A stretch of DNA of 64,000 nucleotides, taken from Mycolicibacterium insubricum. GTDB lineage: Bacteria > Actinomycetota > Actinomycetes > Mycobacteriales > Mycobacteriaceae. Under the pieces are notes generated by a model. The model had not been told where the DNA came from, searched no databases, and saw nothing but the letters and a program-made list of their open reading frames with translations. Positions 1 through 64,000 of this stretch are shown here, in pieces. A program made the translations under genes and the position numbers. Each line of letters starts with the position of its first letter. Position 1 is the stretch's first letter. The stretch is from the NCBI RefSeq assembly GCF_010731615.1, contig NZ_AP022618.1, forward strand, positions 2,356,001 to 2,420,000, in the 5' to 3' direction.

Positions 1-194
1 CGGTTGTCACACTTCACCGATCAGCGGCGGTGGAGATCCTGGCGTCCGCGCTGGACGCCAGTAAGCCTGTGGCGAAAAATCGCCGGCATTGTCAAGCGGT
101 TAGTGCAACATCGCTGCTCTCGTGGTGATCAAGGGCCGGTGATTGGGCATACGCTGGGCGCGTGCAAGGGCGGCGGCAAGGGAGTCATCACTTG

Positions 195-398
195 ATGGCC
201 GAGCACCCGTACGCGTGTCTTGGGGTGCCCGATGCTGAGGAACGTGCACGGCGCAACGCCGAGATGCTCCGCGGTGGCGAGGAGTCTGGCTTCTACGACG
301 AGTCCAGCCGCACCAGCCTCTGGCCCGATGACTTCAAGGACTGGGAGCCGGCCGTCGGTTCCGCGCCTCCCCTGGCACCCGGCAAGCGGCCTTTCTGA
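195..398 (+). CDS. Small hypothetical protein (67 aa)
   Basis: I do not recognise this protein. The ATG is preceded by an AAGGGAG-like ribosome binding site about ten bases upstream, and the frame has even, hydrophilic, charged composition (a run rich in Glu and Arg after residue 10, then a Ser/Asp/Trp stretch and a Pro/Ala-rich tail). No membrane segment, signal peptide or catalytic motif is visible. It lies immediately before the IS30 transposase, which points toward it, and the left flank of the window gives no context. It may be an accessory or phage-type small protein, or a chance frame in high-GC DNA. Confidence 0.35.
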   Translation: MAEHPYACLGVPDAEERARRNAEMLRGGEESGFYDESSRTSLWPDDFKDWEPAVGSAPPLAPGKRPF

Positions 399-440
399 GC
401 CACTCGCGGCGAGCCGTGGGTGGGCCTTGGTTGCCCGGGG

Positions 441-1634
441 TCAGGCGGCGTCGTTGAGCAGGGCGGCGAGCCGTTGGGCGGGGGTGTCGAGGTCGAGGGT
501 GGGCCGGGGTCGTTTGTTGAGGGTGTCCTGGACCCGCTTGAGGTCGGCCTTGGTGAATTTCGACAGGTCAGCGCCCTTTTCGAACCAGTGCCGCAGCAGT
601 CGGTTGGTGTTCTCGTTGCTGCCGCGCTGCCACGGTGAATGCGGATCGCAGAAGTAGACCGGGGCCTGCAGCTGCATGTCGATGTCGCGCCAGCGAGCCA
701 TCTCCGCGCCTCGGTCCCAGGTGATGGTGCGACGCAGATGCTGGGGCAGGTCGCTCATGGCCTCGATCATCGTCGTGGCCACTGACTCTGCGGTGTGGTC
801 GACCGGCAGGTGCAGCAGGATCGTGAACCGGGTGCTGCGCTCCACCAGCGTGCCGATCGCGCTGGCGCACTCCTTCCCCAGGATCAGATCACCTTCCCAA
901 TGCCCGGGTACCGCCCGGTCTTCGGCTTCGGCCGGGCGGTCGCGGATGGTGTACACATCGTGGAACTTGCCGCGGCGCTCCTGATGTCCCCGGGACTTGC
1001 GCGCGGCACGTTTAGTCGACAGGCACTTGTTCAGATCAGCGCGCAGCTGGCCCCGTCCCTGCACGTAGAGGCACTGGTAGATCGTTTCGTGGCTCACCTG
1101 CGCCAGCTTGTCATCCGGGTGGTCGCGGGCCAACACATCGGCGATCAGCTTCGGACTCCACCCGTCGTCCATCCAGTTTTCGATCTGGGCGCACAATGCG
1201 CGGTCTTGAAGCTTGAATTCCTTGGGCCGCTTGGCTTTCAGGGCAGCACGAGAATGTGCCATCCCAGCGTGGTAATCGCCGTCGGCGTTGCGGTTGCGCT
1301 GTACCTCGCGCCACACGACGCTACGGTCACGGCCGATCTTCTCAGCAATCTCCTGATACGTCTGCCCAGCGTCGCGGCCGCGCATGATCGCGATGCGCTC
1401 ATCGAGGCTGAGTCGATGCCCATACCCACCTGGCCTGTCAGGATCACCAGGCTCAGCCAGACCCGTGGCCGAACCCGTTCCGCATCGCAAGGGCATCGAC
1501 CCAGCTTCATCCCACCACCTCCAACCGGTCTGGATTGACACGCCAACCTGGTACCCGGCCTCACGAAGCGTCGCGCCCAGGCACACCCGATCGAAAAACT
1601 CTCGCCGCATCGCACGCGGATAAGCCGGAGTCAT
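441..1634 (-). mobile_element. IS30-family insertion sequence (core; ends not resolved)
   Basis: The region is defined by a complete IS30-type transposase gene. The extent given is the transposase only. I compared the flanks 400-441 and 1634-1702 and could not find a convincing pair of terminal inverted repeats or a target duplication, so the real ends are probably somewhat outside. The right side runs to within about 70 bp of the aftC stop codon, so aftC itself is not interrupted. On the left side the element borders a small unknown ORF. No second copy is present in the window. Confidence 0.75.
441..1634 (-). CDS. IS30-family transposase
   Basis: DDE transposase of 397 aa, full length for IS30. 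Seen: an N-terminal region with helix-turn-helix character around residues 75-112 (LSLDERIAIMRG, then TYQEIAEKIGRDRSVVWREV), and the RNase H-like catalytic core with D249 (GHWEGDLI), D307 (TWDRGAEM) and E341 in SPWQRGSNENTNR, the classic IS30 DDE signature. The chosen ATG at 1634 gives MTPAYPRAMRREFF; the open frame continues upstream but the extra 46 residues run into the element's flank and look non-coding. All catalytic residues are present, so the enzyme could be active. It would bind the element's terminal repeats and catalyse copy-out transposition, as known for the family. Confidence 0.92.
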   Translation of the reverse strand: MTPAYPRAMRREFFDRVCLGATLREAGYQVGVSIQTGWRWWDEAGSMPLRCGTGSATGLAEPGDPDRPGGYGHRLSLDERIAIMRGRDAGQTYQEIAEKIGRDRSVVWREVQRNRNADGDYHAGMAHSRAALKAKRPKEFKLQDRALCAQIENWMDDGWSPKLIADVLARDHPDDKLAQVSHETIYQCLYVQGRGQLRADLNKCLSTKRAARKSRGHQERRGKFHDVYTIRDRPAEAEDRAVPGHWEGDLILGKECASAIGTLVERSTRFTILLHLPVDHTAESVATTMIEAMSDLPQHLRRTITWDRGAEMARWRDIDMQLQAPVYFCDPHSPWQRGSNENTNRLLRHWFEKGADLSKFTKADLKRVQDTLNKRPRPTLDLDTPAQRLAALLNDAA

Positions 1635-1702
1635 ACGCAACCTTCCTGAACAGGGACGTTGCAATGACCATATGAATCTAAGGCCGGAAAATCGCCCTGG
1701 GC

Positions 1703-3040
1703 TTACTGACGGGGGGAAGTTGAGGGCGTGTTCTCTGGTACGTCCGCATCCTCGGGAGGGGCCGTCATCCACGGCGGGTCGATACCGTCATCGAGCCGGC
1801 CGGCCTCCTTGGCGTCCAGATACCGGAAGAACAGGACGCAGAACACCACCACCATCAGCAGCGACCAGCCGTAGGTGATCTTCATATACTCCAAGAACCG
1901 GCCCGTGGTCGGCCAGCGCCACATCAGCCAGCGATCCATCGTCATGAAGCCGTACACCGCCAACCACGAGGGCCAGTTGCGCAGCACCGAATTCGGCAGC
2001 ACCACTGTCATCAGGAACGGGAACAGCATCATCGAGTAGTAGCCCTGCGCCAGCGACAACACCAGCCACGACGTGGTCAGCAGCACCCCCGACGAGGTCA
2101 GCATCCAGAAGCGCTGATCACGCTCGCGGTAATACCGATACAGCAGCCACAGACTGACCGCGCCCAGCACGACGAACAGCAGCCGCAGCCCCAGCAGCAT
2201 CGCGTGCGGCAAGCCGTAGTAGATGCCGTTGCCGGTGATCGACGAGTTGAAATAGTCCCGCGTCTGGAAGATGTAGGGCACGGTGTTGTGGACGAAGCCC
2301 ATCGGGTCCGCCGACAGCGGCCATGCCACCGCGTTGAACACCACCGGCACCCCCAACGCCGCGACCAGAGGCCGCCACTGCCGGTTGAGCAACGGCAGCA
2401 GCAGCAACACGATCAGAACCGGCTTGAGCACCAACGTCAGACCGATCGCGACACCGGCCAGCCACTGGCCGCGGTTGGTGCCCCGCAGCAACCAGGTGAA
2501 GAACAGCACCTCGGCCAGCAGCACACAGCCGTTGACGTTGGTGAACACCAGGGTGTTGGTCACCGATTCGGTGCAAAACATAGCCAGCAGCAGCGCCGGC
2601 AGTGCCACCGAACTCAGCCGGAATCCGAAGAGTCGCACCAGCACACACGCCGCGACGATGATCGCGACGGTATTGATGGCGATGAACCAGTTGCGCGACG
2701 CGAACTCCGGCAGGAAGCCGAACGGGGCCAGCAGCAGCGTTCCGCCCGGCGGATACAGGTAGTGCGGGTCGACGTAGTTGAAGTGCTCGTTGTAGATGAC
2801 GATGCTGCGTCGGAAATTCGACACCGCCCGGTACACCGGGGCGAAGTCATTGGTCACCGCGCCCCAGGTGGACAGCACGTAGGCGCGGTGGATGATCGAC
2901 ATGATGGCAAGCGGCCAGAGCGCCAAGCGCACCACGCTCGCGGTGTCCATCGGGGTGGTGCGCGGCCGGAACGGGGCCAACAGGGTTCTTCGCACCGACA
3001 TGGGTTTCGAATCGGCAGCCGTCACGTCCGCACCGTACAC
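1703..3040 (-). CDS. aftC: Arabinofuranan 3-O-arabinosyltransferase AftC (GT-C fold)
   Basis: Polytopic membrane glycosyltransferase of 445 aa that in mycobacteria adds branching alpha-1,3-arabinofuranose to arabinogalactan and lipoarabinomannan, using decaprenyl-phosphoryl-arabinose on the outer side of the membrane. Seen: about ten hydrophobic segments, a first extracytoplasmic loop with acidic TNDFAPVY (Asp65, the GT-C type catalytic aspartate position), the diagnostic NYVDPHYLYPPGGTLL stretch, and a hydrophilic tail. The start is GTG at 3040 (V-Y-G-A-D-V-T-A-A-D), the conserved start in relatives. It follows the inactive-looking hydrolase and RibD genes on the same strand with about 20 bp spacing, so it is probably co-transcribed with them. 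Its 3' end is next to an IS30 element but the frame is complete. Confidence 0.93.
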   Translation of the reverse strand: MYGADVTAADSKPMSVRRTLLAPFRPRTTPMDTASVVRLALWPLAIMSIIHRAYVLSTWGAVTNDFAPVYRAVSNFRRSIVIYNEHFNYVDPHYLYPPGGTLLLAPFGFLPEFASRNWFIAINTVAIIVAACVLVRLFGFRLSSVALPALLLAMFCTESVTNTLVFTNVNGCVLLAEVLFFTWLLRGTNRGQWLAGVAIGLTLVLKPVLIVLLLLPLLNRQWRPLVAALGVPVVFNAVAWPLSADPMGFVHNTVPYIFQTRDYFNSSITGNGIYYGLPHAMLLGLRLLFVVLGAVSLWLLYRYYRERDQRFWMLTSSGVLLTTSWLVLSLAQGYYSMMLFPFLMTVVLPNSVLRNWPSWLAVYGFMTMDRWLMWRWPTTGRFLEYMKITYGWSLLMVVVFCVLFFRYLDAKEAGRLDDGIDPPWMTAPPEDADVPENTPSTSPRQ

Positions 3041-3061
3041 CGCGGCGCGGGCGGGCCCGTG

Positions 3062-4615
3062 TCAGGCGGGGCAGAACGTGTCGGTGTCGGGCAGCTTCCC
3101 GTCACCGATGTAGCTCAGCGCCGAATTCATGGCGCAGCCCGAGTTCACGATGGCGCCATTGCCGATGCCCTGCCACATCACCCGTCGGTTGCCGGCGCCG
3201 GCGTTGATCACCGCCGCCGCGGTGGCGGCCACCCCGTCGGATCCGATGACCGGGTTGTTGGCCACCCCCAGCAGCAGTACGTCGACCTTGAGTTCCTTGG
3301 GCTCCTCGGGCACCGAACCGCTGGGCCAGTTCAGGCACTTGACCAGGTCGAGAGCGGTGACGGCACCGGTCTGCGGATACTTCTTGCCCCAGGCGACGAC
3401 GAGCTCGCGGACCCGGTCGGGCGTCGGGCGGTTCAGTGCGTCCGAGCAACGGTTGATGAACGCCCCGTCGTCGGAGCGGGCCTCGGCGGCCTGCACCAGG
3501 GCATCCAGCCCTCCGGGGTCACCGTTGCGGGCGGCGGCCAGGGCGTTGGCCAGCCGGACGGTGTTCTCCGGACCGGTGCCCACCGGGTAGCCCAGCGCGT
3601 CGACGATCGCGCTGACCAGTGCGGCCGCGGACACGCCGCCCGGGCCGCGGCCGTGCTGCGCGTCGGTGATCAGCGCGCTGACGGCGCCCTTCGGGTCCGG
3701 TCCCAGGGCGCAGTTGACGGCCGCGCACTGGGTGGCGAATGCATTGATGGAGGCCTGGGCACCCGCGGCGGACTGCTCGGCGGCGGCCTCGGCGCTGATC
3801 GCCAGCGGCAGCGGCGAGTCGAGCACCAGCCGGGCCACCTTGTCCGGATGCGCGGAGGCGTAGCTGAGCGCCACCTGGGCCCCGTTGCCGACGCCGATCA
3901 GCGCCAGCGCCGGAACATCCCAGGTGCTGCGCAGCTTCTCCAGGTCTTCGGCGGCGTGGGCGTTGTTGTACGCCGAATCTCCGGGGGAGATGGTGTCGGT
4001 GCAGTTGGTGGTGGCGGTCATGGTGACGGCGCCGAGCTTGGCCACCGGGTCGTCGCCGGACTCGAACTGGGCCTGGTCGAACATCTCGGCGCGCTCGAAC
4101 GGATCCCGGCAGGTCACCGCCTGGGACCGGCCGGTGCCGCGACGGTCGAGGGCGACCACCGGATGGCTCTTGAGGATGTCGGTGCCGCTGCGGGTCAGCC
4201 ATACCGGCAGCTGTTCGGAACTGGGCAGATCCGAGCCGGTGGTGAACACGACCGGGCCGGCGTCAGCGGGGGTCTGGGCCGATCGGGCGCGCACCGCACC
4301 CATGGTGATCTGGCCCTTGGTGCCGTTGATCGGGTCCAGTGGCGCCTCGAAGGTGGCGCACTCCAGGGTGACGCCGGCCGGAGCCCCGGTGACGGTCGGG
4401 CCGGTGCACGGGCCCCAGGACAAATCGTTGTTGGGCGGGGTGATCCCCGGGGGGCCCGGCGGGGGAGTGTCGGTGTGCTGGACCTGGGCACCATGGCCGC
4501 CGGAGTCGGTGGCGTATTCCGGCGCGACGGTCAGCCCGGGGGCGCACGCGGTGGCCAGCAGTACCGCGGCGAACACGGCGGGCGGGAGGACGGCCCGTCG
4601 GGCGCGGCGACTCAT
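3062..4615 (-). CDS. Alpha/beta-hydrolase-fold lipoprotein of the TAP/secreted protease type, catalytic triad absent
   Basis: 517-aa exported lipoprotein homologous to the mycobacterial secreted protease family of the aftC locus. Seen: signal peptide with lipobox LLATAC (Cys24), a Pro-rich linker, the hydrolase motif DRRGTGRS (158-164) and a C-terminal TAP-like domain with paired cysteines. The nucleophile elbow reads GVGNG (241-245), so Gly243 sits where serine is expected. The usual acid position is ANNPV (Asn454) and the usual histidine position is GIGNG (Asn486). All three triad residues are therefore replaced. Inference: a cell-wall-tethered pseudoenzyme, perhaps binding peptides or glycans, rather than a protease. 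It lies between ribD-like and aftC on the same strand, with 31 and 21 bp gaps. Confidence 0.85.
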   Translation of the reverse strand: MSRRARRAVLPPAVFAAVLLATACAPGLTVAPEYATDSGGHGAQVQHTDTPPPGPPGITPPNNDLSWGPCTGPTVTGAPAGVTLECATFEAPLDPINGTKGQITMGAVRARSAQTPADAGPVVFTTGSDLPSSEQLPVWLTRSGTDILKSHPVVALDRRGTGRSQAVTCRDPFERAEMFDQAQFESGDDPVAKLGAVTMTATTNCTDTISPGDSAYNNAHAAEDLEKLRSTWDVPALALIGVGNGAQVALSYASAHPDKVARLVLDSPLPLAISAEAAAEQSAAGAQASINAFATQCAAVNCALGPDPKGAVSALITDAQHGRGPGGVSAAALVSAIVDALGYPVGTGPENTVRLANALAAARNGDPGGLDALVQAAEARSDDGAFINRCSDALNRPTPDRVRELVVAWGKKYPQTGAVTALDLVKCLNWPSGSVPEEPKELKVDVLLLGVANNPVIGSDGVAATAAAVINAGAGNRRVMWQGIGNGAIVNSGCAMNSALSYIGDGKLPDTDTFCPA

Positions 4616-4646
4616 GCTGCCAGCCTAGCGAGGGTGTCGCAGACCC

Positions 4647-5417
4647 TCATGCACGTACATAGCGGGTGTAGAGGTAGCCGGCGTCGTCGGCGATCAGGTG
4701 AGCCCGGGTGTAGCCGGCGTCGATCTGGCCGGGACCGGTGGCGATGCGCCGGGCCGAGCCGCCGACCAGCGTCGGCGCGATCGTCAGGCACAGTTCGTCG
4801 AGCCGGTCGGATTCGATGAACGCCGCATGCAGCGTCGGGCCGCCCTCGGTCAACACCCGCAGCAGGTCCTTGGCCGCGAGCCGGTCGAGCACCACCCCCA
4901 GGTCGACGGTTGCGGTGTCCCGGTCCGAGCAGGACAGCACGTCGGCGACTCCGGACAGTCGGCTGCGGGTGTCGACGGCGACGTCGGCGCTGGTCAACAC
5001 GATCGGGGTGACCTCGGAGGCGGTGAACACCTTCATGTCCCGGTCCAGCCGGCCACTCGCCGTGACGATCGCGATCGGCGGCAGCTCCGCCTGACCGCGC
5101 CGCTGCCGGGCGGCCCGGGCTGCCGCCGAGAGCACCGCGCCGCCGTAGTGCTCCATCCGGACGGTGCCCGCGCCGACGAGCACCACGTCGGCCAGTTCGC
5201 GCAGCACCTTGAACAGCGCCCGGTCTCCGGGGCCGGCGAGACCGCCGGAGACGCCGTCGAGGGTGGCGCCGCCATCGAGGCTGGTGATGAAGTTGGACCG
5301 CACCCAGCAGCGGGACAGCGGCTCGGGGTAGGCGTAGAGGTCCGGCAGTGCGTCGGGCGAGACGGTGTCGGTATCGCCGAGCAGTGTGAGTTTCGTCCCA
5401 GCGTCAGGTTCGGCCAC
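4647..5417 (-). CDS. ribD: RibD C-terminal-domain pyrimidine/dihydrofolate reductase-like protein
   Basis: 256-aa stand-alone RibD_C reductase domain (dihydrofolate-reductase fold, NADPH-dependent), without the deaminase domain of true bifunctional RibD. Seen: NFITSLDGGATLDG near the N-terminus, a central ELADVVLVGAGTVRMEHYGG strand-turn-strand, and LLRVLTEGGPTLHAAF, the NADPH-binding loop. In M. tuberculosis the equivalent gene (Rv2671) can provide dihydrofolate reductase activity and is linked to para-aminosalicylate resistance. GTG at 5417 is preferred because it gives the family length and does not run into the divergent zapE; longer frames upstream would overlap zapE. It heads the minus-strand set with the lipoprotein and aftC. 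Confidence 0.85.
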   Translation of the reverse strand: MAEPDAGTKLTLLGDTDTVSPDALPDLYAYPEPLSRCWVRSNFITSLDGGATLDGVSGGLAGPGDRALFKVLRELADVVLVGAGTVRMEHYGGAVLSAAARAARQRRGQAELPPIAIVTASGRLDRDMKVFTASEVTPIVLTSADVAVDTRSRLSGVADVLSCSDRDTATVDLGVVLDRLAAKDLLRVLTEGGPTLHAAFIESDRLDELCLTIAPTLVGGSARRIATGPGQIDAGYTRAHLIADDAGYLYTRYVRA

Positions 5418-5452
5418 AGGAAAGATTGCAGCACGTCGATACAGTTCTGGCC

Positions 5453-6490
5453 ATGCCCGCTCCCGCCCACCTGACAGATCGGCACCCCACGGTTTCCCCG
5501 GAGCGGCTGATAGCCGGGCTGGTTCCGCCGCCCACATTCGCCGATGTGAGCTTCGACAGCTACCGCCCGGATCCCGGCGAGCCGACCCAGGCCGCCGCCG
5601 TCGGGTTCTGCCGCCGGTTCTGTGAGGAGGCCGCCAAACAGCGCGAGGGCAAGCGCAAGATGTTCGGCAAGCGTGAGCCCGGCACCGGCGTCGGTCTGTA
5701 CCTCGACGGCGGGTTCGGCGTCGGTAAGACCCACCTGCTGGCGTCCATCTACTACACGCTGGCCGCCGGCCCGGCGCCCGCGGCGTTCGCGACGTTCGGC
5801 GAGCTCACCCAGCTGGCCGGGGTGTTCGGCTTCACCGAGTGCATCGACCTACTCGCCGACTACGCCGTGGTGTGCATCGACGAATTCGAGCTCGACGACC
5901 CGGGCAACACCACGCTGGTGTCCCGGATGCTGTCGCAACTGGTCGAGCGCGGGGTGTCGATCGCGGCGACGTCGAACACCCTGCCCGAGCAGCTCGGCGA
6001 GGGCCGCTTCGCCGCGCAGGACTTCATGCGGGAGATCAACACACTGTCGGCGATCTTCACCACCGTGCGCATCGAGGGCCCGGACTACCGGCACCGCGGA
6101 CTGCCGCCGGCGCCTGAACCGCTGAGCGACGACGAGGTGACCGCCCGCGCCGCCGCCGTCGACGCGGCGACGCTCGACGACTTCGACGCGCTGTGCGCGC
6201 ACCTGGCGACCATGCACCCGTCGCGCTACCTGGCGCTGATCGAAGGGGTGTCGGCGGTGTTCATCACCGGCGTGCACGCGCTGGACGACCAGAGCGTGGC
6301 GCTGCGGCTGGTGGCCCTCACCGACCGGCTCTATGACGCGGGCATTCCCGTGGTGGCGTCGGGGGAGAAGCTGGACACCATCTTCAGCCCGGAGATGCTG
6401 GCGGGCGGGTACCGCAAGAAGTATCTGCGCGCCACGTCGCGCTTGCTCGCCCTGACCGCCGCGGGGATGGAGCTGCCGGGGCCGGCATAG
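5453..6490 (+). CDS. zapE: ZapE/AFG1-like ATPase
   Basis: 345-aa P-loop ATPase. Seen: Walker A GGFGVGKTH (86-94), Walker B VVCIDEFE (139-146), and downstream a sensor-like TSNTLPEQLGEGRF motif typical of AFG1/ZapE proteins. The bacterial family member ZapE interacts with FtsZ and destabilises its polymers; the mitochondrial one (LACE1/AFG1) acts in protein quality control. Start at ATG 5453 (MPAPAHLTDRHP); the frame is open nine codons further upstream. It is divergent from ribD across about 35 bp, so the two share a compact promoter region. The stop is 7 bp from the convergent propeller gene. Confidence 0.9.
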   Translation: MPAPAHLTDRHPTVSPERLIAGLVPPPTFADVSFDSYRPDPGEPTQAAAVGFCRRFCEEAAKQREGKRKMFGKREPGTGVGLYLDGGFGVGKTHLLASIYYTLAAGPAPAAFATFGELTQLAGVFGFTECIDLLADYAVVCIDEFELDDPGNTTLVSRMLSQLVERGVSIAATSNTLPEQLGEGRFAAQDFMREINTLSAIFTTVRIEGPDYRHRGLPPAPEPLSDDEVTARAAAVDAATLDDFDALCAHLATMHPSRYLALIEGVSAVFITGVHALDDQSVALRLVALTDRLYDAGIPVVASGEKLDTIFSPEMLAGGYRKKYLRATSRLLALTAAGMELPGPA

Positions 6491-6497
6491 CGGGCGG

Positions 6498-7805
6498 TCA
6501 GCTTCCGGGGGTGCCGATGATGGTCAGGGTGCTCGACTTGTTGTTGGCCACGTAGATCCTGTGTTGGGCGGTATCGACGACGACGCCCAGCGGGTCGGTG
6601 GTGTCGATGGTCCGCAGGCTGCGCTGTTGGGCAGGCTGCACGATAGTGACGACGTTCGCGTACGGGTTGGTGGCGAACATCAGGCCGTATTCGGGGTCAT
6701 AGGCTTGGTAGAACAGGTCACGGGGAAGGTAGAAGTCGTTACCGGAACGGCCCGCGACGTCGACGACGCACATGTTGCTGCCGCTGAGGCCGATGGGATT
6801 TCCGGCCCCGTCGAAGATCATTGCGCTCAGTCCTCTGCAGTCGATCGGGAAGTCCGCGATTTCCTCTCCCGAGGTGGAGTCGAGCACCGTGAACGCGGTG
6901 TTGTACGAACCACTGCCGGTGGAATAGCTGTAGTAGGCGCGGTGACGCTCGCCATCGACGCCGATACCGTCGAATGAGGCGTCACCCGAGGTCGGCACGG
7001 TGAACAGCGGCTGCCGGGTGTTGGTGTCGACAACGGAGAGGGTATTGCCGGACCGTGGGACAACCCAAAGTTGATGATTGACGGCATCGACGACGAAGTC
7101 ATCCCAACGCCCGCTTGTCGCGATGGATCCAACGACGCTTCTGGTCTTCAGGTCGATAACGGCGATTTCCGTGGAATTCGCGCCGGTGGCATGGGTGACG
7201 AACAGTGATCCCGCTCCGGGATCGATGCCGACGGCTCCCAGGTCGCCTCCGACGGGGATCGTCGCAACGACGGACTGGGCGTTGACATCGACAACGGAGA
7301 TGGTCTTCTCGGAGTCGTCGTATCCGGTCCCTGTCGCGCCGGAAACGGTGTACACCAACCCGGTGCCCGGGTCGTACACGACCCCGTGCGGGCGCTTGCC
7401 GACCGGGATCACGGCGAGCACCTGCAACCCATTGGCGAAATCGGTGATCCGCTTGGCTTCCCGCTCTGCGGTGTAATTCCGCCAGAACGCGATGCCGCCG
7501 GCCGCCAGCGCGATGACCACCACGACGGCGGCGCCGGCGATCAGCCGTTTCTTCAGCTTGGGTGAAAGCGGCTTGCGTTCCTTGGGCTTTCGCGGTGGGC
7601 GGGGAGGCGGGCCGTACATCGGCGGCCCGAACGGTGGCTGCCCGAACGGGGGTTGCCCGTACGCCCCGGGTGGTCCGTAGCCGGGAGGTGCCTGGTATCC
7701 GGGTTGCGAGTAGCCCGGGTACTGGCCCTCGGGATAGCGGGCGGGCGGCGGGTAGCCGCCGGGTCCGGGTGGTTGTGGCCCGTAGCCGTACGGCGTGCCC
7801 GTCAT
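6498..7805 (-). CDS. Membrane-anchored YncE-like beta-propeller protein
   Basis: 435 aa. Seen: a cytoplasmic N-terminal tail very rich in Pro, Gly and Tyr (residues 1-80), a basic patch KPKERKPLSPKLKKR, one transmembrane helix (about 88-107), then an extracytoplasmic domain of repeated units with motifs such as TISVVDVNAQSVVATIPVGGD, NTLSVVDTNTRQPLFTV and SLRTIDTTDPLGVVVD, each consistent with a blade of a YncE/lactonase-like seven-bladed propeller. Catalysis is not predicted; the fold usually binds ligands or proteins. The Pro/Gly/Tyr-rich tail plus single helix is common in mycobacterial envelope proteins. It follows the GNAT gene on the same strand after 45 bp. Confidence 0.8.
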   Translation of the reverse strand: MTGTPYGYGPQPPGPGGYPPPARYPEGQYPGYSQPGYQAPPGYGPPGAYGQPPFGQPPFGPPMYGPPPRPPRKPKERKPLSPKLKKRLIAGAAVVVVIALAAGGIAFWRNYTAEREAKRITDFANGLQVLAVIPVGKRPHGVVYDPGTGLVYTVSGATGTGYDDSEKTISVVDVNAQSVVATIPVGGDLGAVGIDPGAGSLFVTHATGANSTEIAVIDLKTRSVVGSIATSGRWDDFVVDAVNHQLWVVPRSGNTLSVVDTNTRQPLFTVPTSGDASFDGIGVDGERHRAYYSYSTGSGSYNTAFTVLDSTSGEEIADFPIDCRGLSAMIFDGAGNPIGLSGSNMCVVDVAGRSGNDFYLPRDLFYQAYDPEYGLMFATNPYANVVTIVQPAQQRSLRTIDTTDPLGVVVDTAQHRIYVANNKSSTLTIIGTPGS

Positions 7806-7850
7806 CTCGTATTCCCCCTGAAAACTCCGGCCGCCGAAATTCCCGACCGG

Positions 7851-8438
7851 TCACCGGACTTGCTGCTCGTACCCTACCGATCGCCGCGCGCGAGATCCGA
7901 GCGGTCGGGCCAGCACGAAGTCCTGCTCGACGTGCCCGCCGAGGGCAAAGGTGCGGGTGCCGCAGACGGTGAAGCCGCTCTTGCGGTAGAACGCCTGCGC
8001 GCGGGCGTTGCGCTGATTGACCCCGAGCCAGACGGAGGCCAACCCGTCGTAGCGGGCGGCGTCGATCGCGGCTGCCATCAGCGCCGTGGCCACCCCGGAA
8101 CCGTGCGCGTCGGCGCGCACGTACATCTTCGACAGTTCCATCGTCGGCCGTCCGGGAACCGACTGTGCCACAACCGGATCGGTGGGCTCGCCGCGGATCA
8201 GCATGGTGTATCCGAGGATTCGGTCACCGGAGCGGGCGGCCAGCACGGTGCAGTCGGCATCGGCCAGATAGCCGGCGAAGTGCTCGGCGCCGAGGTGGGT
8301 GGCGATGTACCCGGCGACGTCGTCGTCGGGAACCGTTGGGGGACAGGCCAACGGGAACGTCTCAGCGGCCAGTTCGGCCAGCGCCGCCACGTCGTCGATC
8401 CCGGCGGGGCCGACGGTCACCGGGCCTACAGATCCCAC
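7851..8438 (-). CDS. GNAT-family N-acetyltransferase
   Basis: 195 aa. Seen: GNAT fold with the acetyl-CoA binding segment V-R-A-D-A-H-G-S-G-V-A-T-A-L (a Q/RxxGxG/A-type loop), preceded by strand ELSKMYV and followed by SVWLGVNQRNARAQAFYRKS, the typical N-x-x-A-x-x-F/L-Y motif near the C-terminus. The substrate is not predictable. The start overlaps the end of the upstream MPT63-like gene by 13 bp, suggesting translational coupling. In M. tuberculosis the same acetyltransferase (Rv2669) lies between the zapE homologue and the exported protein Rv2668, which supports orthology. Confidence 0.85.
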   Translation of the reverse strand: MGSVGPVTVGPAGIDDVAALAELAAETFPLACPPTVPDDDVAGYIATHLGAEHFAGYLADADCTVLAARSGDRILGYTMLIRGEPTDPVVAQSVPGRPTMELSKMYVRADAHGSGVATALMAAAIDAARYDGLASVWLGVNQRNARAQAFYRKSGFTVCGTRTFALGGHVEQDFVLARPLGSRARRSVGYEQQVR

Positions 8439-8926
8439 TGGGCCAGGTGGAACCCGGTCTGCCGATCGGTCAGCACCACGTGGTTGACCAGATCGCGGTA
8501 GCAGTCCCAGAACACATAGCCGGTCACCGTCGACCCCTGCGGGGCGTTGAGCAACGCGTACTGCAGCGCGTCGGGGGCATCGCTGTTGCGCGGCTGGTAC
8601 GCGTCACCGGTCGGGGTCACCCCGTTGAAGACGAACGTCGTCGCCATCGAATGCGGGTGCGGAACCTTGACGGCCTGGATCACCACCCGGGCCTTCCACA
8701 CCTCCTCGCGCGGCCACTTCGGCGGGTTCCCGAAGCCCGGCGGCACCTCGGACTGCTCGACGCTGACGACGGTGACGTCGGCGACGATGCCCTGGGCGTC
8801 GTTGACGACGCGCAACGTGTCGGCGAGGTGCCCGATCGGGGCGTCGGTGGCAGTGGCGGTCCCGGCGCCCAGCGTCGCCGCGACGGTGGCGAGCGTGATC
8901 AACAGGGACAGACAGCGTCGGCGCAT
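8426..8926 (-). CDS. MPT63-like (DUF1942) secreted protein
   Basis: 166 aa with a Sec signal peptide (MRRRCLSLLITLATVAATLG, probable cleavage after the A-T-A near residue 26). The mature part resembles the mycobacterial secreted immunogenic protein MPT63: GHLADTLRVVND, VWKARVVIQAVKV and the C-terminal VTGYVFWD segment match in order the beta-sandwich strands of that family. One cysteine remains in the mature chain. Function of the family is unknown; the immunoglobulin-like fold suggests a binding role. It is the first gene of a minus-strand set with the GNAT and propeller genes and is divergent from the P-type ATPase. Confidence 0.75.
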   Translation of the reverse strand: MRRRCLSLLITLATVAATLGAGTATATDAPIGHLADTLRVVNDAQGIVADVTVVSVEQSEVPPGFGNPPKWPREEVWKARVVIQAVKVPHPHSMATTFVFNGVTPTGDAYQPRNSDAPDALQYALLNAPQGSTVTGYVFWDCYRDLVNHVVLTDRQTGFHLAQWDL

Positions 8927-9056
8927 GTCAGGGATGATCCCACAACCCGGCCGGGGTGTCCGGCGACCGCCGGTGATCCGCCGAGCCGTGGCGCCGGCGA
9001 AGCGGCGTTAGGATCACCGCGCCGGTCCGCGTCCGGCGGTTGAAGGAGGCTGGCTG

Positions 9057-11657
9057 ATGGCACCGACGGCCGCGCAGGTCGCCCCGGCGACCGTCGAGCA
9101 GACGCTGAGCCTGCTGGGCGCCACCGCCGACGGCCTGACCGGCGCCGAAGCTCAGGCCCGGCTGCAGCAGTACGGCCCGAACGCCGTCCGCACCCACCGG
9201 GTCAGCGCCCTGGCCGTGCTGGGCCGCCAACTGCACAGCGCGGTGTTGGGGCTGCTGGCTGCCACCGCCGTCGTGTCGTTCTTCCTCGGTGACAGCACCC
9301 AGTCGATCATCATCGGCATCATCCTGGCCGCCAGCATCGGCCTGGGCTTCGTCAACGAATACCGCGCCGAACGCGCCTCGGCCGCCCTGCACTCGCGAGT
9401 GCACCACGACGCCGTCGTCCGCCGCGACCGGCGGTTCGTCACGGTGGACGTCACCGATCTGGTGCCCGGCGACGTCATCCGGCTGGCGCTCGGCGAGATC
9501 GTGCCAGCCGATGTGCGGCTGATCGAGGCCGACGGACTCGAATGCGACGAGAGCATCCTGTCCGGGGAGGCGGTGGCCGCGGCGAAGTCCGTGCCGCCGG
9601 TGGTGGGGGACACCGCGCTGGCCGACTGTACCGACTTGGCGTTCATGGGCACGGTGGTCAGCGCGGGTGACGCGGTCGCGGTGGTGTACGCGACCGGCGC
9701 GGCCACCGAGTTCGGCCGCATCGCCGCCGGTCTGTCGCAGCAACAACCGGAGACCGCGTTCCAGGCCGGGCTGCGGGACTTCTCCAAGCTGTTGCTGTGG
9801 GTGGCGGTCGCGCTGACCGTGCTGATTCTGATCACCAACCTGCTGCTGCAGCGGCCGGTCATCACCTCGGTGCTGTTCGCACTGGCCATCGCCGTCGGGA
9901 TCACCCCGCAGCTGCTGCCCGCCGTCGTCTCCACCAGCCTGGCCACCGGGAGCCGGCAGCTGGCGAGGCGGAAGGTGCTGGTCAAACGGCTGGTGTGCAT
10001 CGAGGACCTCGGGGATCTCGACGTGCTGCTCACCGACAAGACCGGCACCCTCACCGAGGGGCGCATCACCTTGCTCGACGCCATCGAGCCCGGCGGCGGG
10101 CACTCCGAGTCGGTATTGCGGGCGGGCCTGCTGTGCAGCGACGCCGACTTGGCCTCCGGCGGCGGCTGCGCCAACCCGCTCGACGCCGCGCTGTGGGAGT
10201 CACCCAGTGCGGGTGGCACGGTCGGTTCGGCCCGACGGGTGGCGACCCTGCCGTTCGATCACACCCGTCGTGCCACCGGGGTGCTCATCGACGACGACGC
10301 CGGGCGGACGCTGATCGTCAAGGGCGCCCCCGAGCAGGTGATGGCCGACTGCACCGAGCTACCCGACGATGCGCAGACCACGCTGACCGGCCTGTTCGCC
10401 GGCGGTGCCCGGGTCGTCGCGGTGGCGAGCAAACCGGCCCCGGATCTCACCGCAGTCACCGCCGCGGATGAGTCCGGCCTCGCATTGCTGGGCTTCCTGG
10501 TGTTCGCCGACAACCCCAAACCCGCCGCGCGGGCGTCGCTGACCGAACTCGCCACGCTGGGTATCGAGGTGAAGGTGGCCACCGGCGACAACCCGCTGGT
10601 CGCCGAAAAGGTCTGTGCGGATTTGGGTCTGGCGTCCAAGGGCACCGTCACCGGGGCTGAGCTCGACGGTCTGGACGACGACGCGTTCGGCGCCGCCGCG
10701 CAGAACCACACCATCTTCGCCCGGATCTCCCCGGAGCAGAAGGCGCGCCTGATCACCGCGCAGCGCAAGATCGGCCGGTCCGTCGGGTTCCTCGGCGACG
10801 GGGTCAACGATGCGCTCGCACTGCACGCCGCCGACGTCGGCATCTCGGTCGACACCGCCACCGACGTGGCCAAGGACGCCGCCGACGTCGTGCTGCTGGA
10901 GAAGGACCTGTCGGTACTGGCCGCCGGGGTGTCCGAGGGCCGGCGGATCTTCGCCAACACCATCAAATACGTTCTGATGGGGACGTCGAGCAACTTCGGG
11001 AACATGTTCAGCGCGGCCGCCGCGTCGGCGCTGCTGCCGTTCCTGCCGATGCTGCCCAGTCAGATCCTGCTCAACAACCTGCTTTACGACAGCTCGCAGC
11101 TGGCGATCCCCACCGACAACGCCGATCCCGAGCAGCTGCACGCGCCCGCGCACTGGAACATCGCGTTCATCCGCCGGTTCATGCTCACCTTCGGGCCGAT
11201 CAGCTCGCTGTTCGACTTTGTGACGTTCGGGCTGATGCTCGGGGTACTGCACGCCGGGGCGACCGAGTTCCGCACCGGCTGGTTCGTGGAGTCCCTGGCC
11301 ACCCAGACGCTGATCATCTTCGCGATCCGCACCCGCCGGATCCCGTTCTTCCGCAGCCGGCCCAGTGCGGCGCTGACCGCGGCCACCTTCGCGGTGATCG
11401 CGATCGGGATCTTGCTCACGGTCTCACCGCTGGCCGGGGATCTGGGCTTCACGCCGCTGCCCTGGCAGTTCTTCGCCGCGCTGGCCGCGCTGACCGTCGC
11501 CTACCTGGTGCTGGTCGAGGTGACCAAAAAGGTCTTCTACGCCGATCCGATGCATCTGGGGGATGCGCCGCACCGGACCCGCGGCCACGTGCACCGAGTG
11601 CACCGCCGGGCGGCGCGGTTCACCCAGGGGAGAAGATTGGTCTCGTCGCCGGCATAG
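9057..11657 (+). CDS. mgtA: MgtA-type P-type ATPase (probable Mg2+ import)
   Basis: 866-aa P3B-type ATPase. Seen: N-terminal cytoplasmic domain; actuator loop with SGEA (169-172) in place of TGES; phosphorylation motif DKTGTLTEG (Asp327); nucleotide-domain KGAPEQ; hinge GDGVNDALALHAADVGIS; and a C-terminal membrane domain with SSNFGNMFS, NNLLYDSSQLAIPTDN and RFMLTFGPISSLFDFVTF, which closely parallel MgtA/MgtB rather than calcium or copper pumps. Length is typical. A strong Shine-Dalgarno (AAGGAGG, 7 bp spacing) precedes the ATG. I saw no clear M-box magnesium riboswitch in the 130 bp upstream. Inference: Mg2+ import during limitation. It has no metabolic neighbour and sits at a break in mycobacterial gene order. 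Confidence 0.9.
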   Translation: MAPTAAQVAPATVEQTLSLLGATADGLTGAEAQARLQQYGPNAVRTHRVSALAVLGRQLHSAVLGLLAATAVVSFFLGDSTQSIIIGIILAASIGLGFVNEYRAERASAALHSRVHHDAVVRRDRRFVTVDVTDLVPGDVIRLALGEIVPADVRLIEADGLECDESILSGEAVAAAKSVPPVVGDTALADCTDLAFMGTVVSAGDAVAVVYATGAATEFGRIAAGLSQQQPETAFQAGLRDFSKLLLWVAVALTVLILITNLLLQRPVITSVLFALAIAVGITPQLLPAVVSTSLATGSRQLARRKVLVKRLVCIEDLGDLDVLLTDKTGTLTEGRITLLDAIEPGGGHSESVLRAGLLCSDADLASGGGCANPLDAALWESPSAGGTVGSARRVATLPFDHTRRATGVLIDDDAGRTLIVKGAPEQVMADCTELPDDAQTTLTGLFAGGARVVAVASKPAPDLTAVTAADESGLALLGFLVFADNPKPAARASLTELATLGIEVKVATGDNPLVAEKVCADLGLASKGTVTGAELDGLDDDAFGAAAQNHTIFARISPEQKARLITAQRKIGRSVGFLGDGVNDALALHAADVGISVDTATDVAKDAADVVLLEKDLSVLAAGVSEGRRIFANTIKYVLMGTSSNFGNMFSAAAASALLPFLPMLPSQILLNNLLYDSSQLAIPTDNADPEQLHAPAHWNIAFIRRFMLTFGPISSLFDFVTFGLMLGVLHAGATEFRTGWFVESLATQTLIIFAIRTRRIPFFRSRPSAALTAATFAVIAIGILLTVSPLAGDLGFTPLPWQFFAALAALTVAYLVLVEVTKKVFYADPMHLGDAPHRTRGHVHRVHRRAARFTQGRRLVSSPA

Positions 11658-11694
11658 CGGACACCCTCGGTGACCAGGTGGTTCGTGAGGGCAT

Positions 11695-11713
11695 TGGTTC
11701 AATCCCAGTATCG
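11695..11713 (+). repeat. Inverted copy of the tRNA-Val(GAC) 3' end
   Basis: These 19 bases are a perfect copy, in opposite orientation, of the T-arm and 3' acceptor strand of the adjacent tRNA-Val(GAC) gene (11764-11782). Additional partial matches flank the core. It could be the remnant of an integration event at the tRNA 3' end, a leftover of a lost inverted tRNA copy, or part of a 19-bp stem with a 50-nt loop. Confidence 0.8.
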
Positions 11714-11756
11714 ACAACAACGTCGGGAATGCATGTTTTCGCAGGTCAAGCGTGCG

Positions 11757-11831
11757 TGGTGCGCGATACTGGGATTGAACCAGTGACCTCTTCCGTGTCA
11801 GGGAAGCGCTCTCCCGCTGAGCTAATCGCGC
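11757..11831 (-). tRNA. tRNA-Val (GAC)
   Basis: Cloverleaf is clear: acceptor GCGCGAT/ATCGCGC, D-arm with TAGCTCAGCGGGAGAGC, anticodon stem-loop TTCCCTGACACGGAA with anticodon GAC, T-arm CTGGTTCAATCCCAG. Discriminator A at 11760 and CCA encoded at 11759-11757. Last gene of the minus-strand Gly-Cys-Val cluster. Confidence 0.95.
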
Positions 11832-11844
11832 GGGGGTAAATCTG

Positions 11845-11915
11845 AGGTGGAGACGGGAATCGAACCCGTGTGCACGGCTTTGCAGGCCGTTGCCTCACCA
11901 CTCGGCCACTCCACC
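11845..11915 (-). tRNA. tRNA-Cys (GCA)
   Basis: Acceptor GGTGGAG/CTCCACC, anticodon loop C-T-G-C-A-A-A giving GCA, T-arm ACGGGTTCGATTCCCGT. 3' CCA is not encoded. Middle gene of the minus-strand tRNA cluster, 13 bp from tRNA-Val. Confidence 0.95.
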
Positions 11916-11943
11916 GCTGGGGTTGATGTGTATCACACCCTCG

Positions 11944-12016
11944 AGCGGATGACGGGATTCGAACCCGCGACCCTCACCTTGGCAAGGTGATGCGCTACCA
12001 ACTGCGCTACATCCGC
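11944..12016 (-). tRNA. tRNA-Gly (GCC)
   Basis: Acceptor GCGGATG/CATCCGC, D-arm TAGCGCAGTTGGTAGCGC, anticodon stem-loop CACCTTGCCAAGGTG with anticodon GCC, T-arm GCGGGTTCGAATCCCGT. CCA not encoded. First gene of the minus-strand Gly-Cys-Val cluster. Confidence 0.95.
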
Positions 12017-12132
12017 GTGCTACGGGCGAGATCGTCGTCCGTCGCGCAGGACGACCATAGTCGACGCCCGCTGGTGTGCACAAATCTCTTGTTCACGACG
12101 GGTTTCGGGGATCCGGCACCGCGGTGAACAGT

Positions 12133-12555
12133 TCAGAAGAAGCGGTAGCCCTGGCGCGACATGTCGAACCCGTGCCCGTCGGTGTTGGTGCAGCGCATTC
12201 CCAACTCCTGGCTCAGGCAGGTGATGCCTTCGACGGTCATCGAGCTGCCGTAGGCCAGCGGGTTCTCTGTGGTCAAGGCGGTGTCGCCGGCGCACACCAC
12301 ATCCGGCTGGCCGTGGGTGCGCACGAAGAGCCCCTGGCCGTAGGAGGTGTGCCGGTTGCAGTCCGCGGGCCGCGGCGGCGGGGTCCAGTCCCGGTCCCGG
12401 ATGTCGCATCGCGCAGAGCCGCCGGAGATATAGCAGCCGATGTTGCCGCTGGGGGAGCTGAACGCCTGGAACGCGGCGTTGGCTGCGGTCGGAGCGCTCA
12501 GGGTGCCGACGGTCAGCAGGGCCGCGGTACCGGCGGTGAGGGCGAACTTCTTCAC
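12133..12555 (-). CDS. Secreted cysteine-rich DUF6636-like protein
   Basis: 140 aa. Seen: Sec signal peptide (MKKFALTAGTAALLTVGTLS, cleavage after A-N-A near residue 27) and a small mature domain with six cysteines (41, 50, 66, 88, 113, 122), likely three disulfides. The FSSPSGNIGCYI, ARCDI and WTPPPRPADC motifs are the signature of a family of small actinobacterial exported proteins of unknown function. The gene stands alone, between the tRNA-Gly and the tRNA-Val(CAC) gene, with its own presumed promoter in the 108-bp spacer. No function can be assigned. Confidence 0.8.
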   Translation of the reverse strand: MKKFALTAGTAALLTVGTLSAPTAANAAFQAFSSPSGNIGCYISGGSARCDIRDRDWTPPPRPADCNRHTSYGQGLFVRTHGQPDVVCAGDTALTTENPLAYGSSMTVEGITCLSQELGMRCTNTDGHGFDMSRQGYRFF

Positions 12556-12663
12556 TGGTCAACCGTAAGTCCGCGCGCAGCAGCCTCAGACCGGAATTTC
12601 AGAGGGGGCGCCGATCGTGCTAACCTTCGGCGTCGTTCGGCTCGTCACGACGCCGACGCTCCC

Positions 12664-12738
12664 GGTCTCGTAGCTCAGTGGGAGAGCGTCCGCCTCACAC
12701 GCGGAAGGTCGCTGGTTCGAAACCAGCCGGGACCACCA
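12664..12738 (+). tRNA. tRNA-Val (CAC)
   Basis: Acceptor GGTCTCG/CGGGACC (one G-T pair), D-arm TAGCTCAGTGGGAGAGC, anticodon stem-loop CCGCCTCACACGCGG with anticodon CAC, T-arm GCTGGTTCGAAACCAGC, encoded ACCA at the 3' end. Followed at once by an intrinsic terminator. Confidence 0.95.
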
Positions 12739-12740
12739 CA

Positions 12741-12762
12741 AACCCCCTCGTCAGGGGGTTTT
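12741..12762 (+). terminator. Rho-independent terminator of tRNA-Val(CAC)
   Basis: Perfect 8-bp stem AACCCCCT / AGGGGGTT with a 4-nt loop (CGTC), followed by a short T run. It begins two bases after the encoded CCA, so it ends the tRNA transcript. This is the clearest intrinsic terminator I saw in the window. Confidence 0.9.
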
Positions 12763-12843
12763 GCCTTCTTCGCAGCACGTTGGTGTCGAGCATCGCCCGG
12801 AAACTCGCTCGCGCCGATCGAAACGCTGAGACACCATTTGCGC

Positions 12844-13410
12844 GTGCACTACTTCACCGCCGACCTGCACCTGGCGCACCCCAAGCTGGCCGGGCTGCGC
12901 GGGTTCGGCACCGTGGCCGATCACGACGCCGCGGTGCTGGCGGCGCTGAGCGAACTGGATCCGGCCACCGACACACTGTGGGTGCTCGGTGACATCTGCT
13001 CGGGCGGGGTGGGATCCATGGCGTCGGCGCTGGAGCAGCTGAGCACGCTCGCGGTGCCGATGCATCTGGTCACCGGCAACCACGACCCGGTGCACCCCAT
13101 GCACCGCAAGGCTCAGCGGCACTTTCCCGCTTACACCGAGGTGTTCGCCACCGTGCAGCAGATGGCCCGCACCAAGGTCGGCGACACCGGCGTGCTGATG
13201 TCGCATTTCCCGTATTCCGGTACCCCGGACCGGTTTTCACGCGAGGAATTCGAGCAGTGGCAACTGCGCAACTTCGGCCAGTGGCTGATCCACGGGCACA
13301 CGCACTCCGCCGAGCGACGGTCGGGTATCCGGTCGCTGTGCGTCTCGCTGGAGGCGTGGGACCTGCGGCCCGCCTCCGCCGAGGACGTGGTGGCGGAGAT
13401 GAGCTGCTAG
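12844..13410 (+). CDS. Calcineurin-like metallophosphoesterase
   Basis: 188 aa. Seen, in order, the five metal-binding blocks of the family: DLHLAH (Asp7, His9), VLGDIC, TGNHDP, LMSHFPY and IHGHTH near the C-terminus. The compact single-domain layout resembles small phosphodiesterases encoded beside tRNA genes and phage genes; the substrate is unknown. GTG at 12844 is chosen because the predicted first strand (VHYFTADLHL) begins there; the open frame runs further upstream through the tRNA, which is not coding. Its stop codon overlaps the stop of a short frame on the other strand. Confidence 0.85.
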   Translation: MHYFTADLHLAHPKLAGLRGFGTVADHDAAVLAALSELDPATDTLWVLGDICSGGVGSMASALEQLSTLAVPMHLVTGNHDPVHPMHRKAQRHFPAYTEVFATVQQMARTKVGDTGVLMSHFPYSGTPDRFSREEFEQWQLRNFGQWLIHGHTHSAERRSGIRSLCVSLEAWDLRPASAEDVVAEMSC

Positions 13411-13622
13411 GCCGTCGTCAGGCCCAGATCGGTCTCCCGGTGGAAGTTCGCGTCGAAATGCTCCTGCCAGGCCCACAGGTCCCGCTCAAGGTCCGCGGGC
13501 AACCCGTACTCGGTGAAGTCGGTGACCCCACCCCCGCAGCGACCGGTCCGGCGGCACGTGAGTGCCGACGATAGCGGGTAGCGGACGCCCGAGAGCCGCT
13601 GCCAGCTAACATTTCCCGCCAT
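13407..13622 (-). pseudogene. Short frame with a protein-like C-terminal half; possible gene remnant
   Basis: A 71-codon frame from ATG 13622. Only its second half (about 13407-13526) reads like protein: an amphipathic stretch with TEYGLPADLERDLWAWQEHF followed by Asp, Asn, His and Arg residues. The first half is Arg/Ser/Gly-rich and looks like non-coding GC-rich sequence. The piece resembles a segment of small actinobacterial hypothetical proteins that are normally longer, so I read it as the remains of a truncated gene rather than a complete one. It overlaps the stop of the phosphoesterase and lies divergent to the secreted protein at 13662. Confidence 0.3.
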
Positions 13623-13661
13623 ACGGGCCAACGGAGCGCCCCGGGATTGGATAATCGGACA

Positions 13662-14264
13662 ATGGTCTTGCATTGGAACAGCGGATTGCGTCGGATCGGT
13701 ATCGCGTTGGGCGCCGCCGCCCTGAGCCTCGGCACGCTCGCCTCGCCCGCACACGCCGACGAGGTCGCATCGCTGCCGCCGTTCCAGCCCCACCCCTCGG
13801 ACTGGCAGCCGAACTACTCGGTGTGGCCGACGAGCCTGTGGCAGAACCGGGTCACCCCGGAGATGGTGGACGCCCAGCGGGAATCCTGCCAGTGGTTCAA
13901 CGCCCAGTACGACCAGCTGATGGGCGGGGTGTACGGCTTCCAGAAGTTCCTCGGCCAGCAGAAGGACGTGTGGACCGCCCCCGGGGTGCAGGGCGCGGGC
14001 AACACCGTGATCGCCAATCTGGACCAGTCCGCGACGTTCCTGGAACCGCGCGCCCACACCCTCTACATCATCAACTACCCGGATCAGAGCGAATACTCGC
14101 CGCTGTACAACGGCGACTCGATCTACCACCTCTGGTACCAGTTCACGCAGATCAGCGACAAGATGAAGCGTAAGCTGCCGGCCGGCCAGATCAATGCGAA
14201 CATCGCCACCGCCAACGTGTACGGCAACACCATCCGCGACTCCGGGGTCTGCATCGACGCTTGA
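13662..14264 (+). CDS. Secreted protein of unknown function
   Basis: 200 aa. Seen: a signal peptide with a basic N-region (MVLHWNSGLRRIGIALGAAA), cleavage probably after A-H-A before D-E near residue 34. The mature part is aromatic- and Asn/Gln-rich, with two cysteines (one in ESCQWFNAQY, one at the C-terminus in SGVCIDA) that may form a disulfide. No catalytic motif or lipobox is visible. ATG 13662 is preferred; an in-frame TTG lies five codons upstream. The stop overlaps the TTG start of the following SDR gene by four bases, so the two are likely co-translated. I do not recognise the family. Confidence 0.8.
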   Translation: MVLHWNSGLRRIGIALGAAALSLGTLASPAHADEVASLPPFQPHPSDWQPNYSVWPTSLWQNRVTPEMVDAQRESCQWFNAQYDQLMGGVYGFQKFLGQQKDVWTAPGVQGAGNTVIANLDQSATFLEPRAHTLYIINYPDQSEYSPLYNGDSIYHLWYQFTQISDKMKRKLPAGQINANIATANVYGNTIRDSGVCIDA

Positions 14265-15106
14265 GCACCCACAGCGACACATCCCGCATCGCGGTGGTGA
14301 CCGGCGCCAGCCGGGGCGCCGGACGCGGCATCGCCGAAGCTCTCGGCGCCGCCGGTTGGCGGGTCTATCTCACCGGCCGTGACGCCGCGACGCTGGAGGT
14401 CGCGGCCACCGCCGTCACCGCCGCCGGCGGTGAGGGGATCGCGGCCGTCGTCGATCACCGTGACGACGCCGCGGTGGCCGCGCTGTTCGACCGGGTCGGA
14501 GCCGACGCCGGCCGACTCGACCTGCTGGTCAACAACGCGGCGGTGATCAGCGACCGGCTGACCGACCCGGCCCCGTTCTGGCGCAAGCCGCTGGAGTTGG
14601 CCGACGTGCTCGACGTCGGGCTGCGCTCGGCCTACGTGGCCTCCTACCACGCCGCACCGCTGCTGCTGGCCGGGCGGGCGCCGCTGATCGTGTTCACCTC
14701 ATCGCCCGGGTCCGTGGTGTACATGCACGGCCCGGCCTATGGCGCGCAGAAGGCCGGCGTCGACAAGATGGCCGCCGACATGGCGGTGGACTTCGCCGAC
14801 ACCGACGTCACGACAATCTCGATCTGGATGGGCATCCTGCTCACCGAGCGGCTGGTCCGGGCGTTCGACGGGCATCCGGCGGCGCTGGCGGCCACCGCGC
14901 AGCACGCCGAGACACCGCAGTTCACCGGACGGCTCATCGATGCGCTGCACCGCGATCCGCAGCTGAAATCCCTGTCCGGCAGGACCCTGATCGGCGCCGA
15001 GGCGGCCGCCGGATACGGCATCACCGACGACGGCGGCCGGGTGCCGCCCTCGCACCGCGGCATGCTGGGCGCACCGCGGGAACCGTCCACGGTCATCGTC
15101 CGCTGA
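14261..15106 (+). CDS. Short-chain dehydrogenase/reductase
   Basis: 281-aa classical SDR. Seen: Rossmann dinucleotide motif TGASRGAGRG, the NNA motif (LLVNNAAVIS), catalytic Ser in VFTSSPGS, and the YxxxK motif as YGAQK. The C-terminal substrate loop is long (IWMGILLTERLVRAFDG). Cofactor preference is probably NADP(H), given the S-R in the glycine-rich loop. The start is TTG at 14261 inside the overlap with the previous gene (TTGA), the only start that keeps the Rossmann fold complete. Substrate unknown. The stop lies two bases from the convergent lipoprotein gene. Confidence 0.85.
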   Translation: MSTHSDTSRIAVVTGASRGAGRGIAEALGAAGWRVYLTGRDAATLEVAATAVTAAGGEGIAAVVDHRDDAAVAALFDRVGADAGRLDLLVNNAAVISDRLTDPAPFWRKPLELADVLDVGLRSAYVASYHAAPLLLAGRAPLIVFTSSPGSVVYMHGPAYGAQKAGVDKMAADMAVDFADTDVTTISIWMGILLTERLVRAFDGHPAALAATAQHAETPQFTGRLIDALHRDPQLKSLSGRTLIGAEAAAGYGITDDGGRVPPSHRGMLGAPREPSTVIVR

Positions 15107-15108
15107 CG

Positions 15109-15783
15109 TCAGTTCATCTGGGTCAGCAGCTGCGCCCGTCGTTGATCGGCCCAATCCGACATGGCGAACCCGGCGGTGGCGTCGCACATCGACAGCATCA
15201 CGACCGCGTGCGGCACCGCGATCATGGCGTAGTCACAGTTCCAGCCCGATTGCAGCATCGACCAGACCACCGTGCCGTCGCCCATGGCGAACTGGGTCAG
15301 CCGCATACTCGGGCTGGTTCCCAGCGGCGAAATCCCGACCGCTCCGCCACTGCACGAGCTGACCGCGCTGAATGCGTCGAGCCGCAGCTTGTTGACATCG
15401 AGCGCGGCGATGTAGGTGTCCGCGGATTCGGCCATCATCGCGGTGCCGTTCAGCGTGTAGCCGCTCTCCGCGTGCTGGACCGACCCGGCCGGGATGAGTG
15501 GCGAATTCTTGAACAACACCGCGGCGGCGCAGCTCGCCGGATCGGCGGACGTGTAGTAGTTGGCTCCCACGAAGGTTTGGGTGGCCGTCCCGACCGGAGT
15601 CGTCGACCCGCTGGGCAGCAGCAGCGACGCGGCGTCGGGCAGCGATGCCGGCGCCGGTGCGCTGCTGGACGCGGTGGTGCTTGCGGTGGCCTCCGCGGCG
15701 ACCGGCTGCCCGGGCACCGGATGGGTACAGCCGGACAGCAGCACCGCCGCGGTAGCGACCAGAGTCCATCGGCGCACGGTCAT
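15109..15783 (-). CDS. Lipoprotein with PknH-like sensor domain
   Basis: 224 aa. Seen: signal peptide with lipobox LLSGC (Cys19), a Ser/Thr/Ala-rich linker (about 25-50), then a globular domain with four cysteines including V-S-S-C-S-G-G and GWNCDYAM plus SMCDATAGF, the pattern of the extracellular PknH-type sensor domain that in mycobacteria occurs both in a Ser/Thr kinase and in free lipoproteins. Ligand unknown. ATG 15783 gives the proper signal peptide; the frame is open further upstream. It follows the multi-pass membrane protein gene after 4 bp on the same strand, so the two may act together at the membrane. Confidence 0.8.
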   Translation of the reverse strand: MTVRRWTLVATAAVLLSGCTHPVPGQPVAAEATASTTASSSAPAPASLPDAASLLLPSGSTTPVGTATQTFVGANYYTSADPASCAAAVLFKNSPLIPAGSVQHAESGYTLNGTAMMAESADTYIAALDVNKLRLDAFSAVSSCSGGAVGISPLGTSPSMRLTQFAMGDGTVVWSMLQSGWNCDYAMIAVPHAVVMLSMCDATAGFAMSDWADQRRAQLLTQMN

Positions 15784-15787
15784 GGCA

Positions 15788-16693
15788 TCATTCCTGCTTC
15801 TCGTCGTGATCGTCCGGGTAGAAAGCGGACAGGAACGTACGCAGCGCCACCAGGCCGCCGTTGCGCCACGCCTCATAGGCCCACAACGCGGTGATTACCG
15901 GCAGCGGGCCGAAGGCCAGCCACCAGCGTGCACCGGCCGGCACCATCTCCGCGATCAGCTCATCCCGCGGAATCCCGTCGACCTCGGCCGGCAGCCAGTC
16001 GTGCAGCAGGATGGACAGCATGCGGGTCGCCTCGAACGGCCCGGCCACCGTCGCCAGCACCCAGCTCAGCGAGGCGATCAGCAGTGCCCAGGGCCAGGCC
16101 AGCAACGGCGATTGGTCATCGACGATGTCGGCCGCTGAGCGGATCGACTCGGCCAGAAACGCGAATCCGAGGGCGAAGATCAGCACGCCGAGCTGCGCGG
16201 CCAGCAGGTCGTCGAGCACCGAGTTGGCGTTGTCGTCGCCGGACCGGATCGGCAACCCGAACGCCAGCGACAACATCCCGGCCACCAACACCAGCAACAC
16301 CAGCGCCGAGGTGGCGTCGTTGACCCTCAGGAACGACTCCCGCAGGACGCGGATCACCAGATGCGACGACGTCGACGCTCGGGTCCGGTACAACATCATC
16401 ACCACCAGCCCGGACAGCACCACCGACATCAGCCAGGACACCACCGCCGCGCAGATCACCATCAGGGCGATCGACGACAGAATGGGCACCAGCTCCGCGT
16501 TGTCTTCGCTGCCGTTGCGGATCACCAGCAGCGGCACCATCCCGACCGCCAGCACGCCCGCGGCGCGGACCAACAGCGGCAGGGTGAAACCGGCGATGTC
16601 GGCCGGGTCGACATCGGGCGAACTTCGCCGGATTGCGTTCAGCTCCGTGCCCAGCACCGCCCGCATCCGGTGTAGCGACAGTCGACTGGACAC
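15788..16693 (-). CDS. Multi-pass membrane protein of unknown function
   Basis: About 301 aa. Seen: five to six hydrophobic segments (LPLLVRAAGVLAVGMVPLLV; LSSIALMVICAAVVSWLMSV; ALVLLVLVAGMLSLAFGL; LGVLIFALGFAFLAE; LLAWPWALLIASLSWVLA; WLAFGPLPVITALWAYEAW) and a short charged C-terminus. No catalytic motif is recognised. The start is uncertain: GTG 16693 sits directly after a GGAG, ATG 16666 is possible, and a TTG at 16765 would add a basic N-terminal stretch. It is 4 bp upstream of the PknH-sensor-type lipoprotein gene, with which it likely forms an operon, and divergent from the thioesterase gene. Confidence 0.7.
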   Translation of the reverse strand: MSSRLSLHRMRAVLGTELNAIRRSSPDVDPADIAGFTLPLLVRAAGVLAVGMVPLLVIRNGSEDNAELVPILSSIALMVICAAVVSWLMSVVLSGLVVMMLYRTRASTSSHLVIRVLRESFLRVNDATSALVLLVLVAGMLSLAFGLPIRSGDDNANSVLDDLLAAQLGVLIFALGFAFLAESIRSAADIVDDQSPLLAWPWALLIASLSWVLATVAGPFEATRMLSILLHDWLPAEVDGIPRDELIAEMVPAGARWWLAFGPLPVITALWAYEAWRNGGLVALRTFLSAFYPDDHDEKQE

Positions 16694-16770
16694 CTCCGGA
16701 ATGTAGCGCCCGCGGCCCCGGCGGGTGGCCGGAAAGGCCGCCGCGGCGGCACGCGCTACCGTCAACGGTC

Positions 16771-17397
16771 GTGACCACCGATAACGCCGCCGGACACCCC
16801 GGCGGGGGATTCAACATGCCGGAGCCCACCGCCCAGGGCGGCCCGGACTACGGCAGGTTCATCGAGGCGGTGCGGGCCATCCAGGACCACGCCCGCGCCG
16901 TCGATGCCCCCGACGACGTGATCAGCACCGCCGCGGACCTGCTCGAACAGATATCGGTGTTGCTCGCGCCCTACGACGCCGACGAATGGTCCTCCCCGTC
17001 GGGCCGCCGCTTCGATCTGCCCAACCGCGGCAACGTGCTGGGCGTACCCGCCGAACTCACCCCCGTCGACGAGAACACGGTGACCGGCTGGGTCCGCTTC
17101 TCCCGGTTCCACCTGGGCCGCAACGGCGCCGCCCACGGCGGCACCCTCGGGCTGCTGTTCGACTCGGTGCTCGGTTACACCGCCGCCGTGCTCACCGGTG
17201 AGTTCACCCAGCGCACCGCCTACCTACACATCGACTACCGGGCGATCGTCCCGGTCCAGAAGCGGCTCGACATCGTGGCCCGGTTGCGCTCGCAGGAAGG
17301 CCGTAAGACCGTCGTCGAGGCGCAGCTCTACGACGGCGACAAGCTGCTGACCGAGGCTCACGCACTGTTCCTGAAGCTGAAGCCGGGCCAGCCGTGA
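16771..17397 (+). CDS. PaaI-type hotdog thioesterase
   Basis: 208 aa from GTG 16771. Seen: an N-terminal helical part of about 95 residues, then a hotdog domain with FHLGRNGAAHGGTLGLLFDS, where the HGG turn and the Asp on the following helix are the usual catalytic surface of PaaI-like acyl-CoA thioesterases, and TAYLHIDYRAIVPV. Two starts compete: GTG 16771, which includes a glycine-rich lead that looks like part of the protein, and ATG 16816, which has a good GGGGGA ribosome binding site 6 bp upstream. The substrate is unknown. It precedes thrS by 79 bp on the same strand. Confidence 0.8.
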   Translation: MTTDNAAGHPGGGFNMPEPTAQGGPDYGRFIEAVRAIQDHARAVDAPDDVISTAADLLEQISVLLAPYDADEWSSPSGRRFDLPNRGNVLGVPAELTPVDENTVTGWVRFSRFHLGRNGAAHGGTLGLLFDSVLGYTAAVLTGEFTQRTAYLHIDYRAIVPVQKRLDIVARLRSQEGRKTVVEAQLYDGDKLLTEAHALFLKLKPGQP

Positions 17398-17476
17398 CGG
17401 GAAGCCGGGACCGTCCGCGACTGGTCCGGGCGGATAGCATGATCAACGCCCACCCCCCCTACCCGAAAGAGCAGCC

Positions 17477-19531
17477 ATGAGTGCCCCCGCCGAACCCGAC
17501 GCCGTATCGACGCTCCGGGTGCCGGCCGGGACTACCGCCGGTGCCGCGGTCCGCGAAGCCGGACTGCCCGGGCGTGGCGACCCACGCGCCGTCGTCGTGG
17601 TCGCCGAACTCGACGGCACCGTGCGCGACCTGAGCTGGATCCCGCAGACCGACGCCGAGGTCACCCCGGTCGCCGCGGACACCGAGACGGGGCGTTCGGT
17701 GATCCGGCATTCGGCGGCCCACGTGCTGGCCCAGGCCGTCCAGGACCTGTTCCCGTCCGCCAAGCTGGGCATCGGACCGCCGATCACCGACGGCTTCTAC
17801 TACGACTTCGACGTCGCCGAGCCGTTCACCCCGGAGGATCTGGAGAAGCTGGAAAAGCGGATGCGCCAGATCGTCAAGGACGGTCAGCTGTTCGACCGGC
17901 GCGTCTACGCCTCCAAGGACGAGGCCCGCGCGGAGCTGGCCGGCGAGCCCTACAAGCTCGAGCTCGTCGACGACAAGTCCGGCGACTCCGACATCATGGA
18001 GGTCGGCGGCGACGAGCTGACCGCCTACGATAACCTCAATCCGCGCACCCGCGAACGCATCTGGGGCGATCTGTGCCGTGGGCCGCACATCCCGACCACG
18101 CGCTACATCCCGGCGTTCAAACTGCTGCGCAGCTCCGCGGCGTACTGGCGCGGCGACCAGAGCAACGCCAGTCTGCAGCGCGTCTACGGCACCGCGTGGG
18201 AATCGCAGGAAGCGCAGGATCGGCACCTGGAACTCATCGAGGAAGCTCAGCGCCGCGACCACCGCAAGCTCGGTGCCGAGCTGGACCTGTTCAGCTTCCC
18301 CGACGAAATCGGTTCCGGTCTGGCCGTTTTCCATCCGCGCGGCGGTGTGGTCCGCTCCGAGATGGAAGACTACTCACGGCGTAAGCACATTGCGGCCGGC
18401 TACCAGTTCGTCAACACCCCGCACATCACCAAGGAACAGCTCTACGTCACCTCCGGCCATCTGGAGTGGTACGCCGACGGCATGTACCCGGCCATGCACC
18501 TGGACGCCGAGTACAACCCGGACGGCTCCGTCCGCAAGCCCGGGCAGAACTACTACCTCAAGCCGATGAACTGCCCGATGCACCACCTGATTTACCGGTC
18601 CCGCGGGCGCTCGTACCGGGAACTTCCGTTGCGGCTCTTCGAATTCGGCAGCGTCTACCGCAAGGAGATGTCCGGCGTCGTGCACGGGCTGACCCGGGTC
18701 CGCGGTATGACCCAGGACGACGCGCACATCTACGTCACCCGCGAGCAGATGCGCGACGAGCTGGCCTCGCTGCTGGGCTTCGTGCTGGAGCTGCTGGCCG
18801 ACTTCGGCCTCGACGACTTCTACCTGGAGCTGTCCACCAAGGATCCCGACAAGTACGTGGGCTCCGACGAAATGTGGGACGAGGCCACCGAGACGCTGCG
18901 CGAGGTGGCCGAGTCCTCCGGCCTGACCCTGGTGCCCGATCCGGGCGGGGCGGCGTTCTACGGGCCCAAGATCTCCGTGCAGGTGCGTGACGCGCTGGGC
19001 CGCAACTGGCAGATGTCGACGATCCAGCTCGACTTCAACATGCCCGAGCGGTTCGACCTGGAGTACACCGCCGCCGACGGCAGCCGGCAGCGGCCGGTGC
19101 TGATCCACCGCGCACTGTTCGGCTCCATCGAGCGGTTCTTCGGGGTGCTCACCGAGCACTACGCCGGAGCGTTCCCCGCCTGGCTGGCGCCGGTGCAGGT
19201 GGTTGGCATCCCGGTCGCCGACGAGCACATCGGCTACCTCGAGGCGGTGGTGACTGCGTTGCGCGGCAATGGGATTCGCGCCGAGGTCGACGCCAGTGAC
19301 GACCGGATGGCGAAGAAGATCGTCAACCAGACGAACCTGAAGGTGCCGTTCATGCTGCTCGCCGGCGACCGCGACGTGGAGGCCGGGGCGGTCTCCTTCC
19401 GGTTCGCCGACCGCACCCAGATCAACGGCGTGCCCCGCGAAGCGGCGGTCGCCGCCATCACCGACTGGGTGCAGGCCCGGCGCAACGAGGCGCCCACCGC
19501 GGAGCTGCTCGACGTCAGCGAGGCGACGTGA
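17477..19531 (+). CDS. thrS: Threonyl-tRNA synthetase
   Basis: 684-aa class II synthetase charging tRNA-Thr. Seen: N-terminal TGS domain, the editing domain around residues 75-240 ([18 protein letters not shown], the HxxxH-type editing motif), the catalytic core with [12 protein letters not shown] (zinc-binding Cys), [20 protein letters not shown] (motif 2), MTQDDAHIY, and motif 3 with [15 protein letters not shown], then the anticodon-binding domain. Length is standard. ATG start with a GAAAGAG site. The stop overlaps the GTG of the HIT-protein gene (GTGA), so thrS leads a tightly coupled six-gene set with the PIM genes, as in other mycobacteria. Confidence 0.98.
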
Positions 19532-20052
19532 CCGAGCCGGACCGCCTGCAGAGGCTGTGGACGCCCTACCGGATGGACTACATCGTTGGGGCGGTCAAGG
19601 ACCGTTCCGGCTCGGCCGCCTCCACGCAGCCGTTCACCGACATCCCGCTGATGGGCGACGAAGAGGGCCTGGTGGTCGCCCGCGGTGAACTCGTCTACGC
19701 CGTACTCAACCTCTACCCGTACAACCCGGGCCACCTGATGGTGGTGCCGTATCGCCGGGTCGCCGAGCTGGAGGACCTTACCGACGCCGAGTCCGCCGAG
19801 CTGATGGCGTTCACCCAGCGCGCGATCCGGGTGATGAAGGCCGTTTCCCGCCCCGACGGCTTCAACGTCGGGCTGAACCTGGGCAAACCCGCCGGTGGTT
19901 CGCTGGCCGAGCACCTGCACATGCACGTCGTTCCGCGGTGGTCCGGGGACGCGAACTTCATCACCGTCATCGGCGAGGCCAAGGTGATCCCGCAGCTGCT
20001 GCGCGACACCCGCACACTGCTCGCCACGGAATGGGCGGCGCAGACGTCGTGA
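19528..20052 (+). CDS. HIT-family nucleotide hydrolase/phosphorylase
   Basis: 174 aa. Seen: the histidine triad HLHMHVVP with its upstream G-G-S-L-A-E and the [16 protein letters not shown] strand-loop typical of branch HIT proteins. The mycobacterial orthologue at this locus (Rv2613c) is reported as a diadenosine tetraphosphate phosphorylase, so the likely substrate is AppppA, a by-product of aminoacyl-tRNA synthetases, which makes its linkage to thrS meaningful. GTG start overlaps the thrS stop, and the stop overlaps the pgsA start in the same way. Confidence 0.93.
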
Positions 20053-20726
20053 GCGACATCTACTTCCTCACCCGGGCGGCCTATTCCAAGCTGTCCCGGC
20101 CGGTGGCCCGCGCCGCGCTCAAACTCGGCTTCACGCCCGACGCGATCACCCTGCTGGGTACCGCGGGCCTGGTGGCGACCGCGTTGACAATGTACCCGAG
20201 GGGCGAGCTGTTCATCGGGTCGTTCGTGATCTGGTTCTTCGTGCTGGCCGACATGCTCGACGGCGCGATGGCCCGGGAACGCGGCCACGGCAGCCGCTTC
20301 GGCAGCGTGCTGGATGCCACCTGCGACCGGATCAGCGACGGCGCGGTGTTCGCCGCGCTGGCCTGGTGGGCGGGCTACGGGCTGGGATCCAAATCGCTGG
20401 TGATCGCCACCGTGATCTGCCTGGTCACCTCGCAGGTCATCTCCTATGTGAAGGCCCGCGCCGAGGCCAGCGGTCTGCGCGGCGACGGCGGCTGGATCGA
20501 ACGCCCGGAGCGGCTGATCATCGTGCTGGTCGGTGCCTGCTTCTCCGATATCCCCGGCCACCCGCAACCGCTGGTCCTGGCGATCGCCATGTGGGGACTG
20601 GCCGCGCTGAGCCTGATCACCGTCGCCCAGCGGGTGTACTCGGTACGGACTTCGCCGGGCGCGACCGATCCGGTTCCGTTGGACAGCGCCGCCCCCGACA
20701 GTCCGATGCCCGGGCCCGCGACGTGA
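20049..20726 (+). CDS. pgsA1: Phosphatidylinositol phosphate synthase (CDP-alcohol phosphatidyltransferase)
   Basis: 225-aa integral membrane enzyme joining CDP-diacylglycerol and inositol-1-phosphate to make phosphatidylinositol phosphate, precursor of PI, PIMs and lipoarabinomannan. Seen: the CDP-alcohol motif with Asp68, Asp71-Gly72, Ala75-Arg76, Gly85, Asp89 and Asp93 (the two metal and CDP ligands plus catalytic Asp), and about six membrane segments. The GTG start overlaps the HIT stop. It is followed by an acyltransferase and pimA with overlapping or close starts, so precursor and first PIM steps are made from one message. C-terminal tail is Pro/Ala-rich. Confidence 0.95.
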   Translation: MSDIYFLTRAAYSKLSRPVARAALKLGFTPDAITLLGTAGLVATALTMYPRGELFIGSFVIWFFVLADMLDGAMARERGHGSRFGSVLDATCDRISDGAVFAALAWWAGYGLGSKSLVIATVICLVTSQVISYVKARAEASGLRGDGGWIERPERLIIVLVGACFSDIPGHPQPLVLAIAMWGLAALSLITVAQRVYSVRTSPGATDPVPLDSAAPDSPMPGPAT

Positions 20727-21634
20727 GCGGAATCGGCGAGCGGATCAGCGACCTCGGGTACGCGGCGGGCTGGCAGCTCGTCCGCGCCCTCCCCGACCCG
20801 GTGGCCCGCACCGCATTCGACCTCGGGGCCCGCTACGCCGCGCGCGGCGACGGCCCCGAGCAGCTGCGCCGCAACCTGGCCCGGGTCCTCGGCGTGGCCC
20901 CCGCCGCGGTGCCCGACGCCCTGATCCTGGCGTCGCTGGAGTCCTACGCCCGGTACTGGCGTGAGGTGTTCCGGCTGCCGTCGATGGACCAGGACAAACT
21001 GCGCGTCCAACTGGAGGGCGTCCTGCGCGGCCGGGAACACTTCGACGCGGCCCTGGCCGGCGGTACGGGCATGATTCTTGCCCTGCCGCACAGCGGCAAC
21101 TGGGACATGGGCGGCTTCGCCGTCGTGGCGCGCTACGGCCGATTCACCACCGTCGCCGAACGCCTGAAACCGGAATCGCTGTACCGGCGATTCCTGGAGT
21201 TCCGGGAATCCCTCGGCTTCGAGATCGTCCCGCTGACCGGTGGGGACCGGCCGCCGATGGAGGTACTGGCCGACCGGCTGCGGGCCAACGGCATGATCGC
21301 CCTGCTGGCCGACCGCGACCTGACCCGGCGTGGGGTCGAGGTGGAGTTCTTCGGCGAGCAGACCCGGATGCCGGCCGGCCCGGCGCGACTGGCCGTCGAA
21401 ACCGGCGCCCCGCTGCATCCCACGCACTGCTGGAACACACCGGACGGCTGGGTCGTCGACGTCCTGCCCGCGTTGGACACCAGTTCCGGTGACGTCGCGA
21501 CCATCACCCAGGCGCTGGCCGACGTGTTCGCCGAACGGATCGCCGCGCATCCGCAGGACTGGCACATGCTGCAGCCGCAGTGGATCGCCGACCTGTCCGA
21601 CGAGCGCCGGGCCCGACTCGCCGAGCCGAGCTGA
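20723..21634 (+). CDS. patA: PIM acyltransferase PatA
   Basis: 303 aa, LpxL/HtrB-like acyltransferase that in mycobacteria transfers palmitoyl from acyl-CoA to the mannose of PIM1/PIM2 on the cytoplasmic side. Seen: the HX4D catalytic motif as HSGNWD (His123, Asp128), the following GGFAVVARYGRFTTVAERLKP, and the LLADRDLTRRGVEVEFFG segment that carries the second catalytic acid region of this family. GTG start overlaps the pgsA1 stop. No strong membrane helix, in keeping with a peripheral enzyme bound through an amphipathic N-terminus. Confidence 0.93.
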   Translation: MSGIGERISDLGYAAGWQLVRALPDPVARTAFDLGARYAARGDGPEQLRRNLARVLGVAPAAVPDALILASLESYARYWREVFRLPSMDQDKLRVQLEGVLRGREHFDAALAGGTGMILALPHSGNWDMGGFAVVARYGRFTTVAERLKPESLYRRFLEFRESLGFEIVPLTGGDRPPMEVLADRLRANGMIALLADRDLTRRGVEVEFFGEQTRMPAGPARLAVETGAPLHPTHCWNTPDGWVVDVLPALDTSSGDVATITQALADVFAERIAAHPQDWHMLQPQWIADLSDERRARLAEPS

Positions 21635-21650
21635 GCAAACAGGAATCCTG

Positions 21651-22778
21651 ATGCGCATCGGAATGGTCTGCCCCTATTCGTTCGACGTCCCCGGCGGGGT
21701 GCAGGCCCATGTCCTGCAGCTGGCCGAGGTGTTCCGCGAGCGCGGGCACACCGTCAGCGTCCTGGCGCCGTCCTCGCGCGGCGCGAGCCTGCCGGATTTC
21801 GTCGTGTCCGGCGGCAAGGCCGTGCCCATCCCGTACAACGGTTCGGTGGCGCGGTTGCGGTTCGGGCCGGCCACCCACCGCAAGGTGAAGAAATGGATCG
21901 GCGACGGGCACTTCGACGTCCTGCACCTGCACGAACCGAACGCGCCGAGCCTGTCGATGCTGGCCCTGCAGGCCGCCGAGGGACCGATCGTGGCGACGTT
22001 TCACACCTCGACCACCAAGTCTCTGACGCTGTCGGTGTTCGGCGCGGTGCTGCGGCCCTATCACGAAAAGATCATCGGCCGCATCGCGGTGTCCGACCTG
22101 GCCCGGCGCTGGCAGATGGAGGCACTGGGGTCGGATGCGGTGGAGATTCCCAACGGGGTCCCGGTCGCCGCGTTCGCCGAGGCGCCCCTGTTGGCGGGCT
22201 ATCCGCGCCCGGGACGGTCGGTGCTGTTCCTCGGCCGGTTCGACGAACCGCGCAAGGGGATGGACGCGCTAATGGCGGCGCTACCGGCGCTGGTGGCGCA
22301 CTACCCGGACCTGGAGCTGCTGATCGTCGGCCGCGGTGACGAGCAGGCGCTGACCGAATCCGCCGGCGACCTCGCCGGCCATCTGCGTTTCCTCGGGCAG
22401 GTGTCCGACGAGGAAAAGGCGTCGGCGCTGCGCAGCGCAGACGTCTACGTCGCGCCCAATACCGGCGGCGAGAGCTTCGGCATCGTGCTGGTGGAGGCGA
22501 TGGCTGCCGGGACCCCGGTGGTCGCCAGCGACCTGGACGCCTTCCGCCGGGTGCTGCGCGACGGTGAGTGCGGCGTGCTGGTGCCCATCGGCGACGCCGA
22601 TGCGCTCGCCCGGGCCGTCATCGGCGTCATCGACGACGGCGCCGAGCGCGACGCGCTGGTGACCGCGGCGACGGCGGCGGTGGCGCGCTACGACTGGTCA
22701 GTGGTGGCCGACCAGATCATGCGGGTTTACGAGACCGTCGCCGCGCCCGGTGTCAGCGTGACGGTGGCCGGCTCATGA
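21651..22778 (+). CDS. pimA: Phosphatidyl-myo-inositol mannosyltransferase PimA
   Basis: 375-aa GT4 retaining glycosyltransferase (GT-B fold) that transfers mannose from GDP-mannose to the 2-position of inositol in PI, the first committed step of PIM synthesis. Seen: N-terminal acceptor loop PYSFDVPGGVQAHVLQL with Gly15-Gly16, VATFHTSTTKSL, then FLGRFDEPRKGMDALMAALP with the conserved Arg and Lys that bind the GDP-mannose diphosphate, and the E-x7-E motif in GGESFGIVLVEAMAAGTPVV. ATG at 21651 lies 16 bp after the patA stop. The stop overlaps the next ATG (ATGA). Confidence 0.96.
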   Translation: MRIGMVCPYSFDVPGGVQAHVLQLAEVFRERGHTVSVLAPSSRGASLPDFVVSGGKAVPIPYNGSVARLRFGPATHRKVKKWIGDGHFDVLHLHEPNAPSLSMLALQAAEGPIVATFHTSTTKSLTLSVFGAVLRPYHEKIIGRIAVSDLARRWQMEALGSDAVEIPNGVPVAAFAEAPLLAGYPRPGRSVLFLGRFDEPRKGMDALMAALPALVAHYPDLELLIVGRGDEQALTESAGDLAGHLRFLGQVSDEEKASALRSADVYVAPNTGGESFGIVLVEAMAAGTPVVASDLDAFRRVLRDGECGVLVPIGDADALARAVIGVIDDGAERDALVTAATAAVARYDWSVVADQIMRVYETVAAPGVSVTVAGS

Positions 22779-23797
22779 TGGTCTGGCTGCTCGTCGCGCT
22801 GCTGGTCCTGGTCATCGTGGTGCTGCTGGTGCTCGGCACCTGGGCCTTCCAGACCGCCAACCGGCTGGACCGGCTGCACGTGCGCTACGACCTGTCCTGG
22901 CAGGCCCTCGATGCGGCCCTGGCCCGACGCGCCGTGGTGGTGCGCGCCATCGCCGCCGACGCCTACCCGGGCACAACGGAAGGCCGGAAGCTGACGATGC
23001 TGGCCGACATCGCCGAGCGGGCCCCGCGGTCACTGCGCGAGCAGGGGGAGAACGAGCTGTCCGCGGGCCTGTCGATGATCGACACCGCCGTGCTGCCGGC
23101 TCCGCTGGTGGCCGAGCTGGCCGATGCCGAGGCCCGGGTGCTGTTGGCGCGGCGGTTCCACAACGACGCCGTACGCGACACCCTGGCGCTGCGGGACCGC
23201 ACCCTGGTCCGGCGCCTGCACCTGGGCGGACACGCGGCCGCGCCCCACTACTTCGAAATCGCCGAGCGCATCGGCGAGGTTGCCGCTGCGGCCGATCCGC
23301 GCACGTCGGCGCGGATCGTGCTGCTCGACGAGTCCGGAGCTGTGCTGCTGCTGTGCGGGTCCGATCCGGCTCAGCCCGACGGCCAGGCGCGGCGCTGGTG
23401 GTTCACCGTCGGTGGCCAGGTGCTCGCCGGTGAAGAGCTCGCCGACGCCGCGGTTCGCGAGCTGGCCGAGGAGACCGGGCTGATCGCCGACGCCGCGGGA
23501 CTGCTCGGGCCGCTGTGGCGCCGGGAATCGGTGATCGACTTCAACGGTTCGGTGATGCGCAGCCGGGAGTTCTACTTCGTTTACCGCACAATGCGTTTCG
23601 AGCCGTCAATACATGGGCGCACCGCGCTGGAGCGCCGCTACATCCACGGCCACCGCTGGTGCGACGCCGACGCCATCGCCGAGCTCGCCGCGTCGGGGGA
23701 GACGGTGTACCCGCTGCAGCTCGGCGAGTTGCTGGACGCGGCGCGCCAAGCCGCCGAGGCCGGTGCGAGCCCCGGCGAGCCGATGGCGATCCGCTGA
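22775..23797 (+). CDS. Membrane-anchored LemA-like/Nudix hydrolase fusion
   Basis: 340 aa. Seen: a single N-terminal membrane helix (MVWLLVALLVLVIVVLLVLG), a helical, Ala/Arg-rich region (about 25-150) resembling LemA-type antiparallel helices, then a Nudix domain with a complete Nudix box (GQVLAGEELADAAVRELAEE followed by TGL) and MRSREFYFVYRT. Hydrolysis of a nucleoside diphosphate derivative is expected; the substrate is unknown. Its position as last gene of the PIM operon, ATGA-coupled to pimA, suggests a role at the membrane in GDP-mannose or CDP-lipid housekeeping, but this is inference. The stop is 7 bp from the convergent membrane protein gene. Confidence 0.85.
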   Translation: MMVWLLVALLVLVIVVLLVLGTWAFQTANRLDRLHVRYDLSWQALDAALARRAVVVRAIAADAYPGTTEGRKLTMLADIAERAPRSLREQGENELSAGLSMIDTAVLPAPLVAELADAEARVLLARRFHNDAVRDTLALRDRTLVRRLHLGGHAAAPHYFEIAERIGEVAAAADPRTSARIVLLDESGAVLLLCGSDPAQPDGQARRWWFTVGGQVLAGEELADAAVRELAEETGLIADAAGLLGPLWRRESVIDFNGSVMRSREFYFVYRTMRFEPSIHGRTALERRYIHGHRWCDADAIAELAASGETVYPLQLGELLDAARQAAEAGASPGEPMAIR

Positions 23798-23804
23798 TCG
23801 CTGT

Positions 23805-24620
23805 TCAGGCCCTCGGCGCGGGTCCGTACGGCGGCGGTCCCAGCGGCCCCGGTCCGTGCGGGGGTGGCGGCGCCGCGGGCGCGGACGGCACCGTGGGTAT
23901 GGCGGTGACCCGTCGGTCGCGCCACAGCCCCACCACGCCGGCGATCAGCGCCGCGACGGCAAGGGTGAACAGGATGAAGCCGAAGTTGATCGACACCTCG
24001 ATCATGGAGTTGATGTCGGCGTCCGAGTCGTCACCGAGTCCGCTGGCCGCCGAACTCGCACCGTTGAAGTAGTTGATCAGGCCGATCAGCCAGCACACGA
24101 CCAGGCCGGCGGCCACGCCGACCAAACCGGCCAGTCGCTTCATCGGCACCGGGCGACGGGCCAGCAGAGGCCACGCCAGCCAGGAGCCCGCAGCGATCAG
24201 CAGCAGCGGCAGCACCATCCAGACGGTTTTGAAGGGGCTCGCGTCTATGTTCATAGACCCGATCAACGGGATGTCGGCCGACACCGTCGTCCAGCGCATG
24301 AACAGGGACAGCAGCGCGAATACCAGGCCGCCGTAGATCAGTCCGGCCGGCAGCATCGCCTTGGACACGCCCATGCTGCGCAATGCGGCCGCGGCCTGGT
24401 TCACCGCGGCAGGCATGGGGACACCGACGGCTTGGGTGACATCGCCGGACGATGCGGGCGGTGGTCCGGCGGCCGGCGGGGGCCCGTAGGTTGGCGGGGC
24501 GCCGGGTGCAGGCCCCGGCGGCGCGGACGGCGGTGCGGGAGTGTTCCACTGATGTCCGTCCCAGTAACTCTGGGCGCCGCGCGCGTCGCGGTACCAACCC
24601 GCGGGAAGTTCAGTGGTCAT
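23805..24620 (-). CDS. DUF2510-containing membrane protein
   Basis: 271 aa. Seen: an N-terminal DUF2510 motif (LPAGWYRDARGAQSYWDGHQ), which is a short WW-like module common in actinobacterial membrane proteins; a Pro/Gly/Ala-rich linker (about 28-60); four membrane segments (GLIYGGLVFALLSLFM, MVLPLLLIAAGSWLAWPLLA, LAGLVGVAAGLVVCWLIGLI, FGFILFTLAVAALIAGVVGL) with a polar loop of Asp and Ser between the third and fourth; and a Pro-rich tail. ATG 24620 has a perfect AAGGAGG site. Function unknown; single gene, convergent to the Nudix gene. Confidence 0.8.
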   Translation of the reverse strand: MTTELPAGWYRDARGAQSYWDGHQWNTPAPPSAPPGPAPGAPPTYGPPPAAGPPPASSGDVTQAVGVPMPAAVNQAAAALRSMGVSKAMLPAGLIYGGLVFALLSLFMRWTTVSADIPLIGSMNIDASPFKTVWMVLPLLLIAAGSWLAWPLLARRPVPMKRLAGLVGVAAGLVVCWLIGLINYFNGASSAASGLGDDSDADINSMIEVSINFGFILFTLAVAALIAGVVGLWRDRRVTAIPTVPSAPAAPPPPHGPGPLGPPPYGPAPRA

Positions 24621-25053
24621 GGTGGTCCTCCTTCCGGCTGCCGCGCGGGCCGAAGCCGGCGCGACGAACGGCAACTCAGCGATACTCCGTGCAGCGAAAG
24701 CTGAATCACAATGCAGTGGACTCAGCGGGTGAACGCCGCCTTCCCGGCGTCGGGGCATACGCGGTCCATCGGTGCAGGTTCGGCAGTCCGCTCACCCCCT
24801 ACCACGGGCTCAACACGGCAGCACGCCGGTGCGACGTCCCTTACCAACCATGGGATATCGCGGCGATCACCGGCGGAAGCGACCGGAGGACATTCGGGGT
24901 GAATCGGCAGCGGTCTGCCAGCGGACTCCCAGCACCGCCCCTGCACGTGGCGGCCCGCTGGCGATCGCCGGCCGCTCAGCACCGGCCGGACATTCGGCGC
25001 GCGGTGTTCACCTTTAGACTGACTGGTAACCCCACGCTAAGGAGAAAATCGCA
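24621..25053. other. Intergenic region between DUF2510 gene and pdxS
   Basis: About 430 bp upstream of both divergent genes. Open frames here lack ribosome binding sites and protein-like composition, and I saw no hairpin-terminator, repeat or riboswitch. The pdxS side carries a plausible -10 hexamer TAGACT at 25015-25020 and the AAGGAG ribosome binding site at 25039-25044; the DUF2510 side carries only its ribosome binding site. The remaining 300 bp are unexplained. Confidence 0.5.
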
Positions 25054-25971
25054 GTGAACAGCGCCGCCAATGGCCAGCCGGCCGGCACCGAGCAGACCGG
25101 AACCGCGCGGGTCAAGCGGGGGATGGCCGAGATGCTCAAGGGCGGGGTCATCATGGACGTCGTCACCCCCGAGCAGGCCCGCATCGCGGAGGCCGCCGGT
25201 GCCGTTGCGGTGATGGCGTTGGAGCGGGTGCCCGCGGACATCCGCGCCCAGGGCGGGGTGTCCCGGATGAGCGACCCGGACATGATCGAGGGCATCATCG
25301 ACGCCGTCACCATCCCGGTGATGGCCAAGGCCCGCATCGGCCACTTCGTCGAGGCGCAGATCCTCGCCGCCCTCGGTGTCGACTACATCGACGAATCCGA
25401 GGTGCTGACCCCGGCCGACTACAGCAACCACATCGACAAGTGGGCGTTCACGGTTCCGTTCGTCTGCGGCGCCACCAACCTCGGCGAGGCGCTGCGCCGG
25501 ATCACCGAGGGGGCGGCGATGATCCGCTCCAAGGGTGAGGCCGGCACCGGTGACGTCTCCAACGCCACCACCCACATGCGCAAGATTCTCGGCGAGATCC
25601 GTCGGTTGACCTCGATGGCCCCCGACGAGTTGTACGTCGCCGCCAAGGAGCTCCAAGCGCCCTATGACCTGGTGGTCGAGGTGGCTCGGGCCGGCAAGTT
25701 GCCGGTCACGCTGTTCACCGCCGGCGGCATCGCCACCCCGGCCGATGCGGCGATGATGATGCAGCTCGGCGCCGAGGGCGTGTTCGTCGGCTCCGGCATC
25801 TTCAAGTCCGGCGACCCGGCCGCCCGCGCTGCCGCCATCGTCAAGGCCACCACCTTCTACGACGATCCTGACGTGCTGGCCAAGGTGTCCCGCGGCCTCG
25901 GCGAGGCGATGGTCGGCATCAACGTCGACGACATTCCGGCGCCCCACCGGCTGGCCGAACGCGGCTGGTAG
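25054..25971 (+). CDS. pdxS: Pyridoxal 5'-phosphate synthase subunit PdxS
   Basis: 305-aa TIM-barrel synthase that builds PLP from ribose 5-phosphate, glyceraldehyde 3-phosphate and ammonia delivered by PdxT. Seen: [18 protein letters not shown], the catalytic-lysine strand [32 protein letters not shown], the glycine loop K-G-E-A-G-T-G-D, and phosphate-binding [15 protein letters not shown] and [14 protein letters not shown] start with AGGAG about 9 bp upstream. It heads a three-gene set with a thioesterase and pdxT, separated by 3 bp and an overlap. Confidence 0.98.
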
Positions 25972-25974
25972 CCG

Positions 25975-26811
25975 GTGGCGATCGAGGAGATCCTCGACCT
26001 CGAACAACTCGAGGTCGATATCTACCGGGGCGCGGTGTTCAGCCCCGAATCGGGATTCCTGCAGCGCACGTTCGGTGGGCACGTCGCCGGGCAGTCGCTG
26101 GTCTCGGCCGTGCGGTCGGTTGAACCGCAGTTCCGGGTGCACTCCCTGCACGGCTACTTCCTGCGGCCCGGTGACGCCCGGGCGCCGACGATCTACCTGG
26201 TGGAACGCGTTCGCGACGGCGGATCGTTCGTCACCCGCCGGGTCTCGGCCGTCCAGCACGGCCAGACCATCTTCTCGATGGCGGCGTCGTTCCAGACCGA
26301 ACAGGCCGGTCCCGAACACCAGGACCCGGCCCCGTCCGCGCCGGACCCCGAGGACCTGCCGGGCTTCCGGACCGGCGGGTTCTTCGACGACGCGGGGTTC
26401 GCCCAGTTCGAGGAGTGGGACGTGCGGATCGTGCCCCGGTCCCAACTGACGCCTCTCCCGGGCAAGGTCAGCCCACAACAGGTGTGGTTCAGACACCGCG
26501 ACCGGCTGCCCGATGACCCGGTGCTGCACATCTGCGCGCTGGCCTACATGAGCGACCTGACGCTGCTCGGCTCGGCCCACGTCACGCACCTCGACGTGCA
26601 CCAGCACCTGATGGTGGCCTCACTGGACCACGCGCTGTGGTTCATGCGGGAGTTCCGGGCCGATGAATGGCTGCTCTACGACCAGTCCTCGCCGTCGGCG
26701 CACGGGGGACGGGCACTGTGCCAGGGCCAGATCTGGACCCGGGACGGACAGCTCGTCGCCTCGGTCATGCAGGAGGGCCTGACCCGGTTCCAGCGCGGCT
26801 ATCCCGAGTGA
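25975..26811 (+). CDS. tesB: Acyl-CoA thioesterase II (TesB)
   Basis: 278-aa double-hotdog thioesterase. Seen: first hotdog with [19 protein letters not shown] and [12 protein letters not shown]; second with [40 protein letters not shown] and [10 protein letters not shown]. The Asp of SLDHALWF, the Gln of VMQEG and the Ser/Thr of the DQSSPS loop correspond to the TesB catalytic trio. It hydrolyses acyl-CoAs to free acids, by family. It lies between pdxS and pdxT with 3 bp before and an overlap after, the same arrangement known from M. tuberculosis (tesB2). GTG start at 25975. Confidence 0.95.
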
Positions 26812-27386
26812 CCCGCGTCGGTGTGCTCGCCCTGCAGGGCGATGTCCGCGAACACCTGGCGGCCCTGACCGAGCTCGGTGTCGACGCGCAGGCGGTGCGC
26901 CGGCCCGGCGAGCTCGGCGCCGTCGACGCGCTGATCCTTCCCGGCGGGGAATCCACCGCCATCAGCAACCTGCTGCGCGCGTTCGACCTCGCCGAACCGC
27001 TGCGGGCCCGACTGTCCGACGGGATGCCCGCCTACGGATCGTGCGCCGGGATGATTCTGCTGGCCACCGAGATCCTCGATGCCGGAGCCGAGGGCCGCGC
27101 GGCGCTGCCGCTGGGTGGTATCGATATGGCGGTGCGGCGCAACGCCTTCGGCCGGCAGGTGGACTCGTTCGAGGCGGACCTGGACTTCGCCGGCCTGGAC
27201 TCTCCGGTGCACGCGGTATTCATCCGGGCACCCTGGGTGGAGCGCGTCGGACCCGGGGTGCAGGTGCTGGCGACGGCCGCCGGGCACCCCGTGGCGGTGC
27301 GCCAGGGACAGGTGCTGGCCACGTCGTTTCACCCCGAGGTCACCGGCGACCGGCGCATCCACCGGTTGTTCGTCGAGATGCTGTAG
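26808..27386 (+). CDS. pdxT: Pyridoxal 5'-phosphate synthase glutaminase subunit PdxT
   Basis: 192-aa class I glutaminase supplying ammonia to PdxS. Seen: [17 protein letters not shown], the oxyanion region [14 protein letters not shown], nucleophile Cys79 in [11 protein letters not shown], and the His175-Glu177 pair in SFHPEV. GTG start overlaps the tesB stop (GTGA). Complete catalytic triad and normal length. Confidence 0.97.
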
Positions 27387-27473
27387 CCGTACCCAATACG
27401 GGCGGCGGCGCGAAGGTGTCGCCCAGGAACCTCTCGGCCCGCACATAGGTGCGACCCATGTTGGTTGGCGTTA

Positions 27474-29411
27474 ATGGGACGTGTGACCACGACCCTTGAC
27501 GATCTTGCGGACGCTCCCGAACCCGCCGACGCACCGGCGGCCGCCCCGGAACCGGCCGAGGTTCCCGAATCGGGACGCTCGAACCCGCCCCGCTACGCGC
27601 TGCCGGTGCTGCTGATCGCGACGGCGGTCGCCTACCTGTGGAACATCACCGTCAACGGGATGGGCAACGACTTCTACGCCGCCGCCGCGCAGGCCGGTTC
27701 CACCAACGGGACGGCGCTGCTGTTCGGGTCGCTGGACGCGGGCAACTTCATCACCGTCGACAAGCCGCCGCTGTCGCAGTGGGTGATGGCGCTGTCCGGG
27801 CAGATCTTCGGGTTCAGCAGCGCCAGCATGCTCGTCCCGGAGGCGCTGATGGCCGTCGCCGCGGTGGCGCTGCTCTACGGCGCGGTGCGACGCATCAGCG
27901 GCGGCTGGGCCGGCCTGCTCGCCGGGACGGCGCTGGCGCTGATGCCGGTGGCGGCGCTGATGTTCCGGTTCAACAACCCCGACGCCGTGATGGTGCTGCT
28001 GATGACGGCCGCGGCTTACGCCACCGTGCGCGCCCTGGAGCGCAACGGCGCCCGCTGGATGGCGCTGGCCGGCGTCGCATTGGGGTTCGCCTTCCTGGCC
28101 AAGATGCTGGAAGGCCTGATGGTGGGCCCGGCGATCGCACTGGCCTACCTGGTGGCCGCCCCGGTTACCCTGCGCCGCCGGTTCTGGCACATGGCCGGGT
28201 CACTGGCCGCGTTCCTGGTGTCCTCGGGCTGGTACGTGCTGCTCACCCTGGTGTGGCCGGCCTCGTCGCGGCCCTATCTGGCCGGCTCCACCGACGACAA
28301 CTTCATGAACCTGGTGCTCGGCTACAACGGGTTCGGCCGGGTGCTCGGCCACAACCACCACGGCGGCCCGGGGGGAGCCGGACCATCGGGCGGCCACGGC
28401 AGCGGACACGGTTTCGGCGGCTTCGGCAACCAGACGCAGGGCCTGCCGCGGCTGTTCACCGGCGAGTTCGGCTTCGAGATCGGCTGGCTGGTCCCGGCGG
28501 CGCTGCTGGCCGTGGTGCTGGTGCTGGTGTCCCGCGGCCGGGCGCCGCGCACCGACGCGGTGCGAGCCGGCACCCTGCTGTTCGGCGGTTGGCTGCTGGT
28601 CGACGGCCTGGTGCTCAGCTTCATGAAGACCAACGTGCACCCCTACTACTGCCTGTCGCTGGCGCCCGCGGTGGCCGGGATGTTCGCCATCGGCATCGCC
28701 GAAATGTGGCACCGCCGTACCGATAGGTTCGGCCGCTGCGGCCTGGCCGCGCTACTGCTGACCACCGGCGTGTGGGCCTGGTGGATCCTGGGCCGCAACG
28801 GCGCCTGGCTGCCGTCGCTGCGTTGGGTGATCCTGGCGGCATCGGTCGCCAGCGTGATCGTGCTGCTGGCGGCGCTGGCCGGCGGCCGCCGGGCGGTCGT
28901 GGCGCTGGTGGTGGCGCTGGCCGTCGCGCTGGCCGGGACTACCGCCTACACCGTCGCCACCTTCGGGCAGCCGCACACCGGCGGCGGGCCGTCGGTCGGG
29001 CCGCGCGACCCCGACGACGGCGGCGGCCACGACGGCTGGGGTGCCGACGTGGACAGTCCGGAGCTCGACGCCCTGCTGTCGGCGGCCGGCACCAAGTGGT
29101 CGGCGGCGATCAACCGCTCCGCCCCGGCCGCCACGCTGGAGCTGGCCACCGGCACCTCGGTGATGGCCATCGGTGGCTTTATCGGCACCGACCCGGTGCC
29201 CACCCTGGAACGGTTCCGGCAGTACGTGGCCGATGGGCAGATCGGGTACTACATCCTGCCCAAACCCAAGGACGGCGACGACAAGAACTCCCACGGCGGC
29301 TTCGGCCAGGGATCACACACCGACATCTCGGACTGGGTGAAGGCCACCTTCACCTCGAAGACGATCGGCAGCAACGACGTCTACGACCTGCGCTCGCCGC
29401 TGAAGAGGTGA
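27474..29411 (+). CDS. GT39/ArnT-like membrane glycosyltransferase
   Basis: About 645 aa, GT-C fold, probable lipid-phosphate-sugar-dependent glycosyltransferase of the PMT_2 group. Seen: first extracytoplasmic loop with the family signature FITVDKPPLSQWVMALSGQI, some ten to twelve membrane segments, RFNNPDAVMVLLM, a loop unusually rich in Gly and His (about 28350-28440), TNVHPYYCLSLAPAVAG, and a C-terminal extracytoplasmic domain beginning near residue 500. The start is uncertain: ATG 27474 or GTG 27483 (VTTTLDDLADAPEP), which has GGGA 5 bp upstream. Acceptor is unknown; related mycobacterial proteins are thought to modify envelope glycans or proteins. The stop is one base from the convergent gene. 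Confidence 0.85.
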   Translation: MGRVTTTLDDLADAPEPADAPAAAPEPAEVPESGRSNPPRYALPVLLIATAVAYLWNITVNGMGNDFYAAAAQAGSTNGTALLFGSLDAGNFITVDKPPLSQWVMALSGQIFGFSSASMLVPEALMAVAAVALLYGAVRRISGGWAGLLAGTALALMPVAALMFRFNNPDAVMVLLMTAAAYATVRALERNGARWMALAGVALGFAFLAKMLEGLMVGPAIALAYLVAAPVTLRRRFWHMAGSLAAFLVSSGWYVLLTLVWPASSRPYLAGSTDDNFMNLVLGYNGFGRVLGHNHHGGPGGAGPSGGHGSGHGFGGFGNQTQGLPRLFTGEFGFEIGWLVPAALLAVVLVLVSRGRAPRTDAVRAGTLLFGGWLLVDGLVLSFMKTNVHPYYCLSLAPAVAGMFAIGIAEMWHRRTDRFGRCGLAALLLTTGVWAWWILGRNGAWLPSLRWVILAASVASVIVLLAALAGGRRAVVALVVALAVALAGTTAYTVATFGQPHTGGGPSVGPRDPDDGGGHDGWGADVDSPELDALLSAAGTKWSAAINRSAPAATLELATGTSVMAIGGFIGTDPVPTLERFRQYVADGQIGYYILPKPKDGDDKNSHGGFGQGSHTDISDWVKATFTSKTIGSNDVYDLRSPLKR

Positions 29412-29412
29412 C

Positions 29413-29790
29413 TCAGTAGTTCTCGAACGCACCCAGTGAGCGCCAGCTGGGCCAGGTGGTCTCCCAGATCCGGTGGATCAGGCCGTCGCGGTAGGCCGCG
29501 ATCAGCACCACCTCGATGCGGGTCGGTTCCTCACCCGGGCGGGCGGTGGTGATCCACAGGCGTCCGGCGACCCGGTCCGGCGCCTCCACCCACGCCTCGT
29601 CGTCGTATTCGATCGCGTAGCTGATCTCGGTGGCGTAGACGCCGTCGTGGCTGGCCGCGAATTCGGCGAAGTCCTGGCGCAGTCCGTCGGAGTACATGAC
29701 GAAATCCGGGTGGTAGTAGCGTCTGGCGGCTCCGGCGTCCTTGCGGACGACCATCTTCTCGAACATCTCCTTGAACAACGCAATGCTCAC
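29413..29790 (-). CDS. NTF2/SnoaL-like fold protein
   Basis: 125 aa cone-shaped alpha+beta barrel by pattern: helix [32 protein letters not shown], then strands ending in [19 protein letters not shown]. Such proteins serve as isomerases, hydrolases or ligand carriers; the Tyr/His/Asp cluster [12 protein letters not shown] could line a pocket. GTG start at 29790 with S-I-A-L-F following. It is a single gene between the convergent glycosyltransferase and the divergent YebC regulator. Substrate unknown. Confidence 0.75.
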
Positions 29791-29885
29791 CGGTTCATCA
29801 TGCTCCGGTGCCCGTTTCCGCGGGGGACCTGCCCGAACGTAGACTGGTCAACCGAAAGCGTCATCGGAAAGAGGGCAGAACCTGC

Positions 29886-30641
29886 ATGAGCGGGCATTCC
29901 AAGTGGGCCACCACCAAGCACAAGAAGGCCGTCATCGATGCCAAGCGCGGCAAGATGTTCGCCAAACTGATCAAGAACATCGAGGTGGCCGCCCGAACCG
30001 GTGGCGGTGACCCCGCCGGCAACCCGACGCTCTACGACGCCATCCAGAAGGCCAAGAAGTCCTCGGTGCCCAACGACAACATCGAGCGGGCCCGCAAGCG
30101 CGGCGGTGGCGAGGAAGCCGGCGGCGCCGACTGGCAGACCATCACCTACGAGGGCTACGGCCCCAACGGGGTCGCGGTGCTCATCGAGTGCCTGACCGAC
30201 AATCGCAACCGCGCCGCCGGCGAGGTGCGGGTGGCGATGACCCGCAACGGCGGCAACATGGCCGACCCGGGATCGGTGGCCTACCTGTTCACCCGCAAGG
30301 GCGTGGTGACGTGCGAGAAGAACGACCTCTCCGAGGACGACGTGCTGATGGCCGTGCTGGATGCCGGTGCTGAAGAGGTCAACGACCTCGGTGACGTGTT
30401 CGAGGTGATCTCCGAACCCACCGACCTGGTCGCCGTGCGCACCGCGCTGCAGGACGCCGGCATCGACTACGACTCCGCGGAGGCCAGCTTCCTGCCGTCG
30501 GTGACCGTGCAGGCCGACCTGGAGACCGCCCGCAAGGTGCTCAAACTGGTCGACGCGCTGGAGGACAGCGACGACGTGCAGGACGTCTACACCAATATCG
30601 ACATCCCCGACGATGTCGCCGCGGCGCTGGACGAGGAGTAA
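29886..30641 (+). CDS. YebC/PmpR-family transcription/translation factor
   Basis: 251 aa, usual length. Seen: the diagnostic start [32 protein letters not shown], the [12 protein letters not shown] motif and [20 protein letters not shown]. Family members act as DNA-binding regulators and recently as translation factors that relieve polyproline stalling. It sits immediately before ruvCAB, the gene order seen widely in bacteria. An AAAGAGG-like ribosome binding site supports ATG 29886. Confidence 0.95.
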
Positions 30642-30694
30642 CCGTCCCGCGGGCGTGTCCCTGACCGGGTGTGTCGGCGCCGCCCGCTAAGCTC

Positions 30695-30710
30695 TCGAAT
30701 AGATGTTCTA
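30695..30710 (+). promoter_or_regulatory. LexA (SOS) box upstream of ruvC
   Basis: TCGAATAGATGTTCTA matches the mycobacterial SOS consensus TCGAAC-N4-GTTCGA at ten of the twelve fixed positions. It lies 17 bp before the ruvC GTG. ruvCAB is a known LexA regulon member in mycobacteria, so DNA-damage induction is expected. Confidence 0.85.
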
Positions 30711-30726
30711 GAGCTGGGAGTGCAGC

Positions 30727-31290
30727 GTGCGGGTGATGGGTGTCGACCCCGGGTTGACCCGGTGCGGGCTGAGCGTGATCGAGGGCGGATCGGGCCGCCA
30801 GGTCACCGCCCTGGATGTCGACGTGGTCCGCACACCCTCCGACGCGCCGCTGCAGACCCGCCTGCTGCGGATCAGCGACACCGTCGAGCACTGGATGGAC
30901 ACCCACCGCCCCGACGTCATCGCCATCGAGCGGGTGTTCGCCAACCAGAACGCCAACACCGCCATGGGTACCGCGCAGGCCGGCGGCGTGATCGCGCTGG
31001 CCGCCGCCCGGCGCGGCATCGACGTGCACTTCCACACCCCCAGTGAGGTCAAGGCCGCGGTCACCGGCAACGGTCGCGCGGACAAGGCTCAGGTCACCAC
31101 GATGATCACAAAAATCCTTGCGCTGCAACAGAAACCGACCCCCGCCGATGCGGCCGACGCGCTGGCCCTGGCCATCTGCCACTGCTGGCGGGCGCCGATG
31201 ATCGCCCGGATGGCCGAAGCCGAAGCCGAGGCCAAGGCGGCCCAGGCCAAGCGCACCTACACCGCACGGCTGAAGGCGGCTCGGGCATGA
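30727..31290 (+). CDS. ruvC: Holliday junction resolvase RuvC
   Basis: 187 aa. RNase H-fold endonuclease that resolves Holliday junctions in the RuvABC complex. Seen: acidic active-site residues Asp7 ([12 protein letters not shown]), Glu68 (VIAIERVF), Asp141 and Asp144 ([12 protein letters not shown]), and [15 protein letters not shown]. The C-terminal 25 residues form a basic, Ala-rich tail beyond the standard fold ([16 protein letters not shown]), seen in other mycobacterial forms. GTG start; a LexA box precedes it. The stop overlaps the ruvA ATG by four bases. Confidence 0.97.
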
Positions 31291-31880
31291 TCGCCTCGGT
31301 GCGCGGCGAAATCATCGACATCGCGCTGGACCACGCCATCGTCGAGGCCGCCGGTGTGGGCTACAAGGTGATGGCCACCCCGTCCACGCTGGCCACCCTG
31401 CGCCGCGGCGAGCAGGCCCGGATGGTCACCGCGATGATCGTCCGTGAGGATTCCCAGACCCTCTACGGTTTCGCCGACGCTGAAGCGCGCGACCTCTTCT
31501 CCACCCTGCTGTCGGTCTCCGGCGTGGGGCCCAAGATCGCCCTGGCCACCCTCGCGGTCTACGACGTGCCCACCCTGCGCCGGGCGCTGGCCGACGGCGA
31601 CGTCACCGCCCTGACCCGGGTGCCCGGCATCGGCAAGCGCGGCGCCGAACGCCTGATCCTGGAGCTCAAGGACAAGATCGGCGCGGCCCCCGTCGCGGCC
31701 GGAGCCGGCCCCAGCGGCCCGGTCGGCGTGCGCGGGCCCGTCGTCGAGGCGCTCACCGGCCTCGGTTTCCCCGCCAAGCAGGCCGAGGAGGCCTGCGAGA
31801 AGGTGCTCGCCGAGACCCCCGACGCGACCACTTCGCTGGCCCTGCGCTCCGCGCTGAACCTGCTGGGCAAGAACCGGTGA
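31287..31880 (+). CDS. ruvA: Holliday junction branch-migration protein RuvA
   Basis: 197 aa. Binds four-way junctions and recruits RuvB. Seen: N-terminal OB fold ([20 protein letters not shown]), two helix-hairpin-helix motifs ([16 protein letters not shown] and [20 protein letters not shown]), an Ala/Gly/Pro linker and the C-terminal RuvB-binding domain. ATGA overlap with ruvC; 7 bp to ruvB. Confidence 0.97.
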
Positions 31881-31887
31881 GCATCGC

Positions 31888-32955
31888 GTGAGCCGCTTTG
31901 AATCCGAGGACCCCGACGAGTCCGTCGAGCGCGACGTCTCCCCGGCGCTGACCGTGGGGGAGGGCGACATCGACGCCGGCCTGCGGCCCCGGTCGCTCGC
32001 CGAGTTCATCGGCCAGCCCCGGGTCCGCGAGCAGCTGCAGCTGGTCCTGGAAGGCGCGAAGAACCGCGGCGGCACCCCGGACCACATCCTGCTGTCCGGC
32101 CCACCCGGGCTGGGCAAGACGAGCCTGGCGATGATCATCGCCGCCGAACTGGGCACCTCGCTGCGGGTCACCTCCGGTCCCGCCCTGGAGCGCGCCGGTG
32201 ACCTGGCCGCGATGCTGTCCAACCTGGTCGAGGGCGACGTGCTGTTCATCGACGAGATCCACCGCATCGCCCGGCCCGCCGAGGAGATGCTGTACCTGGC
32301 GATGGAGGACTTCCGGGTCGACGTCGTCGTCGGCAAGGGACCCGGGGCGACGTCGATACCGCTGGAGGTCGCCCCGTTCACCCTGGTCGGCGCCACCACC
32401 CGATCCGGTGCGCTGACCGGGCCGCTGCGGGACCGGTTCGGCTTCACCGCGCACATGGACTTCTACGAACCCGCCGAACTGGAACGGGTGCTGGCCCGCT
32501 CGGCCGGCATCCTGGGCATCGAACTCGGTGCTGAGGCCGGCGCCGAGGTGGCCCGCCGGTCTCGCGGCACCCCGCGGATCGCCAACCGGCTGCTGCGCCG
32601 GGTCCGCGACTACGCCGAGGTGCGCGCCGACGGGGTGATCACCCGTGACGTCGCCAAGGCTGCGCTGGCTGTCTACGACGTCGACGAACTGGGGCTGGAC
32701 CGCCTGGACCGCGCCGTGCTGACGGCGCTGACCCGCAGCTTCGGCGGCGGTCCGGTGGGGGTGTCGACGCTGGCGGTCGCCGTCGGCGAGGAGTCCTCCA
32801 CCGTGGAGGAGGTCTGTGAACCGTTCCTGGTCCGCGCCGGGATGATCGCCCGCACCCCGCGCGGCCGGGTGGCCACCGCGCTGGCCTGGACCCACCTGGG
32901 ACTTGCCCCACCGCCACACGCGGCCGGGTTTTCTCAGGCAGGATTGTTCGAGTGA
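31888..32955 (+). CDS. ruvB: Holliday junction helicase RuvB
   Basis: 355-aa AAA+ motor for branch migration. Seen: Walker [14 protein letters not shown], Walker [10 protein letters not shown], sensor 1 [13 protein letters not shown], arginine-finger region [12 protein letters not shown], sensor 2 [16 protein letters not shown], and a winged-helix C-terminus. GTG start at 31888. The stop overlaps the start of the DUF1304 gene (GTGA). Confidence 0.98.
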
Positions 32956-33338
32956 TCACCGCGGGTCTGATTCTCGCGGCGCTGGCCGCGCTGCTGCACG
33001 TCTACATCTTCGTCATGGAGTCGCTGACCTGGACCTCGCCGCGCACCCGCGCGACGTTCGGGACCACGGCCGACGAGGCGCAGACCACCAAGGCGCTGGC
33101 CTTCAACCAGGGCTTCTACAACCTGTTCCTGGCCATCGTCGCGACGGTCGGGATCGTCGCTGTTGCGTCGGGGCACACGGCCGTCGGTGCGGCGCTGGTG
33201 TTCGCCGGGATCGGTTCGATGGCCGCCGCGGCGCTGGTGTTGCTGCTGTCCTCGCCGGAGCGTGCCCGCGCGGCGATCACCCAGGGCACGCTGCCGGTTC
33301 TCGGTATCGCGGCGCTGCTCATCGGGCTGCTCCGATGA
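32952..33338 (+). CDS. DUF1304 membrane protein
   Basis: 128 aa with four membrane helices, the DUF1304 layout. Seen: first helix [20 protein letters not shown] with the conserved His and the following WTSP, the [11 protein letters not shown] signature, and two further helices. Function unknown. GTG start overlaps the ruvB stop, and the stop overlaps the ATG of the transglycosylase, so it is translationally linked to ruvCAB, although a functional link to recombination is not evident. Confidence 0.88.
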
Positions 33339-34270
33339 CCTCGGTCCGCCGACGTGCACCGCTGGTGTTCGCGGCGGCGGTGGCGGGTCTGGTCGGCTGC
33401 ACCGGGCCGACGGCGGCCGCCCCCGCCACCGAGATCGCCGCGGCGCCCGCGCCGGCAGCCCCCGTCCCGGCCGCGCCCGCCGTGCCGGTCCCGGTGGGGA
33501 TTCAGCCGACGCTGGCGTCGGATCCTGCGCAACTGGCCGACGATCTGGTCGCCGACGAGCGGGCCGTGCGCGACCCGTCGACCCCGGGTCCGGATCGGGT
33601 GGTCGCCGCCCGGCGCCAGCAGGCCGCCTACCGCGCCATCGTCGCGCACCCGGACTGGGACGCGGTGATCCGCCCGCGGATACCCGCGGAACTGTCCGAG
33701 GCGTACGGCCGCAATCTGAACGCCGCGCAGCAGCTCGTCGCACTGGCCTCGGTGCGAGACACCCTGCCGGCCTGGATTATTCGCCAACCGGCACCCGCCG
33801 AGGAACTACTGGGCTACTACCGCGAGGCGGAGGCGGCCAGCGGTGTCGGCTGGAACTACCTGGCCGCGGTGAACCTGGTGGAGACCCGCTTCGGCCGGGT
33901 CAACGGCGCCAGCACCGCCGGAGCGCAGGGACCCATGCAGTTCCTGCCCTCGACGTTCGCCGCCTACGGCAACGGCGGCGACATCCACGCTCCGCGCGAC
34001 GCTATCCTGGCCGCCGGGCGCTACCTGGCCGCCAACGGTTTTGTCGGTGACCCCGACCACGCGCTCTACCGGTACAACCACTCCGATCACTACGTGCGCG
34101 CCATCGGCGACTACGCGGCGGTGCTGGCCGCCGACCCGGCCGCCTTCGCCGGCTACTACGAGTGGGAGGTCTACTGCAAGACCACCGCCGGTGACGTGCT
34201 GCTGCCGGTCGGCTACGCGGAAACCGCACCGGTTTCGGCCGCCGAATACGTTGCCGCCCATCCGCAGTAG
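33335..34270 (+). CDS. Lytic transglycosylase lipoprotein (SLT domain)
   Basis: 311 aa. Seen: signal peptide with lipobox LVGC (Cys22), an Ala/Pro-rich spacer (about 27-57), a helical region, then a transglycosylase core with catalytic Glu183 (NLVETRFGRVNG) followed by STAGAQGPMQFLPSTFAAYG and the YRYNHSDHYVRAI segment. It would cleave the MurNAc-GlcNAc bond of peptidoglycan with anhydro-muramyl product, at the outer face of the membrane. ATG overlaps the DUF1304 stop. Relation to the SOS-linked ruv genes is probably only positional. Confidence 0.9.
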   Translation: MTSVRRRAPLVFAAAVAGLVGCTGPTAAAPATEIAAAPAPAAPVPAAPAVPVPVGIQPTLASDPAQLADDLVADERAVRDPSTPGPDRVVAARRQQAAYRAIVAHPDWDAVIRPRIPAELSEAYGRNLNAAQQLVALASVRDTLPAWIIRQPAPAEELLGYYREAEAASGVGWNYLAAVNLVETRFGRVNGASTAGAQGPMQFLPSTFAAYGNGGDIHAPRDAILAAGRYLAANGFVGDPDHALYRYNHSDHYVRAIGDYAAVLAADPAAFAGYYEWEVYCKTTAGDVLLPVGYAETAPVSAAEYVAAHPQ

Positions 34271-34276
34271 CCGCTG

Positions 34277-37798
<3,522 letters not shown>

Positions 37799-37815
37799 GG
37801 CAAATCCTTGTGTGC

Positions 37816-37877
37816 ATTAACGGTTAATCCGGGCGGCGAACGATGCCGACCGGCATTTACTACGTTAGCGAAACTAA
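37816..37877 (-). promoter_or_regulatory. Palindrome cluster in the carboxylic acid reductase promoter
   Basis: Three inverted repeats lie within 80 bp of the car start: ATTAAC-G-GTTAAT at 37816-37828, ATGCCG-AC-CGGCAT at 37843-37856, and TTAG-N5-CTAA at 37865-37877. The stretch is AT-richer than its surroundings, as expected of a promoter. The first overlaps the leader 18-30 bp before the ATG. Repressor binding (TetR-type or similar) is inferred; no regulator gene is adjacent. Confidence 0.6.
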
Positions 37878-38013
37878 ATTAAATGTGCACGCGGGGACGC
37901 TGTCAGTTTCCTGTGTATATCGGTACGCCCGGCCGGGCGTACCGGGGTGTGGAACGCCCGCGCGGAGGTGGGCGGGCGCTCGTCGTCCTGCGTAGATGGC
38001 AGACTGGACGGCT

Positions 38014-38337
38014 ATGGAGTCAATTGGTGTTTTTCTGCCGCTGATCGTCGTGATGGGCGCGTTCATGTTTTTCGCTTCCCGGCGGCAACGCAAGGCCATG
38101 CAGGCCACCATCGACCTGCACGAGTCGCTGCGGGTAGGGGACCGGGTGCACACCACCGCGGGCCTGCAGGCCACCATCGTGGGAATCGCCGACGACACCG
38201 TTGATCTGGAGATCGCCCCCGGCGTGGTGACCACCTGGATGAAGCTGGCCATCCGGGACAAGATCACCCCCGAGGACCTGAACGAGGATGCGGACACGCC
38301 GCGCGAGATCAGCGAGAGCGACGCCATCCCCGATTGA
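38014..38337 (+). CDS. yajC: Preprotein translocase subunit YajC
   Basis: 107 aa. Seen: one N-terminal membrane helix (IGVFLPLIVVMGAFMFFASR), the basic RRQRKAMQ patch, the conserved LRVGDRVHTTAGLQATIVGI, DDTVDLEIAPG and the acidic tail. It accompanies SecDF in the holotranslocon. ATG 38014 gives the normal N-terminus; an in-frame ATG at 37996 would add six residues. It leads yajC-secD-secF with a 180-bp leader before secD. Confidence 0.95.
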   Translation: MESIGVFLPLIVVMGAFMFFASRRQRKAMQATIDLHESLRVGDRVHTTAGLQATIVGIADDTVDLEIAPGVVTTWMKLAIRDKITPEDLNEDADTPREISESDAIPD

Positions 38338-38355
38338 TCCAGCGGGACACCCCCG

Positions 38356-38456
38356 GGCCGCCGCCTCCGGCACGTACCCTGATCGGTGCCCTCGGCACGT
38401 ACTTTGATCGGTGCGCCGCGGCACCCGTCCTGACCGGTGCCCTCGGCACGTAACCT
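38356..38456 (+). repeat. Degenerate 25-bp tandem repeats in the secD leader
   Basis: Four units of 25-26 bp (38356-38380 degenerate, 38381-38405, 38406-38431, 38432-38456). The core of two units is GATCGGTGCCCTCGGCACGT or one substitution from it, and each can form a small hairpin (GTGCC-CTC-GGCAC, or GGTGC-GCCGCG-GCACC). They sit between the yajC stop and the secD ribosome binding site. Role unknown; may be a structured leader or a variable spacer. Confidence 0.8.
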
Positions 38457-38517
38457 ATCTGCGTGACCGATCCGCGTTCGACGCGGTCGCGGCTGAATTT
38501 CTGAGGAGACACGACAC

Positions 38518-40341
38518 GTGGCAACGGCTAAGACGACGGTGCATCCGTACCGCTGGCTGGCACTGTTCCTGGTCCTGCTCATCGGCCTCTACCTGCTGGT
38601 ATTCCTGACCGGGGACAAGCAGGGGAAGCCGAAGCTGGGCATCGACCTGCAGGGCGGCACCCGGGTGACACTGACCGCGCGCACCGCGGACGGTTCGAAG
38701 CCATCGCCCGATGCGCTCAAGCAGGCCCAGCAGATCATCGAGACCCGCGTCAACGGTCTCGGCGTGTCGGGTTCGGAAGTCGTCATCGACGGCGAGAACC
38801 TGGTGATCACCGTGCCCGGCCCGGACGGTCGCGAGGCCCAGAACCTCGGACAGACCGCCAAGCTGTACATCCGCCCGGTGGTGCAGTCCTACCCGGTGAC
38901 CCCGCAGGAGCAGCCACAGGGCGAGGGCGCACCCGCCGGGACGCCCTCGGGTGAACCGGCGGCACCGGCCGGACAACCCGCCGCACCCGCGGCACCGGCC
39001 GAACAGCCGACCGCACCCGCGGCGCCGGTCGCTCCCGCAGAACAGCCGGCCGCCCCGGCCGCGCCCGCGGCACCGTCCGCGCAGCCGCGGCCCTACCCGC
39101 TGGACCCGGCCCCCACACCCACCCCGAACCCCGAGCCGGCAGCGCCAGCCCCGGCCGCACCCGCGGCCGGCGCACCCACCGCCGCCCCGGCCCCCGGCGC
39201 CCCGGCGACCCCGGAGATGCCCGATCCGCGCAAGAGCCGCGCCGAGCTGATCCAGCAGTACAAGCAGCTGCGCCAGAGCACCAACCCGCTGACCCTGTAC
39301 CTGGCCGCCCAGGTCACCGCGCAGCTCTGCGGTCACGACGACCCGCTGGCCGGCAACGACGACCCGGCGTTGCCGCTGGTGACCTGCTCCCAGGACGGCA
39401 AGACCGTCTACGTGCTCAAGCCGTCGATCATCAGCGGTGAGGACATCGCCGACGCCAGCTCCGGGCTGGATCAGCAGAGCTCCCAGTACGTCGTCAACCT
39501 GAAGTTCAAGGGCGCCGCCGTCGACGTCTGGGGCGACTTCACCGCCGCCAACCCGGGTACCCAGACCGCCTTCGTGCTGGACTCCCAGGTGGTCAGCGCC
39601 CCCGCGATCCGGGAGGCCATCCGCGGTGGCAACACCCAGATCAGCGGCAGCTTCACCGCGACGACGGCCAAGGAACTGGCCAACGTGCTGAAGTACGGTT
39701 CACTGCCGCTGTCCTTCGAGGCGTCGCAGGCGGAGAACGTCTCCGCCAGCCTGGGTATGTACGCGCTGCGCGCCGGCCTGATCGCCGGTGCCGTCGGCCT
39801 GGCGCTGGTGCTGCTGTACTCGCTGCTGTACTACCGCGCGCTGGGCCTGCTGGTCGCGGTGTCGCTGGTGGCCTCCGGCGCCATGGTGTACGCCATCCTG
39901 GTGCTCTTGGGCCGGCACATCGGATACACCCTCGACCTGGCCGGTATCGCCGGTCTGATCATCGGTATCGGTATGACCGCCGACTCGTTCGTGGTGTTCT
40001 TCGAACGCATCAAAGACGAGATACGCGAAGGCAGATCGTTCCGGTCGGCCGTACCGCGCGGTTGGGCCCGCGCCCGCAAGACCATCGTCTCGGGCAACGC
40101 GGTCACCTTCATCGCCGCCGCCGTGCTCTACGTTCTGGCCATCGGCCAGGTCAAGGGCTTCGCCTTCACCCTGGGCCTGACCACCATCCTCGACGTCCTG
40201 GTGGTGTTCCTGGTGACCTGGCCGCTGGTCTACCTGGCCAGCAAGACCCAGATCTTCGCCAAACCGGCCTTCAACGGACTGGGCGCGCTGCAACAGGTCG
40301 CCCGCGAGCGGCGGGCCGACGCCGCGACGGGACGGAGGTAA
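38518..40341 (+). CDS. secD: Protein translocase subunit SecD
   Basis: 607 aa. Works with SecF and uses proton motive force to pull exported proteins out of the Sec channel. Seen: first membrane helix ([18 protein letters not shown]), D-L-Q-G-G-T-R-V, the first part of the P1 periplasmic domain to about residue 125, a Pro/Ala-rich insertion (129-238) as in actinobacteria, the second part of P1 (241-400), and the C-terminal five-helix membrane domain with [20 protein letters not shown], which carries the conserved proton-path Asp. GTG start with GAGGAG. The stop is 4 bp before secF. Residues 241-400 have a near copy in the paralogue at 49595-50869. Confidence 0.97.
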
Positions 40342-40345
40342 CCCG

Positions 40346-41776
40346 GTGACCGAAGACAACGGCACCCGGCGCGCCAAGCACGCCGCCGGCGACGATCCGA
40401 TCGAGGAGAGCGTGAAAGACGCCGATACCGTGGCGGTCACCACGACGGACGACGAGCCGCCGATCAGTCGCGCGGTGATCGACACCAGCGCCGTCGCCGA
40501 CGAAGACGCCACCGCCGACGCTGACGAGGCCGACGACGCTGACGACGGCAAGGATGCGCCCGCGAAGTCGAAGCCGGCCAAGCCGGATGCCGACAGCCCG
40601 CACCACGGCTTCCTGAGCCGGCTGTACACCGGTACCGGCGGCTTCGAGGTCATCGGCAAGCGCCGCATGTGGTTCATGATCGGCGGGGCGATGGTGCTCA
40701 TCGCCATCGCGAGCATCGCGATCCGGGGCTTCACCTTCGGCATCGACTTCGCCGGCGGCACCAAGGTCTCAATGCCCCAGGGCGCCGGGGCCGACCAGAT
40801 CAGCACCAGCCAGGTCGCCGACGTCTTCACCCGCAGCGTCGGCAGCGCACCGCAGTCGGTGGTGGTGGCCGGCAGCGGCAACTCGGCGACCGTGCAGATC
40901 CGCGCCGAGGCACTCGACACCCAGCAGACGCAGAAGCTGACCCAGGACCTGTTCGACGCCTTCCACCCGAAGAACCCCGACGGCCAGGTCAGCAAGGACG
41001 CCATCAGCACCTCGGACGTGTCTGCGACCTGGGGCGGGCAGATCACCAAGAAGGCCCTGCTGGCGCTGGTGGTGTTCGTCGCGATCGTGACGGCGTACAT
41101 CACCCTGCGCTATGAGCGGTACATGGCGGCCGCGGCCATGGCCACCATGTTCTTCGACCTGATCGTCACCGCCGGGGTGTACTCGATGGTCGGTTTCGAG
41201 GTGACCCCGGCCACCGTCATCGGCCTGCTCACCATCCTCGGCTTCTCGCTGTATGACACGGTGATCGTGTTCGACAAGGTCGAGGAGAACACCGAGGGCT
41301 TCGAGCACTCCACCCGTCGTACCTACGCGGAGCTGGCCAACCTGGCCGTCAACCAGACCTTCATGCGCTCGATCAACACCAGCCTCATCTCGGTGCTGCC
41401 CATCCTGGCGCTGATGGTGGTGGCCGTCTGGCTGCTCGGTGTCGGCACCCTGCAGGATCTGGCACTGGTGCAGCTGGTCGGCGTCGTCGTCGGCACGTAT
41501 TCCTCGATCTTCTTCGCCACGCCGCTGCTCGTCGCGATGCGGGAACGCACCGATCTGGTGCGCACGCACACCCGCCGGGTACTCAATCGTCGGGCCAAGG
41601 CCGCGGGGAAGGGCTCGGCGAAGTCGGCGGCGGATTCCGGCGACACCGACGACGAGTCCGGAGACGCGGACGCCGGCGAGAAGACACCGGTCGGCGCCGG
41701 TACCGGGACGTCACGACCGTCGCGGCCCAGCCGTCCCGGGCGGCCCACCGGTAAGCGCAACCCGCGCCGGGCCTGA
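40346..41776 (+). CDS. secF: Protein translocase subunit SecF
   Basis: 476 aa. Seen: an acidic, Asp/Ala-rich cytoplasmic N-terminal extension (about 1-75), first helix MWFMIGGAMVLIAIASIAI, the GIDFAGGTKV motif, the P1-like extracytoplasmic domain, and a membrane domain with TILGFSLYDTVIVFDKVEEN (conserved Asp) and NQTFMRSINTSL. The C-terminal tail is long, Ser/Ala/Arg-rich and basic. GTG start at 40346. Partner of SecD in the SecDF-YajC complex. Confidence 0.97.
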   Translation: MTEDNGTRRAKHAAGDDPIEESVKDADTVAVTTTDDEPPISRAVIDTSAVADEDATADADEADDADDGKDAPAKSKPAKPDADSPHHGFLSRLYTGTGGFEVIGKRRMWFMIGGAMVLIAIASIAIRGFTFGIDFAGGTKVSMPQGAGADQISTSQVADVFTRSVGSAPQSVVVAGSGNSATVQIRAEALDTQQTQKLTQDLFDAFHPKNPDGQVSKDAISTSDVSATWGGQITKKALLALVVFVAIVTAYITLRYERYMAAAAMATMFFDLIVTAGVYSMVGFEVTPATVIGLLTILGFSLYDTVIVFDKVEENTEGFEHSTRRTYAELANLAVNQTFMRSINTSLISVLPILALMVVAVWLLGVGTLQDLALVQLVGVVVGTYSSIFFATPLLVAMRERTDLVRTHTRRVLNRRAKAAGKGSAKSAADSGDTDDESGDADAGEKTPVGAGTGTSRPSRPSRPGRPTGKRNPRRA

Positions 41777-41779
41777 CCG

Positions 41780-43426
41780 ATGCTCCTCGGGAGAACCCGC
41801 CGCCGTGCCGTTGCCACTGCGCTGGCCCTGACGCTGGTCGCCGCGGTTCTGGGCGGCTGCGGCCGCAACGCCGGGGAGATCGAGTACGTCGTGGGTGGAC
41901 CGCTGGACACCTACAACACCAATACCGTCGCCGGCGCGGCCTCGGCGGGGCCGCAGGCGTTCGCCCGGGTGCTGACCGGTTTCGGCTACCACGGGCCCGA
42001 CGGCCAGATCATCGCCGACCACGACTTCGGCACCGTGTCGGTGGTCGGACGGGCTCCGCTGGTCCTCGACTACCAGATCGCCGAGAACGCGGTCTACTCC
42101 GACGGTGTCCCGGTGACCTGCGACGATCTCGTCCTGGCCTGGGCCGCCCAATCCGGCCGGTTCCCGGACTTCGACGCCGCCAGCCGCGCCGGCTACGGCG
42201 ATGTGGCCAGCGTGGACTGCCAGCCCGGCCAGAAAAAGGCGCGGGTGGCGTTCATCAACGATCGCAACTTCGTCGACTACATGCAGTTGTTCTCGGCGAC
42301 GTCGATGATGCCGTCGCACATTCTGGCCGACACCCTGGGCTACGGCATCGTCGAGGCCGTGCAGTCCGGTGACGTCACCCGGATGGGCGAGGTCGCGCGG
42401 GCGTGGAACACCACCTGGGCCCTGCACCCGGGCGTCGACCTCAAGGCGTTCCCGTCGTCGGGCCCGTACCGAATCGACGCCGTCCGCGACGACGGCTCGG
42501 TGGTGCTGGTCGCCAATGACCGCTGGTGGGGGCTCAAGCCGGTGACCAACCAGATCACCGTCTGGCCGCGCGCCGCCGAGATCCAGGACCGGCTCGACGC
42601 CGGAACCGTCGACGTCATCGACGTACCGGCCGGGTCCTCGGGCACGTTGACCGTGCCCGACGGTTACACCCAGCTCAAGTCGGCATCGGCGGGCATCCAG
42701 CAGCTGATTTTCGCGCCGGTGGGCGTCCTGTCGGTGATTCCGGCCCGGCGGGCTCTGGCGCTGTGCACCCCGCGCGACGAGATCGCCCGCGACGCCGAGA
42801 CGCCGGTGTCCAACGCGCGGCTCGACGCGGCGACCGACGACGCGCTGGCGGCCATGGAGAACGTGCCCGAGGCCGCGCCGTTCGGTGGCTCGGACCCCGC
42901 GGCGGCACGCGCGTCGATCGGTGGGCAGCCGCTACCGGTCCGGATCGGCTACCGCACACCCAACGCCCGGCTGGCGGCCGTCGTCGGCGACATCGCCAAG
43001 GCCTGCCAGCCGGCGGGTATCACCGTCGAGGACGCGGCCGGCGACGATATCGGGCCGCAGAGCCTGTCCGAGGGCCGCATCGACGCGCTGCTGGCCGGCA
43101 CCGGCGGCTCCACCGGCGGCGGCTCCACCGGATCCTCGGTGTTCGACGCCTACCAGTTCCACAGCGCCAACGGAAACAATCTGCCGCGCTACATCAACCC
43201 GAAGATCGACGGCATCGTCGCTGCTCTGGCGGTCAGCTCCGACCCCAAGGAGCAGTCCCGGCTGCTGCACGACGGCGCGGTGGCCCTGTGGACCGACATG
43301 CCGACCCTGCCGCTGTACCGACTGCAGCGACTGCTGATCACGTCGCCGAAAATGTCGGCCGTGACACCCAACCCGACCCGGTGGAGCGCGGGCTGGAACA
43401 TGGACCGCTGGCAGCGCACCAAGTGA
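41780..43426 (+). CDS. Peptide-binding lipoprotein (SBP family 5)
   Basis: 548 aa. Seen: signal peptide with lipobox LGGC (Cys27), then an ABC-type family 5 substrate-binding fold: the [19 protein letters not shown] segment (the SDGxPVTADD signature), [12 protein letters not shown] and [14 protein letters not shown]. No permease or ATPase genes are adjacent, so it may scavenge peptides for a distant transporter or act otherwise, as for the equivalent lipoprotein between secF and apt in M. tuberculosis. ATG 3 bp after secF; stop overlaps apt. Confidence 0.9.
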
Positions 43427-43947
43427 GCGATGTTGGCGAGCTGATCGTCGAGCTGACCCGAACCGTCGAGGACTTCCCGCAGCCGGGTGTGCAGTTCTGC
43501 GACCTCAGCCCGCTGCTGGCCGACCGGCACGGACTGGCCGCGGTCACCGACGCGCTCGCCGAGATCGGTGCCGGCGCCGACCTGATCGCCGGGATCGACG
43601 CCCGGGGCTTCCTGCTGGGTGCGGCGGTGGCGACCCGGCTCGGCGTCGGGATACTGGCCGTCCGCAAGGGCGGCAAGCTACCGCCACCGGTGTTCCGCGA
43701 GGAATACCGGCTGGAATACGGGAACGCCGTCCTGGAGATCCCCGCCGAAGGCATCGATCTGACCGGGCGCCGGGTGTGGATCATCGACGACGTGCTGGCC
43801 ACCGGCGGAACGGTGGCCGCCACCGTCCGGTTGCTGCAGACCTGCGGCGCGGCGGTGGCCGGCGCCGCGGTGGTGCTGGAGCTGACGGCGCTGGACGGGC
43901 GCGCCGCGGTGGCTCCACTGCCGGTCCACAGCCTGGCCCGGGTCTAG
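43423..43947 (+). CDS. apt: Adenine phosphoribosyltransferase
   Basis: 174 aa. Converts adenine and PRPP to AMP. Seen: [42 protein letters not shown] and the PRPP-binding motif [17 protein letters not shown] start overlaps the stop of the lipoprotein gene (GTGA). It is followed by rel after 69 bp, the conserved secDF-apt-rel order. Confidence 0.95.
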
Positions 43948-44016
43948 GCGCTCCGCGGTGACCGCCCGGGAGGGAATATCCTGGAGCCGCGCCGGTTCTT
44001 GTGACGGGAGGTGGGC

Positions 44017-46401
44017 ATGAGCGATGATCCCGCGCTGATGAGCGATACCGACTCGTCGGCTGTGCCCCCGGACGTCCTGGACCAGCCGGTACCGGCCACC
44101 GCTGCGACCCCCGCGGAGCCGACCGAGCCCTTGCGGGCCGCCACCAGCGCCTCTCGGCGGGTCCGTGCGCGGCTGGCCCGGCGGATGACCGCCCAGCGCA
44201 ATGCCTTCAACCCGGCGCTGGAACCGCTGGTCACGGTGCACCGGACGATCTACCCCAAGGCCGACGTCGCGATCCTGCAGCGCGCCTACAACATCGCCGA
44301 GGAACGGCACGCCTCACAACTGCGCAAGTCCGGCGATCCCTACATCACCCATCCGCTGGCGGTGGCCAACATTCTCGCCGAGCTGGGCATGGACACCACC
44401 ACGCTGGTCGCCGCGCTGCTGCACGACACCGTCGAGGACACCGGGTACTCGCTGGAGCAGCTGACCGCCGAATTCGGTGAGGAGATCGGTCATCTCGTCG
44501 ACGGGGTGACCAAGCTGGACAAGGTGGTGCTGGGTAGCGCCGCCGAGGGCGAGACCATCCGCAAGATGATCATCGCGATGGCGCGTGACCCCCGGGTGCT
44601 GGTGATCAAGGTCGCCGACCGGCTGCACAATATGCGCACCATGCGGTTCCTGCCCCCGGAGAAGCAGGCGCGCAAGGCCCGGGAGACGCTGGAAGTCATT
44701 GCCCCGCTTGCCCACCGGCTGGGGATGGCGACGGTCAAGTGGGAACTCGAGGACCTGTCGTTCGCCATTCTGCATCCCAAGCGGTACGACGAGATCGTTC
44801 GCCTGGTGGCCGACCGGGCGCCGTCGCGGGACACCTACCTGGCCAAGGTGCGGGCGGAAATCGTTGCCACCCTGGCCGCCTCGCGGATCACCGCCACAGT
44901 GGAGGCCCGACCCAAACACTACTGGTCGATCTACCAGAAGATGATCGTCAAGGGCCGCGACTTCGACGACATCCACGATCTGGTCGGGGTGCGGATCCTG
45001 TGCGACGAAATCCGGGACTGCTACGCCGCCGTCGGTGTGGTGCATTCGCTGTGGCAGCCGATGGCCGGCCGGTTCAAGGACTACATCGCCCAGCCCCGCT
45101 ACGGGGTGTATCAGTCGCTGCACACCACGGTGATCGGCCCCGACGGCAAGCCGCTGGAAGTGCAGATCCGCACGCGCGATATGCACCACACCGCCGAATA
45201 CGGGATCGCTGCGCACTGGCGGTACAAGGAGGCCAAGGGCCGCAACAACGTTCTGCACCCGCACGCGTCCGCCGAGATCGACGACATGGCCTGGATGCGG
45301 CAGCTGCTGGACTGGCAGCGGGAGGCTGCGGACCCCGGCGAATTCCTGGAGTCGCTGCGTTACGACCTGGCCGTGGCCGAGATCTTCGTGTTCTCGCCCA
45401 AGGGCGACGTGTTCAACCTGCCGGCCGGGTCGACGCCGGTGGACTTCGCCTACGCGGTGCACACCGAGGTGGGGCACCGGTGCATCGGCGCGCGGGTCAA
45501 CGGCCGTCTCGTCGCGCTGGAACGCAAGCTGGAAAACGGCGAGGTCGTCGAGGTTTTCACCTCCAAGGCGCCCAATGCCGGGCCGTCGCGGGACTGGCAG
45601 GGGTTCGTCGTCTCGCCGCGGGCCAAGGCCAAGATCCGGCAGTGGTTCGCCAAGGAGCGCCGCGAGGAGGCGCTGGAGGCCGGCAAGGAGGCGATCGCCC
45701 GGGAGGTGCGCCGCGGCGGACTGCCGTTGCAGCGGCTGCTCAACGGCGAGTCGATGGCGACCCTCGCCCGTGAGCTGCGCTACACCGACGTGTCGGCGCT
45801 CTACACCGCCGTGGGGGAGGGGCACATCTCCGCGCGGCACGTCGTGCAGCGGCTGGTGGCCCTGCTCGGCGGCGACGACGCCGCGGCCGACGAGATCGCC
45901 GAGCGGTCAACGCCGTCGAATTACCCTGTGCGCCAGCGCAGCAACGACGACACCGGTGTCGCCGTCCCCGGGGCTCCGGGCACGCTGACGAAGCTGGCGA
46001 AGTGCTGTACCCCGGTTCCCGGCGACGCCATCCTGGGCTTCGTGACCCGCGGCGGCGGCGTCAGCGTGCACCGCACCGACTGCACGAACGCCGCTGCGCT
46101 GCAACAGCAGGCCGAGCGGATCATCGACGTCAAGTGGGCGCCGGGACCGGGTTCGGTCTTCCTGGTGGCGATTCAGGTGGAGGCGCTCGACCGGCACCGG
46201 CTGCTGTCCGACGTCACCCGGGTGCTGGCCGACGAGAAGGTCAACATCCTCTCGGCGTCGGTCACCACGTCCGATGACCGGGTGGCGATCAGCCGCTTCA
46301 CCTTTGAGATGGGCGACCCGAAGCACCTGGGCCACGTGCTCAACGTGGTGCGCAACGTCGAGGGCGTCTACGACGTCTACCGCGTGACCTCCGCCGCCTG
46401 A
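44017..46401 (+). CDS. rel: Bifunctional (p)ppGpp synthetase/hydrolase
   Basis: 794 aa long RSH enzyme making and degrading (p)ppGpp during starvation. Seen: N-terminal HD hydrolase with His98, H136-D137 and ED 140-141 ([14 protein letters not shown]); synthetase domain with [12 protein letters not shown] and [22 protein letters not shown] domain starting near [20 protein letters not shown]; the helical and zinc-finger region with [13 protein letters not shown]; and a C-terminal ACT domain. Both active sites are complete. ATG 44017 is chosen for its GGAGG at 5 bp; GTG 44011 is in frame two codons upstream. The first copy of a 62-bp tandem repeat starts inside its last codons. Confidence 0.97.
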
Positions 46402-46520
46402 CGAAGCCCGTGCGAGCGTAGTGAGTTCGGGCGAGGAGGGCGGCAGTGCGGTGGGTCGCCTGACGAAGCCCGTGCGAGCGTAGTGAGTTCGGGCGAGGAG
46501 GGCGGCAGTGTGGTGGGTCG
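46397..46520 (+). repeat. Two tandem copies of a 62-bp repeat
   Basis: Copies at 46397-46458 and 46459-46520 differ by one base; a third copy starts but breaks off after four bases. Each contains an inverted pair GCCCG ... CGGGC about 17 bp apart, enclosing GTGCGAGCGTAGTGAGTT. The first unit includes the rel stop codon. It may act as transcription end structure, or be an intergenic repeat family of the species. Confidence 0.9.
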
Positions 46521-46632
46521 CCTGCTACCCGTCGCGTCCGGAGGGGAGCGCGCCGAGTGTCTTGGCGAGTGTGCGCCAAATATCGTCGTGGTCCTCATGT
46601 CGTGAACGGTAGTCCCGTCCACCGACAACCAA

Positions 46633-46648
46633 TCGAAAACTAGTTTGA
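46633..46648 (+). promoter_or_regulatory. LexA-like box before the DUF222-HNH gene
   Basis: TCGAAAACTAGTTTGA matches TCGAAC-N4-GTTCGA at ten of twelve fixed positions; GTTTGA half-sites are frequent in real mycobacterial SOS boxes. It ends 8 bp before the -35 element of a good promoter, a position suited to repression. Some 13E12-family genes of M. tuberculosis are known LexA targets. Confidence 0.7.
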
Positions 46649-46656
46649 AAAAAGTG

Positions 46657-46684
46657 TTGACGATGACATTTCAGGGAGTAGAAT
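46657..46684 (+). promoter_or_regulatory. Sigma70-type promoter of the DUF222-HNH gene
   Basis: TTGACG (46657-46662), 16-bp spacer, TAGAAT (46679-46684), in the most AT-rich stretch of the region. The nearest downstream gene starts at 46845, leaving a leader of about 150 nt in which I see no coding frame. Confidence 0.7.
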
Positions 46685-46844
46685 AGCTAGCAAGTTCGAA
46701 TAACCGCCTCCGTGGAGGCTACGCCCGCGCTACGTCATCGCCAGGCTCGACCGTCCCGCATCGGGGTGGATGATCGGAGCCGTTGCACTATTCACCCCGA
46801 TACGCGCACCGTGTGCGCCGGTCGGGGAAGTTCGGGTGGTCGTG

Positions 46845-48440
46845 ATGACTGCTGCGGTTTGCGAGGTGACGGGTTCTGCCGTTGGTCTCGATGTGTTTCT
46901 GGATGAGTTCGACGGGTTTGTCGATCGGCTCATCGATCAGCTTGCCCCGGTGCCGGTTTCGGTGCCGGCCGGGGCTGCGGGTTCGGTCGGGCTCGCGCCG
47001 CCGGTCTGTATCCCGGTCCCAGCGGCGACGGCCGCCGGTGCCGACATCGACCGCGACGCCACCGAGAGCCACCACGGCGGCGGCCGCACGCTATTTCATC
47101 TGTTGGATGCCCCTGCGGGTGTGGTTGATGAGCCGCGGCTGCTGGCGGTGCTGAAAACCGGTGTGGCGGCGGTGAATCTGTTGCACCACCTACTCGCCAC
47201 CGCGACCGTAGCGGCCGAACGCGCCGGAATCCCGACGCGGCGGCATCTGCGTTGCGGGGCGGATCTGCTGACCGGGCTCGGGATGGCCCCGGCGGCGGCC
47301 TACCGGCTGGCCCGCGTGGGCCGCGCCGTCCCCGAACTGCCCGCCCTGACCCGAGCCGCGCGGGTCGGTGGGGTGGGGGTGGAGTTCGCCGACGCGGTCG
47401 GCAAAGGCCTGTCCCACATCCGCAGCCGCATCGAACTGACCGACGCCGACGCGGCCGAGGTCATCAGGAAATTGATGGTGCAGTCCACCCCGGCGGAGGT
47501 CAACCGTAGAGCCCGCGGCATCGCGATCGCCCGCGTCCGGGCACAGCAAGCGGCCGGTGCCACCGGCACCGACCCTGATGCCGACGCTGGGGTGCCGGTA
47601 GCCGAGAACGCCGACCTCAACACCATGACGCTGACCCACAACGACGAAGGCCGGGTCACTGCGACCCTGGATCTGGACGTGGTGACCGGCGAGGAACTAC
47701 TCGCCGCCCTGGACCCGCTGTGCCGCCCCGTCGCAGAACCCGACGGCTCCCGCGATGCCCGCCCACCGAGTCGGCGCCGCGCCGACGGGTTCGGCCAACT
47801 GCTGCGCGACTACCTCTCCGGATCCACCCGACCCCTCTCCGGCGGAGTGCTCCCCCACGTCTCGCTGATCCGTCCGATACCCGCCGTGACACCGGTTGCC
47901 GCCGGTGACGGCGGGCAATTGTGTGGCCACCGTCCCGCCGACCCGTATGTGGGCCCCGATCCCAGCGCCGGATGGTCCGACGAGTTCGTCGACATGCTCG
48001 GGTACACCGGGCCGATCAGCGCGGCCACCGCGGACCTGATCACCTGTGACTGCACCCTGGATGTGATTCATGTCGACGGCAACGGCGCCCCACTGGACGT
48101 GGGGCGCAGCCAACGGTTGTTCCCGCCGCACATCCGCCGCGCCCTGATCGCCCGAGACCGCGGCTGCGCCTTCCCCGGCTGCGGACGCCACCCCTCCTGG
48201 TGCGACGGCCACCATATCCGCCCGTGGGACCCCGACGGGGTGACCAGCCTGGATAACGGCGTGCTGCTGTGCCGGCGCCACCACACGATGATTCACCACT
48301 ACGGCTGGCAGGTCTACCTCGGCACTGACCGGCACCCCTGGTTCATCCCGCCCCCGGATCCGGCCCACCCCAACCGCCCGCGGGAGCACCTGCGCTCCCA
48401 CACCCGACGCACCCTCACGGCGCTCCCCGCCGCGGCGTAA
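46845..48440 (+). CDS. DUF222-HNH endonuclease protein (13E12 repeat family)
   Basis: About 531 aa. Seen: an N-terminal DUF222 domain of long helices (FHLLDAPAGVVDEPRLLAVL, then GLGMAPAAAYRLARVGRAVP and TPAEVNRRARGIAIARVRA), a variable middle, and a C-terminal HNH nuclease with RDRGCAFPGCGRHPSWCDGH (paired Cys for zinc), HHIRPWDPDG and NGVLLCRRHHTMIHHYGW. This architecture is that of the multicopy 13E12 family of actinobacteria, thought to be mobile or selfish. The ATG at 46845 lacks a strong ribosome binding site; GTG 46842 is equally possible. It lies in an island between rel and ppiB, behind a LexA-like box. Confidence 0.85.
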   Translation: MTAAVCEVTGSAVGLDVFLDEFDGFVDRLIDQLAPVPVSVPAGAAGSVGLAPPVCIPVPAATAAGADIDRDATESHHGGGRTLFHLLDAPAGVVDEPRLLAVLKTGVAAVNLLHHLLATATVAAERAGIPTRRHLRCGADLLTGLGMAPAAAYRLARVGRAVPELPALTRAARVGGVGVEFADAVGKGLSHIRSRIELTDADAAEVIRKLMVQSTPAEVNRRARGIAIARVRAQQAAGATGTDPDADAGVPVAENADLNTMTLTHNDEGRVTATLDLDVVTGEELLAALDPLCRPVAEPDGSRDARPPSRRRADGFGQLLRDYLSGSTRPLSGGVLPHVSLIRPIPAVTPVAAGDGGQLCGHRPADPYVGPDPSAGWSDEFVDMLGYTGPISAATADLITCDCTLDVIHVDGNGAPLDVGRSQRLFPPHIRRALIARDRGCAFPGCGRHPSWCDGHHIRPWDPDGVTSLDNGVLLCRRHHTMIHHYGWQVYLGTDRHPWFIPPPDPAHPNRPREHLRSHTRRTLTALPAAA

Positions 48441-48689
48441 CCGTCCTCGGGCAGTGATAGCAGCAACCGCGAGACCGCACCCCCCGACAGCGCCCCGCCG
48501 GGAAACCGATCCAACACAACTGAACATGCTCACCCTCAACCGAAGATGCTCTCCCACACCCGAATACGAATAACCGCTGAACCTTGACAACTCCACAGAG
48601 AAAACGCCACAGGCGGGAGCCGGGCCGGAAAACACCAGACACCGAGCCGACACCCGCCACCCCGCAGCGGATGGAAAGCTGCTACGGGA
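48441..48689. other. Non-coding spacer between DUF222-HNH and beta-lactamase genes
   Basis: Convergent spacer of 249 bp, somewhat lower in GC than its neighbours. It contains Pro/Thr-like low-complexity frames without ribosome binding sites and no clear hairpin terminator. It may hold the 3' boundary of the 13E12-type element, but no repeat of upstream sequence marks it. Confidence 0.4.
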
Positions 48690-49598
48690 TCAGGCCGGCT
48701 CGGTGCCCAGCGCGCGCAGCGCGATGCGAGTGGCCTCGGCGATGGTTGGCTTGCCCTGGTCCGACGCCCGGTCGTCGGGAGCGGTGAGTGCCGCGATGAC
48801 GATTGGTGCTCGGTCGGGTGGCCAGAGGACGGCAATGTCGTTGGCCTGTCCGGCGAAACCGCTGCCGGTTTTGTCACCGACTGTCCATCTCGCCGGAACC
48901 CCGGCTCGGATCGTCTCCCCGCCGGTGGTATTCGCCTTGAGCCAGCCGGTCAGCAGCTCGCGTCCGTGTGGATCCAAACCGTCATCGAGAGCTACTCGGG
49001 TAAGGGTGGAAACCAGCTGCGCGGGGGTAGAGGTGTCCTTGTCGCCGTCGGGATAGTTCAACGCCGTTTCGTTGCGGTCCATGCGGGAGATGTTGTCGCC
49101 CAGCGTTCGAACGAACTCCTGGGTTACTGCCGGCCCGCCGAGGGTTGCGATGAGCAGGTTCGCGGCGGTGTTGTCGCTCTGGGTGATCATGGCTTCGCAT
49201 AGTTGGGCCACCGTCATCCCGTCGTACAGGTGGGTCGCGGTGACCGGGGCCCACTCCAGGATGTCGGCCGGGGTGTAGTGAATCGTGCGGTCCAGCAGAC
49301 CGGCCTCGGTCAGTCGGCGGTGCAACACCGTCGCAGCGATGAAGGTCTTGACCGTCGAGCACATCAGGAAGCGTTCGTCACCGCGGTGACTGACCGTGGA
49401 TCCGTTGGCGGTGTCGAGGGCGAATAACCCGAGCTTTCCGCCGAATCGCCGTTCCAACGCGCCGAGTTCGGCAGTGGCCCGATCGGCTGCGCCGGCGTCC
49501 GAGCCGGGGGAGTCTGGCCGGCTTGGGGTGCACGCGAGAACCGCTCCGCCGATGCCCGCGAGGACTCCGGTGAGGACGGCGCGGCGCGACGTTGTCAA
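48690..49598 (-). CDS. bla: Class A beta-lactamase lipoprotein
   Basis: 302 aa. Hydrolyses beta-lactams by an active-site serine. Seen: a twin-arginine-like start (TTSRRAVLTGVLAG) with lipobox VLAC (Cys23), then S81-T-V-K84 (the SxxK pair), S141-D142-N143 (SDN loop; mycobacterial BlaC has a Gly in the third place), Glu177 with Asn181 in NETALN (omega loop), and K243-T244-G245. All catalytic residues are present. The start is TTG 49598, the only start available, and it overlaps the stop of the SecD-like gene (TTGA), so expression is probably coupled to that gene. It is unlike the chromosomal blaC locus by context. Confidence 0.93.
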   Translation of the reverse strand: MTTSRRAVLTGVLAGIGGAVLACTPSRPDSPGSDAGAADRATAELGALERRFGGKLGLFALDTANGSTVSHRGDERFLMCSTVKTFIAATVLHRRLTEAGLLDRTIHYTPADILEWAPVTATHLYDGMTVAQLCEAMITQSDNTAANLLIATLGGPAVTQEFVRTLGDNISRMDRNETALNYPDGDKDTSTPAQLVSTLTRVALDDGLDPHGRELLTGWLKANTTGGETIRAGVPARWTVGDKTGSGFAGQANDIAVLWPPDRAPIVIAALTAPDDRASDQGKPTIAEATRIALRALGTEPA

Positions 49599-50869
49599 CC
49601 GCTCGACGGTCCAGGCGCGGGGAACCAGTTGTCCGCCATGGCGACTGGACCGTCGGCCGGCAGTCGTGGCCTCCGGCGCACGATCGTCACGAGCACGCCG
49701 ACGGCGATCAGGGCGATGAGCACCCCGGCTCCCACCAGCGTGTACCGCAGCGGAGCCGAAGCGGGTTGGCCGGCAAGGGTTGTCGGCTGTGTCGACTGCT
49801 CGATCAACATCAGCGGCAGGGCACCGGTGCTCAGGGTAGACGCGAGCTCTTTCGCGTCTGTCGCGGTGAACGAGCCGCTGACCAGAGTGGTGCCGCCGCG
49901 GATGGCCTCCCGGATCATCGGTGCGGTGACCACCTGTGAGTCCAGCACGAAGGCGGTCTGGATGCCCGGGTTGGCCGCGGTGAAGTCGCCCCAGACCACC
50001 GCGGCGTTGCCATTGAACTTCAGGTTGACGACGTATTCGCCGGACTGCTGGTCGAACCCCGAGGTCGCCGCGACCACATCGGTGCCCGAGATGATCGACG
50101 GCTTGAGGATGTAGACGGTCTTGCCGTCCTTCGCGCAGGCCACCAGCGGGAGCGCCGGGTCGTCGTTGCCGGCCAGCGGGTCGTCGTGACCGCAGAGTTG
50201 CGCGGTGACCTGGGCGGCCAGGTACAGGGTCAGCGGGTTGGTGCTCTGGCGCAGTTTCTTGTACTGCTGAATCAGCTCGACGCGGTCGATGCCGCTGCCG
50301 CTACCGATCTGGTCCGCGGGTGCTCTCGAATCGTCGGTCACCGGATAGGTATGCACCACCGGCCGGATATACAGCCGCCCGGTGGGGATCACCCGCGCGA
50401 TTGCCTCGGCGCTGCCGTCGGGAGCGATCACCGTCAGCGTGGTGCCGTCGACCCGGACATCCGAATGCGGCAGCTCCAGATCGGCGATCCGCCGGCCGAG
50501 CGTCGTCGCGGTCTGTTGCAGCGCGTCCTCGGTCGGGGCGCTGCCGTCGGCGGTCGCCGTGCTGAAGGTGAGCTGCACTCCGGGTTGCCCGGGCGTCCCA
50601 GCCCAGCGATCCGCGGTGGCCAGCACCACGGTCGCGTACAGCGCTGCCAGTGCGATGATTGCGACGGTGCCGAGATAGCGCCGCAGCCACGACGGCCGCG
50701 TCGAGAGCGGGTAGATCGGGTCGCCGCCATACTCCGTGCCGCCGTGGGCTGCCGGGGGATACCCGGCACCGGGATGACCGGCGCCCGGGTACCCGGGCGG
50801 GACGGGAGCCGGCGGCGAAAACCCCGGCGGCGGATATCCCGCCGGCGGATCTGGTCGTTCGTCGGTCAT
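49595..50869 (-). CDS. SecD paralogue reduced to its extracytoplasmic domain
   Basis: 424 aa. Seen: a Pro/Gly/Tyr-rich cytoplasmic tail (1-45), a membrane helix (about 64-86), a region aligned with the first half of SecD P1 (98-178, ending in GRLYIRPVVHTYPVT), a segment 196-355 that is roughly 75-80 percent identical by eye to SecD 241-400, and one C-terminal helix (about 376-397) with a short tail. The long Pro/Ala insertion and the remaining membrane helices of SecD, with the proton-path Asp, are missing. It cannot act as a normal SecD channel partner; it may bind Sec substrates outside the membrane or dock on SecF. It precedes the beta-lactamase lipoprotein with overlapping TTGA. Confidence 0.88.
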   Translation of the reverse strand: MTDERPDPPAGYPPPGFSPPAPVPPGYPGAGHPGAGYPPAAHGGTEYGGDPIYPLSTRPSWLRRYLGTVAIIALAALYATVVLATADRWAGTPGQPGVQLTFSTATADGSAPTEDALQQTATTLGRRIADLELPHSDVRVDGTTLTVIAPDGSAEAIARVIPTGRLYIRPVVHTYPVTDDSRAPADQIGSGSGIDRVELIQQYKKLRQSTNPLTLYLAAQVTAQLCGHDDPLAGNDDPALPLVACAKDGKTVYILKPSIISGTDVVAATSGFDQQSGEYVVNLKFNGNAAVVWGDFTAANPGIQTAFVLDSQVVTAPMIREAIRGGTTLVSGSFTATDAKELASTLSTGALPLMLIEQSTQPTTLAGQPASAPLRYTLVGAGVLIALIAVGVLVTIVRRRPRLPADGPVAMADNWFPAPGPSSG

Positions 50870-50934
50870 CGCACGCCCCCGTTGGTCATCGCGCCTCGTC
50901 GGTCACCGCGCAGCCTCGTCGGCTACCGCGCAGC

Positions 50935-51828
50935 TCAGTCGACGCGAACCGACTTGATCTTCACGTCGGTCTTGGGTTTGCCGTCGGGCGTGCCGTTCGC
51001 CGTCCCCTCGGCGCCGATCTTGTCCAGCGTGGCCAGACCGGTCTCGTCGATGGTGCCGAACACCGTGTACTGCGGCGGCAGCTGCGAGTCCTTGTACACC
51101 AGGAAGAACTGGCTGCCGTTGGTGTTCGGACCGGCGTTGGCCATGGCCAGGGTGCCGCGCGGGTAGGTCACCGGCTTGTCCAGGTTCGGGCTGCCGGCCG
51201 GGTACTGGTCGGTGGGGTACTCGTTGCCGAACTTGTAGCCGGGACCGCCGGATCCGGTGCCGCCGGGATCGCCGCACTGCAGCACCGACAGGCTCGGGCT
51301 GGTGGTCAGCCGGTGGCACGGGGTGTCGTCGAAGTAGCCCTGCTGGGCGAGGCTGACGAAGCTGTTCACCGTGCACGGGGACTTCGCGTTGTCGAGCATC
51401 AACCCGACGTTGCCCGCGGTGGTCGACATGCTGACGCTGACCTGGGCCGGGTCGGTGGGCACCTTGCCGGTACGCGGCGGCTTGTTCGCCTTGGCCGCCG
51501 ACTCCTTCACCGTGGCGGGATACTGGCAGTTGCCGCCCAGGTTCGCCGACGGTGTGAATTTCGGCAGGGACCCGGTCCCGGCGTTTTCCGGCTCGGCGTT
51601 GGCGGTCGCCTCGGCGACGGTGGTGGGGTCCACCTCGGCGCTGTTGCCCGGGTTGTCCTCCCGGTGCAGCCACCAGAACGTCCCGCTGGCGACGGCCGCC
51701 ACCACCACGGCCAGCACGGCCGCCCCGATGGCCAGCGTTCGTTGCCGCTTGGCCTTGGCCTCGCGGCGTTCCAGCTGCCGGTCCAGCTTGCGCTTGGCCG
51801 CGGCACGTCGTTGCTCATTGGTCGGCAT
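50935..51828 (-). CDS. ppiB: Membrane-anchored peptidyl-prolyl cis-trans isomerase (cyclophilin)
   Basis: 297 aa. Seen: a highly charged cytoplasmic N-terminus (NEQRRAAAKRKLDRQLERRE), one membrane helix (about 32-50), a linker, and a cyclophilin-type domain with NSFVSLAQQGYFDDTPCHRL, FGNEYPTDQ, GTLAMANAGPNTNGSQFFLV and YTVFGTIDETGLATLDKI. It would catalyse proline isomerisation of exported proteins at the outer membrane face. ATG 51828. It is followed by the SecD paralogue after 65 bp on the same strand, so folding, export-like and beta-lactamase functions may share a transcript. Confidence 0.95.
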   Translation of the reverse strand: MPTNEQRRAAAKRKLDRQLERREAKAKRQRTLAIGAAVLAVVVAAVASGTFWWLHREDNPGNSAEVDPTTVAEATANAEPENAGTGSLPKFTPSANLGGNCQYPATVKESAAKANKPPRTGKVPTDPAQVSVSMSTTAGNVGLMLDNAKSPCTVNSFVSLAQQGYFDDTPCHRLTTSPSLSVLQCGDPGGTGSGGPGYKFGNEYPTDQYPAGSPNLDKPVTYPRGTLAMANAGPNTNGSQFFLVYKDSQLPPQYTVFGTIDETGLATLDKIGAEGTANGTPDGKPKTDVKIKSVRVD

Positions 51829-51895
51829 ACCGACGAGTCTGCCAGCCCCGTGCCCATCCGCGGTCGCGGGTGCGGCGAGTGCGAGGATGAGCCAC

Positions 51896-52525
51896 GTGCT
51901 GATCTCGGGGTTCGCCACCGGACTGTTCGACACCAACTGCTACCTGGTCGCGCAGGCGGCCTCCGGGCCGGTGCTGGTGGTCGATCCGGGCGACGACGCG
52001 GTCGGCACCTGCGAGTACTACTTCGCCGCCAACGACTGGGCGCCTGCCGCGGTCCTGCTCACCAACGCCCGGCCCGGCCACGCCGCTGCCGCCTACGATC
52101 TGGCCGCCGGTTGGGATATCCCCGTCTACCTGCACCGGGGGGACCGCGATCTGCTCGCCGAAGGCGATTACGGCGAGCCCGACGACGTCCGCGAGGTGGC
52201 CGACGGCCAACAGCTCGACATCGGCGGTGTCGAGGTGAGCGTCGCGCACCTCGGGTCGCCGACCCCCGGCTCGGTGGCCTACCGGGTGACCGCCGACACC
52301 GACGAAGGCCCGGTACCCGTAGTGTTTTCCGGTGACACCCTGCTTCTCCGCGCTGTCGGGCACGACTGTGACGGCGCCGGCGACCCCGACCCGGACCTGG
52401 TGGCCGCCGTCGCGGCGAAACTGATGGTGCTCGACGAGAAGACCGTGGTCATGCCGGGCCACGGCAGCAGTACCAGCATCGGCGCCGAACGCCGCGTCAA
52501 CCCGCACCTCAAGGATTTGCTGTGA
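51896..52525 (+). CDS. Metallo-beta-lactamase-fold protein with degenerate metal site
   Basis: 209 aa, at the position of the glyoxalase II-like protein next to hisS in mycobacteria. Seen: fold-typical [38 protein letters not shown] (Asp147 kept) and [17 protein letters not shown] (His189 kept). The T-H-x-H-x-D-H metal motif is T-N-A-R-P-G-H (56-62): two His and the Asp are gone, only His62 remains. The following PGHT loop is G-S-P-T, so that His (now Pro122) is also lost. Hydrolase activity is unlikely. GTG 51896 matches the family start; ATG 51887 is in frame. The stop overlaps hisS. Confidence 0.85.
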
Positions 52526-53781
52526 GCCAGACCTTCAAGGCCCCCAAGGGCATCCCGGACTATCTGCCCCCGGAATCGGCGGTCTTCGTCACGGTGCGCG
52601 ACACCCTGTTGGCCACCGCCCGGCGCGCCGGCTACGGCGACATCGAGCTGCCGGTCTTCGAGGACACCGCGCTGTTCGCCCGAGGAGTCGGCGAATCCAC
52701 CGACGTCGTCTCCAAGGAGATGTACACCTTCGCCGACCGCGGCGACCGCTCGGTGACGCTGCGCCCGGAGGGCACCGCCGGGGTGATGCGCGCGGTCATC
52801 GAGCACGGCCTGGACCGGGGCGCGCTGCCGGTCAAACTCTGCTACGCCGGACCGTTCTTCCGCTACGAACGCCCGCAGGCGGGCCGCTACCGCCAGCTCC
52901 AACAGGTCGGGGTAGAGGCCATCGGGGTCGACGACCCGGCCCTGGACGCGGAGGTCATCGCCGTCGCCGACGCCGGGTTCCGCGCACTCGGCCTGACCGG
53001 GTTCCGGCTGGAACTCACCTCGCTCGGCGACGACACCTGCCGGCCCGCCTACCGCAACCTGCTGCAGGAGTTCCTGTTCTCGCTGCCGCTGGACGATGCG
53101 ACCCGGGCCCGCGCCGAGATCAACCCGCTGCGCGTGCTCGACGACAAGCGGCCCGAGGTGCGCGAGTTGACCGCCGCCGCCCCGGTGATGCTCGACCACC
53201 TCTCCGACGAGGCCGCCGAACACTTCCAGACCGTGCGCGCGCACCTCGATGCCCTCGGGGTGCCCTACGTCATCAACCCGCGGATGGTGCGGGGCCTGGA
53301 CTACTACACCAAGACCACCTTCGAGTTCGTGCACGACGGGCTGGGCGCCCAGTCCGGGATCGGCGGCGGCGGCCGGTACGACGGGCTGATGGCACAGCTC
53401 GGCGGCCAGGAACTCTCCGGCATCGGTTTCGGGCTCGGGGTGGACCGCACTCTGCTGGCGCTGCGCGCCGAGGGCGTCGATCCGGCGCCGGCGGCGCGGG
53501 TGGACGTCTTCGGGGTGCCGCTCGGTGCGGCGGCCAAGCTGGAACTGGCCCGGATCGGCGCGGAGCTGCGCGCGGCGGGGGCCCGGGTGGATCTGGCCTA
53601 CGGCGATCGTGGGATCAAGGGCGCCATGCGCGCGGCCGACCGCTCGGGCGCGGCGATCGCGCTGGTCGCCGGGGATCGCGACATCGAGGCCGGGACCGTG
53701 GGCGTGAAACTGCTGGCGACCGGAGAGCAGATCGACGTACCGGTCTACGAGGTCGTCGCCGTGGTGCTGGCCCGCCTCTAA
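52522..53781 (+). CDS. hisS: Histidyl-tRNA synthetase
   Basis: 419-aa class II synthetase. Seen: motif 1 region [37 protein letters not shown], motif 2 [14 protein letters not shown] with the following [10 protein letters not shown], the two HisA-type signatures ([14 protein letters not shown] and [11 protein letters not shown]), motif 3 [15 protein letters not shown], and the anticodon-binding domain. Normal length. GTG start overlaps the stop of the metallo-beta-lactamase-like gene. The stop is 4 bp from the convergent monooxygenase. Confidence 0.98.
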
Positions 53782-53785
53782 CGCA

Positions 53786-55015
53786 TCAAAGTGCGGCGGG
53801 TCGCCGCGCGGATTCGGGCGCGTGCTCGCGGCGCAGGCCGACGCCGACCAGTCGGGCCGGCAGCACGGAGATCGCCGGAACCAGCCGCAGCAGGGCCGCG
53901 ACGGCGCCGACCAGCGGCCCGGGTGCGGCCAGGTCGCGGCCGGCCAGTACCGGTGCCAGCAGTCCCCGGTGCAGGATCCGCTGCACCGACTGGATCGCGG
54001 CGGTGGGCAGCCGGCGGCGTCGCTGCACGGCCGCTAGATCCTGCGCGGTCACCCGATGCTCGAGCAGCGGCCGGTACAGCAGCGTCGCGGCGGCGACGGC
54101 ATCCTGAATGGCGAGGTTGACGCCGACTCCGCCGGCCGGTGACATGGCGTGCGCGGCGTCGCCGATGCACAGCAGGCCTTCGCGATGCCAGCGGGGCAGC
54201 CGGTTGAGCTCCACGTTGAGCAACCGGACCGCGTCCCAGTCGGTGAGGCCGTCGGTGTCGCACTCCGGTGCCAGCACCGCCAGCTCCTCTTTGAGCCCGT
54301 CGAGGCCCCGGGCGCGCAGGGCCGCGTCGGCGCCCTTGGGGATCAGGTAGGCGATCTGGAAATAGCCGACCCGGGGAATCATGATGATCGCGCGCCCGGG
54401 CATCGTGCGCGGCAGCAGTGAGTATTCGCCGGCGCCGGTGCGCGGCAGCCGGAACCACCACACGTCGAAGGGCACCGGGTAGTCGTGCGGCACCAGAGCG
54501 GCGTCGGCGCGCAGCAGCGAGGTTCGGCCGTCGGCGGCGATGGTCAGCTCCGCGCGCAGTTCGCCGTCGCCGTCGGGCCCGCGGTAGGTGACCCCGACCA
54601 CCCGAGATCCCTCGAACAGCAGGCCGGTCACCTCGGTGCTCATCCGCAGGTGGAAGCGCGGCTCCTCGGCGCCCGCGGCGGCCAGCAGGTTCAGGAAATC
54701 CCATTGCGGCACCATCGCCACGTACGGATGCGCCACATGCAGCCGGCCGAAATCGACCGGCGTCACCATCGTGTCGCCGAAGGGCACCTCCATGCTGGTC
54801 AACCGGGAGTGCGGAATGGCGTCGAACCGCTCGAACAGGCCCAGCTCGTCGAGCAGGGTCAGGGTCGACGGGTGCACGGTGTCGCCGCGGAAATCGCGCA
54901 GGAAGTCGGCGTGCTTTTCGAAGACGGTGACCTCGACGCCGCACCGAGCCAGGATCAGCCCCGCCATCATCCCGGCCGGTCCGCCACCGGCGATTGCGAC
55001 CCCGGTCGCCGTCAT
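53786..55015 (-). CDS. FAD-dependent monooxygenase
   Basis: 409 aa, group A flavoprotein hydroxylase. Seen: N-terminal Rossmann motif VAIAGGGPAGMMAGLILARCG, R-G-D-T-V-H and GRTSLLRADAAL (a DG-type motif), and the FAD-ribityl motif LCIGDAAHAMSPAGGVGVNLA with downstream AIQDA. An FAD- and NAD(P)H-dependent hydroxylation is expected; substrate unknown. ATG 55015 overlaps the stop of the upstream membrane protein gene (ATGA), so the two are coupled. Confidence 0.9.
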   Translation of the reverse strand: MTATGVAIAGGGPAGMMAGLILARCGVEVTVFEKHADFLRDFRGDTVHPSTLTLLDELGLFERFDAIPHSRLTSMEVPFGDTMVTPVDFGRLHVAHPYVAMVPQWDFLNLLAAAGAEEPRFHLRMSTEVTGLLFEGSRVVGVTYRGPDGDGELRAELTIAADGRTSLLRADAALVPHDYPVPFDVWWFRLPRTGAGEYSLLPRTMPGRAIIMIPRVGYFQIAYLIPKGADAALRARGLDGLKEELAVLAPECDTDGLTDWDAVRLLNVELNRLPRWHREGLLCIGDAAHAMSPAGGVGVNLAIQDAVAAATLLYRPLLEHRVTAQDLAAVQRRRRLPTAAIQSVQRILHRGLLAPVLAGRDLAAPGPLVGAVAALLRLVPAISVLPARLVGVGLRREHAPESARRPAAL

Positions 55016-55539
55016 CGGCCCTGTGCGATGGTGTTGAGCAGCTCGTCGGTGCGCCCGATGCCGCCGTCGAGCCGGTAGCCGCGCATCAGCACCTTCTTGC
55101 CGCCGGGCGTCAGCGCGACGAGTTTGGCCGCCGTCGAGTTCAGTTGCGGGCGGCGGATGAAGCTCACCTGGTCGAGGGCGGTGATCGCACCACCGGAGTA
55201 GCTGAACAGGTTCAGCTTGCGATCGAGCACCGCCACCGTGCGCCGTTCCGGCAGCGGGGCCTTGCGGCGGGTTCGGTAGGTCAGCACGACCTTGTTGGTG
55301 ATCAACGCGAGAACCACGCCGGCGGCGACCAGCCCCCACCCCGGCCCCGGGTTGTAGTTGACCAAATTCCAGACACCAACGCCGATCGCGGCGAGGGTGG
55401 CGAGGGCCACCACCACGATCAGGTTGCTCAGCAGGCCGGTGCCGCGGTCCAGCAGCACGACCTTGCGCCCGTCGTCGGTGACGACCAGCCCCCCGGTGTT
55501 GACGAGGATGTCGGCGGCGGGCGGGGACGCATCGGTCAT
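55012..55539 (-). CDS. Membrane protein with DUF6232-like/PH-like layout
   Basis: 175 aa. Seen: a short N-terminal region, two adjacent membrane helices (LLSNLIVVVALATLAAIGVGVW and WGLVAAGVVLALITNKVVL), and a C-terminal hydrophilic domain with KAPLPERRTVAVLDRKLNLF and TALDQVSFIRRPQLN. The repeated basic linkers suggest a cytosolic small beta domain attached to a two-helix anchor. I cannot assign a function, and the domain name is only a guess from layout. ATG 55539. The stop overlaps the FAD-monooxygenase ATG. Confidence 0.7.
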   Translation of the reverse strand: MTDASPPAADILVNTGGLVVTDDGRKVVLLDRGTGLLSNLIVVVALATLAAIGVGVWNLVNYNPGPGWGLVAAGVVLALITNKVVLTYRTRRKAPLPERRTVAVLDRKLNLFSYSGGAITALDQVSFIRRPQLNSTAAKLVALTPGGKKVLMRGYRLDGGIGRTDELLNTIAQGR

Positions 55540-55667
55540 GCACGACAGCGTGCCACTGCACGGCCGTACGCGGGGCGGGACCCCGCCAACCGGACCGCCA
55601 ACCGGGGCCGCCGACCGTACCCCGACGATCTGACGCCGGATGTAACGCTGGGGTAGCGTCGGGCTAT

Positions 55668-56276
55668 ATGAGGAACATGGGAATTGCACGCAAGGTAGGG
55701 CTGACCGTGCTCGCGGCGGCCGCATCGGTTGCTCTGGTTCCGGGTGTTGCCGCGGCTGATCCGGCCGAACACCAGATCCGGTACACGCTGACCCAGGCCG
55801 AAGGCGCGACCTTCGACCTCTACTACCTGGCCAGTCAGCCGCCCAGCAAGCAGGCCTACGACGCCGACGCCTACAAGTACCTCAAGCACGAGTCCATCGA
55901 TCTGGCCCCGGGCCAGACCTGGACCTTCGACACCACGCTGTCCGACCCGACCTGGGCGATCTTCACCGTGTCCAGCACCACCCACGGCGGGCGCCCGGCG
56001 CCGATGGCGACCTGCGAGATCTCCGTCGACGGCCAGTCCGCGGTGCACAACAGCGCCGACTACAACCCGCGTTGCGACCTCAAGAACTGGGTCGGCGGCG
56101 CCGCGCCGGCGGCACAGCAGAACACCCCGGCGGCGGCCACTCCGGCTGATGCCACCCCAGCCGATGCCATCCCGGCGGACGCGGCCCCGGCGGCGGCCAC
56201 TCCGGCTGATGCCACTCCCGCCGACGCAGTCCCGGCCGCTGGCGACGCCGCTGCGGTGGGCGGCGCCCCCGCCTGA
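55668..56276 (+). CDS. Secreted protein with Ala/Thr/Pro/Asp repeat tail
   Basis: 202 aa. Seen: signal peptide (cleavage after A-A-A before DPAEHQ near residue 31), a mature domain of about 115 residues with a conserved Cys pair (ATCEISVDG and PRCDLKN), resembling a small mycobacterial exported protein family at this locus (Rv2576c-like), and a low-complexity tail made of a 20-residue unit repeated about twice (A-T-P-A-D, A-I-P-A-D, A-A-P-A motifs). The DNA of the tail has an exact 60-bp period (56126-56156 versus 56186-56216). ATG at 55668. Function unknown. Confidence 0.8.
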   Translation: MRNMGIARKVGLTVLAAAASVALVPGVAAADPAEHQIRYTLTQAEGATFDLYYLASQPPSKQAYDADAYKYLKHESIDLAPGQTWTFDTTLSDPTWAIFTVSSTTHGGRPAPMATCEISVDGQSAVHNSADYNPRCDLKNWVGGAAPAAQQNTPAAATPADATPADAIPADAAPAAATPADATPADAVPAAGDAAAVGGAPA

Positions 56277-56306
56277 GCCACCGGGCCCGTTAGCGCTCGG
56301 GTTCCG

Positions 56307-56729
56307 TCAGCCCTCGGGCTGGGAGAACTCCATGACCTCGAGGTTCCAGTAGCCCCGCAGGTTGGTGATCAGACCGGCGTCGTCGACCCGATAGGTGAAC
56401 ACGCCGCGCACCTTGCTGCGGAACCCGCCCTCGAACTGGCTGCTCAGCACCAGGATGTGCGCGATCTCCGCCGGTGACGACGACGGGAACGTCTCCTCGC
56501 AGACGATCTGGGTGTTCGACTTGCCGACGATGGTGTCGTAGAACTCGGCGACCGCCGCCTTCCCGCGCACCCCGTTGCCGTCGGCGTTGGTCGGGGCGGG
56601 CCCGATCGGGTCCTCGATCACGACGTCATCGGCCATCAGCGCCAACCACGCCTCGCGGTTACCCGAACTCACCGCCGCCCACGATGCCTGTGATGCTTCC
56701 AACGCGGTGCGGACGGCGGTCTCGGTCAT
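56307..56729 (-). CDS. NTF2/SnoaL-like protein (ketosteroid isomerase-type)
   Basis: 140 aa. Seen: helix-rich start with AWLALMADDVVIEDPIGPAP, whose Asp pair and aromatic neighbours are usual in ketosteroid-isomerase-like pockets, GKAAVAEFYDTIVGKSNTQI, and strands ending in FTYRVDDAGLITNLRGYWNL. Possible isomerase, dehydratase or lyase on a cyclic acyl substrate. It is the last gene of the TetR-amidohydrolase-acyl-CoA dehydrogenase set, two bases after the 419-aa dehydrogenase, which suggests a role in the same pathway. Confidence 0.8.
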   Translation of the reverse strand: MTETAVRTALEASQASWAAVSSGNREAWLALMADDVVIEDPIGPAPTNADGNGVRGKAAVAEFYDTIVGKSNTQIVCEETFPSSSPAEIAHILVLSSQFEGGFRSKVRGVFTYRVDDAGLITNLRGYWNLEVMEFSQPEG

Positions 56730-56730
56730 C

Positions 56731-57990
56731 TCAGGAACGTCCTCGTTTGACTTGGTTGAACGGCACGCCGCGGTCGGCGGCGTACTCGCGGGGGAAGTTC
56801 AGTATGCGCTCGCCGATGACGTTTCTCGCCATCTCCGAGCTACCGCCGCCCAGTGAACCGGTCTGCCGGGACAGATACCGGATGCCCAGGCCCAACAGGT
56901 CGGCGTTCTCGCCGGCCTCCTCGACGACGCCGGCGGTACCGGCGATCGCCAGCGAGGTGTCCACCTCCAGCTCGGTGGTCTCGGCGTGGAACAACCGGAT
57001 CAGGGTGCCCGCGGTCGGCGGCAGCGCACCGGTGGCGATCGACGCCGACACGTGCTCGATCAGCTGCTCCTTGACGGCGCGGCGCACCAGCGCGCGGCCG
57101 GCCAGATCCTGCACCCGGGCGTCCTCGCCCTGGCCGGTGGCCTCGGCCAGTGCCACGTAATCGGTGGGGGCCTCTTGCAGATTCTCCGGGCCCCGGCCGC
57201 TGGAGAACTCCGAACCGCCGCCCACCGCGCGCCGCTCGTGGAACAGCTGGCGCGAGGCCACCTCCCAGCCCTTGTTCACCTCGCCGACGACGGCGTCGTC
57301 GCCGAGGCGCAGGCCGTCGAAGAACTCCTCGCAGAACTCCTCGTTGCCGTTGACCTCGGTGATCCGGCGCATGGTGATGCCCGGCGCGTTCAGCGGCACC
57401 AGGAACATGGTCAGGCCCTCGTGTTTGGGCACACTGGCGTCGGTGCGGGCCAGCAGCAGCCCGTAGTCGGCGGCGAAGGCGCTGGTGGACCAGGTCTTGG
57501 CGCCGTTGATCACCCAGCCGTCGTCGGTGCGGTCGGCGCGGGTGATGACCCCGGCCAGATCAGACCCGCCGCTGGGCTCCGACAGCAACTGGCACAGGAC
57601 CTCCTCGCCGCGGATGGCCGCGCCGATCCGATCGCGCTTTTGGGCCTCGGTACCCATGTCCAGCAGCGTCGCCGCGCAGATCGCGAACGTCGGGACGTTG
57701 AGGATCAGCGGCATCTCGTAGTCGCTGCAGACCGCGTCGAACGCCTTCTGATACGCGAAATCCAGTCCCAGACCGCCGTATTCACGAGGGAAGCAGATAC
57801 CGGCGAAGCCGCCGGCGTACAGCCGCTGCTGCAGCTCGGTGGCCCGGTCCCAGCTGCTCTGCTCGGCGCGCACCGAGAACGGCGGGTTCTTCGGGTCGAT
57901 GCGCGGCATGTTCTCGGCCAGCCACTGCGCGGCCCGGGCGGCGAATTCGGCGACCGTCTCGGTGCCCGTCGTGGTGTCCAGGTCGGTCAT
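56731..57990 (-). CDS. Acyl-CoA dehydrogenase (larger subunit of a pair)
   Basis: 419 aa. Seen: an N-terminal helical domain, LCQLLSEPSGGSDLAGVITRA (FAD-side beta-domain motif), GAKTWSTSAFAADYGLLLAR, and C-terminal GSLGGGSSEMARNVIGERIL. The general fold is a FadE; the C-terminal EMARNVIGERIL signature is seen in mycobacterial heteromeric FadE pairs. It overlaps the ATGA of the 384-aa dehydrogenase, so the two are probably the alpha and beta subunits of one enzyme, as in steroid side-chain or ring catabolism. ATG 57990. Substrate unknown. Confidence 0.9.
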   Translation of the reverse strand: MTDLDTTTGTETVAEFAARAAQWLAENMPRIDPKNPPFSVRAEQSSWDRATELQQRLYAGGFAGICFPREYGGLGLDFAYQKAFDAVCSDYEMPLILNVPTFAICAATLLDMGTEAQKRDRIGAAIRGEEVLCQLLSEPSGGSDLAGVITRADRTDDGWVINGAKTWSTSAFAADYGLLLARTDASVPKHEGLTMFLVPLNAPGITMRRITEVNGNEEFCEEFFDGLRLGDDAVVGEVNKGWEVASRQLFHERRAVGGGSEFSSGRGPENLQEAPTDYVALAEATGQGEDARVQDLAGRALVRRAVKEQLIEHVSASIATGALPPTAGTLIRLFHAETTELEVDTSLAIAGTAGVVEEAGENADLLGLGIRYLSRQTGSLGGGSSEMARNVIGERILNFPREYAADRGVPFNQVKRGRS

Positions 57991-59141
57991 GCGGTGGCCT
58001 CCTCGAGCCGGCGGCTCATCGCGTACACGGCGCGGTGGTGGTCTTCCGGGGAACCGAACATCGCCCGGTACAGGGCAGCCCGGCGCAGGTACAGGTGCAG
58101 ATCGTGCTCCCAGGTGACCCCGATCCCGCCGTGCAGCTGCACGCAGTCCTGAAGGATCACCGGGGCCCGTTCGGCCACATACGCTTTGGCGACGCTGACC
58201 AGTCGGGGAGCGTCGTCGCTGTGTTCGGCGACCGCGGAGACGGCGCCGGCGGTGGTGGCCCGGGCGGCCTCGAACCACATCTTCATGTCGGCGGCGCGGT
58301 GCTTGAGCGCCTGGTACGACGCCAGCGGACGGCCGAAGCTGTGCCGGTCGCCCAGCCACTGGTAGGTGAAGGCCAGCACGGTGTCCAATATCCCGACCAG
58401 CTCGGCGCACTGCAGCACGAGGGCGATCTGGCGCTGCCGCTCGATGATCGCGGCGGTGTCCGCGGCCGTCCCGACCACCGCCGAGGCATCCAGCGCCACA
58501 CCGGCGAATTCGGCTCGGGCGTAACTCTTCACCAGATCGACGCTGCCGACCCCAGTGACCGTGACACCCGGTGCGTCGGTGGGCACCAGGAACTGGCGCA
58601 CGACGCCGTCGCACACCGCGGGCACCAACAGCACACCGGCCTGGGCGCCGGCCTCGATGCGGTCCTTGGCGCCGTCGAGGCGGTACCCGTCGGCGGTCGC
58701 GGTCGCCACGGTGGCGATGGTCGTGGCCTGCGTCGGGGCACTCGGCCGGCCCGGTTCGTAGACGGCCCAGGATCCGACCAGTTCCCCGGAGACCAGGGCG
58801 TCGATGGTGTCCTGGTGACCCTCGGGCGCCTCGACGAGCCCGGCCAGCACCACCGACACCGGATGCAGCGGCCCGGGGGCGACGGTGTGACCGATCAGTT
58901 CGGCGATCACCGCCAGGTCGGCCACCCCGTCACCGGAAACGCTTCCGCCGCCGAGGGATTCGGGTACCAGCAGGCTGGTCCAGCCCAGCTCGGCGGCGCG
59001 CTGCCACCAGTCGGGATCGAAGGATTCCCCGGCGGCGTGCAGTTCACGGACCCGCGCCAGCGAGCCTTCCTTGTCGAGGAAGGCCGCGGCGGTGGACGCG
59101 AAGAGCAGCTGTTCGGGATTGGTGGCGGCGGCAGCGGTCAT
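57987..59141 (-). CDS. Acyl-CoA dehydrogenase (smaller subunit of a pair)
   Basis: 384 aa. Seen: N-terminal helical domain, WTSLLVPESLGGGS, D-R-H-S-F-G-R-P-L-A-S-Y-Q (the R-x3-F-G-x5-Y-Q motif), and the C-terminal QLHGGIGVTWEHDLHLYLRR typical of acyl-CoA dehydrogenases with the Gly-rich FAD/CoA loop. The middle beta-domain is weaker than in the partner, a feature of the non-catalytic subunit in heteromeric FadEs. The gene follows the amidohydrolase by 10 bp, and its stop overlaps the partner's ATG. Confidence 0.88.
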   Translation of the reverse strand: MTAAAATNPEQLLFASTAAAFLDKEGSLARVRELHAAGESFDPDWWQRAAELGWTSLLVPESLGGGSVSGDGVADLAVIAELIGHTVAPGPLHPVSVVLAGLVEAPEGHQDTIDALVSGELVGSWAVYEPGRPSAPTQATTIATVATATADGYRLDGAKDRIEAGAQAGVLLVPAVCDGVVRQFLVPTDAPGVTVTGVGSVDLVKSYARAEFAGVALDASAVVGTAADTAAIIERQRQIALVLQCAELVGILDTVLAFTYQWLGDRHSFGRPLASYQALKHRAADMKMWFEAARATTAGAVSAVAEHSDDAPRLVSVAKAYVAERAPVILQDCVQLHGGIGVTWEHDLHLYLRRAALYRAMFGSPEDHHRAVYAMSRRLEEATA

Positions 59142-59151
59142 CGACGCGATC

Positions 59152-60381
59152 TCAGGCGATGACCAGCGCGGGCACGTCGGGGGAGTGCCGGATCTCGTTG
59201 GGCACCTTGAACAGGTCGATGAGGTTGCCGCCCATCACCTTTCGCACTCCCTCGTCGTCCAGGCCGTGGGCCACCAGATCGTCGACCAGGGTGATCGGGT
59301 CGGACAGGCCCTCCGGGTGCGGCCAGTCCGAGCCGAACATGACGCGGTCGATGCCGCACAGCTCGGCCATCTCCTTGAAGTTGTCCTCCCAGAACGGCGC
59401 GACGTAGACGCAGCGGCGGAACGCCTCCACCGGATCCTCGGGGAACTCGCTGGGCAGCTTGGCGTAGACGTCGGACAGCTGGTGCTGCAGGTAGGGCACC
59501 CAGGACGCACCGTTTTCCACCGACAGGATCCGCAGGTCGGGGTTGCGGTGGAAGGCGCCGTGGCAGATCATCGCGGCCATGGTGTCCTCGATGGGCCGCT
59601 TGCCCATCGCGACCATCCGGAACGCGGTCGGCTTGAACGGCAGGAACTCGTCGGCGGGCTCCCAGTCGTTGAGGTACTGCGCGTAGCCCGAGTCCGAGGC
59701 GTGCATGCAGACCGGGATGTCGGCGGCGACCACGGCCTGCCAGAACGGGTCGAACTCGGGCAGGCCCATGGACCGGGTGCCGCGGTAGCCGGGCACCGGG
59801 GCCGGGCGCACCAGCACGGTCTTGGCGCCGCGCTCCAGCGCCCATTCGAGTTCGGCCAGCGCGCGGTCGACGTTGGGCAGGGTGATGACCGGGGTGGAGA
59901 AGATCCGGCCCTCGTAGTTGAACTGCCAGGTCTCATACATCCACTCGTTGAGCGCGTGGATCAGGTCGTGGATCAGGTCCGGGTCGTCCTTGAGGCGCTC
60001 CTCGACCAGGCTGGCCAGAGTCGGGAACATGATCGTGTAGTCCAGGCCGAGGGAGTCCATCACCTCGAGCCGGGCAGCGGGGTCACGGAAGGCGGGGATG
60101 GCCTTCATGGGCTTGCCCATGATCTCGCGGTAGCTCTTGCCTCCCGAGCCGTGGCGGAAGTACTCCTCCTGGGCGCCGGGGCGGGCGACGACCTCGAAGG
60201 TCGGGTTGGGGATGTAGTCGCTGATCTGGTTGCGGACCACGATCTTGGTGCGGCCGCGCACGTCGATGTAGTCGATGACGCCCTTGCGGTTGTCCGGGAC
60301 GAACTTGGTCAGCGCTTCCTTGGGCTCGTAGAAGTGGTTGTCGGCGTCGAACACCGGGTAGCCGAGAACGCGTGACGGCAT
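59152..60381 (-). CDS. Amidohydrolase family (AMHD2-type) protein
   Basis: 409 aa. Seen: the N-terminal VFDADNHFYEP motif (metal His and Glu of amidohydrolase_2), ICHGAFHRNPDLRILSVENG, and FGSDWPHPEGLSDP with the conserved Asp and His. This family covers decarboxylases and cyclic-acyl hydrolases (ACMSD-like). In an operon with acyl-CoA dehydrogenases it may cleave or decarboxylate a ring-derived acid. ATG 60381 has an AAGGAG site at 6 bp; the frame is open far upstream but that part runs into the TetR gene and operator and is not coding. It is preceded by a double palindrome. Confidence 0.9.
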   Translation of the reverse strand: MPSRVLGYPVFDADNHFYEPKEALTKFVPDNRKGVIDYIDVRGRTKIVVRNQISDYIPNPTFEVVARPGAQEEYFRHGSGGKSYREIMGKPMKAIPAFRDPAARLEVMDSLGLDYTIMFPTLASLVEERLKDDPDLIHDLIHALNEWMYETWQFNYEGRIFSTPVITLPNVDRALAELEWALERGAKTVLVRPAPVPGYRGTRSMGLPEFDPFWQAVVAADIPVCMHASDSGYAQYLNDWEPADEFLPFKPTAFRMVAMGKRPIEDTMAAMICHGAFHRNPDLRILSVENGASWVPYLQHQLSDVYAKLPSEFPEDPVEAFRRCVYVAPFWEDNFKEMAELCGIDRVMFGSDWPHPEGLSDPITLVDDLVAHGLDDEGVRKVMGGNLIDLFKVPNEIRHSPDVPALVIA

Positions 60382-60435
60382 GAGGGCTCCTTCGGGGCGG
60401 GGTTTCCGCGGTATCGGGGCTGGTTCTGCGGGGCT

Positions 60436-60472
60436 GGTAATGACGTTACCGCACTGTGGTAACGAGATTACC
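60436..60472 (-). promoter_or_regulatory. Double palindromic operator of the amidohydrolase operon
   Basis: GGTAATGACGTTACC (60436-60450) and GGTAACGAGATTACC (60458-60472) are two 15-bp near-palindromes, each roughly the reverse complement of the other, spaced 22 bp centre to centre (two helical turns). Together they form one imperfect 39-bp dyad. The element sits between the tetR stop and the amidohydrolase ATG, 55-91 bp upstream of the ATG. Inference: binding site for the adjacent TetR regulator. Confidence 0.85.
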
Positions 60473-60524
60473 ACGTGGGCGCACGTGCTGGCCAGTGATG
60501 ACGGTCGGAGAATATCTGTGCAGT

Positions 60525-61154
60525 TCAGGCGGGGTGTGTGGGATCGGCGGCGGCCAGGCCGTGCAGGCAGAAGCGATACAGGTGGCCAGCGTCGACGGGG
60601 CTGCCGTACAGGTCGTTTCCCAGCCCCCGCAGCCGCAGCGCCCCGAGCACGGTCTGCATCAGGATCGCGGCGTCCGGGTCGACGTCGAGGTCGGCGCGGA
60701 AGGTGCCCTCGGCGATCCCGCGGCGCAGGATGTCCGCGTACAGCGTGTGCAGCGGCGCCAGTACCGCGGCGAACTCCCGGGGGCGGTTCTCCATCAGGTG
60801 GTCGTTGTAGTACGTCAGGCCCCGGTTGATGCTGTCTTGGGTGCTGGACTCCGCCGGGGCGCTCATCCGCTCGATCACCCGACGCAACGCCTCGGTCGCT
60901 GGCAGCGACTCGGTCTCGACCCGCCAGCGCGCCGTCGCGTCGGCCATGATCCGTTCCACCAGCGCCAGCAGCAGTTCGTCCTTGGTGGCGAAGTGCTGAT
61001 AGAACGCCCGCAGTGAGGTTTTGGACCGTTCCACCACTTCCAGCACGGTGAAATCCGTGCGACCGGTCTCGCCGAGAATCGACAGTGCCGAACGCATGAA
61101 ACTCTGCGCCCGCGACTCGGCGGCGGGCGTGCTCGCCCCGGCTTCGGTCGTCAT
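60525..61154 (-). CDS. TetR-family transcriptional regulator
   Basis: 209 aa. Seen: N-terminal helix-turn-helix with TGRTDFTVLEVVERSKTSLR and AFYQHFATKDELLLAL (residues about 32-65), then a mostly helical ligand/dimer domain (VIERMSAPAESSTQDSINRG onward). It lies directly upstream, same strand, of the amidohydrolase operon and next to a double palindrome of TetR type; it probably represses the operon until an acyl-CoA or steroid-like ligand binds. Start at ATG 61154. Confidence 0.9.
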   Translation of the reverse strand: MTTEAGASTPAAESRAQSFMRSALSILGETGRTDFTVLEVVERSKTSLRAFYQHFATKDELLLALVERIMADATARWRVETESLPATEALRRVIERMSAPAESSTQDSINRGLTYYNDHLMENRPREFAAVLAPLHTLYADILRRGIAEGTFRADLDVDPDAAILMQTVLGALRLRGLGNDLYGSPVDAGHLYRFCLHGLAAADPTHPA

Positions 61155-61257
61155 GACGCCCGAGGGTACCGCCCGGCCGGGACGACCGGTGACCGCTTTC
61201 GACGATGCTGAGCGACTGCTTGGCGCGCGGCCGATCGGGGGCTAGGGTTCTGGACCC

Positions 61258-62106
61258 ATGGCCGAATGGTTCCTGTTCCTGCCGCAGCTGCGGTTGGGCA
61301 TCGACGCCGTCGTGGCGCGCGCGGTGGCCGCGGAATCCGCCGGCTTCGACGGCATCGCGTTCATCGACCACCTGGAGCCGCCGGCCGCCGTGGACCAGCC
61401 CATCTGGGAGGCCATGACGCTGGCCACCTGGGTGGCCGCGCACACCGAGCGGCTGCGCATCGGGCACCTGGTGCTCTGCGACGCGTTCCGCCACCCGGCC
61501 GTTCTGGCAAAGCAGGCCGTCACGCTGGCCGAGGTCAGCGGCGGGCGGTTCGAACTCGGTCTGGGCTCGGGATCCTGGCCCGACGAATTCACCCGGTTCG
61601 GGCTGCCCGACGCCGATGACGCCAAGGCCCGCGCAGCCCGGCTGGCCCGCGACGTCACGACGATCCGCGACTGCTGGGGCCTCGGCTCCGACACCGCTAT
61701 GATCCAGAAACCGCTTCCCACACACCGTATTCCGCTGCTGTTCGGCGGCACCGGCAAGACCACCCTGGCACTGGCCCGCGACTACGGCGACTGGTGGAAC
61801 ATCCCGTCGCACCAACTGGACCGCCTGGACGCGCTGATGCCGCGGGTCGGCGACGCGCGGGTATCGATGCAGCAGATGGTCGGCTTCGTCGGCGACGGCG
61901 CGGACGAGGCCGAGATCGCGACAACCAGCAAACGTCGCTTCGGCTACCTCGGCTCCGGGCTGGTGTGCGGGGACGCCGCGGCGATGATCGAACACTTCGG
62001 TGCGCTCGCCGATCGCGGGGTGCAGCGCTTCTACGTCTGGTTCGCCGACTTCGCCGCCCCGGACACCCTGCACGCATTCGCCGACACCGTCATCACCGCG
62101 CTCTGA
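61258..62106 (+). CDS. LLM-class (probably F420-dependent) oxidoreductase
   Basis: 282 aa luciferase-like TIM barrel. Seen: LPQLRLGIDAVVARAVAAES, LRIGHLVLCDAFRHPAVLAKQAVTLAEVSGGRFELGLGSGS, the hallmark of the luciferase/F420 family with the Gly-rich phosphate loop, and PLLFGGTGKTTLALARDYGD. In mycobacteria such proteins usually use coenzyme F420. ATG start, divergent from tetR across about 100 bp, so it could also be under TetR control; a -10-like TAGGGT lies at about 61242. Substrate unknown. Confidence 0.85.
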   Translation: MAEWFLFLPQLRLGIDAVVARAVAAESAGFDGIAFIDHLEPPAAVDQPIWEAMTLATWVAAHTERLRIGHLVLCDAFRHPAVLAKQAVTLAEVSGGRFELGLGSGSWPDEFTRFGLPDADDAKARAARLARDVTTIRDCWGLGSDTAMIQKPLPTHRIPLLFGGTGKTTLALARDYGDWWNIPSHQLDRLDALMPRVGDARVSMQQMVGFVGDGADEAEIATTSKRRFGYLGSGLVCGDAAAMIEHFGALADRGVQRFYVWFADFAAPDTLHAFADTVITAL

Positions 62107-62144
62107 ATCACTCGAATGTGAACAACCGAAAGGACACCCACCCT

Positions 62145-63083
62145 GTGAGCACCGAAACCACACCCGCTCAAGCCGACGGCGCCGGGCCTCGTGCTCGCGG
62201 AACTACACCTCTCGCCGAACCCGCCGAATGGACGCTGGACGAACTGCTGGCGCTGTTCGACGTGCCCGACGCCGACGGGGACACCATCGTCGCCCCCACC
62301 GGCCGCGCCGGTGAGGACGAGCGCCAGGTGGTCGAGGGCACCCAGGTGCTGGCCCAGGCCATCGTCGCAGTGGCCAAGCGATTCGGCGACAAGTCGATCC
62401 GCGCGGCGCACGCAGTGTTCTCCCGCGCGGTGATGGTTGGCGCGCCGGTTGAGTTGCACCTCGACGTCTTCCACGAGGGCCGCTCGATGGCCACCGCGGT
62501 GGTGACCGCCAGCCAGAACGGCAAGCGCGCCATCACCGTCACCGTGCTGGCCGATGTGCCCAGCGCCGACGTGATCCGCCACCAGCAGGCCAAGCCCGAC
62601 GTCGCCGGCCCGGACGGGGCGAACGTCTGCACCATGCCGATGGTCGGCCGTCAGGTCCGCCTCGTCGACGTCATCGACGTCAACAGCCCCGATGAGGTCG
62701 GCCCGCCGGAGCTCTACGCTTGGCTGCACTACGAGCCGGTGCCGCAGCGCGAGGACCTGGCCAAGGCGCTGATCGCGTACTTCACCGGGCACCTGGGTAT
62801 TTCGACGACCATGCGGGCGCACGAGGGCATCGGCACCGCCCAGGCGCACTACACCGTCTCGACCGCGCCGATGACCATCAACATCACCTTCCACGAGCCG
62901 TTCGGCTGGGACGGCTGGCTGCTGTACACCCACGAGAGCACCCAGGTCGGCGCGGGCATGTCCTATATCCGGGGCACCGTGCACACCGAGGCCGGGGACC
63001 TGATCGCGTCGTTCAGCCAGGACGCGATGATCCGTCCGCTGCGCACCACCGACACCTCCATCAAGGCGGAGTCCCGGCTGTAG
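62145..63083 (+). CDS. TesB-like acyl-CoA thioesterase
   Basis: 312 aa double-hotdog protein. Seen: a disordered N-terminus (1-30), first hotdog with VVEGTQVLAQAIVAVAKRFG and FSRAVMVGAPVELHLDVFHE, and second hotdog with HYTVSTAPMTINITFHEPFG, WLLYTHESTQVGAGMSYIRG and IASFSQDAMIRP. The Q-D of SFSQDAM and the Thr/Ser of ESTQVG match the TesB catalytic trio. Length is longer than TesB by an N-terminal extension. GTG 62145; distance to the LLM gene is 38 bp, so the two may be co-transcribed. Confidence 0.85.
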   Translation: MSTETTPAQADGAGPRARGTTPLAEPAEWTLDELLALFDVPDADGDTIVAPTGRAGEDERQVVEGTQVLAQAIVAVAKRFGDKSIRAAHAVFSRAVMVGAPVELHLDVFHEGRSMATAVVTASQNGKRAITVTVLADVPSADVIRHQQAKPDVAGPDGANVCTMPMVGRQVRLVDVIDVNSPDEVGPPELYAWLHYEPVPQREDLAKALIAYFTGHLGISTTMRAHEGIGTAQAHYTVSTAPMTINITFHEPFGWDGWLLYTHESTQVGAGMSYIRGTVHTEAGDLIASFSQDAMIRPLRTTDTSIKAESRL

Positions 63084-63086
63084 CGG

Positions 63087-63974
63087 TCAGCCGTTGTCCA
63101 GATCGGTGGCGCTGTAGGTGTCGCACTTGCGCGCGTCACCGGTCTGGTAGCCCACGGTGAACCAGTGCTGGCGCTGGGCGGCCGAGCCGTGCGTCCAGGA
63201 CTCCTTGTTCACCCGCCCGGTGGCGGCTTTCTGGATCCGGTCGTCGCCGACGGACTGGGCGGCCGACAGGGCATCGGCGATGTCCTTGTCGCTCAACGGC
63301 TTCAGGAACGGCGTGTCCGAACCCGGCGCGTTGGTGGTGGAGGCGTGGTGGGCCCAGACGCCGGCGTAGCAGTCGGCCTGCAGTTCGGTACGCACGCTGC
63401 CGCCGGTGGCGCCCTGCACGCCCTTCTGCGCCTTGCTGATGTCGCCGAGCAGGTTCTGCACGTGGTGGCCGTACTCGTGGGCGATCACGTACTCCTGGGC
63501 CAGCGGGCCACCGCTGGAACCGAACCGGTCCTGCAGCACCTGGTAGAACGACGTGTCGATGTAGACGGTCCGGTCGGCTGGGCAGTAGAACGGTCCGACG
63601 TCACTGGTCGCTGCACCGCAGGCGGTGTTGGTGGATTCGGTGAACAGGTGCAGCTTGGGGCGGCTGTAGCCCTTGAGCAACTGCGACCACACCTGGTCGA
63701 CCGAGTTGCCGGTGGCGATCACCCGGCAGTTGACGTTGTCGTTGGCGTCCTTGCCGGTCTTGCACTGCGACACGTCGAAGCCCGGTGTCGCGGCCCCCGG
63801 CTGCTGTGCCGTCTGCCCGCCGGTCACGCTGCCCGGGTCGATACCGAAGAACAACGCGATCAGCACCACCACCAGGCCGCCGACGCCGCCGCCGACCGCG
63901 AGCCCCCGGCCGCCCATCCCGCCGCCGGAGGACGTGGTGGACGTGTCGATCCGGATTCCCTCGTTGAAGGTCAT
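63087..63974 (-). CDS. Neutral zinc metallopeptidase
   Basis: 295 aa. Seen: a short Gly/Ser-rich N-terminus, one membrane helix (about 28-46), a linker, and a zincin domain with HEYGHH (HExxH motif) in EYVIAHEYGHHVQNLLGD, and TELQADCYAGVWAHH as the downstream Glu-containing zinc ligand site. Such bacterial neutral zinc metallopeptidases (YpfJ family) are membrane-anchored with an outside catalytic domain; four cysteines suggest disulfides. It is convergent with the thioesterase, 3 bp apart. At the same place in M. tuberculosis lies Rv2575, of the same type. ATG 63974. Confidence 0.93.
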   Translation of the reverse strand: MTFNEGIRIDTSTTSSGGGMGGRGLAVGGGVGGLVVVLIALFFGIDPGSVTGGQTAQQPGAATPGFDVSQCKTGKDANDNVNCRVIATGNSVDQVWSQLLKGYSRPKLHLFTESTNTACGAATSDVGPFYCPADRTVYIDTSFYQVLQDRFGSSGGPLAQEYVIAHEYGHHVQNLLGDISKAQKGVQGATGGSVRTELQADCYAGVWAHHASTTNAPGSDTPFLKPLSDKDIADALSAAQSVGDDRIQKAATGRVNKESWTHGSAAQRQHWFTVGYQTGDARKCDTYSATDLDNG

Positions 63975-64000
63975 CGCTTCTCCGTTCCGGTGGCGCCGCA

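Follow-up and report, generated by a model that had tools for sequence, protein, structure and literature searches.

Background

The closest described relative of the protein reported here is SecD (TIGR01129; PDB 3aqp, 5xan), with which it shares the order of a first transmembrane helix (TM1), a P1 domain made of base and head, and a second transmembrane helix (TM2). Part of its head is almost identical to that of the SecD of its own genome. SecD in addition has TM3-6, an LGxDLxGG motif after TM1, the region of the TM4 aspartate and a Pro/Ala insert, all of which are missing here.

To our knowledge, the reception and folding of exported proteins outside the mycobacterial membrane is a poorly known process. 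PpiD, like SurA, is a parvulin-type protein. In one study (PMC11470409), the P1 head of E. coli and Vibrio SecD is described as having a substrate pocket and as touching the membrane-anchored PpiD. Another (PMC9987972) describes SurA as binding the holo-translocon, with its parvulin-type isomerase domains predicted on the P1 head. The present locus likewise brings together a P1 head and a prolyl-isomerase-type protein; the P1 domain of those cases (PMC11470409, PMC9987972) lies within a full SecD, whereas ours is a free P1 domain with a cyclophilin as its putative partner. For M. tuberculosis PpiB, chaperone-like activity is reported (PMC4794191). Second SecDF copies of Streptomyces coelicolor are also extra SecD relatives in an actinobacterium; they are homologues of SecD/SecF, some fused and others separate, rather than P1-only proteins (PMC4139356). 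Among the papers listed in a library search on SecD paralogues and on P1-only or truncated SecD, none describes a free-standing P1 family.

Data sets and methods

The window analysed is the whole stretch of 64,000 nucleotides from Mycolicibacterium insubricum (GCF_010731615.1, contig NZ_AP022618.1, positions 2,356,001 to 2,420,000). Free-standing P1 proteins were searched for with a profile built from 11 of them, run on 248 and then on 396 genomes of the genus. At E <= 1e-105, a cut that could miss weaker members, 35 of the 396 genomes gave a match, the window included. One of these (G240, loci L045 and L074) was SecD itself and was dropped, leaving 34; two weaker free P1 proteins (G072, G045) were added from the 248-genome search for a total of 36.

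For all 35 genes other than the one in the window, the surrounding locus was fetched. Genes at the loci were called by a simple codon-score script, and their starts and gaps are approximate; in the window the script truncated the beta-lactamase gene. The phylogenetic trees were made without L132, which carries an internal stop, and the head tree was computed with FastTree. Protein searches scored the 8000 candidates with most words in common, and the best 120 of 1058 and of 884 matches were listed.

The locus

Table 1. Features of the window (positions in the window; aa, amino acids; nt, nucleotides).
Feature	Position	Strand	Remarks
secD	38518..40341	+	True secD; encodes 607 aa including the Pro/Ala insert; probable source of the converted stretch in the P1 gene
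Part of secD matching codons 201-239 of the P1 gene	~39253-39369	+	
secF	40346..41776	+	Named from sequence and its place after secD
relA	44011..46401	+	Left edge of the variable interval; named from sequence and gene order
DUF222/HNH gene	46770-48440		Between relA and the beta-lactamase gene
Class A beta-lactamase gene	48690..49598	-	Likely lipoprotein, blaMAB-like; TTG start
Free-standing SecD-P1 membrane protein gene	49595..50869	-	Intact open reading frame, 424 aa, ATG start
Wider head region, P1 codons 193-343	49841..50293	-	376/453 nt (83%) identical to own secD
P1 tract, codons 201-239	50153..50269	-	114/117 nt identical to own secD; third positions 37/39
Membrane-anchored cyclophilin gene	50935..51828	-	Upstream of the P1 gene
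hisS	52522..53781	+	Right edge of the variable interval; named from sequence and gene order

The P1 gene (Table 1) lies about 9 kb from secD and secF. Two observations of the first-pass annotation on its surroundings are confirmed: it follows the membrane-anchored cyclophilin gene on the same strand, the gap being measured here as 65 nt, and its stop codon (49595-49597) shares 4 nt (TTGA) with the TTG start of the beta-lactamase gene. A scan of the junctions between the cyclophilin, P1 and beta-lactamase genes detected neither a sigma-70-like promoter nor a terminator-like site, the terminator scan being near chance (3 terminator-like sites found against 1.6 expected). By its position we take the cyclophilin to be PpiB/Rv2582-like.

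The gene content of the interval between relA and hisS differs between genomes. The DUF222/HNH gene of the window, which we presume to resemble the mycobacterial REP13E12 type, was not found by tblastn in the other fetched relA-hisS intervals; the one match, in L082, is partial and lies on the far side of hisS.

The genome is a single contig of 4.58 Mb and holds the SecDF_P1_head domain at three places, namely secD, the P1 gene and a small protein of ~217 aa. This small protein (L004:1135-1788, genome ~2574.3-2575.0 kb) adjoins an RluD-like gene and, by eye, has a single N-terminal helix.

Architecture and family assignment of the P1 protein

The protein is laid out as a Pro-rich N-tail (residues 1-60), TM1 (66-84), base (~93-186), head (~195-356), TM2 (379-397) and a short C-tail. 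These two helices were found by hydropathy; TM3-6 and, by motif, the TM4 Asp region are absent, i.e. this is not a six-helix SecD. A profile of 11 free-standing P1 proteins aligned with mycobacterial SecD along the entire TM1-P1-TM2 stretch (E 5e-105, 41% identity), with the Pro/Ala insert of SecD missing from the free proteins. Hydropathy and profile alignment thus bear out the earlier description of one N-terminal helix, P1 and one C-terminal helix without the channel helices and the Pro/Ala insertion.

Pfam SecDF_P1_head was the sole match above cut-off (residues 247-352, E 7.2e-27), and Pfam recognised no signalling domain. The score against the NCBIfam SecD model TIGR01129 was 121.7 bits, about half of the cut-off of 244.4. 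The head matches solved SecDF P1, the base partly and weakly (15.4 bits).

Motif counts separate the free P1 proteins from SecD. The LGxDLxGG motif is present in all 13 SecDs from the loci and in 105 of the 106 SecDs among the listed protein matches, and it is absent from the free P1 proteins of both sets (0/36 and 0/12). A loose regular expression for the acidic motif of TM4 matched every long SecD (13/13 from the loci, 106/106 among the listed protein matches) and one free P1 protein (1/36 and 0/12, respectively). The protein of the window has the features of the free family: TM1-P1-TM2 without the insert, a tryptophan after TM1 (W89), which occurs in 32 of 35 P1 rows of the alignment and in none of the 15 SecD rows having a residue there, and Cys226 and Cys245. 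The two cysteines lie around a conserved loop by the head and are invariant in P1 and SecD alike (35/35 and 22/22 rows); they possibly form a disulfide in both.

The databases hold members of the free P1 family, named by domain only. Among the matches listed, proteins of the same kind are entered at NCBI as 'SecDF P1 head subdomain-containing protein' (Mycobacterium deserti P0008, M. aquaticum P0122) and also as 'preprotein translocase subunit SecD' (M. wolinskyi P0025); entries of this type are 352-367 aa long with PF22599 as their only listed Pfam domain. The member in the window differs from the domain-named entries by its own-SecD-like head and the beta-lactamase gene downstream. Its nearest named match among the best 120 of 1058 listed is 96% identical and comes from M. 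insubricum. A chance open reading frame is ruled out by the homology to SecD, the relatives in many genomes and this 96% match.

Comparison with the SecD of the same genome

The P1 protein is 70% identical to the SecD of its own genome over residues 195-390, and the likeness is distributed very unevenly. By segment, identity is 30% in TM1, 36% in the base, 90% in residues 195-246, 74-76% in residues 247-356 and 21% in TM2. The DNA follows the same course, with 40% identity to secD in TM1, 53% in the base and 46% in TM2, against the values given for the head in Table 1. The longest exact run shared with own secD is 56 nt, whereas none of 20 other SecDs shares a run of more than 22 nt. In the head tree the P1 protein stands beside its own SecD with a support of 1.00.

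The tract of codons 201-239 is best read as gene conversion, which is the simplest reading of these identities, and the wider region of codons 193-343 reads as an older or larger conversion. Over residues 247-356 the SecD of the window remains SecD-like (76-87% identical to M. fallax SecD), which favours the direction from secD to the P1 gene. In residues 195-222 both copies of the window are unusual, and conversion of this part may have run either way.

The first-pass annotation had called the protein a cut-down SecD paralogue. The relation to SecD holds; a plain cut-down copy does not fit, as the protein is a mosaic of a base and helices of the free type and a head like that of its own SecD. 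A recent truncated copy of secD is disfavoured for the same reason, since identity to own SecD is no more than 21-36% across TM1, base and TM2, and these parts cluster with free P1 proteins.

Likeness of the head to own SecD in other genomes

Identity between P1 and own SecD was compared with identity after shuffling the ownership of the SecDs. In 15 genomes with both genes fetched, the head was on average 67.6% identical to own SecD against 61.1% after shuffling, a difference reached in none of 5000 shuffles; it persisted when the window was left out (66.7 against 62.0, 0/5000). The base gave no excess for own SecD (38.1 against 37.8, 1908/5000; 12 genomes with data). For TM2 there was a slight excess (33.8 against 32.4, 75/5000), which faded when the window and L075 were removed from a set of 21 genomes (578/4000). 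The result for the head holds in these 21 genomes, from which L132 was left out for its internal stop, and extends to the codon choice at identical residues of 195-356 (66.8 against 62.7, 0/4000).

Strong recent conversion in every genome was considered and does not fit, as the window alone has a clear case of a long recent tract. In the head tree, P1 and own SecD come together for the window and otherwise for L075 alone, and in just 5 of 21 genomes does P1 share a longer exact run with own SecD than with any other SecD. An older, partial homogenisation of the head across genomes is likely but not proven, and relatedness and composition may contribute to the likeness.

Distribution of the family

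Free P1 genes occur in 34 of the 396 sampled genomes of the genus, the window counted, with the two weaker members in addition. Of the 36 genes, 24 lie in the relA-hisS interval and 9 upstream of rpsL, one is fused to a kinase (L135) and two are elsewhere (L069, L076). By hydropathy, 33 of the 35 other proteins have both helices; the remaining two, L130 (316 aa) and L132 (internal stop), are truncated with one helix each. The gene is thus neither confined to this genome nor generally frame-broken elsewhere, the situation that the first-pass annotation would have taken as a sign of a decaying duplicate. Seven close pairs, not all independent, gave dN/dS of ~0.18-0.44 and show signs of purifying selection.

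Pro-rich N-tails are found in many members of the family. In the group upstream of rpsL (L068, L070, L071, L072, L073, L128, L131, L132, L136), P1 stands beside rpsL-rpsG-fusA-tuf and in most cases has a TetR-like gene on its other side, the gene names being assigned by eye. A Ser/Thr kinase domain is fused to SecDF_P1_head in L135:9156-10982 (G533) and in protein P0009; the L135 fusion, with two helices, resembles a receptor-like kinase bearing a SecD arm.

Trees of the base and helices place the protein of the window among the free P1 proteins and apart from its own SecD, with low backbone support (24-49 in the base tree), and the P1 proteins of L075 and L076 fall nearest to SecD in the base tree. 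For these two reasons, a single origin of the free P1 family is not established. Beyond the genus, no free P1 protein was recognised when 200 genomes of the order were searched at E <= 1e-75, a cut that distant free forms could escape. Eight order-level matches outside the genus lie in open frames of 522-659 aa and are taken to be ordinary SecD, judging by frame length only.

Cyclophilins beside the P1 gene

In the 24 genomes with P1 in the relA-hisS interval, the window included, the P1 gene is co-oriented with and adjoins cyclophilin genes, two in each of 23 genomes and one in the window. Twenty P1-less genomes, chosen with one large contig, were used for comparison: the first cyclophilin was present in all 20 intervals and the second in 15, so that the linkage between P1 and cyclophilin is partly positional. 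The second cyclophilin was present in 23 of 24 intervals with P1 and 15 of 20 without (Fisher p 0.08), the window being the sole P1-bearing interval that lacks it. By tblastn, no cyclophilin was found in the 12 loci with P1 elsewhere (9 upstream of rpsL, 3 other). The P1 and cyclophilin genes may just occupy the same permissive place. The second cyclophilin paralogue (L053-L067, L075, L077-L096, L125-L127, L129, L130, L133, L134) is frequent in the genus.

The beta-lactamase neighbour

The beta-lactamase scored 427 bits against NCBIfam NF041113 (blaMAB), below the cut-off of 575, and 288.3 against the generic class A model NF033103, above the cut-off of 200. Close relatives (E <= 1e-95) were found in 10 other genomes among 396, which we infer to be of the M. 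abscessus-chelonae group. In all ten (L097-L103, L137-L139) the enzyme follows directly after the cyclophilin in the relA-hisS interval, with no P1 gene there. It is therefore wrong to regard this neighbour as unique to the species. In the 23 other genomes with P1 in the relA-hisS interval, tblastn found no such enzyme in the fetched 15-20 kb, and the remaining P1 loci examined lack it as well. More distantly related class A enzymes are widespread (165 of 248 genomes of the genus at E <= 1e-40); the four next-closest enzymes that were checked (50-54%) are at other places.

The N-terminus of the enzyme (TTSRRAVLTG...VLAC), read by eye, has the pattern of a twin-arginine signal with a lipobox in the usual definition of these motifs, which suggests export by Tat rather than Sec. 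Eight of the ten relatives have RR and a lipobox-like cysteine; in the other two the match covers the enzyme from residue 39 onwards, and no RR is seen in the part shown. The beta-lactamase is probably incidental to P1, a passenger of the variable interval and at most one of many clients.

Discussion

We tentatively favour the reading of the P1 protein as a motor-less, membrane-tethered SecD arm that would serve as a passive holder of exported chains or as a docking site for a prolyl isomerase. In its sequence, two helices anchor the P1 base and head, and the proton-conducting ones are missing. The head would keep the job of the SecD head, binding exported chains at their exit from SecYEG, and would offer a docking face to a prolyl isomerase chaperone; beside the translocon the arm could then work passively, as a holder or ratchet, and the anchored cyclophilin would be its partner in folding. 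A place in the SecDF motor is unlikely because the proton path and the LGxDLxGG motif are missing and the helices have diverged, and the protein is thus unlikely to substitute for SecD there. The existence of a free P1 family, together with its frequent adjacency to cyclophilins, makes an accessory role in folding or export reasonable. A further possibility, which we hold doubtful, is a split SecD in which the P1 arm and membrane cyclophilins would form a receiving station free of ATP and protons, the head being matched to SecD by repeated conversion.

The first-pass annotation had proposed a dedicated helper for the export of the neighbouring beta-lactamase, in which the cyclophilin would take care of folding. 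The overlapping reading frames on one strand speak for this, as does the position of the enzyme after the cyclophilin in ten relatives too; it is nevertheless highly improbable, because those ten carry the enzyme without P1, no other P1 locus has it (including the 23 further relA-hisS genomes) and its signal is Tat-like. The beta-lactamase is therefore dropped from the proposed unit, and what stands of it is a reasonable accessory role beside the cyclophilin, a neighbour of P1 in 24 genomes. Very unlikely, and already disfavoured, is also a non-functional, drifting secD duplicate kept alive through chance gene conversion. The patchy distribution, the internal stop of L132 and the shortness of L130 would agree with drift, but both helices are kept in nearly all other members, dN/dS is low in the seven pairs, and base and helices are unlike SecD and cluster with free P1.

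Two other explanations give the arm a regulatory task. A decoy or regulator of SecDF, in which the motor-less arm binds SecF or SecY and tunes SecDF activity, would account for the part of the head that is near-identical to SecD, for the common TM1-P1-TM2 order and for its location near secDF in the majority of the 24 genomes. We regard it as unlikely, as TM1 and TM2, the would-be SecF-facing surfaces, are among the segments least like own SecD, and LGxDLxGG is absent throughout the family. The arm might also be a sensor of the state of export or of the envelope, with P1 as an extracytoplasmic ligand-binding module signalling via cytoplasmic tails, as in the kinase-fused forms. The two kinase fusions, the non-export context of the nine genes between a TetR-like gene and rpsL, and the Pro-rich N-tails point in this direction; the protein of the window, however, has no recognised signalling domain, and its head grew more, not less, similar to own SecD, and a sensor is rather doubtful here.

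The likeness to own SecD is specific to the head, which points to the head as the likely main bearer of a function common to P1 and SecD, ahead of base and helices. If a split SecD with a converted head were true, the P1 and SecD arms would recognise the same clients or partners. Recognition of the P1 family corrects a database entry named 'SecD'. A conserved P1-only protein parts the substrate-binding arm of SecD from the proton motor, and thereby offers a natural test of the arm alone.
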